Source: Fluviicola sp. (GTDB taxonomy: Bacteria > Bacteroidota > Bacteroidia > Flavobacteriales_D > Crocinitomicaceae). From it: a DNA stretch of 47,514 nucleotides. Positions 1-47,514 of the stretch are shown in pieces (within the stretch, counting starts at the first letter, position 1; each line of letters begins with the position of its first letter). Both the position numbers and the translations under genes were made by a program. The notes under the pieces are model-generated. The model was not told the DNA's origin. It saw only the letters and a program-made list of their open reading frames with translations, and ran no database searches. Where the stretch lies: NCBI GenBank assembly GCA_002734085.1, contig NVXV01000003.1, forward strand, positions 217,512 through 265,025, written 5' to 3'.

Positions 1-717
1 TAGAACTAGTTTTTTTGCAGGTAAAGCTTCACCGTTAGGTAAAATTATTGTGCAAAAGTAAACACCATTTGGCATGTCACCAAGTGTCAACTCCACTTCT
101 TTATTTTGTAATGTAAATGTTCTTAACTCTTGACCTAGAATATCGATAATTTTCAGTTGACTTCCTTTCGTAACACCACTTACTGTTACAACTCCATCAC
201 TTGGGTTTGGATACAAGCTAACATTTAAAAGTGCTTCAGAAACTTCCTCAACACTAGCCGTACAATCTACCCCACCTATTCTATATTTAATGCGAACTGA
301 ATCCAATTTAAACCCTAAATCGTCTATTACATAGTAATCGTGAATCGCACAAAAAGAATTTCCATCAGGAACAAACTGTGGTTTAAAAATCATATCCTCG
401 TCATCAGCTAGTACTGTAGAACTCGGTGTTGTATAAGATGGTGCATCTGCACAATTATAACATAAATCATTGTCACAAATTTGATCTTGCGCACTATTTG
501 CAATTACACGATCTCTTCTAAAACGTACTTCAATAGACTGACCACTTATATTTTTAACACGGAGGTCTATATAGGTTGCAATATCGGATGGTTGACCTTC
601 AACTACCACCTCTGTTCCATTCAATATTGTGCTCGGATCAGAGACTTCATATATTTCAATCTGAGCTTTAAGGTTAAAAGCTGAAGCAATAAAAATTAAA
701 AATAGAATTCGTGCCAT
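1..717 (-). CDS. Secreted T9SS cargo protein, 3'-truncated by window edge
   Basis: A minus-strand frame of 239 codons starts at ATG 717-715 and stays open to the window edge, so the last residues and the stop are missing. The first 19 or so residues form a hydrophobic signal peptide ending in KAQ. The middle (about 30-150) has four cysteines in a CDNDLCYNC-type cluster plus one more near residue 130 and matches no family I recognise. From about residue 165 a YPNPSDG motif begins a type A T9SS sorting domain, continuing through KIIDILGQE and MPNGVYF to the edge. By family knowledge such proteins are exported by Sec and then moved to the cell surface by T9SS. A -7-like TACCTTTA lies at 751-744 on the minus strand. 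It is divergent from the thioredoxin gene at 902. The CDS call is firm; the function is unknown. Confidence 0.85.
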   Translation of the reverse strand, partial: MARILFLIFIASAFNLKAQIEIYEVSDPSTILNGTEVVVEGQPSDIATYIDLRVKNISGQSIEVRFRRDRVIANSAQDQICDNDLCYNCADAPSYTTPSSTVLADDEDMIFKPQFVPDGNSFCAIHDYYVIDDLGFKLDSVRIKYRIGGVDCTASVEEVSEALLNVSLYPNPSDGVVTVSGVTKGSQLKIIDILGQELRTFTLQNKEVELTLGDMPNGVYFCTIILPNGEALPAKKLVL

Positions 718-871
718 AATATTACATTTGATTATATTCACACTAAAGGTAAGTGTTTCTATTTGTATTCTCAAAAAATCCACCTGTTTTTTAGTACAGT
801 TCTTTTTTTAGGATTTCAAGAGTGCATAGAATTAAGTTCTTGAAAAATATTTATTTAAAAAAATAATGCGG

Positions 872-879
872 TAGTTTTG
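872..879 (+). promoter_or_regulatory. -7 promoter element upstream of the thioredoxin/T9SS gene
   Basis: TAGTTTTG matches the Bacteroidota -7 consensus TAnnTTTG exactly and lies 22 nt before ATG 902. No convincing -33 TTG lies at the usual spacing. The 718-901 gap otherwise holds only AT-rich sequence and the divergent promoter-like TACCTTTA (751-744, minus). Confidence 0.5.
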
Positions 880-901
880 GACTAAACAAAATATTAAAAC
901 T

Positions 902-2369
902 ATGAAAAAATTATTACTTGGTGCGGCACTATTATTTAGTTAGTAGCCTATCTTATTCTCAAGTTCCAGACAATGGAATTTTGACACAGAATGTTATTGT
1001 CACAGACATTGACGGAGTAGAACACAACTTTTATGATATTCTAGATCAGAATAAAGCAATTGTTCTTGACCTATTTGCTGAATGGTGTGGACCATGCTGG
1101 AATTATCACGATTCAGGTTCCACACATCCGAATGCTGGTGCTTTGAAAGATTTAGAAACTCAGTATGGTACTGCAGGTACAGGTGAACTAGTAGTACTTG
1201 GTGTTGATTCACATGCCGGAGGTACAGAACTAGAGCTTGAAGGTGGTCAAGGGACTAACGGTTGGGACTGGGTAACTGGTACTCCTTACCCGTTAGCTGT
1301 TCAAGAAATCGGAGGTACTTTTAATCAGTCATATTACCCAACTATCGTTGTTATTTGTCCTGATAGAACAGTTACTGAAATTGGACAACAATCTGTCGCT
1401 AATCTTTATGCTGCAGCAACTCAATGTGGAAATGCTTCAACAGCAACTAACGACGCAAGAGTATATAGTTACTTAGGTGACTTAGAGTCTTGTGGTGAAG
1501 TTGATTTAGACGTTGTTATACAGAACTATGGTTCTACAAACCTAACATCAGCTACTGTTCGTGCATTGATTGGAGGGACGGAAGTTGCTACAACAACTTG
1601 GTCAGGGAACTTATCTCAATATGATGTTGCTGATGTGAATATTGGTACAGTAACTATCACTCAAGATGAAACTGTAACTATTGAAATTACAGACACTGAT
1701 GAAGATGCTTCGAACAACACAATGAATGTTAACCTGACTTATGCTAGCGAAGAATATGCAGGAGATGTAACAGTGACGATTAATTTAGACGATTATCCTG
1801 ATGAAACTACTTGGGAAATTCTGAATGAGAGTGGAGCAGTTTTAGGTTCTGGTGGCCCTTATCCTGGTCAGGAATTAGGAACAGTTCAAGAAACTGTAAG
1901 TATTCCAGCTACTGGGTGTCACTCATTTGTCATCTATGATGAATACGGGGATGGATTAAACGGATCTCAGTGGGGTGGTACAGATGGTAATTATACCCTA
2001 ACTGATGGAGATGGTTTAACTATCGCTCAAGGTGGTGGAACTGCCAATTGGGATGATGAAAAAAGCACATTCAATGTAGTTGAAACGGCTTCATTAAATG
2101 ACTTAAATGCTTTCAGTAAAACGATTGCAATTTATCCAAACCCAACTTCAAATGTTGCAACGCTTTCTTTTGACAACAATGAAACAAAGGAAACAAGCGT
2201 TTCTGTAATCAATTCAGTTGGACAAGAAGTGATTAGTATTGACTTAGGAGCTGTTTCAGGGCTTCAAAATGTTGAGATTGATGCTGCTTCACTTGAGGCA
2301 GGTATTTACTTAGTAAAAATCTCTTCAGGAAATGATGTTACAACTAAACGTTTGTCTGTAGCACATTAA
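902..2369 (+). CDS. Thioredoxin-fold T9SS cargo protein, frameshifted in its signal peptide
   Basis: The natural start appears to be ATG 902, reading MKKLLLGAALLFS, but this frame hits TAG at 941-943. The long downstream frame (to TAA 2369) is offset by one base and has only a weak TTG (918) at its head, giving a poor start (MVRHYYLV). Removing one T, or one TAGT unit from the tandem TAGTTAGT at 937-944, restores a normal signal peptide ending SLSYSQ. In the downstream frame, residues about 35-160 form a thioredoxin/AhpC-like domain with WCGPC (Cys57, Cys60). Then come beta-rich modules, the last with a GDGLNG-type loop, and a C-terminal T9SS type A sorting domain from YPNPTSN. The -7 element is at 872-879 and a terminator follows. 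The mature part looks intact, so this is either a recent null, a phase-variable signal peptide, or a sequencing error. Confidence 0.8.
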
Positions 2370-2385
2370 AAAATTAATTTTTAAT

Positions 2386-2416
2386 AAAAAGGCATTCAGT
2401 TTTGAATGCCTTTTTA
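2386..2416 (+). terminator. Rho-independent terminator after the thioredoxin/T9SS gene
   Basis: An 8-bp perfect stem, GGCATTCA (2391-2398) with TGAATGCC (2403-2410), has a four-base loop. It is preceded by an A-run and followed by TTTTTA, so it could work in both directions. Confidence 0.85.
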
Positions 2417-2422
2417 TTTTTG
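2415..2422 (+). promoter_or_regulatory. -7 promoter element for the envelope redox gene run
   Basis: TATTTTTG matches TAnnTTTG and overlaps the T-tract of the preceding terminator, 45 nt before ATG 2468. It is a reasonable promoter for the co-directional run 2468-7651. No -33 element is evident. Confidence 0.4.
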
Positions 2423-2467
2423 GCATACTATTCGTTGAATGAAACGAAATAACTAAAAGTAAATCTC

Positions 2468-2983
2468 ATGAAAGTTTTAACCTTATTATTTGTATCAATC
2501 TTTTTTTCATTACTAGTTACATCTCAAGAGGATGATGGACTGTTGGAAAAAACTGTTCCATCCGTTTCGCTCAAAGATGTCAATGGTGAAACAGTAAACA
2601 CGTCTGAATTGTCAAACGATGGCAAACCAATTATCATTTCTTTTTGGGCTACGTGGTGTGCTCCTTGTAAAAAGGAACTTAACGCTATTAATGACTTATA
2701 TATTGACTGGCAAGATGAAACTGGTGTTAAATTAGTAGCTGTTTCTGTTGATGATGAAAGAACAAAAAATAGAGTTGTTCCTTACGTAGATTCTAAATCA
2801 TGGGAATATGAAATATTAATGGATCCAAATGGTGATTTCAAAAGAGCGATGGGCGTTAATAATGTTCCCCACACTTTTATAATTGACGGAGAAGGTAATA
2901 TAGTTTACTCTCATAATAATTACGCTCCTGGTGACGAATATGAACTCTACGACAAAATTCTAGAACTTGTAGGTGAAGAATAA
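2468..2983 (+). CDS. TlpA-like thioredoxin, secreted/periplasmic
   Basis: 171 residues. A signal peptide of about 19 residues (hydrophobic core LLFVSIFFSLLV) precedes a single TlpA/ResA-type thioredoxin fold. The redox motif is FWATWCAPC (Cys64, Cys67), and a cis-Pro loop (NNVPHTFIID) lies near residue 140. TlpA/ResA proteins reduce or exchange disulfides in exported proteins, for example during cytochrome or copper-protein maturation. It is first in a run with 24 nt to the DUF6029 gene and continues to the cupredoxin genes. A role in keeping cysteines of those copper or lipoprotein partners reduced is inference. The start at ATG 2468 is set by the signal peptide. Confidence 0.88.
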   Translation: MKVLTLLFVSIFFSLLVTSQEDDGLLEKTVPSVSLKDVNGETVNTSELSNDGKPIIISFWATWCAPCKKELNAINDLYIDWQDETGVKLVAVSVDDERTKNRVVPYVDSKSWEYEILMDPNGDFKRAMGVNNVPHTFIIDGEGNIVYSHNNYAPGDEYELYDKILELVGEE

Positions 2984-3007
2984 TAAAACAATTAACACTA
3001 TTTACAG

Positions 3008-4666
3008 ATGAAGCGATTGTTGGGTATTACTGCCCTATTAGGATTATTTTTCTTTAATCACCAATTAAATGCTCAAGGTGATATATCAGGTAACCATGAA
3101 ACTATTTACCAATACTTACTGGATGATGAAGCCATAAATGCTCAACAGCCTGATGAAAAATCTTTGGTTAATTCTTATACAAATATCAATTATCGATATT
3201 CAGGGTTTAAAGCTGGTGTAAGAATAGAAACTTATCTTCCCCGTATTTTAGGATACCCCGATCGATTTGATGGAGCAGGTTTAGGATATCGTTATTTTGG
3301 TTATGAAAATGATATCGTTGACATCACTGTTGGAAATTTCTATGACCAATTTGGATCTGGTTTGATCTTTAGATCATACGAAGATCGTGCCTTAGGTTTT
3401 GATAACATGATGAATGGTTTTAGGGTGAAATTAACACCATACAAAGGAGTTACACTTAAAACTATTTATGGTAAACAACGCTATTCTTTTACCAGTGGGA
3501 AAGTTAATTACGCTCCAGGTATTGTAAGAGGGGCTGATTTAGAATTTAACTTGAATCAATGGTTTCCAAAATTAGCTGAAAACAAAATAAGAATCAATGC
3601 GGCTGGATCTTTTGTATCTAAGTATCAAAAAGATGACAACAGTGAATTTGTTCTTCCAGAAAATACTGGTTCCTATGGAGGAAGATTAGAATTGGCGTAT
3701 AAAAAGTTTTTTATAAATGGAGAATACGTTATTAAAGAACAAGATCCTTCACAAGATAATGGTTACATCTATAATTATGGAAAAGGGCTTTTAATAAATG
3801 CTGGTTATTCTCAAAAAGGACTAGGAATCTTGGTTTCTGCAAAGTCTATAGATAATATGAGTTTCAGAAGTGACAGAAATGCAACTTTACAAGATGTAAC
3901 TATCGGTTTTATTCCTCCTTTAACTAAAACCCACACTTACAATTTAGCGGCAACACTTTATCCTTATGCTTCACAACCAAATGGCGAAGTAGCTTTTCAA
4001 GCTGATGTGATTTATAAAATTAAAAGAGGCACTAAACTAGGCGGTAAATACGGAACTGACATTTCATTGAATTTCTCCACAGCATACGAACCAATAAAGC
4101 AAACTTCAGGATACAACATAGCTGATTCGTCTCGAGTAGCATATGATTCTAAACTTTTTGATAAAAGCGACTTGCTCTATTGGAGAGACATCAATGTTCA
4201 AATTAAAAGAAAAGTACATAAAAAGTGGACTGTACGCTTGAATTATTTCAATATTCACATGAATAATGATGTGCTAAAACTAACGGAAGAGAAAGGAATT
4301 ATCCAGTCTCATATCGGAGTGTTAGATGTCGAATATAAAATTAACCGTAAAAACACTATACGTGCTGAAGTTCAGGGTCTGTGGACAGTAGACAACAAAG
4401 ATCGTGGAGATTGGGCTACTGCTATTATTGAATACACTGTTTCACCTCATTGGTTTTTCAGTGTTATATTTCAATCAAATTATGGAAATCCAGTTCCTGA
4501 AGATCGTATAAATTATCCAATGGCTTTTGTTGGTCGTATTTGGGGAGCAACAAGACTTCAACTCGGTTACGGTCGACAAAACGCTGGTTTGTTTTGTGTC
4601 GGAGGTATTTGTAGATTTGTTCCAGCATCAAATGGTTTAACAGTAACATTCTCTCATTCTTTTTAA
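3008..4666 (+). CDS. DUF6029-type outer-membrane beta-barrel protein
   Basis: 552 residues. The signal peptide MKRLLGITALLGLFFFNHQLNAQ is followed by a long beta-rich sequence with alternating aromatic/polar strands and short turns. It ends in FSHSF, a typical C-terminal aromatic residue of outer-membrane barrels. The N-terminal DISGNHETIYQYL segment and overall length agree with DUF6029, a Bacteroidota family of unknown biochemical function. A cysteine pair near the C-terminus (FCVGGIC) is unusual for a barrel and fits the thiol-redox context. It lies between the TlpA-like gene and the Omp28-like gene (11 nt downstream) and is probably co-transcribed. The family call comes from recall; the barrel call comes from sequence. 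Confidence 0.78.
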   Translation: MKRLLGITALLGLFFFNHQLNAQGDISGNHETIYQYLLDDEAINAQQPDEKSLVNSYTNINYRYSGFKAGVRIETYLPRILGYPDRFDGAGLGYRYFGYENDIVDITVGNFYDQFGSGLIFRSYEDRALGFDNMMNGFRVKLTPYKGVTLKTIYGKQRYSFTSGKVNYAPGIVRGADLEFNLNQWFPKLAENKIRINAAGSFVSKYQKDDNSEFVLPENTGSYGGRLELAYKKFFINGEYVIKEQDPSQDNGYIYNYGKGLLINAGYSQKGLGILVSAKSIDNMSFRSDRNATLQDVTIGFIPPLTKTHTYNLAATLYPYASQPNGEVAFQADVIYKIKRGTKLGGKYGTDISLNFSTAYEPIKQTSGYNIADSSRVAYDSKLFDKSDLLYWRDINVQIKRKVHKKWTVRLNYFNIHMNNDVLKLTEEKGIIQSHIGVLDVEYKINRKNTIRAEVQGLWTVDNKDRGDWATAIIEYTVSPHWFFSVIFQSNYGNPVPEDRINYPMAFVGRIWGATRLQLGYGRQNAGLFCVGGICRFVPASNGLTVTFSHSF

Positions 4667-4677
4667 ACTTTAAAATT

Positions 4678-5613
4678 ATGCAGTTTAGATTAGTTATATT
4701 TTTCATGCTCGCTATCGCTATAGGGATTAGTTTATCCTCCTGTGATAAGGTCGAAAATGCTTATGAAGCAAGTGCAACTGTAGAATTAGATACAACGCTT
4801 TATCCTGGAAGTTGGCAAGACTATTTAGACAACGATTATCCAGTATTCCCTCAAAACAATAATACAGATATCAATGTACTGATTGAGGATTATACTGGAC
4901 ATAAGTGTAACAATTGTCCTACTGCAGCTACAATTGCTCACGACATCCATGAAAATAATCCGCAGAGAATATTTGTTGCTTCTATACACACTGACCCAGG
5001 AGCACAATTGTCATTTCAATCTTTTGACCCAGACGCACCCTATTATACTACGGACCATACAAATCCTGATGCTGTAGCATATGGAATTGAATTTCAAAAT
5101 GGTTTTAATTTTATTGGTAATCCACAAGGTACGGTAAATAGAAAAATAGTAGATGGAAAAATGTTTGATTTTTCGGGAACGTGGCAAAGTAGAGCTTCAG
5201 ACATTTTAAACACCAACGAACTGAAAGTTAATATTCAATCTCATTTTAATTTTTTCCCTTCAACAAATGGAGGGTTTTTACATGTTGAGCTTGAAAAATT
5301 AACAAGCGAAGAAACAGTTATTAATACTGTAGTTTATGTGATTCAAGATTCTCTTGTCGATTGGCAATTAATGCCTGATAACACCAACAATGAGTTTTAT
5401 GTACACAGAGACAAACACCTTGGAAGTATTGACGACAATCCTTTTGGAGTTGAAGCTTTTAATACAGTTTCACCTTCTAACAGCAAAATTACACTTGACT
5501 ATTCGTATGAAATTCCCACAGGCTTGGATCCTTCAAATATGCACTTTTTGATTTATGCCTATGATACGGATACATATGAAATTCTACATGTCATAAAACA
5601 AAGTATTGAATAA
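4678..5613 (+). CDS. Omp28-like surface lipoprotein
   Basis: 311 residues. A lipoprotein signal peptide ends in LSSC, with Cys22 as the lipidated residue. The central part starts with IEDYTGHKCNNCP (Cys77, Cys80), a CxxC in a thioredoxin-like setting. This opening is typical of Omp28-related proteins, named after a Porphyromonas outer-membrane protein. The C-terminal half (about 180-311) is a beta-rich domain with HRDKHLG and PSNMHFLIYAY segments. No T9SS sorting domain is present, in keeping with lipid anchoring. It is 11 nt after the DUF6029 gene and 5 nt before the cupredoxin gene. Linkage to a TlpA and a DUF6029 protein suggests a joint envelope role; the substrate is unknown. Confidence 0.82.
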   Translation: MQFRLVIFFMLAIAIGISLSSCDKVENAYEASATVELDTTLYPGSWQDYLDNDYPVFPQNNNTDINVLIEDYTGHKCNNCPTAATIAHDIHENNPQRIFVASIHTDPGAQLSFQSFDPDAPYYTTDHTNPDAVAYGIEFQNGFNFIGNPQGTVNRKIVDGKMFDFSGTWQSRASDILNTNELKVNIQSHFNFFPSTNGGFLHVELEKLTSEETVINTVVYVIQDSLVDWQLMPDNTNNEFYVHRDKHLGSIDDNPFGVEAFNTVSPSNSKITLDYSYEIPTGLDPSNMHFLIYAYDTDTYEILHVIKQSIE

Positions 5614-5618
5614 TCGTA

Positions 5619-6482
5619 ATGCATCAAATTACACGAAATACTATCCCTATCCGTGCGATACTTTTATTCATCGTATTCTTGTTCAACCTATCTCTGAAAG
5701 CTGCAGATACGTTATATATTAATAGAGATACACTTACCATAACTCCCGTTTTATTTCAGAAGGCTGCTTTTAATTTAGATACTACTTTTAATGCTAAAAA
5801 TGCTGTTTTAGATTATGCTGTTGGCTCACCAATTGATTTAATCATTACAAACAACGATACTGTTACCCACGCTGTAAGATTACCAAACTCAACTGGAACA
5901 GTCAATATCAGCGAAGCTTCTTCTGTTAGTATAACTCTTAATAATTTACAAAAAGGAACTTATTCATTATACGTTGAAAGTGATGTGGGTTACTTTTTAG
6001 GTGCTGGTGCTGTTATTCGGGTTGGAATCTCAGGTCAAAAATTTGCATGGGATTTATGGGATCAAGATCCCGATCTTACAAGCGACTTTGGAAATCAAGT
6101 AATATCTGAGCTACCGAACACCTATCGTCCAACACTTTTTACTATAAACGGTGTTGTTGATCACATGGAGCCAAACAGTGCTAGTGTAATTACAGGGAAC
6201 GTTGGAGATACCATTTACATATCAATTGTAAACAACGGCAATATGGATCACACGTTGCATTTCCACGGATATCATATAGAAATTATACAATCAACTCATC
6301 AACCTCACTCAGTTGGATGGATTAAAGATACTTTTCCAATATTAACTAAGGAAGCAATGACTGTCAGGTTAGTCCCACATCAACCCGGAGATTTTCCAGT
6401 TCACAACCATAATTTGGTTGCCACTTTGTTTAATAACGGTTATCCTCGTGGAATGGTAACTATGTTAATGATTCAAGAATGA
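5619..6482 (+). CDS. Cupredoxin protein carrying the domain-3-like half of a multicopper oxidase, type-1 copper site lost
   Basis: 287 residues. An N-terminal signal anchor (AILLFIVFLFNLSLKA) is followed by a first cupredoxin-like module (about 60-140) with no copper ligands. The second module (about 165-287) follows multicopper oxidase domain 3: HTLHFHG (His211, His214, His216), a W-x2-DT segment, PGDF, then HNH (His262, His264). The position that is Cys in the canonical HCH is Asn263 here and the next type-1 His is absent, so a type-1 site is unlikely. The histidine pairs needed for half of a trinuclear cluster remain. It overlaps the next cupredoxin gene by 4 nt (ATGA), implying translational coupling. 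The copper reading is by motif and was not tested. Confidence 0.78.
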   Translation: MHQITRNTIPIRAILLFIVFLFNLSLKAADTLYINRDTLTITPVLFQKAAFNLDTTFNAKNAVLDYAVGSPIDLIITNNDTVTHAVRLPNSTGTVNISEASSVSITLNNLQKGTYSLYVESDVGYFLGAGAVIRVGISGQKFAWDLWDQDPDLTSDFGNQVISELPNTYRPTLFTINGVVDHMEPNSASVITGNVGDTIYISIVNNGNMDHTLHFHGYHIEIIQSTHQPHSVGWIKDTFPILTKEAMTVRLVPHQPGDFPVHNHNLVATLFNNGYPRGMVTMLMIQE

Positions 6483-7651
6483 AACAAATACTCACCATTT
6501 GGAGTTTATTCATAATCTGTTTAGTTAATGGACAGACCAAAGAGGTGTTTCTTCAATCTAAAATGGATGGTGAAAAAACCCTAAGTGATGGCACAGATGT
6601 TCAATTTTGGGGCTACGGTATAGAAAGCCCTATTACAGGTCAAGCTAGAATTTATCTTCCGGGACCAATTTTACGATTTGATTTAGGTGATACAGTAATT
6701 ATTCATTTAGATAATGTCTCTCCAGAAGACCACACTATTCACTGGCATGGTTTGGATGTAGACCAAGAAAACGACGGTGTTGGTCATACTTCTCAGGATG
6801 TTTGGGCTGGAACAGGCTTTACATACCAATTTGTTTGCACACATGCTGGGACGTTTCTATATCATTGTCATGTACTTACTCCACTTCATTTAGCGATGGG
6901 TATGTATGGACTTTTTATTGTCGACGGGTCTGAAGATAATAGTTTGTATGACGAAACAACGGTCTACACAAAAGATTTCTCCTTCTTGTTTTCAGAAATG
7001 AATACGAGCTGGAACATAGACCCCTTAAATCCAGGTCCTTTTGCGCTTTACGAAGCAGACTACGTCATGGTAAATGGTTTTGCTGATGAGGAGTTAGATT
7101 CTACAGACAATATTGTTTATGGCATCCTCGAAGATACGTTAGGTTTCAGACTGGCCAACACTGGATATGGAAAAGTAAAAGTGACTTTCCCTTCTGAGCT
7201 CGATGTTGTACTTGTCGGTTCGGACGGTAGAAAACTACCCAACACTGTATCCATCAACGAACTCACCATATACCCCGGAGAACGTTTCGAAGTTTTGGCT
7301 GAACCCAATACACTTTTTGAAGGAGTTATGAGTGTAGATTATTTTGATTTAAGAAACAACAATCTTATTGGGACAAATGACGTTAACATCTCCATCACAA
7401 GCGCTTTAGATATAAGCGACCAGACCCTCGAAGACCAAACATTAAAACTATTCCCAAATCCCGCTTCCGATTTTGTCACAGTTGAATTTGATGGTTTAGC
7501 AAAAACTGGAACAATCACAGATCTATCTGGCAGATTGGTTTCTAACTTTAACTTAACAGAAAATCAATCAAAAATTGATGTACGTAATTTGAAAAAAGGC
7601 ACTTACTTTATAACTGTAGAAGGGTGCTCTATAAAGTTTGTGAAAGATTAG
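6479..7651 (+). CDS. Multicopper oxidase half with type-1 copper site and T9SS sorting domain
   Basis: 390 residues. The signal peptide is MKQILTIWSLFIICLVNGQ. Domain 1 (about 25-155) has HTIHWHG (His85, His88, His90) and YHCHVLTPLHLAMGM (His129, Cys130, His131, His137, Met142). That is a full type-1 copper set plus two His pairs for a trinuclear site. A second cupredoxin module (about 160-305) without ligands contains YPGERFEVL, typical of oxidase domain 2. From about residue 320 a T9SS sorting domain begins with FPNPASD and ends SIKFVKD. The third copper-binding domain expected in a three-domain oxidase is absent; its equivalent is in the upstream overlapping gene. Likely an exported copper oxidase subunit; the substrate is unknown. 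Confidence 0.82.
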   Translation: MKQILTIWSLFIICLVNGQTKEVFLQSKMDGEKTLSDGTDVQFWGYGIESPITGQARIYLPGPILRFDLGDTVIIHLDNVSPEDHTIHWHGLDVDQENDGVGHTSQDVWAGTGFTYQFVCTHAGTFLYHCHVLTPLHLAMGMYGLFIVDGSEDNSLYDETTVYTKDFSFLFSEMNTSWNIDPLNPGPFALYEADYVMVNGFADEELDSTDNIVYGILEDTLGFRLANTGYGKVKVTFPSELDVVLVGSDGRKLPNTVSINELTIYPGERFEVLAEPNTLFEGVMSVDYFDLRNNNLIGTNDVNISITSALDISDQTLEDQTLKLFPNPASDFVTVEFDGLAKTGTITDLSGRLVSNFNLTENQSKIDVRNLKKGTYFITVEGCSIKFVKD

Positions 7652-7817
7652 CCAGACTTGCATACTTTCTGCTAAAAAAAGGTGATTTTACATCCATTTA
7701 AAATAGTCTGTTTTTATACTTTCTCATATTAATCTCAAACAACTCGTTTGCATTTTTAATCCATTTCTTCAGATAGTTTCTTATTTTTGGTTCGTTTAGG
7801 ATTAAAAGTCAATTATT

Positions 7818-8987
7818 ATGGGCAAAATATTAGTAATCGATGACGAGAAAAGTATTCGTCGTGCGTTAAAAGAAATTTTAGAATTTGAAGATTTTGAAGT
7901 GGATGAAGCGGAAGACGGTAAGGAAGGTCTCGAAAAAGCTAAAAACTCATTTTATGATGTGATTTTTTGCGACATCAAAATGCCGAAAATGGACGGGATG
8001 GAAGTCCTAGAAAATCTCCAAAAAGAAAAGATTGAAAGTCCCATCATTATGATTTCTGGACACGGTAATATTGAAACTGCCGTTGAAGCCATCAAAAAAG
8101 GTGCTTTTGATTTTATTGAAAAACCTTTAGACCTAAATAGAATTTTAGTCACAATAAGAAATGCTGGTGACAAGCAAACACTTGTTGAAGAAAAGAAAAC
8201 CTTAAAGAAGACAGTTCAACGTTTTAAGGGGTCTTCAATCATTGGGGAGACCAGCGATATTGTAAAAATCAAAGAAATGATCGCTAAAGTTGGTCCGAGT
8301 GATGCTCGTGTACTAATTACAGGTGAAAATGGAACCGGAAAAGAATTGGTTGCGCGGTCATTACACGATAATAGCGAAAGAAAAGACAAGCCTTTTGTAG
8401 AGGTAAACTGTGCTGCGATTCCAGCTGAATTGATCGAAAGTGAACTCTTCGGACACGAGAAAGGAGCTTTTACTTCTGCTGTGAAGCAAAAGAAAGGAAA
8501 GTTTGAATTGGCGTCTACTGGAACTTTATTCTTAGATGAGATTGGTGACATGAGCGCTTCAGCACAAGCAAAAGTACTTCGTGCACTTCAAGAAAATACG
8601 ATTCAGCGTGTCGGTGGAGAAAAAAACATTAAAGTAAATCCTAGAATTGTTGCTGCAACGAATAAGAATTTGCGCCAAGAAATTGAAGATGGGAACTTTA
8701 GGGAAGATTTATTTCATCGTTTAAGCGTGATTTTAATACATGTTCCAACGCTCAACGAACGCGAAGAGGATATTCCATTATTGGCTGATCATTTTCTTAC
8801 AATGACTTGTGCAGACCACGGAATTCCAAGAAAAAAGTTTTCTGAAGACGCACTTGAAGCGTTGAAAAACACAAATTGGTCGGGAAATATTAGAGAACTT
8901 CGAAATGTCATTGAACGAATGGTGATTTTATGTGATAATGAAATTACTGGTTTCGATGTAAACACATTCTCAAATCCAAGAAGTTAG
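7818..8987 (+). CDS. NtrC-type response regulator (REC-AAA+) without DNA-binding domain
   Basis: 389 residues. The REC domain (1-120) has the acidic pair Asp8/Asp9, phospho-acceptor Asp52 and Lys102. The sigma-54-activator AAA+ domain (about 140-370) has Walker A GENGTGKE (169-176), Walker B LFLDEIGD (around 237-244) and arginine fingers in FREDLFHRL. The sigma-54-contacting loop reads GAFTSA (216-221) instead of GAFTGA. The protein stops after FDVNTFSNPRS, so the usual C-terminal Fis-like helix-turn-helix is missing. It may act from solution or through partners. A TAnnTTTG-like TATTTTTG lies at 7782-7789. No cognate histidine kinase is adjacent. The family call is firm; targets are unknown. 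Confidence 0.88.
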   Translation: MGKILVIDDEKSIRRALKEILEFEDFEVDEAEDGKEGLEKAKNSFYDVIFCDIKMPKMDGMEVLENLQKEKIESPIIMISGHGNIETAVEAIKKGAFDFIEKPLDLNRILVTIRNAGDKQTLVEEKKTLKKTVQRFKGSSIIGETSDIVKIKEMIAKVGPSDARVLITGENGTGKELVARSLHDNSERKDKPFVEVNCAAIPAELIESELFGHEKGAFTSAVKQKKGKFELASTGTLFLDEIGDMSASAQAKVLRALQENTIQRVGGEKNIKVNPRIVAATNKNLRQEIEDGNFREDLFHRLSVILIHVPTLNEREEDIPLLADHFLTMTCADHGIPRKKFSEDALEALKNTNWSGNIRELRNVIERMVILCDNEITGFDVNTFSNPRS

Positions 8988-9079
8988 AGAGAAAAGAGAC
9001 ATTAGATGTTAGATGTTGGAGTCTCGGTTTCTCTCGGTTGGCAAATCTATAAGGTAGAATTACTTAATAAAAGTTTGAC

Positions 9080-9706
9080 ATGTCATTTTTTAAAAGAATT
9101 TTCTCAAAAAAAGATAGCGTCGAGGAAAAGCAAGATGATCCCATGAAATATTTAGTTGTAGGATTAGGAAATCCAGGTGAAAAATATGAAAACACACGCC
9201 ACAATATTGGTTTCAAAGTCCTAGATGAATTTGCCGAAGAACGCAACGCTAAGTTTGAAACCGTTAAACTAGGTGATGTTGCAACGGCTAAATGGAAAGG
9301 TAGAACTGTTATTCTTCTTAAGCCTTCAACTTTTATGAACTTAAGTGGGAAAGCTGTAAACTACTACATGCAAAAAGAAAAAATACCACTCGATAAAGTA
9401 ATGATCATTACCGACGATATAGCTTTGCCCTTTGGGAAACTTCGCTTAAAAGGAAAAGGCAGTGATGGTGGACACAACGGTTTGAAAAGCGTTCAAGAAG
9501 TCTTAGGTTCTTCTGACTATGCCCGTTTAAGATTTGGAGTTGGAAATGAATTTCACAAAGGACAACAAGTGGATTATGTTTTGGGAGAATGGGATAAGGA
9601 AGAACTCAAAACATTACCAGAACGTATTAAAACAGCAACTGAATTCATCAAGGGATTCACCACAATTGGTTTAAATTTAACGATGACGAACTGGAACAAT
9701 AAATAG
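9080..9706 (+). CDS. pth: Peptidyl-tRNA hydrolase with N-terminal extension
   Basis: 208 residues. It cleaves the ester bond of peptidyl-tRNA released from stalled ribosomes, recycling tRNA in the cytoplasm. The core begins at Met22 (KYLVVGLGNPG) with NTRHNIGF (catalytic His41), FMNLSG, and GSDGGHNGLKS, all family hallmarks. Residues 1-21 (MSFFKRIFSKKDSVEEKQDD) precede the usual start. I kept ATG 9080 because a basic-aromatic opening followed by a charged linker is, as I recall, common in flavobacterial Pth. ATG 9143 would give the standard-length enzyme. It is followed after 2 nt by the fructosamine-kinase-like gene. Confidence 0.93.
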   Translation: MSFFKRIFSKKDSVEEKQDDPMKYLVVGLGNPGEKYENTRHNIGFKVLDEFAEERNAKFETVKLGDVATAKWKGRTVILLKPSTFMNLSGKAVNYYMQKEKIPLDKVMIITDDIALPFGKLRLKGKGSDGGHNGLKSVQEVLGSSDYARLRFGVGNEFHKGQQVDYVLGEWDKEELKTLPERIKTATEFIKGFTTIGLNLTMTNWNNK

Positions 9707-9708
9707 TT

Positions 9709-10569
9709 ATGCTTCAAGACGCACAACGTACTTTTATTGAAAATCAAATCAACCAAAAAATAATCAATGCTACTTCATTATCCGGTGGCGATATAAATGA
9801 TGTCTTCAAGGTCGAAACGGACGAAGAGACTCTAGTTATTAAAATCAACGATCTCAAACGTTTCCCTGAAATGCTCGAAAAAGAGTTTCGTGCTTTAGAT
9901 TTTTTAAAGAGCGTAAGCAAAGCAATTTATCCTAGTCCAATAGCACACTTTTCAGATGATGAATCGCAGTATTTAGTAATGGAATATATTGCAGAAGGAT
10001 CAAACTCAAGCAATGGCCAAAAATTATTGGGTCAACACCTCGCAGACCAGCACAGATGCTCTAATAAATCATTTGGGTGGGAAGAAAACAACTACATCGG
10101 AAGTCTACCACAAATAAATACCAATAAGTCTAACTGGTATGATTTCTACGCAGAAAATAGAATTTTATATCAAATCAAAATAGCTTTTGATAGCGGTATA
10201 ATAAATAAAGAGGTACTCAATAAAGTAGAGCGATTTTGCGCCAAAATTGAGGGACTTTTTCCAAAAGAGTCCCCTGCTCTGCTCCATGGAGATTTGTGGG
10301 GCGGTAATTATTTCATTGACCAAAACGATCAACCACTCTTTTACGATCCAGCGGTTTATTATGGACACCGAGAAATCGATATCGCAATGACGAGATTGTT
10401 CGGAGGTTTTTCTACCGAGTTTTACGAAAGCTACAATGAATCATTCCCCCTCGAAAAAGGTTGGGAGAATCGAATCCAATACGGTCAACTCTACCCCAAT
10501 TTAGTGCACTTAAATTTGTTTGGCGTTGGGTATTTGAGTTCTGTCGTGGATGTTGTTGGGAGGTTTTGA
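9709..10569 (+). CDS. Fructosamine kinase / ketosamine-3-kinase family protein
   Basis: 286 residues. The APH-like kinase fold has an N-lobe LSGGDINDVFKVET and a lysine in LVIKIN. The catalytic loop is LLHGDLWGGNYF, with the catalytic Asp in HGD. The metal-binding motif is FYDPAVYYGHREIDIAM. The length matches the family. Bacterial members phosphorylate ketosamines or ribulosamines formed by protein glycation (deglycation) or small sugar amines; which applies here is not known. It sits 2 nt after pth and is probably co-transcribed. A REP-like repeat begins 12 nt after its stop. Confidence 0.88.
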   Translation: MLQDAQRTFIENQINQKIINATSLSGGDINDVFKVETDEETLVIKINDLKRFPEMLEKEFRALDFLKSVSKAIYPSPIAHFSDDESQYLVMEYIAEGSNSSNGQKLLGQHLADQHRCSNKSFGWEENNYIGSLPQINTNKSNWYDFYAENRILYQIKIAFDSGIINKEVLNKVERFCAKIEGLFPKESPALLHGDLWGGNYFIDQNDQPLFYDPAVYYGHREIDIAMTRLFGGFSTEFYESYNESFPLEKGWENRIQYGQLYPNLVHLNLFGVGYLSSVVDVVGRF

Positions 10570-10580
10570 GATTTGAAGAC

Positions 10581-10674
10581 GGAAAGCCATTGAAACGGCT
10601 AAAATGATAGGGCGTGGGAATATTTTTTTTAGAATGCGGGTTGAAACCCGCATCGATAGGAGCTTCGCTCTTAT
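10581..10674 (+). repeat. REP-like palindromic repeat, copy A
   Basis: Three modules in a row: a short stem AGCCATT/AACGGCT (10585-10600); GGGCGTGGG; a perfect palindrome at 10634-10653 with arms ATGCGGGTT and AACCCGCAT; then CGATAG and a mini-hairpin GAGC-TTC-GCTC (10660-10670). The same order recurs at 17340, at 18060 (inverted) and, altered, at 18233. Confidence 0.85.
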
Positions 10675-10745
10675 TTAAAAAAAATAACTAAATTCATGTT
10701 TACCTTTACTCATTCTCGACATCTGTTAGTAAAGAAGCAAATATT

Positions 10746-11270
10746 ATGGACCACAAAACACAGAAAATAGAGCTACAACGCCTGTACAAAAAATGGCCAG
10801 ACATCAAGCGCTATTTACGTTCTAAAGGATGCTTGTCGACAGATGCCGAGGATATTTTCCAGGAAGCACTTATTATTTATACGCGAAAGTGTGAGGAAAA
10901 GGATTTTCAATTGGATGTTGCACCCTTTCATTTTATAAAAGGCATTTGCAAGTTCTTATGGTACAATCAATCGCGAAAGAACAAACCTCAAATGGAGTTG
11001 AATGAAGAACTCACTAAGCTCAACGTAGAGGAAGATTGGATGCAAAAAGAACTGCAATTTAAAAAGATGGAAGATGTAATAAACTCCATCGGCGAAAAAT
11101 GCAAGGAGCTACTGACTTCTTTCTACGGCTTAGGACTGAGCATGACCAAAATCGCGGAGAAACTGGGAATGCGCAACGACAAAGTTGCTAAAGCCCAAAA
11201 GTATCGCTGTTTGCAAAAAGCGAAAGAATTAGCTGCGTCCAAAACGGCTGCTTCAACTGAAAATCTTTAA
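10746..11270 (+). CDS. ECF-type RNA polymerase sigma factor
   Basis: 174 residues with only sigma regions 2 and 4. Region 2 contains DAEDIFQEALIIY (about 33-45), the core-binding helix. Region 4 contains the helix-turn-helix LSMTKIAEKLGMRNDKVAKAQ (about 129-150). It would direct RNA polymerase to a small stress or envelope regulon. The next gene, 12 nt downstream, is a membrane protein with an anti-sigma-like N-terminus, so the two are probably a sigma/anti-sigma pair in one operon. A -7-like TACCTTTA lies at 10701-10708. A REP-like repeat lies upstream. The identity as an ECF-like sigma factor is well supported; its regulon is unknown. Confidence 0.85.
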   Translation: MDHKTQKIELQRLYKKWPDIKRYLRSKGCLSTDAEDIFQEALIIYTRKCEEKDFQLDVAPFHFIKGICKFLWYNQSRKNKPQMELNEELTKLNVEEDWMQKELQFKKMEDVINSIGEKCKELLTSFYGLGLSMTKIAEKLGMRNDKVAKAQKYRCLQKAKELAASKTAASTENL

Positions 11271-11282
11271 AAACTGGAAATC

Positions 11283-13415
11283 ATGAAACGAGATAACACA
11301 AAAATAATCGATCAATATTTGTCTGGAGAACTTTCAGACACGGAGAGAATTGACTTTGAAAAGAAGTTAGAATCGAATGCTGAACTACAAAAAGAATTGG
11401 AGCTTCAGCGAAATATTTATGAAGGTGCTAAAAGAGCTAACACTAGAAACACTGTGAAGTCAGTCGGTAAAAAACACCATCTAATAAATCTAACGAAATG
11501 GATTATAGGAGGAATTGCAGTTATCGCACTTATAGTATCAGCAGTATACTTTTCGATGCAATTGAACAGTACTTCTGAAAAAGAAAGAGAATCTACGACT
11601 CAACTTCAAATCCAACTGAAAAGTAAAGAACTGATAAAAGATCTTCCAAGAGAAGTATTTACATGGAGTGGAGAAGATACTATTTACCTTTCAGAAAGCG
11701 GAGTATTGATTTCTGTCCCCAACGAAGCACTTTTACAAAATGGACAACCCTATAAAGGGAAAGCAATCATTGAATGGCAAGAAGCAGTGGACGGAGCAAC
11801 AATCATGAAAAGCGGCCTCAGTACGATGGCAGACAGCAATCTTCTCGAAACACAGGGAATGTTCTCCTTCCGTGTACAAGCTGAAAACGGGGGCTTACTA
11901 GAAGTCGATCCAGAAGTGGGGATTTACCTTCAAGTCCCTGTTGATGAGATTAAACCAGGAATGCAATTATACAAGGGCGAATATGATAAGGACAGTGTAA
12001 TCAACTGGGTGAATCCAGTACCATTAGAGAAAATTCCAGTACCTGTTGACATGAGCGAACTTGATTTTTATCCTAGAGGATATGAAGACACATTGGATAA
12101 ATTGAAATTGAGTCAAGAAAAGGAATATCGTGATAGTTTGTATTTGGCTTGTGAAGTTTTCGAAATGGAGAGTAATGACGATCAAATTAATAAAGAGGAA
12201 GAAATTACTAATACTTCAAATCTAGCAGAACATCGCATCTATGACACTCTCATTGAAGATACTCTTTATGAATATTCTGAAAATCAAGAAGAAGTATCTG
12301 CTGTGGATAGCATTCAATATGAAAAATTTAATTCCATTCCACCATCAAAAGTCTTAGCGTTTTGGAATAAAAAATTCAATAATACAATTCTAGCAACAAG
12401 AAATTTTGAAAAACGAATGCGTGAAATCCATGAAACTTGTGATGAATCTTTATTGAAACTATACACAAGTAATCTTGATCGACCTTTGTACTTTATTGAT
12501 TCATTAGCGGTGACTAGAGGATATAAACAATTCGAATCCTTTTTTGCAGAACGTGTGGGGAAAATCGAGTTGGATAATCCACACCTTAATAAACTTCACA
12601 AATTTTATGAGCGTGGAATTAAAGAATTACGTGAACAACTTAAATTGGAACGAGAAAGAAAAGCGCAACAAGAAAGAAAGTGGGATAATGAAGTGACTAC
12701 CGCAAGGAGTGAAGAAAATGTTCGTACGGCAAATAGAAAAGCACAAGCTTTTCAAGAAGAAGCTAGTTTGAATCATGAACATGTTAGAAAGCAATTAGGT
12801 TTTACTCAAAACATCAAGATTACTAAAAACACAATTATCGTGAATATTGATCGAGAAGTATATGCTGCCACTAGAGCTAGAAAAACGACTAAGGTCTCCT
12901 TTAATGGGAAGACTTCTGTAATCAAATACAATGATTTTACTCTTGAAGTAGCAAAACATAAAAACTTTGAAAGGCTTTATGTTTATCTTCTCTCAGATAA
13001 ATTGAACAGTTACCAGCGTGTTGGTCATAAACAAGGAAAAGTCGACTACCCATTAAATGATAGAATCACTTATGACATTGTAGTTCTAGGAATTAATGAA
13101 ACGGGATACTTCTATCATGAAATTAAACAAATCAAGAAAGGGACGTTCGGAGAAGTAAAATTAAAGTCAATTTCTGAAAGTGATTTTGAAAAACGAATTA
13201 TTACATTAAATCAAAATCGATTGGGTCGGCCTATGAACATTAAGGATGAATTAGCGTGGCTTAAATTAGAAAAAGAGAATTATAAAGTACAACGATTGAG
13301 GGAGGAAAAACGAAAGTTTTTAGAAAGGGTTAGGAAAGTTGTTTTTCCTTGTTATAACAATAATGGATATAAAGACATCCTAATAGAAGTATTTCCAACA
13401 GTAGTAACAGAATAG
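11283..13415 (+). CDS. Anti-sigma-like membrane protein with large periplasmic domain
   Basis: 710 residues. The N-terminal 60 residues (IIDQYLSGELSDTERIDFEKKL...) resemble the cytoplasmic segment of Bacteroidota anti-sigma factors. One transmembrane helix follows at about 72-92 (KWIIGGIAVIALIVSAVYF), so the remaining 600 or more residues should be periplasmic. That part has an early beta-rich module (about 110-260), an acidic linker, and a charged coiled-coil (about 440-500, rich in E, R, K, Q). It ends in a beta-rich module with EVYAATRARKTTK. I do not recognise the periplasmic domains. Coupling to the ECF gene (12 nt) suggests it senses envelope status and holds or releases the sigma factor. 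A strong terminator follows. Confidence 0.72.
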   Translation: MKRDNTKIIDQYLSGELSDTERIDFEKKLESNAELQKELELQRNIYEGAKRANTRNTVKSVGKKHHLINLTKWIIGGIAVIALIVSAVYFSMQLNSTSEKERESTTQLQIQLKSKELIKDLPREVFTWSGEDTIYLSESGVLISVPNEALLQNGQPYKGKAIIEWQEAVDGATIMKSGLSTMADSNLLETQGMFSFRVQAENGGLLEVDPEVGIYLQVPVDEIKPGMQLYKGEYDKDSVINWVNPVPLEKIPVPVDMSELDFYPRGYEDTLDKLKLSQEKEYRDSLYLACEVFEMESNDDQINKEEEITNTSNLAEHRIYDTLIEDTLYEYSENQEEVSAVDSIQYEKFNSIPPSKVLAFWNKKFNNTILATRNFEKRMREIHETCDESLLKLYTSNLDRPLYFIDSLAVTRGYKQFESFFAERVGKIELDNPHLNKLHKFYERGIKELREQLKLERERKAQQERKWDNEVTTARSEENVRTANRKAQAFQEEASLNHEHVRKQLGFTQNIKITKNTIIVNIDREVYAATRARKTTKVSFNGKTSVIKYNDFTLEVAKHKNFERLYVYLLSDKLNSYQRVGHKQGKVDYPLNDRITYDIVVLGINETGYFYHEIKQIKKGTFGEVKLKSISESDFEKRIITLNQNRLGRPMNIKDELAWLKLEKENYKVQRLREEKRKFLERVRKVVFPCYNNNGYKDILIEVFPTVVTE

Positions 13416-13456
13416 AAGAAAGGGATCTCTTTTCCAAAAATCAAAACATCAACATA

Positions 13457-13497
13457 ACTATAGGCTAAGGAAAAAATCTCTTAGCCTATAGTTTTTA
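13457..13497 (+). terminator. Rho-independent terminator of the ECF sigma operon
   Basis: A 13-bp perfect stem, ACTATAGGCTAAG (13457-13469) with CTTAGCCTATAGT (13480-13492), has a 10-nt loop and runs into TTTTT. Confidence 0.9.
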
Positions 13498-13579
13498 CAA
13501 TCAAAACATTAAACCGTTCTCTCTGTCTTTTTTCAGAAAGTGTAATTCCTTACAACTCAAAAAAGCCCACATTTTTTCT

Positions 13580-13587
13580 TATATTTG
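13580..13587 (+). promoter_or_regulatory. -7 promoter element upstream of the 1,022-residue T9SS gene
   Basis: TATATTTG matches TAnnTTTG exactly and ends 23 nt before ATG 13611, giving a short leader. No clear -33 TTG is present at the usual spacing. Confidence 0.55.
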
Positions 13588-13610
13588 AGTAACACAAAAA
13601 CTACTACAGT

Positions 13611-16600
13611 ATGAAAAAATCTACATTTATTTTATTATTTATGTCGTTTTTGACAACATCTGCATTTGCACAGTTTGTTAAGAACGAAGGTCAAGTAACC
13701 GATGAACAAGGAAGTGTTCATCCAGAAGTATTATTTACGCTTCAGTCAGAACAGTCGAGACTCTTTTTCGAAAAAGATAAAATTGTTTTCGCTTTACATG
13801 AAATCGTGTTTACTGAAAACGAAGAGAGTAAAAGACTGATGAACGAAGGAGATCTTGAAGCTGCAAAAGAAGCTTCTCTCGGAGTAAAAACACAAAGAAT
13901 TGATTTCGAATTTGTGGGTGCGAACCAGAATCCCGAAATTGTTTTTGAAAAACCGCGGAGTGAAGTACAAAACTTTTACTTAGCACATTGTCCAAAAGGA
14001 ATTAACCATGTAAAGATGTATGATCAAGTGATATACAAAAACCTTTATCCAAACATTGATCTAGTTTTCAAATCAACAGCGGGTCAAGTAAAATATGACA
14101 TCGTCGTTCGTCCTGGTGGAGATCTCTCAGATGTGAAGTTTCGCTATAATGGAGCTGATGAATTAGACCTCAAAGAAGACAGACTGATTGCTTCAACTAA
14201 ATTATTTCCATTAGTTGAAAATATCCCTTTTTCATTTTGGGAAAAGACTGAAAAACCTGTTGATATAAGCTATAAGTTATATGAAGATAATATTTTTGGG
14301 TTTCAGACAGAGGAGCGTTTATCGAGTTCTGAAACACTTGTTATTGATCCAGTTTTATCGTGGGCAACGCTATTTCAGCCAACAATAAGTGGGAGTTCTT
14401 CTGGTATTCGCGGTAATGTTACAACTGATGAAAACGGAAACTTTTTTTATCAAATAAATACATACGTTGCTGATATGCCTCTAAGTAATCCCGGAGGAGT
14501 CGCTTATTACGACCCAAATTATTCTGGATCGGGCTTAGATGTCTATTTTGGAAAATTTGATGTAGATAGAAATTTAGTTTGGTCCACATTTTTAGGAGGT
14601 ACTGGTTCACAAAATAATTACTATGACCATGGTATTCGTGCTCGTGGTAATATATTTTATGTATGTGGACAAACGGGAAGTACAGATTTTCCAACTATGG
14701 ATCAAGGAAGTGGAGCATTCTATGAGACAACTCCCGGAGATGGTTTTCTCTCTAAGTTTAATATTACAACAGGTGAAATGATCCACTCTACTTATTTACT
14801 TTCAGGATCTAAGTTCGGTGTAGACGTGGATAGTAACGGCAACGTTGCTGTAAACTCTTCAGCATCTACTTCAGACACACCTTCAGTTGTGTCTAGAGCT
14901 GGTGCTTTCAATCAAGCTGCGACCACAGGAAATAGTGATATATTCGTTTATATGTTTGACGCCAATATGGTTCAAACTTGGGGGACATATCTTGGTGGTA
15001 CATCCTATGAAGATGCCATGGGTATAAAGTTTGACAATTTGAATAATTTATATCTATTTAATAGAACGAGTAGTGCAGACGCACCAATGGTTAACCCAGG
15101 CGGTGGAGCATTTTATGATAATGTTTATGCCGACAACCAGGATTACTGGCTTGTGAAATTTGATGTAAACGGAAGTATGGCATGGAGTACATTATATGGT
15201 GGAGATGGACTAGAAGGCCTTTCTTATTCTCAAGTAGAAATAAATGATAATAATGATGTGATTTTTACCTCTTCAACAAGAAGTACTGTAATGCCTCTAC
15301 TTGACCCAGGAAATGGTGCGTATTACCAAACTACACCTGTTGGATTAAATGATGGAATGGGTGGTTCTCAAGGAAGTGGATTTCTAATGCGATTTGATGA
15401 AAATGCGGTGCTGTTACATGGTACTTATATGGGTGAAGACAATGAGACCAACTACATTCAAGGTCAGACGAAAGGGAAAAACGGTGAACATTATTTACTA
15501 TTTCAAGCGAAAGACTTTCCAATCACCACTCTAACTGGAGCATATAATGTATCAAATGCAGACCCCACAAAATATGGATATATGGCAATGGAAATGACGT
15601 CTGATTTTGCAATTAACTGGGCTTCTTATGTGCATTCTGATAGCTGTTACATGGAGCGAATGGTTAGTGATATTGATAACGGAAGACTATATATAACCGG
15701 TACAACTCAAGCTACAGACTTCCCTTACACCGATCCAGGTGGAGGAGCATACTACGATGACCAATGGAACTCTGGAGCTAACAGAGCATGGGCGATTATG
15801 GAGTTTGAAATTTGCAGTACTCCTGATCAACCCTCAACTATTTCTGGTCCAACCGATATCTGCGAAGGAGAAACTGTGACGTATTCTGTAACAAATGATC
15901 CTAGTGCGGATAGTTATACCTGGACCATTCCGAATGGGTGGACAGGGACAAGTACAACAAACAGTATCACAGTAACTGCCGATAATTCGAGCGGTAATTT
16001 AACTGTTATTGCGAATAACTCATGTGGAGGTTCTGACCAACAGACAATTTCTGTCACTGTAAATCTTGAAACAAGCGCAAGTATTACTGAAACAGCATGT
16101 AAAACATATACAAGTCCTCTTGGAAATGATTATACATCTTCACAGGTCATTGTAGAAGTACTTACAAATGTTGCTGGGTGTGATAGTACATTAACTATAG
16201 ATTTAACTGTTGAAAATCCTGATGTATCAACTTCACTTCAAGATGAGACAATCACTGCTAACGCTACTGGTGTTACTTACCAATGGTTAAATTGTGAAGG
16301 AAACACAGTAATTAGTGGAGAAACAAATCAAAGTTTCACCGCAACACAAAATGGAAGTTATGCTGTCGTAATAACTACTCCTAATGGGTGTGCAGACACT
16401 TCAGACTGTGTAGCAATTACAACGGTTAGCTTAGAGGATCAAGACAAAGAGTCTCTGATAGTCTATCCGAATCCTTCTGAAGGAATATATACTGTAAGTG
16501 GGTATGATGCGAATGCTACGTTGTATGTGTTTGATGCAAACGGCAAGCTAATTACAAGTCAAGAGAAATTAACAGATTCTAAAACAATCATTGATGTTTC

Positions 16601-16679
16601 AAAAGAAACTCCAGGTATTTATTTTCTTGAGATTCACACAGATTCTGAAATTGTTCATAAGAAGTTGACCAAATTGTAA
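13611..16679 (+). CDS. Large secreted T9SS protein with beta-propeller-like repeats and PKD/Ig-like modules
   Basis: 1,022 residues. The signal peptide ends SAFAQ. Residues about 22-250 resemble the DUF7948 domain found at the front of many Bacteroidota SBBP proteins. About 250-720 hold blade-like repeats, each ending in a variant of W(G/S)T-YLGG (for example WSTFLGG, WGTYLGG, WSTLYGG) and with recurring NPGGGAFYD-type loops. About 745-930 contain PKD/Ig-like modules with CEGETVTYSVTN and NGCADTSDC. A T9SS type A sorting domain starts at VYPNPSEG and ends LTKL. Probably a surface adhesin or matrix protein; no enzyme motif seen. It follows the ECF/anti-sigma pair but has its own promoter and terminators on both sides. 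Confidence 0.85.
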   Translation: MKKSTFILLFMSFLTTSAFAQFVKNEGQVTDEQGSVHPEVLFTLQSEQSRLFFEKDKIVFALHEIVFTENEESKRLMNEGDLEAAKEASLGVKTQRIDFEFVGANQNPEIVFEKPRSEVQNFYLAHCPKGINHVKMYDQVIYKNLYPNIDLVFKSTAGQVKYDIVVRPGGDLSDVKFRYNGADELDLKEDRLIASTKLFPLVENIPFSFWEKTEKPVDISYKLYEDNIFGFQTEERLSSSETLVIDPVLSWATLFQPTISGSSSGIRGNVTTDENGNFFYQINTYVADMPLSNPGGVAYYDPNYSGSGLDVYFGKFDVDRNLVWSTFLGGTGSQNNYYDHGIRARGNIFYVCGQTGSTDFPTMDQGSGAFYETTPGDGFLSKFNITTGEMIHSTYLLSGSKFGVDVDSNGNVAVNSSASTSDTPSVVSRAGAFNQAATTGNSDIFVYMFDANMVQTWGTYLGGTSYEDAMGIKFDNLNNLYLFNRTSSADAPMVNPGGGAFYDNVYADNQDYWLVKFDVNGSMAWSTLYGGDGLEGLSYSQVEINDNNDVIFTSSTRSTVMPLLDPGNGAYYQTTPVGLNDGMGGSQGSGFLMRFDENAVLLHGTYMGEDNETNYIQGQTKGKNGEHYLLFQAKDFPITTLTGAYNVSNADPTKYGYMAMEMTSDFAINWASYVHSDSCYMERMVSDIDNGRLYITGTTQATDFPYTDPGGGAYYDDQWNSGANRAWAIMEFEICSTPDQPSTISGPTDICEGETVTYSVTNDPSADSYTWTIPNGWTGTSTTNSITVTADNSSGNLTVIANNSCGGSDQQTISVTVNLETSASITETACKTYTSPLGNDYTSSQVIVEVLTNVAGCDSTLTIDLTVENPDVSTSLQDETITANATGVTYQWLNCEGNTVISGETNQSFTATQNGSYAVVITTPNGCADTSDCVAITTVSLEDQDKESLIVYPNPSEGIYTVSGYDANATLYVFDANGKLITSQEKLTDSKTIIDVSKETPGIYFLEIHTDSEIVHKKLTKL

Positions 16680-16701
16680 GTAATATTCATTCTAATAGAT
16701 T

Positions 16702-16738
16702 AAAAAAACGTCATTGATAATCCCAGTGACGTTTTTTT
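16702..16738 (+). terminator. Rho-independent terminator after the large T9SS gene
   Basis: AAAAAAACGTCA (16702-16713) pairs with TGACGTTTTTTT (16727-16738). The stem is 5 bp of GC-containing sequence extended by A/T pairs, and it runs into a T-tract. Confidence 0.85.
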
Positions 16739-16861
16739 ATCCCTTCACTTTAAAAAAAATGCTCATCGAAATTAGTTACACTAATTCACAACAAATTTGG
16801 TCAATTATAAAGAGTTTCCTATTTTGTAGTGACAAGTAAAGACTAATTAAAACAAACTATA

Positions 16862-17245
16862 ATGAACAATACAGATAAAGAGAAATCGTGGACGAGTTGG
16901 TTTGAAATTCCTGTTAGGGATTTTGACAGAGCCAAAGCATTTTATGAAAAAATATTTGATACAGAAATTACAGCCGTGGAAACAGATGAACTAAAGTTAG
17001 GAGTGTTCCCGCATAAAGAAGTGGGATGCGCTTTGTGTTATAATCCAGAATATTATCAACCTGGCGAAACAGGACCACTTGTTTACTTGAATGCTAACCC
17101 TGATTTGCTTGAAGTTGCCAACAGAATTGAAAGCGCTGGAGGAAAAATGGTGATGCACAAAAAGCCAATTTCAGATGAATACGGTTTCATGTGTGTATTT
17201 AAAGATACGGAAGGAAATAAATTGGCTTTGCATTCTAAGAAATAG
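16862..17245 (+). CDS. VOC (glyoxalase/bleomycin-resistance fold) family protein
   Basis: 127 residues. One VOC domain has the two beta-alpha-beta-beta-beta halves typical of the family: WFEIPVRDFDRAKAFYEKIF at the start and EYGFMCVFKDTEGNKLALHS at the end. The final segment gives the usual metal-ligand Glu position, but I cannot name a substrate. Proteins of this size are mostly uncharacterised and often act as dimers. It stands alone between a terminator upstream and a REP-like repeat downstream. No clear promoter element was found, though TATTTTG occurs about 40 nt before the start. Confidence 0.85.
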   Translation: MNNTDKEKSWTSWFEIPVRDFDRAKAFYEKIFDTEITAVETDELKLGVFPHKEVGCALCYNPEYYQPGETGPLVYLNANPDLLEVANRIESAGGKMVMHKKPISDEYGFMCVFKDTEGNKLALHSKK

Positions 17246-17339
17246 GAAAAGGATTGATAATATAAATATGCGTAAACCTCTTACTACATCCCCATTCTAT
17301 GGGGGAATTCTTCTATAAATGGATAGCAACGTAATGCGG

Positions 17340-17428
17340 AAAGCCGTTGAAACGGCTGAATAATAGGGGCGTGGGCATTTTTTAGAATGCGGGCTTAAGC
17401 CCGCATCAATAGGAGCTTCACTCTTAAT
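17340..17428 (+). repeat. REP-like palindromic repeat, copy B (left flank of transposase gene)
   Basis: Same module order as copy A: stem AGCCGTT/AACGGCT (17342-17357, perfect), GGGGCGTGGGC, a perfect 20-nt palindrome at 17387-17406 with arms ATGCGGGCT, then CAATAG and GAGCTTCACTC (17413-17423). It ends 20 nt before the 3' end of the minus-strand transposase gene. A separate CCCCATTCTATGGGGG hairpin lies just to the left, near 17291-17306. Confidence 0.9.
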
Positions 17429-17448
17429 TTTAAAAATGCTAACGTCTT

Positions 17449-17901
17449 TTATTTCAATAATTCATCTCGCTCAGAATCCAAATTATGCAAGCTTAGAAAT
17501 GATTTATATTCCTCAATAAACTTCTTCTTTTCATGATGCTTCTTTTGATTTAAAATATATTGATACACCCGATTATTGACAGATTCTGAAACGGAAAACG
17601 AACGATATCCCTTTTGCCAGGCAAATTTATCATTGATCAAGTTATTACTATTTACAAAATGGGAGCTGCTTCCTTTGACGCGTTGAATAATATCATCAAG
17701 AGATCTTTTTGGATTTAATAGAAATAAACAATGTACATGATCGTGATATCCGTTTGAAATTCGGATGGGGCAACCCACTTCTTGAAATTTTTTCATAATA
17801 TAATCGTGAAGCTCTGTGTCTATGTTTGGATTAATTAATGGCCTTCTATTTTTTGTGGCCCATATAGCGTGAATCCAAATCCTATTGAATGATTTTGGCA
17901 T
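17449..17901 (-). CDS. REP-associated tyrosine (Y1, IS200-like) transposase, RAYT type
   Basis: 150 residues, starting at ATG 17901. The HUH metal-binding motif is in NGYHDHVHCLFLL (His55-Val56-His57). The nucleophile region is VYQYILNQKKHH, with Tyr115 and Gln119 in the family's Y-x3-Q spacing. FAWQKGYRSFSVS (about 93-105) is also a hallmark of the group. By family knowledge it cuts and joins single-stranded DNA at hairpin ends, forming a 5'-phosphotyrosine link. All catalytic residues are present and there is no frameshift, so it may be active. The flanking inverted palindromes favour a domesticated RAYT over an ordinary IS200; no tnpB is nearby. Confidence 0.88.
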   Translation of the reverse strand: MPKSFNRIWIHAIWATKNRRPLINPNIDTELHDYIMKKFQEVGCPIRISNGYHDHVHCLFLLNPKRSLDDIIQRVKGSSSHFVNSNNLINDKFAWQKGYRSFSVSESVNNRVYQYILNQKKHHEKKKFIEEYKSFLSLHNLDSERDELLK

Positions 17902-18059
17902 TTTGATTAGTGATTTTGGTTAATATCTTTAATTAAGTTAGTGAAAAGTTTAGACTGGAATTCTTGATTTGAAGATTTTTTTTGAGAAAATTATTTGTGT
18001 CTTAATATCGTAGATATGATAAAATCTCAAATCAAGGATTTATTCAATGGGCAAATCCA

Positions 18060-18143
18060 AAAGAGCGAAGCTTTCTATCGATGCGGGATTCATCCCGCAT
18101 AAAAAGAATATGGTTTGCCCCTACAAGTGGTTTCAACCACTTA
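18060..18143 (-). repeat. REP-like palindromic repeat, copy C (inverted, right flank of transposase gene)
   Basis: Read on the minus strand it gives the same order as copies A and B: stem AAGTGGTT/AACCACTT (18142-18125), GTAGGGGC, a palindrome at 18100-18081 with arms ATGCGGGAT, CGATAG, then AAGCTTCGCTC (18073-18063). The first stem has a different sequence from copy A but still pairs perfectly, so structure is conserved over sequence. Confidence 0.88.
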
Positions 18144-18232
18144 CTTAAGCATCTATTCCAGCATAAAATTAGTTCATGATAATTTAAAATTCTTCAAAAG
18201 AAAGAATTAAGATAGATAGCATCGCATAGCAA

Positions 18233-18336
18233 AAAGCCCTTAAAACGGGGCAATCGAATAATAAAGCTGGGGCTTGTGAGCATTCGTGGAGTGCGGGTTG
18301 ACCCCGTATTCCCGGGATTCATCCCGCACCGATAGC
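18233..18336 (+). repeat. REP-like palindromic repeat, copy D (diverged, compound)
   Basis: It begins with GCCCTTAAAACGGGGC (18237-18252), then GGGGC. The main palindrome is expanded: GTGCGGG (18291-18297) pairs with CCCGCAC (18323-18329), but between them lies a second CCCCGTATTCCCGGG segment, as if two copies fused. CGATAG follows as in the other copies. It ends a few bases before the leuS stop codon. Confidence 0.7.
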
Positions 18337-18343
18337 GTTATTG

Positions 18344-21301
18344 TTATACAACAACGTTCACAATCCTTCCAGGAACAACAATCACTTTTTTAGGGGCTTT
18401 GCCTTCCAAGTATTGCTGTGCTTTTTCCATGGCGAGTACTTCTTTCTCTACATCTTCTTTTGACATATTCGTTGGAAGCTCTGCTTTGAAACGCATTTTA
18501 CCGTTGAAACTTACCGGGTAAGCAAACGTGTTTTCAATTAAATATTCTTCGTTGAATTCTGGGAATTTTGCATCACTCACTGTTCCTGCTTCGTTACCCA
18601 GTTTTGTCCAGAGCTCTTCTGCAATATGCGGTGCATAAGGCGTTAAGAGAACGACTAATTCTTCTAAAATCGCTTTGTTATTGCATTTTAAATCTGTCAA
18701 TTCATTCACACAAATCATAAACGCTGAAACCGCTGTGTTGAACACATAACGATCCATGTCGTCCTGAATCTTTTTGATGGTTTTATGTAGCGCCTTTAAC
18801 GCTTTTTTGTCTGGCTCTCCTGCTGATAAGTTCAGGTTTCCGTCATTATCATGGAACAAACGCCATAATTTGCGCAAGAAGTTATGTACTCCGTTAATCC
18901 CTTTCGTATCCCAAGGTTTTGCTTGTTCTATAGGCCCTAAGAACATTTCGTACATACGTAATGTGTCGGCTCCGTATTTTTCAACGAGTTCGTCTGGTGT
19001 TTGCACGTTGTATTTGGATTTAGACATTTTTTCTACTTCGTGTCCACAGATGTAGTTACCTTCATAGTTCGTAATGAATTTGGAGTTCGAATACTCTGGT
19101 CTCCATTTCTTGTATCTTTCTATATCTAGAATATCATTACTTTCAATCAAATTAATGTCTACATGGAGTTTAACAAGTTTCAAATCACTTATTCCATCTA
19201 GTTTCACATTATTAAACTTTTCGATGTCACGAATAAGGTCTTCTGATTGATCTTCCGTAAAATCATGTTGCAAAATTTCCTCAGCATCACTCTTACTATA
19301 GAAATGATAATAATGTTGAAAAGGCTTATCAGACTCTACGCCTGACCTGAGCACAGTGCAACTAGTATGATAAACAAAACTACTTCTCCCCAAAATCATC
19401 CCTTGATTAATCATCTTTTGAAACGGTTCTTCAAAGTCGATATAACCATGATCTTTTAGGAACATGGTCCAAAAACGCGCGTACAATAAATGTCCGGTAG
19501 CGTGTTCTGCTCCTCCGATGTATAAATCGACGTTTTTCCAGTAGTCTACTTTTTCTTTCCCAACAAATGCTTTTTCATTTTGTGGATCCATGTAGCGCAA
19601 GAAGTACCAAGAACTTCCCGCCCATCCTGGCATGGTGTTTAATTCCATTGGGTGAACGTGTGGTTGATCTGCGTTGTCTTTACTGGTAAGACAACTGTTC
19701 TTTTCGTCCCAGTACCATTCTGTAGCATTCCCTAGAGGAGGCTGACCATCTTCTGTTGGTAAATATTTATCTACTTCTGGCAATTCAATTGGTAAATGTT
19801 CGTCTGCAATTGTTTTTGCAACGCCTTTATCATAATACACTGGGAATGGTTCTCCCCAATAACGCTGACGAGAAAATACTGCATCTCTCAACCTATAATT
19901 TGTTTGCTTCTTACCAATCCCCTGCTTTTCCAATTCGAAAATTGCAAGTTTGATGGCTTTGTTCACTTTTAATCCATCTAAAAATTCAGAATTGGTTATC
20001 GTTCCGGTTTTTTCTGTGTAAGCACCTTCTGAAATATCTACGCCTTCGAATACATTTTTAATTGGAATATCAAATTTCTTGGCGAAATCCCAGTCGCGTT
20101 GATCACCACATGGTACGGCCATAACAGCTCCAGTTCCGTAGGAAGCAAGTACATAATCTCCAATCCAAATTGGAATTTTCTCACCGTTAAGTGGGTGTAC
20201 AACATACGCTCCTGTAAACTGACCCGTCACATTTTTCACGTCCGACATACGGTCACGTTCAGACTTCATTCCTGCCGTCTTTTTGTACTCCTCTACTTCA
20301 GATTTGTATTCGTCTGTAGTGATTTGATCTACGAGATCATGTTCTGGAGCAAGCACCATAAATGAAACACCAAATATGGTATCTGGTCGTGTGGTAAATA
20401 CTTCTATCGATTCATCTTCGTATCCGTCTACTTTAAAATTTACAGAAGCTCCAACAGATTTGCCAATCCAGTTGCGTTGAATATCTTTAATTGCATCTGT
20501 CCAGTCGAGGTCATCTAATCCTTGTAAAAGTCGTTCAGCATAAGCGGTAATTCGCATCGACCATTGACGCATCAGTTTTTGTTCTACCGGATGACCACCA
20601 CGTTCAGAAACACCGTTCACCACCTCATCATTCGCGAGTACTGTTCCCAAAGCAGGACACCAGTTCACCCATGAATCTGCTAAATACGTCAGGCGGTAAT
20701 CCATCAGGATATCGTTCTGTTTTTTCGCATCAAAAGACTTCCACTCCTCTGCTGAAAACTCTATTTCACAATCATTAACGGCGTTTATCGTTGTGTTTCC
20801 TTCTGTTTCAAAAACTTGTTTCAATTCTGCAATTGGTCTCGCTTGATTGGAGTCATTACAATAATACGACTCAAATATTTGTTTGAAAATCCACTGTGTC
20901 CATTTATAATAGCTCGGATCAGAAGTACGCACTTCCCTGTTCCAATCAAATGAAAAACCAATTTTATCGAGTTGTTCGCGGTAACGTTCTACGTTTGTTT
21001 TTGTTGTAATTGCTGGATGTTGTCCCGTCTGAATCGCATATTGCTCAGCTGGCAATCCAAAAGAGTCATAACCCATTGGATGCAATACGTTAAATCCTTT
21101 CAATCGCTTGTAGCGCGCATAGATATCAGAAGCAATATAACCTAATGGATGCCCAACGTGTAAACCTGCTCCAGAAGGATAAGGAAACATTGTTAAGCCA
21201 TAATACTTGGGTCTGTCGTTGTCTTCTACCGTTTTATAGGTATTGTTCTCCGCCCAGTGTTTACGCCATTTTTGCTCAATTGCTTTGAAATCGTATTCCA
21301 T
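18344..21301 (-). CDS. leuS: Leucyl-tRNA synthetase
   Basis: 985 residues; charges tRNA-Leu with leucine in the cytoplasm. Class I signatures are PYPSGAGLHVGHPLGY (HVGH at 48-51) and KMSKS (758-762). The CP1 editing domain, with TTRPDTIFGVSF, lies between. It is longer than the usual roughly 860 residues because of an insert at about 140-200 (YYCNDSNQARPIAELKQVFE region) and another before KMSKS (about 645-750). I chose ATG 21301 (MEYDFKAIEQKW): the alternative ATG at 21331 lies inside the -7 element and would precede the transcription start. A diverged REP-like repeat abuts the stop. Confidence 0.97.
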   Translation of the reverse strand: MEYDFKAIEQKWRKHWAENNTYKTVEDNDRPKYYGLTMFPYPSGAGLHVGHPLGYIASDIYARYKRLKGFNVLHPMGYDSFGLPAEQYAIQTGQHPAITTKTNVERYREQLDKIGFSFDWNREVRTSDPSYYKWTQWIFKQIFESYYCNDSNQARPIAELKQVFETEGNTTINAVNDCEIEFSAEEWKSFDAKKQNDILMDYRLTYLADSWVNWCPALGTVLANDEVVNGVSERGGHPVEQKLMRQWSMRITAYAERLLQGLDDLDWTDAIKDIQRNWIGKSVGASVNFKVDGYEDESIEVFTTRPDTIFGVSFMVLAPEHDLVDQITTDEYKSEVEEYKKTAGMKSERDRMSDVKNVTGQFTGAYVVHPLNGEKIPIWIGDYVLASYGTGAVMAVPCGDQRDWDFAKKFDIPIKNVFEGVDISEGAYTEKTGTITNSEFLDGLKVNKAIKLAIFELEKQGIGKKQTNYRLRDAVFSRQRYWGEPFPVYYDKGVAKTIADEHLPIELPEVDKYLPTEDGQPPLGNATEWYWDEKNSCLTSKDNADQPHVHPMELNTMPGWAGSSWYFLRYMDPQNEKAFVGKEKVDYWKNVDLYIGGAEHATGHLLYARFWTMFLKDHGYIDFEEPFQKMINQGMILGRSSFVYHTSCTVLRSGVESDKPFQHYYHFYSKSDAEEILQHDFTEDQSEDLIRDIEKFNNVKLDGISDLKLVKLHVDINLIESNDILDIERYKKWRPEYSNSKFITNYEGNYICGHEVEKMSKSKYNVQTPDELVEKYGADTLRMYEMFLGPIEQAKPWDTKGINGVHNFLRKLWRLFHDNDGNLNLSAGEPDKKALKALHKTIKKIQDDMDRYVFNTAVSAFMICVNELTDLKCNNKAILEELVVLLTPYAPHIAEELWTKLGNEAGTVSDAKFPEFNEEYLIENTFAYPVSFNGKMRFKAELPTNMSKEDVEKEVLAMEKAQQYLEGKAPKKVIVVPGRIVNVVV

Positions 21302-21328
21302 GATTTGATATTTCGTATTACAAAGGGG

Positions 21329-21336
21329 CAAAGATA
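21329..21336 (-). promoter_or_regulatory. -7 promoter element of leuS
   Basis: TATCTTTG on the minus strand (plus CAAAGATA) matches TAnnTTTG, 27 nt upstream of ATG 21301. It fixes the start choice, since an upstream in-frame ATG overlaps the element. Confidence 0.6.
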
Positions 21337-21552
21337 ATAAATTTGAAGTGGTTATATTACTTGCAAATAAGGAGTCTTGAAATCACTGCTTCTGATCGAC
21401 TCACCTTCTATTAAAGAGTCCTATCAATAAATCAAGATACTTGTGCGTATTAAGTCAATATTAATTAAATTGTTAAGACTATGAAAAAATTAATCCTATC
21501 AATCCAATTAAGAAAAGCATGCGTATGTAAATTGAATTTTAAAACACAAAAG

Positions 21553-22125
21553 ATGAATTTAAGAAAAATTACAATGATTGGTGCATTTATCCTTGGAGCT
21601 GGAACTATAGCTAGTCCAGTTTTTGCACAAAAGAGTAAAGAACAAACTGTTGAAGTTGGAGGTGCCGCTATGTACCCTTCTAAAAATATAGTTGAGAATG
21701 CGGTGAATTCGAAAGATCACACAACGCTAGTGGCTGCTGTAAAAGCAGCAGGTTTAGTAGAGACTTTACAGTCTGAAGGACCATTCACTGTTTTTGCACC
21801 AACTAATTCAGCTTTTGATGAATTGCCAGATGGGACGGTCGAAACACTTTTAAAAGCAGAAAACAAAGAGACGCTAAGTTCTATATTAACTTATCACGTT
21901 TTAGCAGGAAAATTTAATGCTAAAGACGTCCTCAAAAACATCAAAAAAAATGATGGGAAAGTTACAATGAAAACAGTAAACGGAGGTGAATTAACCTTTT
22001 GGGAAAAAGAGGGAGATATCTATATTACAGATGAAAATGGAAATAGTGCAATGGTAACTATAGCTGATGTGAATCAATCAAACGGAGTTATCCATGTAAT
22101 TAATAAAGTATTATTGCCAAAATAA
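21553..22125 (+). CDS. Secreted fasciclin (FAS1) domain protein
   Basis: 190 residues from ATG 21553. The signal peptide MNLRKITMIGAFILGAGTIASPVFAQ is followed by one FAS1 domain. The H1 box is PFTVFAPTNSAFDELP, the YH segment is LTYHVLAG, and the H2-like end is ANQSNGVIHVINKVLLPK with the D replaced by A-type variation. FAS1 domains mediate adhesion or ligand binding outside the cell. An in-frame ATG at 21481 would add 24 residues (MKKLILSIQLRKACVCKLNF...) before a normal signal peptide, which is unlikely. I prefer 21553 but the start is not certain. A terminator follows within 50 nt. Confidence 0.88.
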   Translation: MNLRKITMIGAFILGAGTIASPVFAQKSKEQTVEVGGAAMYPSKNIVENAVNSKDHTTLVAAVKAAGLVETLQSEGPFTVFAPTNSAFDELPDGTVETLLKAENKETLSSILTYHVLAGKFNAKDVLKNIKKNDGKVTMKTVNGGELTFWEKEGDIYITDENGNSAMVTIADVNQSNGVIHVINKVLLPK

Positions 22126-22149
22126 TAAGCTAAATATTTCATTTAAAGA

Positions 22150-22180
22150 AAGTCCCTGAAGTAATCGGGGACTTTTTTGT
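22150..22180 (+). terminator. Rho-independent terminator after the fasciclin gene
   Basis: AAGTCCC (22150-22156) pairs with GGGACTT (22168-22174) around an 11-nt loop, followed by a run of T. Confidence 0.88.
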
Positions 22181-22255
22181 ATCACAAAATTTCAAAATAT
22201 AAATAGAAAATAACTTAGTTAATTATTCGTTTTTCTATCAGGTAAAACGTAATTG

Positions 22256-22798
22256 ATGAGAAAACCTTTATTTACTTACTTAATAAGTTTATTTAGTATT
22301 GTTTCTTTTGGACAAGACGACACGATTAACAAAAAACAATTCGAAAATATTTTTGGTGATACTGATTTACACTCTGTTGATTCTATTATCTCAGTCTCAA
22401 AAATAGATAGTCGCTTATTTGGTAAATGGGATCTCAAGGAAGTAAAAACATACAGTGGTGGAGCGCTTATCCAAGAGGAAAGTTTTCAATTGACAAAAGA
22501 AAATAATGGGTTCATTTTTGAGAAAGATTTCCAAGGTCACCATATAATTCAAGGAGATACGAATCATAGGATTATCTATTGGGGTATAACTTCTAAAAAA
22601 GACTCTATAAAAATATTTCAATTAGAAAATCGAAACGTCAATAATGATTATCGACTCGTACTTTCAGCAGAATATGGAATTGAAAAAATCTCTAGAAATA
22701 GGTTTGTTTTGAGTAGGAGAAGCTTGAGTTTTACCACTAAATATACGCGGAAAAGAATATATAAGAAGGAGCTTTTTATATTTCGAAGAGTTAGGTAA
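22256..22798 (+). CDS. Small secreted protein, possibly lipocalin-like, function unknown
   Basis: 180 residues from ATG 22256. The signal peptide MRKPLFTYLISLFSIVSFGQ is followed by a helical linker. From about residue 55 a beta-rich region starts with SRLFGKWDLKEVKTYSGG. A GxW near the front of a series of short strands resembles lipocalin-like domains, but I cannot confirm the fold. The C-terminus is strongly basic (KYTRKRIYKKELFIFRRVR). There is no sorting domain or lipobox. Its stop lies 3 nt from the 3' end of the converging esterase gene, with no terminator between, so the two transcripts overlap. I do not recognise the family. Confidence 0.72.
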   Translation: MRKPLFTYLISLFSIVSFGQDDTINKKQFENIFGDTDLHSVDSIISVSKIDSRLFGKWDLKEVKTYSGGALIQEESFQLTKENNGFIFEKDFQGHHIIQGDTNHRIIYWGITSKKDSIKIFQLENRNVNNDYRLVLSAEYGIEKISRNRFVLSRRSLSFTTKYTRKRIYKKELFIFRRVR

Positions 22799-22801
22799 GT
22801 T

Positions 22802-23773
22802 TTACTCCACTAATAATCCAAAATCTTTAACAACAAAATAGGTAGAATAAAATCCAATATCCGTCGCATACATATTTGCCTTGCCTCCTTGATTGCCCTT
22901 TTCTCCTTCGTCGACGGTAATTTCGTGCCCCACTTCTTTTAGCTGGTAAAAAATGATGCATTCCTGATCTGAGGAATCAGCATAGCTTATTCTTTGAACT
23001 AAGTTGTTGTCTCCGAAATTTTCTTCTTTTATGCGATCCTCATTATCCACTTTTTTCAAATACTTCCATTGTTTTATTAACTCAAAAGAGCTCTGAATAC
23101 TCACCACATTATCATCTTCTCCGTGTACAACAACTAGATTTGGATAATTTACTTTCTCGTTATAATTTGGAATTTCTTGCCCCCACTCCTCTGAAGTCTT
23201 ATTAGGAACATTCAGCATTACTTTCATTCCTTGAAATCCATTTTTTGCTATTCCATGAGGTGCTCCCGCGAAAATTGCTCCTGCTTTAAACATTTCAGGA
23301 TAGTTTGCCATCATTGAAACGCTCATTGCTGCTCCTGCTGAGAGTCCATATATAAAAATCTTTTGTTGATTTATTTTGTAATGTTGTATAACAAAATCTA
23401 TCATGTTTTTAATAGAGCGACTTTCACCTTTGTCTTCTGAAATGTCTTTGTTTTTAAACCAGTTAAAACACAAAGAAGTGTTATTGATAAATTTTTGCAT
23501 GGGATACAAAACAATAAAGTCGTTTTCTTCTGCCAATTCGTTCCACCCGCTCCCTTCCATTAGATTTTTAAGTGTTTGAGAACAACCATGTAAAGCAACG
23601 ACTACAGGGATATTTGAAACCGAATCATTCTTTACAGACTCTGGAATATACATCTTCATTCCTAAATTCCCGGGATTTTCACCAAAATCATCAATGTCTA
23701 TCACCTCGTTTGAAAGTGCAGAAAAACCAAAGAATGAGACTATAAAGAATAAAAATAATAATTTCAAATACAA
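22802..23773 (-). CDS. Secreted PHB-depolymerase-family esterase (alpha/beta hydrolase), TTG start
   Basis: 323 residues. A hydrophobic signal peptide (LLFLFFIVSFFGFSALS) precedes an alpha/beta hydrolase. The oxyanion strand is VVVALHGCSQ. The nucleophile elbow is IYGLSAGAAMS (Ser145), a likely acid sits in VVHGEDDNVV, and the catalytic His is in EVGHEITV. The order fits esterases of the PHB depolymerase/feruloyl esterase group; the substrate is unknown. No ATG exists before the signal peptide: the frame opens with TTG 23773 (or TTG 23767, giving MKLLFLFF). The deiminase gene upstream stops 4 nt earlier, so translation is probably coupled. Confidence 0.83.
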   Translation of the reverse strand: MYLKLLFLFFIVSFFGFSALSNEVIDIDDFGENPGNLGMKMYIPESVKNDSVSNIPVVVALHGCSQTLKNLMEGSGWNELAEENDFIVLYPMQKFINNTSLCFNWFKNKDISEDKGESRSIKNMIDFVIQHYKINQQKIFIYGLSAGAAMSVSMMANYPEMFKAGAIFAGAPHGIAKNGFQGMKVMLNVPNKTSEEWGQEIPNYNEKVNYPNLVVVHGEDDNVVSIQSSFELIKQWKYLKKVDNEDRIKEENFGDNNLVQRISYADSSDQECIIFYQLKEVGHEITVDEGEKGNQGGKANMYATDIGFYSTYFVVKDFGLLVE

Positions 23774-23777
23774 AGAT

Positions 23778-25547
23778 TTACATAATCACTAAAGCATGTG
23801 TCTCCACTCTTTTATTCGAAACGATTCTAACCGAATAAGTACCTTCAGCATACTTGTTCGCATCAATAAAGTGATTTTTCTTTCCCTGTGGAAATTTACC
23901 TTCGTAAATAAGTTCTACTCTTCTTCTTGTAGCATCAACTAACTCAATCACTCCTTCTTCATCAGCATTTGCTTTTACAGGAATGACAGTTATCGCAGAA
24001 GCTGGATTTGGATATACCTCGAGTACTTCTATTTCTTCATTTTCGAGACTAGCATCGCCATCATCGAAAACAGTAAACTTCCAATATCCATCAGGAGCTG
24101 GCATTGGTCGTGTACTTGACTTTCCAGAATTCGCTGTTGCTTCAATATAATAGTAAATATCCACTTCACCGTTTTGTGCGGGAATTAAAGCTTGCCAGTC
24201 ATCATTTCCAATATCTGTCATAGAAATACTTTGATATGCACCACCTGTTCCAACTTTGTAATGAAGTGTTGCAGAAGCTATTCCTGAACGATGCGAGATG
24301 TACGCAGTCGCTTGATATGGATTTAGATTGTCATACGTGTCATCTAAACGCTGATGTGAAATAATTAAAGGATCTTGTACACCTACAGCATGCGTAATAC
24401 AATGTATTGCACCACCAGAAGCAATCAAAGATTCTCCAGATTCGTAATCCACATTTACACCTACGATATTGTACCCAGGCATTGCATCTTCTAATATTCG
24501 TTGAGCAATCGTGTCGTATTCTTCTCTATAGAAAGGTACAATTACCGTATTGTTAACAAAAACTTGATTTGCATAAGTTCTATAATATCCATTATTATCA
24601 GGATATGCGCCACCTGTTGATGGAGGTGCAGGAATTCTAATAACACGATAAGGTGTGCCATAAACTGAAGTGAAATTATCTAATATGTAATCTAAATTAG
24701 CTTCAATCTGAGGACCATCTGCAACACCCGCTGGGTATTCGCTTACTAAAAGTGTTTCTTCATCAATGAACTTTATTTGCATATCAATGTGATCAATATC
24801 ATCATAGGGAAGGCGTTCCACTTTGATATAATTGTCAATCCCCATAAAATCACTGAATATATCATTCAATTCTTGCTCAGTTTTGGGCGTAACACCAAAT
24901 GAATTTCCGACATCATTTTCATCAGTTATCAATTTCGATGAAACACTTGTACCAAATCCATCCGCCATATAATTTCCTCCTGTGGCAATAACATCCGTTG
25001 GCGCATTAGTCATTTGATAAATTGGGATGTTTAAAAAGTTAGCATACGCTTCAGGCGCTCCGTTATCTAATGGTCGAGGTCGATTATAAATCCAATCCAC
25101 CAAAATCAATGAATCATTCCAGTCTTTATAAACAGTGTTTGCCGCATAATCTCGCATCCAAATCGAATTATAGTCGCGATCCATATATACAACACTGTCT
25201 GTTGATACACCTGCATTCTGCAATGTATTTTCAACACTTGACTCATTGGGTGTTATAATTAGTACTTTACATTCATTTACAGCTGCTTCAACAATTCCTG
25301 TTAATGTATTGGAGTAATTTGGAACCCATGTCACTAATAAATACTCTATTTCTTCCCATTCAGCCATGGTACGAAGATTACCTTGAGGGGGATTAGTAGA
25401 AGCGCGTTCAGGGTTGTAATTACTGAACTGATACGTTGACATTATTTGTTTTTCCTCTTCAGTTAATCCCCTTGGTAGAGGTTCTTCTTGAGCGTTTATG
25501 GCAAATAATGAGATTGTAAAAAGTGTAAGTAATATATATTTTTTCAT
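23778..25547 (-). CDS. Secreted agmatine/peptidylarginine deiminase family protein with T9SS sorting domain
   Basis: 589 residues. The signal peptide ends AINAQ. Residues about 50-390 form the PAD_porph/agmatine deiminase fold. Catalytic positions visible are Asp133 in WMRD, GGNYMADGFGT (190-200), His253 in HIDM and Cys383 in SGGAIHCIT. Residues about 400-495 form an Ig-like module, and a T9SS type A domain (VYPNPAS) ends the protein. Cytoplasmic agmatine deiminases have neither a signal peptide nor a sorting domain. The layout matches Porphyromonas gingivalis PPAD, a T9SS-exported enzyme that converts C-terminal arginine to citrulline. Activity on peptides here is inference. It forms an operon with the downstream esterase. 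Confidence 0.88.
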   Translation of the reverse strand: MKKYILLTLFTISLFAINAQEEPLPRGLTEEEKQIMSTYQFSNYNPERASTNPPQGNLRTMAEWEEIEYLLVTWVPNYSNTLTGIVEAAVNECKVLIITPNESSVENTLQNAGVSTDSVVYMDRDYNSIWMRDYAANTVYKDWNDSLILVDWIYNRPRPLDNGAPEAYANFLNIPIYQMTNAPTDVIATGGNYMADGFGTSVSSKLITDENDVGNSFGVTPKTEQELNDIFSDFMGIDNYIKVERLPYDDIDHIDMQIKFIDEETLLVSEYPAGVADGPQIEANLDYILDNFTSVYGTPYRVIRIPAPPSTGGAYPDNNGYYRTYANQVFVNNTVIVPFYREEYDTIAQRILEDAMPGYNIVGVNVDYESGESLIASGGAIHCITHAVGVQDPLIISHQRLDDTYDNLNPYQATAYISHRSGIASATLHYKVGTGGAYQSISMTDIGNDDWQALIPAQNGEVDIYYYIEATANSGKSSTRPMPAPDGYWKFTVFDDGDASLENEEIEVLEVYPNPASAITVIPVKANADEEGVIELVDATRRRVELIYEGKFPQGKKNHFIDANKYAEGTYSVRIVSNKRVETHALVIM

Positions 25548-25635
25548 AACAATAGCAAATTTCAGGCAATATAAAGTATATTCTCCTACTTTCCAAAGGT
25601 GTTATGATGTTTGGTGAATTCTAATGATGAAAGCC

Positions 25636-26661
25636 CTATTTACTGAAGAAATAGTAAATATGTGTTTCCCATTTACTTGTGTCTGGTTCATTCCCTGGAT
25701 CAGAAATGTATTCTTCTAAAGCAGGACCTTCTAATGAAAGGTCATTCTCTTTCACATAGGATTCAATTGCGTTATGGGGTTCGGCCAAATCATCATAACT
25801 TCCCATATGAACAATTTTTAGTGCTTTCCCACCTAATTCAAATGTTTCGAACTCATTAAAATCTTTAGACAAACCTTTCACAGGCATAACAGCAGCCATA
25901 TCAGCTTGTCCTTTTTCTGGCTCCCATACAAAGTAAATTCCAGAAGGACGACCATCAAGTTCCATCGAGTTTTCAGCCACAAATGAATTAATAGCTCCAT
26001 AATTGTCTGAATAAAACGATTGCATATTTTCAAATTGAACAACATCTCTTTTCCCAATGAATTTTCTAGTCGGTACTTCAACCGTTTGAATATTTGAAGG
26101 AGATTCTTCAACTACTGGTTTCTCAGCTAATTCTTCGACTGAATTTTTGAGTTTATCAAGTCCTTTTTCAAAGTCTTCACCAACCGTTTCTTCCATACTA
26201 AAAAACAATGACATTATATTCCAAGGATAAGCCATTTCTCCTTCCATGTACCAGGTTACTTCTGTTTTTCCATTTACATCTTTAAACGCATAATATGTAG
26301 GACTTTCTGATTCGAAAGGTTCTTTAAAAATCAAATGGATCTTCACTGTATCTTCTGAAACATCAGTTATTGTCATTGTTCCTTTTCCGACATCTTCATT
26401 TCCTTCCCATTCATATTTGCTTCCAACAGAGCCAGCTGCTCCTGTTATTTCAATTTCCATATCCTCATCCATTTCAGCCCAAGGGCTCCAATCCTGGAAA
26501 TTTTCAAAGTTTGCCATATAGGCTTTGACTTTATCTTTTCCTGCGTCAACAACAATAGTTCTTTTCAAATTGTAGTCAGTATCCAAGAATAAAGGAATAA
26601 TAAAGAATAGCCCAATTAGAAGGATAATTAGTATAACGAAGGTTTTAAGTACTTTTTTCAT
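25636..26661 (-). CDS. Membrane-anchored SRPBCC plus GyrI-like domain protein
   Basis: 341 residues. An N-terminal hydrophobic anchor (about 7-27, FVILIILLIGLFFIIPLFL) is followed by an SRPBCC/polyketide-cyclase-like domain (about 30-180, RTIVVDAGKDKVKAYMANFENFQDWSPWAE). From about residue 200 there is a GyrI/AraC-effector-like ligand-binding domain (VEVPTRKFIGKRDVVQ... ending ETHIYYFFSK). Both folds bind small hydrophobic ligands; the ligand is unknown. Such two-domain proteins are common and uncharacterised in Bacteroidota. A -7-like TACATTCG lies at 26689-26682 on the minus strand, divergent from the phenylalanine hydroxylase leader. Confidence 0.82.
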   Translation of the reverse strand: MKKVLKTFVILIILLIGLFFIIPLFLDTDYNLKRTIVVDAGKDKVKAYMANFENFQDWSPWAEMDEDMEIEITGAAGSVGSKYEWEGNEDVGKGTMTITDVSEDTVKIHLIFKEPFESESPTYYAFKDVNGKTEVTWYMEGEMAYPWNIMSLFFSMEETVGEDFEKGLDKLKNSVEELAEKPVVEESPSNIQTVEVPTRKFIGKRDVVQFENMQSFYSDNYGAINSFVAENSMELDGRPSGIYFVWEPEKGQADMAAVMPVKGLSKDFNEFETFELGGKALKIVHMGSYDDLAEPHNAIESYVKENDLSLEGPALEEYISDPGNEPDTSKWETHIYYFFSK

Positions 26662-26735
26662 AATCTTTAGTTTTAACGTAACGAATGTATAAAAAAATTA
26701 ACAACATTGTTATATTTTTTATGAAATATAGTTTT

Positions 26736-26743
26736 ACCTTTGT
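26736..26743 (+). promoter_or_regulatory. -7 promoter element driving the phenylalanine hydroxylase leader
   Basis: TACCTTTG matches TAnnTTTG exactly. A TTG at 26708-26710 is too far (25 nt) to be a normal -33 element. Transcription should begin a few bases past 26743, so the leader peptide ATG (26753) would be very near the 5' end. Confidence 0.6.
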
Positions 26744-26752
26744 TCAATCTAA

Positions 26753-26812
26753 TGAAGAAGAATTATACATACTGGTATTTTAACTGTGTACACGGAACCA
26801 GTATGTTATAAC
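26753..26812 (+). CDS. Aromatic-rich leader peptide of a putative attenuator
   Basis: A 19-codon frame starts at ATG 26753 and stops at TAA 26810-26812. It encodes MKKNYTYWYFNC followed by VHGTSML. Residues 5-10 are Tyr-Thr-Tyr-Trp-Tyr-Phe, so five of six consecutive codons are aromatic. It lies between a consensus -7 element and a terminator just before a gene for aromatic amino acid hydroxylation. Ribosome stalling at these codons would cover stem region 1 (26768-26777). It is too short for statistical gene finding; the call rests on composition, position and the three overlapping stems. Confidence 0.75.
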
Positions 26813-26867
26813 TATAAATAATTATTTTTATTAACGAGCCTGGTTCTATTTGAATCGGGCTTTTTTT
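26768..26867 (+). promoter_or_regulatory. Transcription attenuator (three competing stems) upstream of phenylalanine hydroxylase
   Basis: Region 1 (26768-26777, ACATACTGGT) pairs with region 2 (26798-26807, ACCAGTATGT), 10 bp. Region 2 also pairs through GAACCAG (26796-26802) with region 3 CTGGTTC (26840-26846), 7 bp plus a G-U. Region 3 (26837-26846) pairs with region 4 (26852-26861) to form the terminator. Stalling on the aromatic codons blocks region 1 and favours 2:3 (antitermination). A ribosome at the stop codon covers region 2 and favours 3:4 (termination). Expression should rise when aromatic amino acids, probably tyrosine, are scarce. Confidence 0.75.
26837..26867 (+). terminator. 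Attenuator terminator hairpin
   Basis: AGCCTGGTTC (26837-26846) pairs with GAATCGGGCT (26852-26861): 10 bp including two G-U pairs, a 5-nt loop, then seven T (26861-26867). It ends 10 nt before the hydroxylase ATG, too close to be a terminator of an upstream gene. Confidence 0.85.
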
Positions 26868-26877
26868 ATTTTATATT

Positions 26878-27660
26878 ATGAAAACATACGAGATTATTGA
26901 AGGGCTAGAACAACAGTACGACAAATACTCTACTGAAGATCAAAAGGTGTGGGAAATACTTTTTGAAAGACAATTTGAACAATTACAAGAACTAGCAGAT
27001 TTATCATATCTTGAAGGGATTAAGCGCGTTGGATTCTCAAAAAATAAAATTCCTAATTTCAAAGAAGTGAATGCTCGTTTGCGAAAACAAACAGGCTGGA
27101 ACATCCATGTAGTACCAGGAATAATTGATCAGACAAATTTCTTCAAAATGTTATCTGAAAAAACATTCCCCTCTTCAACATGGTTGAGAAAAATGGATGA
27201 ACTTGATTATTTGTCTGAACCCGATATGTTTCACGATGCCTTTGGTCACATGCCATTACTCACTAATTCTATTTTCTGCAATTTTTTCCAAAAAATAGGA
27301 GACTTAGGTGTCAAATACATAGACCATCCTGAAATAATTGAAAAATTAGGTAGAATTTACTGGTTTACTGTGGAGTTTGGACTTATAGAAAATGGAAATG
27401 GTTTAAAAATTTACGGTGCTGGGATTCTATCTTCTTTTGGCGAGTCAAAATATAGTTTAAGCAATGAGCCTGAAAGAAAACCTTTTGATATTGTCGAAGT
27501 CATGAATACAGATTTTGACAATACGGTTATTCAAGAATTGTATTTTGTGATTGAGTCTTTTGAGCAGTTATCTCATTCAATTGAAGAAGCTGAAGCAGAA
27601 ATCAGTTCCTTTTTAGTAAAACAAAGAATGGAGTGTAATGTCAAGAACATAACAAAATAG
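26878..27660 (+). CDS. phhA: Phenylalanine 4-hydroxylase, monomeric bacterial type
   Basis: 260 residues; converts phenylalanine to tyrosine with O2, Fe(II) and a pterin. The iron ligands are visible: His119 and His124 in MFHDAFGHMPLL and Glu166 in YWFTVEFGLIE, with spacing like characterised bacterial enzymes (HxxxxH then about 42 residues to Glu). FPSSTWLRKMDELDYLSEPD precedes the first His as expected. There is no regulatory ACT domain and no signal peptide. It lies directly behind an attenuator whose leader peptide is rich in Tyr, Trp and Phe, which argues for a tyrosine-supplying role over phenylalanine breakdown. ygiQ follows 37 nt downstream with its own -7 element. Confidence 0.95.
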   Translation: MKTYEIIEGLEQQYDKYSTEDQKVWEILFERQFEQLQELADLSYLEGIKRVGFSKNKIPNFKEVNARLRKQTGWNIHVVPGIIDQTNFFKMLSEKTFPSSTWLRKMDELDYLSEPDMFHDAFGHMPLLTNSIFCNFFQKIGDLGVKYIDHPEIIEKLGRIYWFTVEFGLIENGNGLKIYGAGILSSFGESKYSLSNEPERKPFDIVEVMNTDFDNTVIQELYFVIESFEQLSHSIEEAEAEISSFLVKQRMECNVKNITK

Positions 27661-27684
27661 TTTTTCGCTTCACTGAATTTCATA

Positions 27685-27692
27685 TACCTTTG
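27685..27692 (+). promoter_or_regulatory. -7 promoter element of ygiQ, predicting a near-leaderless mRNA
   Basis: TACCTTTG matches TAnnTTTG and lies only 5 nt before ATG 27698. A weak -33-like TTCG occurs at 27664-27667. If used, transcription starts at or within a few bases of the start codon. Confidence 0.6.
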
Positions 27693-27697
27693 CGCTC

Positions 27698-29638
27698 ATG
27701 GAATTACGCCCGATAACAGATTGGTTACCGCTTACAATGAAAGAAGTTGAAAAAAGAGGCTGGGAAGAAATTGATGTTGTATTGATTTCTGGAGACTCTT
27801 ATGTGGATCATCCTTCTTTCGGAACGGCTGTAATTGGTCGTATCATGGAGGATGAAGGTTTTAAAGTTGCGATTGTTGCACAGCCCAATTGGCAGGATGA
27901 TTTGCGCGATTTTAAAAAATTTGGTCGACCAAAATACTTTTTTGGCGTAACAGCAGGCTGTATGGATTCGATGGTGAACCACTACACAGCGAATAGAAGA
28001 TTACGTTCTACTGATGCTTATACTGCAGGTGGTGAATCAGGTTTTAGACCAGATTATGCCACGGTAACTTATTCGAAAATATTGAAAGAGCTTTTCCCCG
28101 ATGTACCTGTTTTAATTGGAGGAATTGAAGCTTCTTTGAGAAGAGTTACACATTATGATTATTGGAGTGATGCACTTAAACCGTCGATTTTAGAAGAATC
28201 TGGGGCTGACATGCTAGTGTATGGTATGGGCGACCAGCCTTTACGCGATATGTTGCAACTATTGAAAAAAGGCGTTCCGTTTGAGTCACTTAAGACAATT
28301 AAACAAACCGCTTTCTTAATGCCGAAAGAAGAACCGTTACCTAAAAACAAAAATTGGGAAACGGTTGAGCTTTCATCACACGAAACATGCTTAGAAGATA
28401 AAATAAAATTTGCAGCCAACTTTAAGGTGGTTGAAGTAGAATCTAATAAGTGGCAGGCGAATAGAATTACACAAGATATAGGTGATCAACGTTTAGTTAT
28501 TAACCCACCTTACAAAACAATGGAAGAAGGAGAAATCGATCAATCTTTTGATTTGCCTTATACGCGTTTACCTCATCCAAAATATAAGAGACGTGGTAAT
28601 GTGCCTGCGTTTGAAATGATTCGTTTTTCTGTAAACACGCACCGTGGTTGTTTTGGAGGATGTAGTTTTTGCACGATATCTGCTCATCAAGGTAAATTTA
28701 TTGCTTCAAGAAGTAAGGAATCTATCATGAAAGAAGTTGATCAGGTAGCGAGTGATGAAAACTTTAAAGGTTATATTTCTGATATTGGTGGACCTTCGGC
28801 GAATATGTACAAAATGAAAGGTATCGATGAATCGATTTGTGCTAAGTGTTCTAGTCCGAGTTGTATTCACCCTGTTGTTTGTAGCAATTTGGATACAGAT
28901 CATAGTGATATGACTGCTCTGTACAGAGAAATTGACAACCATCCGAAGGTTAAAAAAGCATTTGTTGGAAGTGGGATCCGTTACGATTTATTGGTAGATG
29001 ATTTTAATAAGAACAATAAAAACGGTAACCACGAAGAGTATATTGAACAAGTCGTAACACGACATGTCAGCGGAAGACTAAAAGTTGCTCCAGAACATAC
29101 GAGTGATGCAACACTACGCGTTATGCGTAAACCGTCATTTAAATATTTTCATAAGTTCAAAGAAAAATATGATAAAATTCAGGAAAAGCACGGTTTAAAA
29201 CAGCAACTAATTCCTTACTTCATTTCTTCTCACCCTGGATGTGAGGAGCAAGACATGGCAAATCTAGCCGCTGAGACTAAAGACATGGGATTCCAGTTGG
29301 AACAAGTGCAAGATTTTACACCAACTCCAATGACCGTTGCTACAGTTATTTACTATACAGGAGTTCATCCTTACACTTTAAAACCTGTGTATACAGCTAA
29401 AACGCGAGATCAAAAGCAAAGCCAACACCGTTTCTTCTTTTGGTATAAAAAAGAGAATCACCAGTGGATTAAGAATCAATTGATGAAGGCACAACGCCCT
29501 GAGTTAATTGATATTCTTTTAGGAAAAAATGCAGATAAGCCAAATTTTAAAGGGAGAAAGAAAAAACCTTCAGCCAGTAATAATGGTAAACCTATGCCTA
29601 AATGGTTGGAAGAACGTAGAAAAAAAGATAAGAAATAA
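27698..29638 (+). CDS. ygiQ: YgiQ family radical SAM protein
   Basis: 646 residues. The N-terminal UPF0313-type region (VVLISGDSYVDHPSFGTAVIGR) is followed by the radical SAM core. The Fe-S cluster motif is CFGGCSFC (Cys318, Cys322, Cys325), with HRG before it and HQGKFIASRS after it. Further hallmarks are KVAPEHTSD and the C-terminal QDFTPTPMTVATVIYYT. The tail is lysine/arginine-rich (RKKKPSASNNGKPMPKW). Radical SAM enzymes cleave SAM to a 5'-deoxyadenosyl radical; YgiQ's physiological reaction is not established. The last 42 nt, including the stop, recur almost exactly at 30734-30775, beyond the next gene. Confidence 0.95.
   Translation: MELRPITDWLPLTMKEVEKRGWEEIDVVLISGDSYVDHPSFGTAVIGRIMEDEGFKVAIVAQPNWQDDLRDFKKFGRPKYFFGVTAGCMDSMVNHYTANRRLRSTDAYTAGGESGFRPDYATVTYSKILKELFPDVPVLIGGIEASLRRVTHYDYWSDALKPSILEESGADMLVYGMGDQPLRDMLQLLKKGVPFESLKTIKQTAFLMPKEEPLPKNKNWETVELSSHETCLEDKIKFAANFKVVEVESNKWQANRITQDIGDQRLVINPPYKTMEEGEIDQSFDLPYTRLPHPKYKRRGNVPAFEMIRFSVNTHRGCFGGCSFCTISAHQGKFIASRSKESIMKEVDQVASDENFKGYISDIGGPSANMYKMKGIDESICAKCSSPSCIHPVVCSNLDTDHSDMTALYREIDNHPKVKKAFVGSGIRYDLLVDDFNKNNKNGNHEEYIEQVVTRHVSGRLKVAPEHTSDATLRVMRKPSFKYFHKFKEKYDKIQEKHGLKQQLIPYFISSHPGCEEQDMANLAAETKDMGFQLEQVQDFTPTPMTVATVIYYTGVHPYTLKPVYTAKTRDQKQSQHRFFFWYKKENHQWIKNQLMKAQRPELIDILLGKNADKPNFKGRKKKPSASNNGKPMPKWLEERRKKDKK
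29597..29638 (+). repeat. 42-bp direct repeat, copy 1 (3' end of ygiQ)
   Basis: The final 14 codons of ygiQ, from CCTAAATGG to AAGAAATAA. A second copy at 30734-30775 differs at only two positions (GAACGT here, GAGCAT there). The repeats bracket the LamG/T9SS gene. Confidence 0.92.
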
Positions 29639-29689
29639 TTGAATATAACAGATTTATTCTTTTATTTTCGTAAAAAAAAACTCATTGTT

Positions 29690-30679
29690 ATGAAAAGTCT
29701 TAACCTATCAACTATCGCTATCACCTTAGTGTTCTCAATACCCATTTTCTCACAAGATCTCACTACAGATTTACTGATCCACTACCCTTTTGATGGAGAT
29801 GCCAATGACGCAAGTATAAATGGTTTTGATGGCATACCTAATGCTACCTTAACTACTGACAGGTTTGGAAACTCTAATAGTGCATACTCTTTTAATGGAA
29901 TAGATGAATATATTGACTTACCAATAAGCCCAGTATTAAAGCCTCAACTTCCTGTTACAATGTCATGTTGGGTTAAATTCGATGAAATCCATTATACAAA
30001 AACAGTTATTGCTACAACTGACTTTGCGACTGATAGCCATTCAGGGGCTTGGATCAATACTAGTAGTGCAGGCAATTTTGCAGGCAATTTTGGGGATAAC
30101 ACTGGTAACACTTCTTCACCAAACAGACGCACAAAAGTGGGAGAGACCAGTCTTGTTGCTGATACATGGTATCATGTAGTTGCAGTAATCAGAGGTCCTC
30201 AAGACATGGATCTTTACGTTGATTGCCGTAATGACCAAGGATCTTACAGTGGATCGGGAGGAATGATAGCTTACTCTAGTGCTCCAGGTAGTATTGGTAG
30301 AAAAGACTCTTATTATGGAGGACCGACTTCTTATTTTCAAGGTACAATTGATGATTTTAGATATTGGAATAGAGCCTTGAATCAGGAAGAAATTGACAAA
30401 TTGTGCCAGTATGATCTTAGCGTTGATCAAAATGAAGTACTAAACAATTTTGCATTTAATGTATTTCCTAATCCAGCAAATAATAAAGTTACTTTAACAT
30501 CTTCTAAACTTGAATTAGTGAAAAGTTATAAAATTACAAGCTTAGATGGTAAAGTGGTTAAGTCTAATGAACTGGAGGAATCCATTGATATTACGGGTAT
30601 ATCAAATGGAATTTATACGATAAGTTTATTTGATATAAATGGCATTAGTCTTGGCTTTAAAAAACTTGTAATCAACTAG
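29690..30679 (+). CDS. LamG-like (concanavalin-fold) secreted protein with T9SS sorting domain
   Basis: 329 residues from ATG 29690. The signal peptide ends SIPIFSQ. Residues about 25-235 form a LamG/concanavalin A-like domain: LLIHYPFDGDANDAS, AYSFNGIDEYIDLP, VTMSCWVKF, DTWYHVVAVI and GTIDDFRYWNRALNQEEIDKL are typical strand and loop segments. A T9SS type A domain (VFPNPANN) ends the protein. The family binds carbohydrates or proteins; the ligand is unknown. An in-frame TTG at 29639 would add 17 unconvincing residues. A -7-like TATTTTCG lies at 29663-29670. The gene sits exactly between two copies of the ygiQ 3' end, suggesting insertion as a cassette. Confidence 0.87.
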   Translation: MKSLNLSTIAITLVFSIPIFSQDLTTDLLIHYPFDGDANDASINGFDGIPNATLTTDRFGNSNSAYSFNGIDEYIDLPISPVLKPQLPVTMSCWVKFDEIHYTKTVIATTDFATDSHSGAWINTSSAGNFAGNFGDNTGNTSSPNRRTKVGETSLVADTWYHVVAVIRGPQDMDLYVDCRNDQGSYSGSGGMIAYSSAPGSIGRKDSYYGGPTSYFQGTIDDFRYWNRALNQEEIDKLCQYDLSVDQNEVLNNFAFNVFPNPANNKVTLTSSKLELVKSYKITSLDGKVVKSNELEESIDITGISNGIYTISLFDINGISLGFKKLVIN

Positions 30680-30733
30680 CTATTTGTTGAGTTATATTGT
30701 TTGAATAGTATCGAATTTCTTTGGTGTTTTTTT

Positions 30734-30775
30734 CCTAAATGGTTGGAAGAGCATAGAAAAAAAGATAAGAAATAA
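30734..30775 (+). repeat. 42-bp direct repeat, copy 2 (orphan ygiQ tail)
   Basis: Forty of 42 positions match the 3' end of ygiQ, including its stop codon, yet this copy is not attached to a coding frame. It is followed at once by the bidirectional terminator, probably the original terminator of ygiQ. Confidence 0.92.
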
Positions 30776-30820
30776 AAAAAACAGTAGAGATGTATTGTAA
30801 TACGTCCCTACTGTTTTTTG
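30774..30820. terminator. Bidirectional terminator with long hairpin, repeat-like
   Basis: AAACAGTAG (ending 30787) pairs with CTACTGTTT (from 30808). An inner stem, GATGTATT with AATACGTC, extends it to about 17 bp around one mismatch. A-run on the left and T-run on the right allow use by both the LamG gene (plus) and the converging plug-protein gene (minus). As I recall, GTAGAGACGTATT-type hairpins recur between genes in many Bacteroidota genomes, so this may also be a dispersed repeat. Confidence 0.85.
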
Positions 30821-30830
30821 ATTTAAGTGG

Positions 30831-31562
30831 CTAGTGTTCTCTGTTTTGTTGCATTTTCCATGCCCTCCAAAGATCGTAGTAACTTTTTGTTTCCATAATG
30901 ATTACTCCACCGGTTGTGTCGCCATATTTTGCTGGAATTGCACTAGTATAGACTGTGATACCCCCAATTGCAACACTAGGTATTGGATTTATCTCTCCTG
31001 TTTTTACACCATCAACGAAATAAGCCATGTCGTTGGCTCGAGCACCTCTAATCATCATATCGCCATTATCGTTTAATTTGATGTCAGAGTTTCTGCTTGC
31101 AATAAGTTGTTTTGGGCTATTCCTTACAGGACTCTGCATGATATCAAGAGAAGATATTCTACTTTGACCAATATCACCAAAGTTGATCAAAGGGTCTTCA
31201 TATTCCACTACGTCAAATCCCTCCACAACCTGTACATTCTCCAAAATGTTAATTCGACCAACATTCGATATCCCGTCGGTTTGTACGTTTGCGTAAATAA
31301 CTTCGTCGAGCGTATCAGTAAAATAGATCCCTTTAAGTTGATACTGACCAGTTGGAACAGCTGTGATTTTAAACCTTCCTTCACTATCCACTTCTGCTCC
31401 GAACTTTGTACTCCCTTGTTCAACCCAAATTTTTGCATATTCTGCAGGCACTTCTGAATCTGATTTTTCAAAAACCTTACCTACAATTTCTCCAAAACTA
31501 CCCTGTCCGTATGCTAAACTACTCATGAGTAGTACAAGCACTATTTTTATTCCATGTTTCAT
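30831..31562 (-). CDS. Barrel-less TonB plug-like protein with carboxypeptidase-regulatory domain
   Basis: 243 residues. The signal peptide MKHGIKIVLVLLMSSLAYGQ is followed by a carboxypeptidase-regulatory-like beta-sandwich (about 22-105, IVGKVFEKSDSEVPAEYAKIWVEQ... TGQYQLKGIYF). A TonB plug-like stretch covers about 130-235 (SPVRNSPKQLIASRNSDIKLNDNGDMMIRGARANDMAYFVDGV... YGDTTGGVIIMETK). The 22-strand outer-membrane barrel that should follow is absent, and the stop is clean. It could be a periplasmic partner of a TonB receptor or transducer, or a remnant. The downstream terminator is shared with the converging LamG gene. Confidence 0.78.
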   Translation of the reverse strand: MKHGIKIVLVLLMSSLAYGQGSFGEIVGKVFEKSDSEVPAEYAKIWVEQGSTKFGAEVDSEGRFKITAVPTGQYQLKGIYFTDTLDEVIYANVQTDGISNVGRINILENVQVVEGFDVVEYEDPLINFGDIGQSRISSLDIMQSPVRNSPKQLIASRNSDIKLNDNGDMMIRGARANDMAYFVDGVKTGEINPIPSVAIGGITVYTSAIPAKYGDTTGGVIIMETKSYYDLWRAWKMQQNREH

Positions 31563-31703
31563 AACTTTTATTTTTATTGTTCACTATAGTGATGCAAAAG
31601 TTATTTACATTCCATAAAAGTTTCAGGTATTTTTTTTGAATTACCCTGCTAAGTATTCAAAACTTGTTTTTAAATACGGCTTTACTTCAAAAACAAATTT
31701 TGG

Positions 31704-32675
31704 TTACTTCTCTCGATTAGTAGTATATTCCACTAACCCTATCAATGATTTTCTACTTGGAGAGTTGGGAATCGAATCTAATAAAGTAAGTGCTTCATTT
31801 TTTATCTCTATCATTTTACCGTGAGCGTATTCTATTCCTCCATTTGCAATTACGAGTTCGATTGCTCGGCGTACTTTTTTAGGATTTTCGTTGTGCCTTC
31901 TCACAATATTTATCAATTCTTTTTTAGTTGATTTATCTACGGTGTTTAAGGTATAGATTAGCGGTAATGTCATTTTCCGTTCGCGTATATCAATGCCTGT
32001 AGGTTTACCAATTTTCCCAGGCGTTCCATAATCAAAAATATCATCTTTGATTTGAAAGGCTAGTCCAACGAGTTCACCGAATTTTCGCATTCTTTCAGCT
32101 TCGTCTTCTCTTCCGACTGAAACAGCGCCAGCCTCACAACAAGTTGCAATCAGCGAAGCCGTTTTTTGACGGATCACATCAAAGTATGTTTCTTCATCAA
32201 TATCAAGTCGTCTTGCTTTTTCGATTTGAAGTAATTCACCTTCGCTCATTTCTCGAACAGCACGTGCAACAATTTCGAGAGAACGGTATTTTTTGTGTTC
32301 TATACTTAGTAGTAAAACCTTAGAAAGTAGGTAGTCCCCAACTAGAACAGCAATCTTGTTTTTCCATAGTGCATTGATAGAAAAGAACCCCCTTCTTTCA
32401 TTGGCATCATCTACTACATCGTCGTGTACTAAAGTTGCCGTATGCAAAAGCTCTACGAGTGAAGCGGAGTTATAGGTATCATCATTGATTTCGCCAAGCA
32501 TTTTTGCCGATAGGAAAACAAACATTGGACGCATTTGCTTTCCTTTCCTTTTAATAATATAATGCGTGATTTTATCTAAAAGTGGAACTTTAGACTTCAT
32601 ATTTTCCCTAAATCTTTCCTCGAACTCATCGAGTTCTTTTGAAATTGGGGCTTTAATGTCACTCACTTTCATCAT
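31704..32675 (-). CDS. Polyprenyl diphosphate synthase (octaprenyl-type)
   Basis: 323 residues; chains isopentenyl diphosphate units onto an allylic primer, here probably for the menaquinone side chain. The first Asp-rich motif is LVHDDVVDDANERRG (Asp85, Asp86, Asp89) and the second is FQIKDDIFDYG (Asp211, Asp212, Asp215), with KPTGIDIRERKMTLPLI after it. GKQMRP carries the diphosphate-binding Arg. The long-chain type is suggested by small residues before the first motif (ELLHTATLVHDD), but product length cannot be read with certainty. The start is ATG 32675 or ATG 32672, only 7-10 nt after a consensus -7 element, so the mRNA is nearly leaderless. Confidence 0.92.
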   Translation of the reverse strand: MMKVSDIKAPISKELDEFEERFRENMKSKVPLLDKITHYIIKRKGKQMRPMFVFLSAKMLGEINDDTYNSASLVELLHTATLVHDDVVDDANERRGFFSINALWKNKIAVLVGDYLLSKVLLLSIEHKKYRSLEIVARAVREMSEGELLQIEKARRLDIDEETYFDVIRQKTASLIATCCEAGAVSVGREDEAERMRKFGELVGLAFQIKDDIFDYGTPGKIGKPTGIDIRERKMTLPLIYTLNTVDKSTKKELINIVRRHNENPKKVRRAIELVIANGGIEYAHGKMIEIKNEALTLLDSIPNSPSRKSLIGLVEYTTNREK

Positions 32676-32682
32676 CTCAATG

Positions 32683-32690
32683 CAAATATA
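32683..32690 (-). promoter_or_regulatory. -7 promoter element of the polyprenyl synthase gene, near-leaderless
   Basis: Minus-strand TATATTTG (plus CAAATATA) matches TAnnTTTG, with 7 nt between it and ATG 32675. Confidence 0.6.
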
Positions 32691-32794
32691 ATCATAAGAT
32701 GGTAAGACGATACGACATTAAGATTTTAAGATAGTACACTTTATCAAGAAAACATCTTTTAATAGGCGATAAAGATATAACTCACTAAACTTCG

Positions 32795-33634
32795 TTACTT
32801 CGCAGGCAGTGTAAAAAGTGGAATTTCAATATGGTGTGCTAATTTTTTTGAAACACCTTTAGAGAATATTTTAACAAAAAAGTTTCTTTTTCGTGGTTGG
32901 ATAGCAACGATATCAATGCCTTCTGCATTATAAAAATCTGCAAGTGTTTCTTCAAAATTGCTGCCAGAAATAATATTGTATTTCACTTCAGCTCCCTGGG
33001 TATCCAATTTAGATTTCCAGTCTTCCATTTGCTGTAAACTCATGTTCTCATCGTCTTCATCAAAGTGAATACAGTTTATTCTTGCCTCAAAATGCTTTGC
33101 AAATTTGGCGATTGTATTAAACGATTCAATTTCTTTCTCTGTGTAATTCGTCAAGTAAGCTATGTGATCCAGTTTATCTTTATAATCTGTATCTTGAGGT
33201 ACACTTATCACATTACAATTTGCACTATCAATTACACCTGATGCTACAGAACCTAAAAAAACCTCTTTTAATCCAGTCGCTCCCTTTGTTCCCATTACTA
33301 TATAATCAATAGACTCTCCTTTTGCAACTTCAGTAATACTGTAAACTGCTTCTCCTTCAGCCATCATGTGTTTAAAGTCTACATCTGAGTACCCTTTTTC
33401 AGAAGCAAACTCTCTTAATTTATCGACAGATTTCTTAAATGCTTCTAAAGACTCCATTTCCATTAATTCATACACTTCACGTGTTGTATTTTGTAGGGTT
33501 CTTCCCAGTTCTGGCAGCTCGTATACATGGAGAAGTGTTAACTCAGCATTTAGTTTTTGAGTAAGTTCCAAAGCGTATAAAAAGGCTTTTTCAGCAGCTT
33601 CAGAGAAATCTGTTGGAAACAATATTTTAGTCAT
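32795..33634 (-). CDS. Tandem universal stress protein (two Usp domains)
   Basis: 279 residues. The first Usp domain (1-150) begins MTKILFPTDFSEAAEKAF. Its nucleotide-binding motif is GTKGATGLKEVFLGSVASGVI, which fits the ATP-binding G-x2-G-x9-G(S/T) pattern. The second domain (about 155-279) has HIAYLTNYTEKE and ends RKRNFFVKIFSKGVSKKLAHHIEIPLFTLP. It lacks an obvious glycine motif, so only the first half is likely to bind nucleotide. Cytoplasmic, with a stress-related role by family. The gene is alone; a near-consensus -7 (TCAATTTG, minus 33644-33637) ends 2 nt before the ATG. Confidence 0.9.
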   Translation of the reverse strand: MTKILFPTDFSEAAEKAFLYALELTQKLNAELTLLHVYELPELGRTLQNTTREVYELMEMESLEAFKKSVDKLREFASEKGYSDVDFKHMMAEGEAVYSITEVAKGESIDYIVMGTKGATGLKEVFLGSVASGVIDSANCNVISVPQDTDYKDKLDHIAYLTNYTEKEIESFNTIAKFAKHFEARINCIHFDEDDENMSLQQMEDWKSKLDTQGAEVKYNIISGSNFEETLADFYNAEGIDIVAIQPRKRNFFVKIFSKGVSKKLAHHIEIPLFTLPAK

Positions 33635-33882
33635 TGCAAATTGAATTAAATTCTAGTTCAAATTTGGCATTTATTTTCAACACATCTCAATTTTTCCAAG
33701 ATTATTTTTCGAAAACTGAAATAAATCAATCTTTTACGAAGTACTTCAAACTAGTGTGATTTACATTTATAGAATTAGTCTCATATTTTATCGCACCCTT
33801 AATGCCAGCTTAATAATGAACACTTTACTGAATATTCAATTTATTTTAAGATATTTGATAACTAAACCTATATTTTTAACAT

Positions 33883-36045
33883 TTGAAATTCTTAACGCTC
33901 ATATTCAGCATATTTCTCAGTTTTGGTATTTATTGTAATACAGATGATTTCAGAAGTAAATATTACAATGCTAAAAATAAGGAAAAGCAGAACAAAGTAA
34001 TTATAGATTGGATTGGATATAGTTTACAAAACAACCATTCTATTGTTGACTCTTTGCTTCTATCTCAGAAAAAAAGGATGACTCAATTTTCAACTGATCA
34101 AAAATTTGAGATTTCTTTTTATTCTTTGCTTTTTGCTGAAGCAACAAATAAGCCTAGTCTAATTCCAATCTCCTCGACCAAGCTAAAGCCTTATTCACTA
34201 GAATACAATTTATTAAAAGCTTATCAAAGTTGTTTGAATGGGATACCTGTGAAAGAATTAATTTTCCGTAATCTAAAACAAAAACACGACGATTTAAAAA
34301 CTGCAGACAAAAAAGCCCTCTATGCACTTATTTCAGCGCACCAAACAAGCTTCACAGCTCAGGTTAATGATATGGAAAAGCATTTTGTAGAAGCACTTAA
34401 GCATGCGAAACGTTCTCACATTAACCTAATCTCATCTGCAATATTCAAATATATATCGAACTTCTATATCGAACAGGAAGAATACGAAAAAGCAGTTTTA
34501 TACAACCAAAAAGGATTAGATCTAGCAACAAAAGAAAGCAGTAGATTTGGAAAGGCCTACCATACTTTCATACTTGGATATATTCAATTAAAAATAAATA
34601 ACTATATAAAAGCTAGAGATTATTTCAAAAGCGCCCTTGAAATGTGTAAAAATATAGAAGCAATCTACCTTGAAGGTGTTATTCTTGGTTCTATAGGAAA
34701 AAGTTATGAAAAAACTACGCAGACAAAAAAAGCAATTAATTATTACCAAAAGGCGCTAATTTATTTTTATAAAATCGAAGATTTCCCTGGTATTGCCTCA
34801 ATTCATAAAGATCTTGGTAAGTCTTATTTTCTTAATAACAACTTAAATTTAGCTGAAAGAAACTATAACCTTAGTAAAAGTTATTTAAACAAACTAAATG
34901 AGGAAGAACAATTGGCTGAACTTTATCATTACCAGGCAGAACTGTCTTTAGAGAAAGAAAACCCTTTAAAAGCAAAAAAATTAATAAATAAGTCAATAGA
35001 ACTTAGTTCAAATAACAATAACGTTATTGAATTGTATAATTCTTACTTACTTCTTTCTAAAATTAGTAAGTCACTCCATCAATATAAAGAAGCGCATTTC
35101 TACTTAGAGAAATATACAGCATATCAAGATAGTTTAAATATCCAACGTACTCAAGAGAGGTTGGCAGAGCTCAGCGAGTTGTATCAGGCAGAACAAAAAG
35201 AAAAAAGAATTTTAGGGCAAGAGAAAGAAATAAAAGAGCAAGCCAATGAAAAACTAATCAGAGATCAACAACTGGAAAACACACAATTAAAAAACAAGCA
35301 AATAGTAACAATTCTCGTTTTTTCAATTGTACTTTTCATTTCCATTTTGGTTATCGTTTATTTCAAGACGAAGCAAGAAAAACTGAAAAAACGACAGCGA
35401 GAGATTGAATTAAAACAGACTTTACTGCGTTCTCAAATGAATCCCCATTTCATTTTTAATTCAATGTCAATTATTCAGAGTTATATTTACGACAATGATT
35501 TGACAAACTCTTCAAAATTTCTAGTCAACTTCTCTCGCCTCATTCGATTGATTTTAGAAAACAGCGCAAAAGAATTTATCAAACTGAATATTGAAATTGA
35601 AATTCTAGAAAGATATCTCGAAATTCAAAAAAAACGATTTGAAGAAAGGTTCAATTACGAAATTGTCAATTCTGACAGCATAGATACCTCTTCTGTTCTT
35701 ATTCCCCCTATGTTACTTCAACCATTTATCGAGAATGCGTTAGAACATGGCGAGCTCAATAAAGTCAAAGACGGTAAAATTCGGATAACATACAAAATTG
35801 AAAATGATTTACTTATTTTTGTCATTGAAGACAACGGAATTGGTCGTCAAGCTGCTGAGGAGAAGAAAGATAAAAGTAATCTAAAACAACACAACAGCAT
35901 GGCTATCGACATTACGAATAGTCGGATAGAGTTATTGAATGATAAATATAAAAAAGCTGGGTTTTTATCTATTCAAGATTTAAATGAAAATGGTGAGTAT
36001 GGTACGAAAGTTACCATTGCTACCCTATTTCAAATAAATAAATGA
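33883..36045 (+). CDS. TPR-containing LytS/YehU-type sensor histidine kinase, TTG start
   Basis: 720 residues. The signal peptide MKFLTLIFSIFLSFGIYC is followed by a TPR region (about 110-430, for example EEYEKAVLYNQKGLDLA). A coiled coil, one transmembrane helix (about 472-492) and a second short coiled coil come next. The His_kinase domain has QMNPHFIFNSM (His522), then a GHKL ATPase with ENALEHGE and EDNGIGR. An in-frame TAA lies 6 nt upstream, and the only start before the signal peptide is TTG 33883. The TPR part should face the periplasm. It pairs with the LytTR regulator 11 nt downstream. Confidence 0.9.
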   Translation: MKFLTLIFSIFLSFGIYCNTDDFRSKYYNAKNKEKQNKVIIDWIGYSLQNNHSIVDSLLLSQKKRMTQFSTDQKFEISFYSLLFAEATNKPSLIPISSTKLKPYSLEYNLLKAYQSCLNGIPVKELIFRNLKQKHDDLKTADKKALYALISAHQTSFTAQVNDMEKHFVEALKHAKRSHINLISSAIFKYISNFYIEQEEYEKAVLYNQKGLDLATKESSRFGKAYHTFILGYIQLKINNYIKARDYFKSALEMCKNIEAIYLEGVILGSIGKSYEKTTQTKKAINYYQKALIYFYKIEDFPGIASIHKDLGKSYFLNNNLNLAERNYNLSKSYLNKLNEEEQLAELYHYQAELSLEKENPLKAKKLINKSIELSSNNNNVIELYNSYLLLSKISKSLHQYKEAHFYLEKYTAYQDSLNIQRTQERLAELSELYQAEQKEKRILGQEKEIKEQANEKLIRDQQLENTQLKNKQIVTILVFSIVLFISILVIVYFKTKQEKLKKRQREIELKQTLLRSQMNPHFIFNSMSIIQSYIYDNDLTNSSKFLVNFSRLIRLILENSAKEFIKLNIEIEILERYLEIQKKRFEERFNYEIVNSDSIDTSSVLIPPMLLQPFIENALEHGELNKVKDGKIRITYKIENDLLIFVIEDNGIGRQAAEEKKDKSNLKQHNSMAIDITNSRIELLNDKYKKAGFLSIQDLNENGEYGTKVTIATLFQINK

Positions 36046-36056
36046 ATTAGACATAA

Positions 36057-36803
36057 ATGGCGTACAAAATACTAATCATCGACGATGAAAGTCGAACCAG
36101 ATCGTTACTGTCAAAGATGATAGAAACAACAGGTTTTGATGTAGAAACATTCCCAGAAGGCTCCAGTGTAGCTTCAGGCATTGAAGCAATAAATAGAATC
36201 AAACCTGATATCCTTTTATTAGATATTCAAATGCCCGATGGTTCCGGTTTTGAATTGCTGGAACAAATTGAATCAAGGGATTTTGAGGTTATATTTGTAA
36301 CTGCTCACCAAGAATATGCAATAAGAGCAATTAAAAGTTCTGCTTTAGACTATATTCTAAAACCAGTGGAATTAAGTGAACTTGAAAACGCTTTAGAGAA
36401 TGCGATAAACTCTATTAAAAATAAAAAAGACTTATCAGCGCAATACGAGGCACTGCTGAATAATATCCAAAGTAATAAGAAAAAGATAATTCTCAGAACA
36501 ATTGAATCACTATACATTTTTGATATTAATGATATCGTTAGATGTCAATCTGAAAGTAATTATACTAATTTCTTTATCAACGATGGAAGGAAAATAATTA
36601 CCTCAAAGACACTCAAAGATTACGAAGATGTGCTTCAATATCCTTTATTTTTAAGATGTCACCGCTCTCACATTATCAATCTAAATTACTTAGACAGATA
36701 TGACAAATCAAATGGGGGAACTATCGTCATGAAAGATGGTTCTGAAATACCTTTATCAAGATCAAGTAAGGATCGTTTCTTCGAAATATTGGATAACTTA
36801 TAG
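36057..36803 (+). CDS. LytTR-family response regulator
   Basis: 248 residues. The REC domain (1-120) has Asp9/Asp10, phospho-acceptor Asp56 in LLLDIQMP and Lys102 or so in ILKPVE. The LytTR DNA-binding domain (about 145-246) has IVRCQSESNYTNFFINDGRKI and FLRCHRSHIINLNYLD. LytTR domains bind direct repeats through a beta-sheet surface. It lies 11 nt after the TPR histidine kinase, forming a two-component operon. Its targets are not evident: the nearest downstream genes are on the other strand behind a terminator. Confidence 0.94.
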   Translation: MAYKILIIDDESRTRSLLSKMIETTGFDVETFPEGSSVASGIEAINRIKPDILLLDIQMPDGSGFELLEQIESRDFEVIFVTAHQEYAIRAIKSSALDYILKPVELSELENALENAINSIKNKKDLSAQYEALLNNIQSNKKKIILRTIESLYIFDINDIVRCQSESNYTNFFINDGRKIITSKTLKDYEDVLQYPLFLRCHRSHIINLNYLDRYDKSNGGTIVMKDGSEIPLSRSSKDRFFEILDNL

Positions 36804-36892
36804 ATAGCAGTTCTAGATAATTTCAAGCGTTATCATTTTATATTAATAACTGTGTCTATTCGTTAATAAACCTGAATTTATTAGGTAATAAA

Positions 36893-36921
36893 AAACGTCC
36901 ACCCTTTTGAGGTGAACGTTT
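36893..36921 (-). terminator. Terminator after the TonB receptor gene
   Basis: AAACGTCCACC (36893-36903) pairs with GGTGAACGTTT (36911-36921), 11 bp with one wobble. On the minus strand it runs into TTTTTTATT, so it mainly serves the TonB receptor. It may also stop the converging LytTR transcript. Confidence 0.8.
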
Positions 36922-36949
36922 AGTTTAGTTTAATTATGCGCAATTAAAC

Positions 36950-39844
36950 TTAGAAATTTATACTGAAATTAATTCTAGCCGTTGTTCCAATTCCCAATGA
37001 TGAGAAATACTGATCATCTGATCCGTAAGACTTAAACACTGCTTCTCTTTTATCATCCAACAGGTTTGATACTTTTAATCCTACAGACATATTTTCTTTT
37101 TCACCAAAAGTCTTGTTGATATTAAAGTTCAAACTGTGGAAAGGCACTGTGTAGATATCTGGTCTGTCAACGATACCTGCAAACTGTAAGGTCTCTCCTT
37201 GTACGTTGTAGTAAACTCCAGCTTCAAAGTTTTTAAAGAAACCTGTCTCTCCCCCGTTATAAGAAAATCCTCCGTTAAAAATCCATGGCGCCTGACCTGC
37301 CATATCTCTGTAGGTTTCGACTTCTTGTCCCGTTCTAGCGTTATTTACACGGCTTTCGTATTCCGTTTTACTCAATTCTATTCTTGAATCAGTCATTGTA
37401 TAATTAAATACTACGCTAAAGTTCTCTAATGATTTCGCAATAAAGCCAAAACCTTGTCTTACTTCAAGTTCACCTCCAATCACGCGTCCATCACCTACAT
37501 TTCTAGGTTGAAATGCACCTGCTTGAGAAGCAAATTGAATGATCTCAATTGGGTTTTCAAATATTTTATAGAAACCACTCACAGAAACTGTCTGTCCAAG
37601 CTGATGGAAGATCTCCCATCTCACATCAAAGTTATGTATATCCGTACTGACTAAATTTCCATCCCAGTATTCGATACCAGCTGCATCGTCAGCATCTCTG
37701 AATAATCCACCAATGAAAGTTCTCCCTGTAATAGGATCAGAAATCTCTGCATACGAAAGTTCCTTAAATGAAGGACGAGCAATTGTTTTTCCGTAGGAAA
37801 TTCTTAGGTTTTGTTTTTCCGTTAGGTTGTACACCATATTCAAGGAAGGAAACAAACCTAAATCTTGAAGCACTACATCATCATTCAAGACATTCGTTCC
37901 CAATTGATCTTGTCCGGTATATCTTTGAGTATAGTATTCACTTCTCACTCCTAAGATCATTTTTAATTTCTTGAAAGGGCTCACCTCTGCAACAAAATAT
38001 CCTCCTGTGTTATTAATACTTGAGCTAAATTTATTAGGGTTTACTGGGATAAATGGAGCTTCATAAGTAGTACCACTTGCAATACTTCCTTCATAAGGCC
38101 ACAAGTTTTCAGGAGCAAACAACTCATCAGGATCTCCTGTTAAAGGAATGTTTCTAACATTAATAGCGAACGTTCTAATATTAAAATCACGTTGCTTATA
38201 CGTATGGATTGCACCAAACTTAAGTTTTCCTTTATTTCCTAAGATGTCTAATTCCTTCGTAGCATCAGCTTTACCAGAATAGTTTACTTCATTCAACTCT
38301 CTCCAGATTCGCTCTGGAAAACCAGATTCAGTTCCAATAGAATAATCTCCATCATTTCGGATTTCGTATCGAGTAAATCGAATATCTGGATCATCTATTT
38401 TTGAGAAAGAAGAAGACAACCTCCAATCTAAGACCCATTGACTTGCCGTTAGATTGTGTTTACCAGTCAACATGATATTGGTAAGCGCTCTTTCACTGTA
38501 TTCCAAATTGTGTTGAAATCCTGAAAACTCTGCACCTTGATCTGTATTTTCATAATCAAATATACCTGCCTTAGACTCTCCATTTTGAAGGTGCAAAACA
38601 TTTAAAGAGTATTTAGACTTGGCTGTCTTTAATGCAAGACCAACCAAACCGCTACTCAAAATATTGTTTACACCATAATCTCCAACCTGATATTCCCTTG
38701 CCTCCATTTGATTTACATCTTTATCACCAGATAAGCCATATCTACCGAAAACAGCATCTTCATAATACTCAGTAGAATTTTTATAGGAAAGATTTACATT
38801 GTATCCAATTGTATATTTTTCTTTTTTAAATTGATCTCCAACTGATGCTCCAAATCCAATATCCATAAAAGATTTTTCTCTCATCGCCGCTAAGTTAGGA
38901 TTGAAGCTTTTTAAAATGTTTTTATATCTCTGTGCGTCTGGACCATCGGGATCCATTATAGCGTCAGTAAAAAAGGGTATATTGTTTTCAGCTGGAATAT
39001 CTCTAGTTCCATCATCAAAACCTAAGAAATCGGTAGCCCCCCCTTTTGACGTTAGATAGTCATCATTGAAGTGATAATTAGGATTATACGCAGCACTCAC
39101 AGAAATTCTTCTCACTCTCTCATCTGGAAAGTTTTTAAGATCGATATTCACTAGTCCTCCAGAAAAATCTGCAGGAAGTTCAGCTGAAAAAGATTTGTTA
39201 ACTATGATATTATCAATGATGTTTGTAGGGAAAATATCCATTTGAACAGTATTTCTGTCTGGGTCAAGTCCTGGCACATCAAGTCCATTTAACAAAGTTT
39301 TACTATAACGATCACCGAGCCCACGTACAAAGATATACTTCCCACCATTCAGTGAAACACCTGGAACTCTTTTCATTGCGGAACCGGCATCAGCGTCACC
39401 TATTTTTCTGAAGTTGGCAGATGAAATACCATCAATCATGTTGGATGACTTTTGTTTTAAAGAAAGTATAGCGTTTTCTGTGTTTGTTTTACGCTCACCT
39501 GTAATTACTACTTCGTCAAAGTCGCTTATATTTTCACCCATTTTGATGTCTTCAACAAATGTTACATCATTAGGTTTTACCTCAACGTTTTCAACTAATA
39601 CTGTATCGTAACCAGCAAATGTAATAACTAAATTATATGTTCCTGGTTCTATAGAAATACTAAACTTACCATCAATATCGGAGTAAGCTCCCTTTTTCTG
39701 GTTTTGAATCATTAATCGAGCACCTGGAAGGTACTCACCAGTCGATTCTTCTATGACAGAGCCTCTAATAAAGCTCTCTTGAGCGATGATTGGAAGTAAA
39801 ACTCCTACCATCATAAGTGTTGTAAAAAATTTAATTGCGCGCAT
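36950..39844 (-). CDS. TonB-dependent receptor with carboxypeptidase-regulatory-like domain
   Basis: 964 residues. The signal peptide ends LPIIAQ. Residues about 22-105 form a CarboxypepD_reg-like domain (IRGSVIEESTGEYLPGARLMI). About 120-240 form the plug (FRKIGDADAGSAMKRVPGVSLNGGKYIFVRGLGDRYSKTLLNG). The rest is a barrel with LRISYGKTIARPSFKEL and a C-terminal ARINFSINF. It transports an unknown ligand across the outer membrane with energy from TonB. A lipoprotein gene lies 77 nt upstream on the same strand, separated by a terminator-like hairpin. Neighbours are phosphate genes and a weak Pho-box-like repeat lies before the lipoprotein, so the ligand may be a phosphorus compound (inference). 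Confidence 0.93.
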   Translation of the reverse strand: MRAIKFFTTLMMVGVLLPIIAQESFIRGSVIEESTGEYLPGARLMIQNQKKGAYSDIDGKFSISIEPGTYNLVITFAGYDTVLVENVEVKPNDVTFVEDIKMGENISDFDEVVITGERKTNTENAILSLKQKSSNMIDGISSANFRKIGDADAGSAMKRVPGVSLNGGKYIFVRGLGDRYSKTLLNGLDVPGLDPDRNTVQMDIFPTNIIDNIIVNKSFSAELPADFSGGLVNIDLKNFPDERVRRISVSAAYNPNYHFNDDYLTSKGGATDFLGFDDGTRDIPAENNIPFFTDAIMDPDGPDAQRYKNILKSFNPNLAAMREKSFMDIGFGASVGDQFKKEKYTIGYNVNLSYKNSTEYYEDAVFGRYGLSGDKDVNQMEAREYQVGDYGVNNILSSGLVGLALKTAKSKYSLNVLHLQNGESKAGIFDYENTDQGAEFSGFQHNLEYSERALTNIMLTGKHNLTASQWVLDWRLSSSFSKIDDPDIRFTRYEIRNDGDYSIGTESGFPERIWRELNEVNYSGKADATKELDILGNKGKLKFGAIHTYKQRDFNIRTFAINVRNIPLTGDPDELFAPENLWPYEGSIASGTTYEAPFIPVNPNKFSSSINNTGGYFVAEVSPFKKLKMILGVRSEYYTQRYTGQDQLGTNVLNDDVVLQDLGLFPSLNMVYNLTEKQNLRISYGKTIARPSFKELSYAEISDPITGRTFIGGLFRDADDAAGIEYWDGNLVSTDIHNFDVRWEIFHQLGQTVSVSGFYKIFENPIEIIQFASQAGAFQPRNVGDGRVIGGELEVRQGFGFIAKSLENFSVVFNYTMTDSRIELSKTEYESRVNNARTGQEVETYRDMAGQAPWIFNGGFSYNGGETGFFKNFEAGVYYNVQGETLQFAGIVDRPDIYTVPFHSLNFNINKTFGEKENMSVGLKVSNLLDDKREAVFKSYGSDDQYFSSLGIGTTARINFSINF

Positions 39845-39874
39845 AATATTTAATTTTCTGGTTTAAAAAATAGA

Positions 39875-39906
39875 GAAACTCGCAAGCCAGAAAACTTGCG
39901 AGTTTC
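39875..39906 (-). terminator. Intercistronic terminator-like hairpin between lipoprotein and TonB receptor genes
   Basis: GAAACTCGCAAG (39875-39886) pairs perfectly with CTTGCGAGTTTC (39895-39906), 12 bp with an 8-nt loop. Read on the minus strand it is followed by TCTATTTTTT. It lies after the lipoprotein stop and before the receptor start, so it probably lets only part of transcription through, or protects the upstream mRNA. Confidence 0.8.
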
Positions 39907-39921
39907 TTTAAAAAGTATAGA

Positions 39922-41205
39922 TTAAAAATCAGTTAATTGACCACGAGCGTCAGACATTGTCCAACCTACGAAAGCACTTTTATCTGCACCAACCGTATTA
40001 GCTCCTGCAGCAACGTCTGTTGCATGAACGTCTGTACCACCTTTGAATACATCAGATAAAACAACACCTGCCGGTAAAGTTACTTGAAGATTTGAGAAAC
40101 TAAGATCTCCAGAAACAAAGTTAGCTTCAGAATCAACCCCTGAGATTGAAAGGTCTCCTCTTCCATCTGTTGCAGGGTCTGGGAAGTTGAAATAATAGAT
40201 GTTTTCAAGAGTAGCTCTTGCACCATCTCTGAAATCACCTAACTCTGAATTTACATCTCCTTTAATTGAACCGTTTCTCAAAGTATGAGCGTCTAGGTAA
40301 GTTCCTTCCGGACCATCAACTTCAGTTCCATGGTCTGTAGAACCACCAGCAATTACAATAAAGTTATCCATTGTACCAGCCCAAGCTTGATCTGTATCAA
40401 GAGCATCGTCTCCAGCTCCCCAAACAATTGCGTTTGTTACATTAACAGTTCCACCAAACCATTCAATACCATCATCTTGGTTAGCAACTACCTCAACGTT
40501 TTCAATAACAGTTCCTGTACCAACACCACCAAGAGTCAATCCATTGATTTCATTTCCTTCACCGATGTTAGCACCACCATGACGAATTGAGATATATGTA
40601 ATTACACCAGAGTTATCAGCTGCATCCGTACCACCGTATAGACCATTTTGATCTGAAGCAGGAATCCCTTCTATTTGCACCGCTTGAGCATCTGCAGAAA
40701 TAGGAGCATTTCCTAATACGATTAAACCACCCCATAATCCATCTAATTCTGGATCCATGTTAGGACTGTCAATTTGACCTGGCTGGATTTCATCAGCTAT
40801 TGTTGTGAAAATAATTGGCTCTGTTGCTGTACCTTCAGCCATCAATTTACCACCTCTAGCGATAATCAATGCTGTTGCGTTTGCACCTGAACCAACTTCT
40901 CCCTTGATTATTGTTCCAGCTTCTATTGTTAATGTCGCACCAGACTCAACTGCTACACGAGTATTTAAAACATATACTTTATCTTTAGTCCAAGTTGTGT
41001 TTGACGTAATGTTTGAAGAAACCATAACCATAGATTCATCTTCAACTGGATCAGCGTACTCACATGAACCGTCGTCTTTCTTAGCATCAGCATTGTAATT
41101 TGTTGCTGTTTCATCTGTACAACCTTCCTTTTTACAAGAAACTGCTGTCATTGTAAATGCCGCTGTAAAAAGCAAAACACCTAATTTCATTTTTGTAGTT
41201 TTCAT
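39922..41205 (-). CDS. Surface lipoprotein partner of the TonB receptor (beta-helix-like)
   Basis: 427 residues. The lipoprotein signal peptide ends AVSC (Cys24). It is followed by CTDETATNYNADAKKDDGSC, a Cys/Asp-rich segment seen in many Bacteroidota surface proteins. The main part (about 65-400) is rich in G, N, T and short strands (SGATLTIEAGTIIKGEV, GLWGGLIVLGNAPIS, GTVIENVEVVANQDDGIEWFGGTVNVTNAIVWGAGDDALDTDQ). This suggests a parallel beta-helix, possibly calcium-binding. The family co-occurs with TonB receptors; the function is unknown. A second in-frame ATG (codon 6) is an alternative start. A Pho-box-like repeat lies upstream at 41274-41301 and a near -7 element, CAACTTTG, at 41242-41235. 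Confidence 0.8.
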   Translation of the reverse strand: MKTTKMKLGVLLFTAAFTMTAVSCKKEGCTDETATNYNADAKKDDGSCEYADPVEDESMVMVSSNITSNTTWTKDKVYVLNTRVAVESGATLTIEAGTIIKGEVGSGANATALIIARGGKLMAEGTATEPIIFTTIADEIQPGQIDSPNMDPELDGLWGGLIVLGNAPISADAQAVQIEGIPASDQNGLYGGTDAADNSGVITYISIRHGGANIGEGNEINGLTLGGVGTGTVIENVEVVANQDDGIEWFGGTVNVTNAIVWGAGDDALDTDQAWAGTMDNFIVIAGGSTDHGTEVDGPEGTYLDAHTLRNGSIKGDVNSELGDFRDGARATLENIYYFNFPDPATDGRGDLSISGVDSEANFVSGDLSFSNLQVTLPAGVVLSDVFKGGTDVHATDVAAGANTVGADKSAFVGWTMSDARGQLTDF

Positions 41206-41273
41206 TTTTCTATTTTTTACAATTTATGTTGGTGCAAAGTTGGGGTAGATATTCCTTAGGAGTGTTTTCTTAC

Positions 41274-41301
41274 ATTTAATGTTAGATGAAGTTTATATTA
41301 A
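41274..41301 (-). promoter_or_regulatory. Weak Pho-box-like triple repeat before the lipoprotein/TonB receptor genes
   Basis: Read on the minus strand: TTAATA-N5-TTCATC-N5-TTAAAT, three half-sites at 11-nt spacing. The last ends 31 nt before a -7-like CAACTTTG, nearly the same gap as at the Na/Pi gene. The middle half-site is poor, so this is the least certain of the four sites. A second TTAATA with ATGTTCTC lies further upstream (41328-41315). Confidence 0.4.
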
Positions 41302-41367
41302 CTCGAAAAACGAGAGAACATCTATTAACTCCTGTATTTTAAACGATTAAGAAGGACAAATGAAAAG

Positions 41368-41384
41368 TTAATGTTAAATTAACA
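41368..41384 (+). promoter_or_regulatory. Pho-box-like direct repeat before the Na/Pi cotransporter gene
   Basis: TTAATG (41368-41373), five bases, TTAACA (41379-41384). The same pair with the same spacing occurs before phoB (47302-47286). It lies 32 nt before the -7 element TACATTTG (41417-41424). The pattern resembles the Bacillus PhoP box of TTAACA repeats. Confidence 0.6.
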
Positions 41385-41416
41385 CAGGAAAAAAATGATG
41401 GCTTTACACAATACTT

Positions 41417-41424
41417 TACATTTG
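41417..41424 (+). promoter_or_regulatory. -7 promoter element, Na/Pi cotransporter gene (candidate 1)
   Basis: TACATTTG matches TAnnTTTG, 32 nt after the Pho-box-like repeat. A second consensus element is at 41470-41477, so the gene may have two promoters. Confidence 0.5.
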
Positions 41425-41469
41425 ATACCACAATATTGTAAGTCTTACACCTTAATTTGGAATAAAGTG

Positions 41470-41477
41470 TAAGTTTG
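41470..41477 (+). promoter_or_regulatory. -7 promoter element, Na/Pi cotransporter gene (candidate 2)
   Basis: TAAGTTTG matches TAnnTTTG, 12 nt before ATG 41490. The in-frame TTG at 41475 overlaps this element and is therefore unlikely to be the translation start. Confidence 0.5.
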
Positions 41478-41489
41478 AAAACACAGACT

Positions 41490-43175
41490 ATGTATAACTT
41501 TATAATGGTTTTAGGAGCCCTAATTCTCTTTGTATATTCTTTGAAGACTTTGAGTGATGGCCTACAGCAAGCTTTTGGAAACACGTTTAGAAACTTAATG
41601 GGGGAAACCCGCACAAGTCGCATCAAAGGATTGTTTGCCGGTTTGGGGATCTCAGCGTCTCTTCAGTCTTCGTCGATTACAACAGTAATGGTTATTTCCT
41701 ATGTGAACTCAGGCCTCATGAATATGGCACAGTCCGCGTCTGTGATTATGGGGGCTAATATTGGTACTACTATTACAGCATGGATCATCTTCTTTTTTGG
41801 ATTCTATTATGAAGTTGGTACCTCATCCATCATATTAGTGGCAATTGCAGCTCCATTTCTATTCTTAAATAGTGGCAAACTTAAAAGTCTTGGACCCATA
41901 CTAATTGGTTTCTCTTTAATACTGATTTCTGTTTCTTTATTGAGGACCGAAATTTTAGAACTCGACTTTTTATTTGAAGAATCTGTTTTACTTAAAGAAT
42001 ATACGCAGTTTTCATTTTTAACGATCTTATTCTTCGCTCTTTTGGGAGCATTATTTACGATAATAGTGCAGTCCTCAGCAGCTACAATAGCTTTAATAAT
42101 GACTTTAATTTCTGCCTCAATAATCCCTCTCGAATTGGCACTTGCCATGGTAATAGGTAGTAACGTGGGAACAACCATCACAGGTGAACTTGCTTCCTAC
42201 AGAGCTTCTGTTGATGCAAAACGAGCTGCCAGAATTCATGCTTTATTCAATATAATAGGTGCACTATGGATGATTATATTGTTTCCAGTTGTATTCCCAC
42301 TATTTGAAGAGTTTCTAGCTGTAATTAATATTGAAAATAGTAACAATCTCTTGATCACAAGCATTCTGGGGATTGCACTATTCCATACACTATTTAATGC
42401 GTTGAATACAATATTGCTTATTTGGTTTATACCATTATTAATAAAGGTTACTGAAAAATCAATTGAATTTAGAACACCAAAAGACAGTAGTGGTGGACTG
42501 CAATTGAATTTTATAGGCAAAGGTGTTATGTCAAGTGCTGACCTTTCCCTTTTAGAAGTGAAAAATGAAATTGCTCGCTTTGGTGAGATCACAAGTAAAA
42601 TGTCAACATTTACCCATCAGTTACTTTTTGAGAAAAATCCGAAAAAACAAAAGAATCTTCATCTAAAAATAGCAAAATATGAGGACATTACCGATCGTGT
42701 TGAAATTGAAGTTGCCAACTATTTAACTAAGATTTCAGAAAACAAACAAAGTGAATCATCAGCAATACGTATTAGAAGTATGAATAGTATTGTTAATGAC
42801 CTTGAAAGTATTGGCGATGCTTTTTATCGCATGTCAAAAATGATAAAAAGAAAAGAAAAAGAACGCGTTTGGTTCACTCCTGAGCAGAGAAACAGCATTT
42901 CAGAAATGTTTGGTCTTGTAGACGAAGCATTCAAAGTAATGGTGGAAAACCTTAATTTAGAATATGAAGAGGTTGATATTGCGAAGGCCGTTGAAGTGGA
43001 AAAAAGGATTAATGAAAAGCGAGATCAGCTCAGAAAAGGATATATCTCCAGCATTACATCAGACAATGAAGGCAACTTGAGAGGCGGGATGATTTATAAT
43101 GATATGTTTGAATCTATTGAAAAAGTGGGGGACCACATCATAAATGTATCAGACGCAATTACGGGTAAGATCTGA
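41490..43175 (+). CDS. Na/Pi cotransporter with PhoU-like C-terminal domain
   Basis: 561 residues from ATG 41490. The membrane part (1-325) contains the two inverted QSS repeats of the Na/Pi cotransporter II family: LQSSSITTVMVISYVNSG and, later, VQSSAATIALIMTLISAS. Each is followed by GANIGTTIT or GSNVGTTIT. The C-terminal 220 residues are helical and PhoU-like (MSTFTHQLLFEKNPKKQ..., SIGDAFYRMSKMIKRKEKE). It imports phosphate with sodium; the PhoU-like tail may tune transport or signal to PhoR (family-based inference). I chose ATG 41490 over TTG 41475, which lies in a promoter element. A Pho-box-like repeat precedes it. Confidence 0.92.
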   Translation: MYNFIMVLGALILFVYSLKTLSDGLQQAFGNTFRNLMGETRTSRIKGLFAGLGISASLQSSSITTVMVISYVNSGLMNMAQSASVIMGANIGTTITAWIIFFFGFYYEVGTSSIILVAIAAPFLFLNSGKLKSLGPILIGFSLILISVSLLRTEILELDFLFEESVLLKEYTQFSFLTILFFALLGALFTIIVQSSAATIALIMTLISASIIPLELALAMVIGSNVGTTITGELASYRASVDAKRAARIHALFNIIGALWMIILFPVVFPLFEEFLAVINIENSNNLLITSILGIALFHTLFNALNTILLIWFIPLLIKVTEKSIEFRTPKDSSGGLQLNFIGKGVMSSADLSLLEVKNEIARFGEITSKMSTFTHQLLFEKNPKKQKNLHLKIAKYEDITDRVEIEVANYLTKISENKQSESSAIRIRSMNSIVNDLESIGDAFYRMSKMIKRKEKERVWFTPEQRNSISEMFGLVDEAFKVMVENLNLEYEEVDIAKAVEVEKRINEKRDQLRKGYISSITSDNEGNLRGGMIYNDMFESIEKVGDHIINVSDAITGKI

Positions 43176-43211
43176 TTATCAGAGAGGCAAAAAATCTTGG
43201 AGATTCTATTA

Positions 43212-43239
43212 TTAACAAACGGTTAACTTTTAACTGACA
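43212..43239 (+). promoter_or_regulatory. Pho-box-like direct repeat before the aquaporin-like/PiT operon
   Basis: TTAACA (43212-43217), five bases, TTAACT (43223-43228), five bases, then a poor third half-site CTGACA (43234-43239). A -7-like TAATTTCG lies at 43265-43272. Spacing and half-sites match the sites before phoB and the Na/Pi gene. Confidence 0.55.
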
Positions 43240-43304
43240 ATATTATAAAAATCGGACATTATATTAATTTCGCTCCCTTAATATCGTGACGTAATAAATA
43301 AAAA

Positions 43305-44060
43305 ATGAAATTACCATTTAAAAGAAAGAGTCGGACAATCATACTAAATTCAATTGCTGAATTTGCAGCTTCGATTATTTTTTCGTTGCTTTTTTTCATA
43401 TTCATCAGTCGCCATTTATCTGAATCTTTTGAACTCTATTTTATAACCTTATCATTTGCAATAGGTCTTTCCTATTTCGTGTCTGTATATATTCCTTTCT
43501 ATACATATAGAATTCACATCATACCATTTATAACGATTCTAAGAGCCTTACAGAAAAAAAGTTTTTCTTTAATTATTTATAAAGTACCAATGCAGATACT
43601 TGGAGCAATGGTAGGTGTGCTTCTGTATCAGTTTGTTAATGACTTTACAACCAAAACAGATATACAAGCTATTAAAAACATTGGTGTTTCGAGCATAGAA
43701 TTCGTAGCTTTCTTAAATTTCCTTTTCACAGCGATACTGTGTTATGGTTTCTACATAATTCGAATCATTTTTAAGAAAAGAAGTACAAACGGAACTATAT
43801 TTTTAGGATTATTAATTACCATTCTGTTTGCATTATCAGGTAGTATACAAGGCTTGTCATTTTTAAACCCTTTTGGATATATGTTTGCCGAAATTTTTAC
43901 CTATTCCAGTCAATTTGATATAACGGTTTGGGAGTTTTCATTACTCCACCTTATAGCTCCTTTATTAGCAACGTTTTTAGCATATTACTTTATAAACTTA
44001 AGGTTCGGTAAACAAACGAATCCATTTTTCAAAAGTAAGACACGCAAAAAAAATTCATAG
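43305..44060 (+). CDS. Divergent aquaporin-like (MIP-fold) membrane protein with altered NPA motifs
   Basis: 251 residues, about six transmembrane helices and a basic tail (KSKTRKKNS). The two halves align by eye with aquaporins. First half: AEFAASIIFSLLFFIF, then HIIPFITILRALQKKS where HFNPAVT is expected, then MQILGAMVGVLLYQF. Second half: SIEFVAFLNFLFTAIL, LSGSIQGLSFLNPFGYMFAEIF where SGASMNPARSFGPA is expected, then LLHLIAPLLATFLAYYF. The NPA motifs become IPF and NPF, and the selectivity-filter Arg after the second NPA is missing. Pore substrate cannot be predicted. It is 20 nt before the PiT-type gene and behind a Pho-box-like repeat. The homology is a by-eye reading, not a search result. 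Confidence 0.6.
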   Translation: MKLPFKRKSRTIILNSIAEFAASIIFSLLFFIFISRHLSESFELYFITLSFAIGLSYFVSVYIPFYTYRIHIIPFITILRALQKKSFSLIIYKVPMQILGAMVGVLLYQFVNDFTTKTDIQAIKNIGVSSIEFVAFLNFLFTAILCYGFYIIRIIFKKRSTNGTIFLGLLITILFALSGSIQGLSFLNPFGYMFAEIFTYSSQFDITVWEFSLLHLIAPLLATFLAYYFINLRFGKQTNPFFKSKTRKKNS

Positions 44061-44080
44061 CATTGATCAAGATTTAAATT

Positions 44081-45190
44081 ATGAGTAAATTCAGCTTAAT
44101 ATCAGAAGTAATTGGTGAAAAAAGATATCAGTCACTTCGACTATTCGGTATTCAGGAGCGTACTTTCATCAGATTGCTTACATTGTTTTTAGTTCTTGCG
44201 GCAGTACTTTATCCTTACCCACGAATTGCGATGTGGTTAGGTTTTATGTTGGCAGGTTATTCAGCAATTGCAAATGACTCTATCCAAAGTATTGGTACTT
44301 TTATTGCTTCAAACGGTGACCAGAAGTGGTGGAAATTGTGGCTTTATATTGGAGGTATCTTTGTTCTCACTGTACTCTATAGTTGGCTAATGTATGACGG
44401 CGATGTCAGTTATCAAAGATTACAATCGAAAGGATTCAGTGAATCTCCCACTGAATTTCACTTTTTACAAATTGCCGCACCTATTATACTGCTTTTTATA
44501 ACCCGGCTTAAAATGCCTGTTTCAACAACTTTTATGTTGCTCAGTTGTTTTAGCTCTTCTTCTGCTGGTATTATTGGTGTTACTCAAAAGAGTTTATTAG
44601 GATATGTTATCGCGTTCACTGTTGCATTTGTGGTATGGTACTCACTTTCTGGGTTATTAAACAAACTTGTAAAAGGTAAAATGCATCCAATGTGGAGAGT
44701 AGCTCAATGGCTTATCAGTGGTTGGCTGTGGAGTATGTGGGTAACACACGATGCAGCAAACATTGCTATATTCTTAAATCGTAGCTTAACAGTTTGGGAC
44801 TTCGTATTCTTTGCTTCCTTCATATTTGTAGGGTTAGGTATTCTCTTTTATTTGCGCGGAGATAAAATTCAAGGTATAGTCCAAGAAAAATCAGAGGTAG
44901 CAGATGTTAGGACAGCAAGTGTAATTGACTTAGTTTATGCGCTGATTCTTTTTGTCTTTAAAGAATGGAGTAATATTCCAATGAGTACTACATGGATTTT
45001 CTTAGGGCTATTAGGTGGACGTGAAATTGCTATCCAATTTTCAAAACATTTGACAACTGGACGGGCAACAATTCTCACTTTTAAAATGGTCGGCAGAGAT
45101 ATTCTTTTCGCTACAATTGGGTTAATTATCTCAGTTATTATAGCTCTAGCAGTTAACCCGAACCTACAAGAAGAATTATTAGGGTTTTAA
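44081..45190 (+). CDS. PiT-family inorganic phosphate transporter
   Basis: 369 residues with about ten transmembrane helices. The PiT internal repeat is recognisable: SAIANDSIQSIGTFI in the first half and VTHDAANIAIFLNR in the second, corresponding to the family's GANDxAN signature. MPVSTTFMLLSCFSSSSAG and IPMSTTWIFLGLLGGREIA are the paired P-S-T-T loops. It imports phosphate as a metal-phosphate or with protons/sodium, depending on member. It lies 20 nt after the aquaporin-like gene in one operon and is followed by a strong terminator. Together with the Na/Pi gene it gives this locus two independent phosphate importers. Confidence 0.88.
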   Translation: MSKFSLISEVIGEKRYQSLRLFGIQERTFIRLLTLFLVLAAVLYPYPRIAMWLGFMLAGYSAIANDSIQSIGTFIASNGDQKWWKLWLYIGGIFVLTVLYSWLMYDGDVSYQRLQSKGFSESPTEFHFLQIAAPIILLFITRLKMPVSTTFMLLSCFSSSSAGIIGVTQKSLLGYVIAFTVAFVVWYSLSGLLNKLVKGKMHPMWRVAQWLISGWLWSMWVTHDAANIAIFLNRSLTVWDFVFFASFIFVGLGILFYLRGDKIQGIVQEKSEVADVRTASVIDLVYALILFVFKEWSNIPMSTTWIFLGLLGGREIAIQFSKHLTTGRATILTFKMVGRDILFATIGLIISVIIALAVNPNLQEELLGF

Positions 45191-45230
45191 AGTTTCTATT
45201 CTTAAGCTTTAAACCAGAAAGTTATTACGA

Positions 45231-45267
45231 ACCAGCTTATGCTAAGAGAGCATAAGCTGGTTTTTTT
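45231..45267 (+). terminator. Rho-independent terminator of the aquaporin-like/PiT operon
   Basis: ACCAGCTTATGCT (45231-45243) pairs perfectly with AGCATAAGCTGGT (45249-45261), 13 bp with a 5-nt loop, then TTTTTTT. Confidence 0.93.
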
Positions 45268-45330
45268 GTTGGTAACATTAAACATGGCAAATAGAGACAA
45301 GAACTAACTTGAACTTTATATATTATTTAG

Positions 45331-45360
45331 TTAGGTTTTGCTGCCGTTAGCAATACCTAA
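45331..45360. other. Unassigned hairpin in the PiT-phoR gap
   Basis: TTAGGTTTTGCT (45331-45342) pairs with AGCAATACCTAA (45349-45360) with one mismatch and a 6-nt loop. A second palindrome, CATAAAAATTTTATG (45362-45376), follows. No T-tract borders it on either strand, so it is not a standard terminator. It could shape the 3' end of the phoBR transcript or be a small RNA; neither is supported further. The rest of 45268-45468 shows nothing. Confidence 0.4.
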
Positions 45361-45468
45361 TCATAAAAATTTTATGAGCTTATAAATAACCCCATAATTT
45401 GAAGTTATATGTCTGATAAGACAAGTCCCGAATACTATTCCTAATGATAATGAATTAATACAAGCTAT

Positions 45469-46506
45469 CTAAGCCTTCTCAAGTGTAAAAGAAAATGTAC
45501 TTCCAACTCCGACTGTACTTTGAACATTGATGTTTTGACCGTGTGATTCGATGATGTGCTTACAAATCGCTAAACCAAGTCCTGAACCTCCTTCATTTCT
45601 ATTTCTACTTTGTTCAACGCGGTAAAAACGCTCAAATAGTCTAGGGATATCTTTCTCTGAAATACCAGGTCCATTATCAGACACTTCTGTCATGATAACA
45701 TCATCCATTGGATAGAATCGAACAATTGTCTCACCTCCCTTCTCGCCGTAATTAATAGAGTTTAAAATTAAATTAGTCAAGACTTGAGCAATACGACTTT
45801 TATCTCCTTTCACATAAATAGGATCATATTGTTTGTGCAGTTTGACACAAACTTCCTTCTCTCGACTAGAAACCTCTGTAGATTCAATGATGTCATTCGT
45901 AAGTTTTACTAAATCAAACCTTTCAATATTCATTTGAAAGCGATTTACTTCCATATCTGTGATTTCATCTAAGTCCTGAAGAATGGAAGTTATCCTTTCC
46001 GTTGCAAAAGAGGCACGTTCCAAAAACTTTCTATTCACCGATTCATCTTCTAAACCACCTTCCAGTAGCGTAAGAATGTATCCCTGTATACTAAAAACTG
46101 GGGTTTTAAGTTCATGGGCTAAATTACCCAAGAATTCGCGTCTAAAGGCTGCCTGTTCTTTTAGTTTTGAAATCTCTCTTTGTCTCTCTTGTGCCCAATC
46201 CTCGGTTTCTTTCGCTGCCTTTCCGATTACATCATCGGCCATCGAAATTTGCGTGTGTTCTTGCTCCTCCGTTTTTCCTTTACGAATAACACGGTACAAA
46301 AGTCTGATTTTATCATTTATAAATCGTTCTACAAATAAAAAGAAGATTAAAAATGAAAATACCCCTACTCCAAGTGACGTAATGAAAACTGTAAGCACAT
46401 CTAATTCTTGAAGAAAATAGTTGACCAACAACAAAACACCAAGCGTTACTCCAAATAGAATAAGACTTCCAAGCAAAATAATATGTACTGGTTTCTTACT
46501 TTTCAC
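45469..46506 (-). CDS. phoR: Phosphate sensor histidine kinase PhoR-like
   Basis: 345 residues. Two N-terminal transmembrane helices (about 9-31 and 37-60) have almost no periplasmic loop between them, so the signal is probably sensed within or through the membrane. A cytoplasmic linker with no PAS domain leads to HisKA (LGNLAHELKTPVFS, His131) and HATPase (NLILNSINYGEKG, DNGPGI, GGSGLGLAICK). The short input and gene order fit PhoR. It overlaps phoB by 4 nt. The name rests on synteny with phosphate transporters and on the HisKA sequence; a generic envelope kinase is the alternative. Confidence 0.85.
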   Translation of the reverse strand: MKSKKPVHIILLGSLILFGVTLGVLLLVNYFLQELDVLTVFITSLGVGVFSFLIFFLFVERFINDKIRLLYRVIRKGKTEEQEHTQISMADDVIGKAAKETEDWAQERQREISKLKEQAAFRREFLGNLAHELKTPVFSIQGYILTLLEGGLEDESVNRKFLERASFATERITSILQDLDEITDMEVNRFQMNIERFDLVKLTNDIIESTEVSSREKEVCVKLHKQYDPIYVKGDKSRIAQVLTNLILNSINYGEKGGETIVRFYPMDDVIMTEVSDNGPGISEKDIPRLFERFYRVEQSRNRNEGGSGLGLAICKHIIESHGQNINVQSTVGVGSTFSFTLEKA

Positions 46507-47195
46507 ACTTCGTTATAGGTGTAACCGACACCTTTTATAGTACGAATGTAAGCATCTCCTATCTTTTCTCGTAATTTTCTTATGTGAACATCGATAGTTC
46601 TTTCACCAACTATTGTTTCATCTCCCCAAACACTTGATAATATCTGGTCTCTCGTGAACACTTTTCCTGGTCTAGATAATAACAATTCCAATAGTTCAAA
46701 TTCTTTTTTCGGTAATTGTATTTCTTTGTTTTCTAATAGTAACAAAAAGCGCTCCCTATCCAAAACAACATGTCCTTTTTGCTTTACACTTGTATTTTCC
46801 TGATCTTCTTTGTGATTCCTTCTGAGAAGTGCCTCAATGCGACTAATCAGTACTCTCGGACGAATTGGTTTTGTAATGTAATCATCACCACCAGCTTTAA
46901 AACCAGCTATTTGGGAATAATCCTCGGATCTAGATGTTAGAAAGGCTATGACCGGTTGTTCAATATCTTTATTTTCACGAATAATTTGACAAACTTCAAT
47001 CCCATCCATTTTTGGCATCATAACATCTAAAAGCACTAGATCGGGTTTAACTTTCTTAGCAAGAGCAATACCTTCCTCACCATCAGCAGCAGAATAAACT
47101 GTATAACCTTCTTTTTCTACATTATAAGAAATCATTTGAAGGATATCTGGATCATCGTCTACAAGTAAGATTGTTTGTTTTTTGCCGTTTAACAT
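46503..47195 (-). CDS. phoB: Phosphate response regulator PhoB-like (OmpR family)
   Basis: 230 residues. The REC domain (1-125) has Asp13-15, phospho-acceptor Asp57 in LVLLDVMMPKMDG, the switch Thr in IAFLTSRSEDYS, and Lys about 109 in ITKPIRP. The winged-helix domain (about 140-228) has LPKKEFELLELLLSRPGKVFTRDQILSSVWG, VGERTIDVHIRKLREKIG and IRTIKGVGYTY. It overlaps phoR by 4 nt. A Pho-box-like repeat (47302-47286) upstream suggests autoregulation. By family it binds 11-nt-spaced direct repeats as a dimer, which agrees with the repeats found at three or four promoters in this window. Confidence 0.9.
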   Translation of the reverse strand: MLNGKKQTILLVDDDPDILQMISYNVEKEGYTVYSAADGEEGIALAKKVKPDLVLLDVMMPKMDGIEVCQIIRENKDIEQPVIAFLTSRSEDYSQIAGFKAGGDDYITKPIRPRVLISRIEALLRRNHKEDQENTSVKQKGHVVLDRERFLLLLENKEIQLPKKEFELLELLLSRPGKVFTRDQILSSVWGDETIVGERTIDVHIRKLREKIGDAYIRTIKGVGYTYNEV

Positions 47196-47215
47196 GATTT
47201 GTTTTTATATTGTAA

Positions 47216-47223
47216 CAAAGTTA
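47216..47223 (-). promoter_or_regulatory. -7 promoter element of phoBR
   Basis: Minus-strand TAACTTTG (plus CAAAGTTA) matches TAnnTTTG, 20 nt before ATG 47195. The palindrome ATTCTTAAGTTAAGAAT lies about 37 nt further upstream (47260-47276). Confidence 0.6.
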
Positions 47224-47285
47224 CGGCACCAATTAAGCTTATTGATTAAACTATTTTTATTCTTAAGTTAAGAATATTTTGATAA

Positions 47286-47302
47286 TGTTAAGAGAACATT
47301 AA
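47286..47302 (-). promoter_or_regulatory. Pho-box-like direct repeat before phoBR
   Basis: Minus strand: TTAATG (47302-47297), five bases TTCTC, TTAACA (47291-47286). Both half-sites and the spacing equal those before the Na/Pi gene. It is 62 nt upstream of the -7 element, about twice the gap at the Na/Pi gene. Confidence 0.55.
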
Positions 47303-47311
47303 ACACCACAA

Positions 47312-47344
47312 TAAAAGAGGAGCATAATAAATTACGCTCCTCTT
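47312..47344 (-). terminator. Terminator of the gene at the right edge
   Basis: AAGAGGAGCATAAT (47315-47328) pairs with ATTACGCTCCTCTT (47331-47344), 14 bp with one wobble and a 2-nt gap. Read on the minus strand it continues into TTTTATT, just after the stop codon at 47367-47369. Confidence 0.8.
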
Positions 47345-47366
47345 GATAAGTATAGGCTATCTAATT

Positions 47367-47514
47367 TTATCTACCACCACCGACTCTTGAAGGTGGCTTA
47401 CGCGTTGGTTTTCTTGGTTCTGGTTCTCCGTTTTCCCTCTCCTCACCAGACTCTACTTCTGGAGTCTTTCTTATGGGTTTTGTATTACGCGTTGGCTTTG
47501 TCTCTTCAATAGGT
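47367..47514 (-). CDS. C-terminal tail of an unidentified protein, truncated by window edge
   Basis: A minus-strand frame enters from the window edge and runs 48 codons to TAA (47369-47367). The sequence is rich in Pro, Arg, Lys, Glu and Gly: it contains KPTRNTKPIRKTPEVES and ends RKPPSRVGGGR. Such low-complexity tails occur at the ends of various envelope proteins, so no function can be given. The terminator that follows supports a real 3' end. It is co-directional with phoBR, but the terminator, Pho-box-like repeat and phoB promoter separate them. Confidence 0.6.
   Translation of the reverse strand, partial: PIEETKPTRNTKPIRKTPEVESGEERENGEPEPRKPTRKPPSRVGGGR

Follow-up and report, generated by a model that had tools for sequence, protein, structure and literature searches.

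Tyrosine-codon leaders with overlapping stems predict ribosome-mediated attenuation of phenylalanine hydroxylase genes in Bacteroidota

The window, by which we mean the whole stretch of 47,514 nt analysed here, comes from a genome of 4.03 Mb that is 99.89% complete. It carries a gene for a short phenylalanine 4-hydroxylase (PAH), whose product exceeds the cut-offs of NCBIfam NF008877 (289.3 bits; cut-off 247) and TIGR01267 (phenylalanine 4-monooxygenase, monomeric; 274.1 bits, cut-off 264.75) and also matches Pfam PF00351 (Biopterin_H). The gene upstream (25636-26661) lies on the opposite strand and is divergent, so a terminator between the two would have no upstream gene to serve and would concern only PAH and whatever lies downstream. 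The region in front of PAH holds a promoter element, a short open reading frame and four mutually complementary strands (Table 1).

Table 1. Positions of the PAH gene and of the features preceding it in the window
Feature	Coordinates	Strand	Basis or remarks
-7 promoter element TACCTTTG (TAnnTTTG)	26735..26742	+	sequence
Leader peptide ORF MKKNYTYWYFNCVHGTSML	26752..26811	+	sequence; Tyr-rich leader likewise placed in many relatives
Strand 1	26767..26776	+	overlaps Tyr/Trp codons; partner 26797-26806
Strand 2	26794..26806	+	final leader codons; partner strand 1 or strand 3
Strand 3	26836..26847	+	26840-26847 with strand 2 (antiterminator); 26836-26846 with strand 4 (terminator)
Strand 4 (26852-26862) and T run (26861-26867)	26852..26867	+	predicted intrinsic terminator
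PAH, 260 aa, monomeric bacterial type	26878..27660	+	NCBIfam and Pfam models

Direct reading of the letters bears out most of what the initial annotation had claimed for this region. A -7 box is present, and the leader has its ATG at 26752, 19 sense codons with Tyr-Thr-Tyr-Trp-Tyr-Phe as codons 5-10, and a TAA that ends at 26811; the run of seven T ends 10 nt before the ATG of PAH. Two of the three overlapping stems have the lengths that had been given: strands 1 and 2 share a perfect core of 10 bp, which can be extended, and strands 2 and 3 form seven Watson-Crick pairs plus one G-U (8 bp; 26794-26801 with 26840-26847). The 3:4 stem has 11 pairs, including three G-U, rather than the 10 claimed. 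The computed duplex or fold energies are -15.2 kcal/mol for 1:2, -12.3 for 2:3 and -15.8 for the terminator, and the fold of 26736-26880 beats dinucleotide shuffles (z -4.84; 0/200 as good). Judging from the -7 element, the transcript is predicted to start near 26747.

The layout suggests how translation of the leader could govern transcription of PAH, with Tyr 5, 7 and 9 as the putative regulatory codons. Given the general size of a ribosome footprint, a ribosome whose A site lies at the Tyr codons (26764-26778) would presumably end near 26788 and leave strand 2 free, and one halted at the stop codon (26809) would presumably reach about 26821 and cover it; the positions in the window fit this rule. 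When Tyr-tRNA is ample, the leading ribosome would reach the leader stop and cover strand 2, the 3:4 terminator would form, and RNA polymerase would stop before PAH. When Tyr-tRNA is scarce, the ribosome would stall at the Tyr codons and cover strand 1 only, leaving strand 2 to pair with strand 3, so that no terminator would form and PAH would be transcribed. Were the leader not translated at all, 1:2 would form and termination would ensue. We consider it highly probable that the region is such a ribosome-mediated transcription attenuator, which would sense charged tyrosyl-tRNA and control a tyrosine-supplying PAH. A structured 5' region followed by a terminator could also belong to an untranslated leader that binds a tRNA or a metabolite, that is, a T-box or a riboswitch. 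No Rfam family matches the window at its gathering score, and a permissive threshold returned only sub-threshold matches far below their cut-offs, the sole amino-acid leader among them being Thr_leader (18.1 versus 55 bits). Moreover, Tyr codons and complementary strands recur among relatives and a fixed sequence does not, and we give this alternative next to no credence.

The enterobacterial pheA/pheL, trp/trpL and his attenuators combine end-product codons in a leader with overlapping stems and an intrinsic terminator, and in them a ribosome at the stop codon covers strand 2. The putative PAH attenuator resembles them in each of these respects, and the kind of mechanism that we predict is classical; unlike them, it uses Tyr codons, would control PAH and occurs in Bacteroidota. 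The trpL and pheL leaders are treated in PMC11802643, which also describes aroR-aroF of Corynebacterium glutamicum, where a Phe-Tyr-Phe leader answers phenylalanine limitation and tyrosine is without effect. The PAH leaders share with aroR aromatic codons placed before an aromatic biosynthesis gene; unlike aroR, whose Tyr codon does not make it tyrosine-responsive, they have Tyr as the enriched residue. Closer in phylogeny, structured 5' elements with clues to leader-peptide attenuation precede amino-acid operons in Flavobacterium psychrophilum, those before pheA and hisG being given as conserved (PMC9723704). These elements share the phylum and the suspected mechanism with the one described here, whereas the sections of that paper that concern them make no mention of PAH or tyrosine. 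In the literature searched, the coverage of which was incomplete, we found neither a tyrosine-responsive leader nor any leader of this kind on PAH. The PAH leaders would add tyrosine to the set of amino acids for which sensing by ribosome-mediated attenuation is apparent, beyond the well-studied bacteria.

Tyr leaders recur in front of PAH genes well beyond the window. The upstream regions of 16 loci (L002-L017) were read by eye, the best 80 of at least 594 relatives' loci were taken from public genomes, and the best 30 loci were added from 200 searched genomes of the family, 52 of which have a PAH match. Removing 18 near-duplicates from 127 upstream regions left 109 distinct ones, drawn from these best-scoring loci, and 47 of the 109 contain a Tyr leader, defined as a short ORF with at least three Tyr in five codons. 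The reverse strand gave none, and 40 rounds of shuffling gave a mean of 2.2 and a maximum of 6. A terminator scoring at least 15 follows the leader in 43 of the 47 (0 in 20 shuffle rounds), with 21-39 nt between leader stop and terminator. Of the remaining four, L008 has a terminator that overlaps the search boundary; L033, L066 and L072 have none and were left out as probable products of chance, their number being close to the 2.2 expected, which leaves 44 leaders. Within the family set, 28 of 30 loci have a Tyr leader (L128 and L148 do not; those of L120, L123 and L144 are weaker or fall outside the definition, L123 being L002 in another cut), and 29 of 30 have a terminator. In another 28 of the 109 regions, both a qualifying leader and an informative neighbour are lacking; inspection by eye shows weaker Tyr leaders in four of these, L002, L009, L015 and L144. 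Mapped onto a tree of 115 PAHs, the Tyr-leader label (49 rows, of which four are weaker leaders) requires 6 changes, compared with a mean of 17.6 for shuffled labels. One PAH on this tree, L089, sits on a contig titled as an Actinomyces viscosus MAG and groups with Crocinitomicaceae-family rows, nearest to L139; the title probably reflects a binning error.

The leader of the window has Trp and Phe codons beside its Tyr codons, and Trp codons also occur in the leaders of L002, L003 and L004. This would suit a general aromatic attenuator that senses starvation for phenylalanine, tyrosine and tryptophan together as a global cue. Across the 44 leaders (966 residues), Tyr makes up 18%, compared with 3.6% for Phe and 0.8% for Trp, and unbroken runs of three to seven Tyr are common. 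Neither Phe nor Trp is enriched in short ORFs of the 109 upstream regions; of the 19 amino acids besides Tyr, His (4 versus 0.9, z 2.0) and Gln (4 versus 1.2, z 1.9) depart most from expectation. In addition, stalling upon phenylalanine shortage would turn on an enzyme that consumes phenylalanine. A general aromatic cue is therefore unlikely. The aromatic signal proposed in the initial annotation holds for Tyr, which persists across relatives, and the Trp and Phe codons are a local variant of the window.

Because the leaders are too variable for a covariance model, alternative pairing was assessed by shuffles and a swap permutation. In the 43 loci with leader and scored terminator, the 2:3 antiterminator is more stable than in segment shuffles (mean z -2.3, Stouffer z -15.1; 25/43 individually at p <0.05 and 7 at 0.005), and so is 1:2 pairing taken jointly (Stouffer -11.5; 22/43 below -1.64). 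Swapping partners among loci weakens 2:3 from -12.0 to -9.2, a mean loss of 2.9 kcal/mol, and none of 10,000 permutations was as good as the true assignment (z -8.1). A strand 3 arm ranks its own strand 2 first among the 43 in one case only and in the top tenth in 14 (median rank 7), since a CCGGTTC-like core is common to many arms. Strand 3 varies widely and is matched by its partners in both strands 2 and 4: within predicted pairs, to which this tally is confined and for which the swap test serves as control, all four letters occur at 8/9 stem positions of 3:4 and at 5/9 of 2:3. The distance from the start of strand 2 to the end of the stop codon is 8-24 nt in 33/43 loci and 27-43 nt in 7/43; in three, strand 2 starts later. 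The simple scheme fails to explain L034, L064, L069 and L132, where a ribosome on the stop codon would hardly cover strand 2, and in L003, L034, L057, L081 and L086 the 2:3 pairing shows little or no advantage over shuffles.

Chance could produce any single one of these loci, and a terminator preceded by a fortuitous short ORF would cause constitutive partial termination free of ribosome control. The enrichment of Tyr, the narrow spacing and the matched 2:3 variation across relatives make this explanation extremely improbable. Relatives keep Tyr codons and alternative stems along with the terminator, not the terminator alone, which supports the classical ribosome-mediated attenuation proposed at the outset.

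Bacterial PAH is usually seen as a catabolic enzyme that carries out the first step of phenylalanine breakdown. On that reading, the enzyme of the window would serve degradation and the attenuator would merely curb wasteful expression. Its own genome encodes 4-hydroxyphenylpyruvate dioxygenase (HPPD), as do most of its relatives (above cut-off in 57/59 genomes, own included), and an HmgA homologue adjoins the HPPD gene. An earlier view that HmgA was absent, based on a negative PF04209 search, was dropped once the Dyadobacter HmgA reference protein, used as query, found the homologue; that protein is itself matched by a Pfam model other than PF04209. The HPPD-HmgA pair lies on contig C25, unlinked from PAH on C30. 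Neighbourhoods were scored by tblastn with proteins taken from the loci themselves. None of the 12 PAHs that have an HmgA or HPPD homologue on their own strand and no more than 5 kb away has a Tyr leader, compared with 21 of 65 other distinct public-genome loci (Fisher p 0.03). Owing to relatedness among the genomes, with one Spirosomataceae/Cytophagaceae clade accounting for six of the 12, this evidence is no more than moderate. Restricting the comparison to loci with both flanks reaching 3 kb gives 0/12 versus 17/52 (p 0.03). A stronger contrast obtained earlier (0/12 versus 44/97, p 0.0015) was discarded because it included loci with 1.5 kb flanks, of which there are 31 and whose neighbours can be judged in part only. 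A Tyr leader with terminator was not found elsewhere in the 12 HmgA/HPPD-linked loci either. Finally, induction by tyrosine shortage has the wrong sign for tyrosine breakdown, and we regard a catabolic role as very unlikely, although PAH could also supply the tyrosine breakdown route for which this genome has genes.

The operons in which leader-bearing PAHs reside favour tyrosine supply. In Fulvivirga (L042), DAHP synthase is followed by a Tyr7 leader and then by PAH, an aminotransferase and prephenate dehydrogenase (tyrA). In L063, a Tyr5 leader 2.2 kb upstream heads the order aminotransferase-tyrA-PAH, tyrA being assigned by similarity. Eight Cyclobacteriaceae-type loci (L032, L035, L036, L037, L048, L050, L058 and L066) have hisH and hisA homologues after PAH, identified by family model in L032 and by similarity in the other seven, and their leaders contain His with Tyr or Phe codons, for example MSPTPRTYVHHSYCFLE; a scored terminator follows in seven of the eight, L048 excepted. 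Leader codons and operon genes thus correspond, and the arrangement is a possible two-amino-acid attenuator. In most of the eight loci the PAH-hisH-hisA operon follows trp genes and DAHP synthase. Within 330 nt, a Tyr or His/Tyr leader is absent from 12 his-linked loci, 4 linked to trp or DAHP synthase genes, and one linked to tyrA, the last being L063, with its leader further upstream.

The initial annotation had proposed that the enzyme is made as a biosynthetic step. Besides the neighbourhood contrast and the Fulvivirga operon, this is supported by the gene content of the window's genome, in which chorismate synthase and pterin dehydratase are present and neither prephenate dehydrogenase (PDH_N) nor prephenate dehydratase (PDT) was detected by searches that were positive in all 14 control genomes, although an unfamiliar route to phenylalanine or tyrosine could escape such a gene survey. 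A genome unable to make phenylalanine and tyrosine from chorismate would convert imported phenylalanine to tyrosine, as animals do; the simplest physiology we infer is thus a bacterium that imports phenylalanine and makes tyrosine on demand. That PAH makes tyrosine in Bacteroidota is already known: mutant fitness assigns it to tyrosine biosynthesis in Echinicola vietnamensis, a member of this phylum, and in Dyella japonica, and the same role has been proposed in Legionella pneumophila (PMC7311316). Leader regulation is not mentioned in the relevant part of that work. A Tyr-codon leader would hint, from sequence alone, at which PAH copies make tyrosine.

Across the 59 genomes, PDH_N matches in 8, of which 5 pass the cut-off, and is strong in G012, G033 and G056 only. 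Weak matches were set aside; the one inspected, in G048 (L111), looks to us on plain reading like a pyrroline-5-carboxylate reductase-like protein. Prephenate dehydratase is detected in 8/59 genomes only, a count that suggests widespread phenylalanine auxotrophy in the order. The distribution of PAH is patchy, with a match of any kind in 23/59 genomes, own included, and within the genus in only 2/10, namely the window's own genome and G008. A distant, longer aromatic hydroxylase (open frame of 555-655 aa) replaces the short PAH at L018-L022 (genomes G015, G038, G039, G050 and G041). In G017, which has a prephenate dehydratase match, the PAH frame is interrupted (L017), yet the Tyr leader and terminator are kept.

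A counterpart occurs outside Bacteroidota. Sphingomonas parva (L099; -277..-111 relative to the PAH match) and another sphingomonad (L152; -305..-113) have a Tyr-run leader followed by a GC-rich terminator, and their PAHs nest among alphaproteobacterial PAHs in the tree. Such a leader with terminator is absent from the other 28 of 30 loci examined in this family, in which 62/79 genomes have a PAH match. The sphingomonad leaders look like convergent structures of independent origin.

Many of the Tyr leaders have a promoter element close to their start codon. In 28 of the 44, a strict TAnnTTTG box precedes an in-frame start by 3-10 nt, compared with 3.7 expected; taking the smallest value where several starts fit, gaps of 4 nt (10 leaders) and 5 nt (5 leaders) are the most frequent. 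Mapped transcripts place this element at -12 to -5 relative to the transcript start (PMC9723704, PMC6847099), so a gap of 4 nt places the A of the ATG at +1, and many leaders are predicted to be translated leaderless or nearly so. This sets PAH copies, which often have the -7 box directly before the ATG and thus little or no predicted 5' UTR, apart from enterobacterial leaders. Such transcripts are a minority among Bacteroidota: 5' UTRs shorter than 10 nt make up about 3.7% in B. thetaiotaomicron (PMC7366714), 5.5% of F. psychrophilum transcripts are leaderless (PMC9723704), and in F. johnsoniae 13% of 5' UTRs are at most 10 nt and 87% longer (PMC6847099). Bacteroidota messages lack a Shine-Dalgarno sequence and are seldom leaderless; the PAH leaders make it testable how leader translation starts there fast enough to control the polymerase. 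Seven of the His/Tyr leaders carry a variant box, TAnnTTAG, 4 nt before the ATG (TAAATTCG in L048).

We also scanned the window and 72 loci on both strands in an amino-acid-blind manner, for TAHHTT[TA]G, a gap of 3-7 nt, an ATG, a short ORF and a terminator. Of the 18 matches, 16 lie directly before PAH and one precedes the tyrA-PAH operon of L063; the window itself gives none because its gap of 9 nt, which would give a 5 nt UTR, exceeds the range. A broader reading would make Bacteroidota amino-acid attenuators a leaderless class, with transcripts starting on the AUG or only a few nucleotides away and ribosomes loading on the nascent 5' end without Shine-Dalgarno or upstream contacts; tyrosine attenuation of PAH would then have arisen early or repeatedly and would mark biosynthetic PAHs, with an independent counterpart in sphingomonads. 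We put this forward tentatively, the chances of its being right falling slightly short of even. The one further match of the scan belongs to L064 (Hymenobacter sediminis): about 1.3 kb ahead of PAH, from 3711, lies a second candidate leader, MLNLTAKYFNLMNIRPVQGEVGPLCGHRR, with its own -7 box and terminator.
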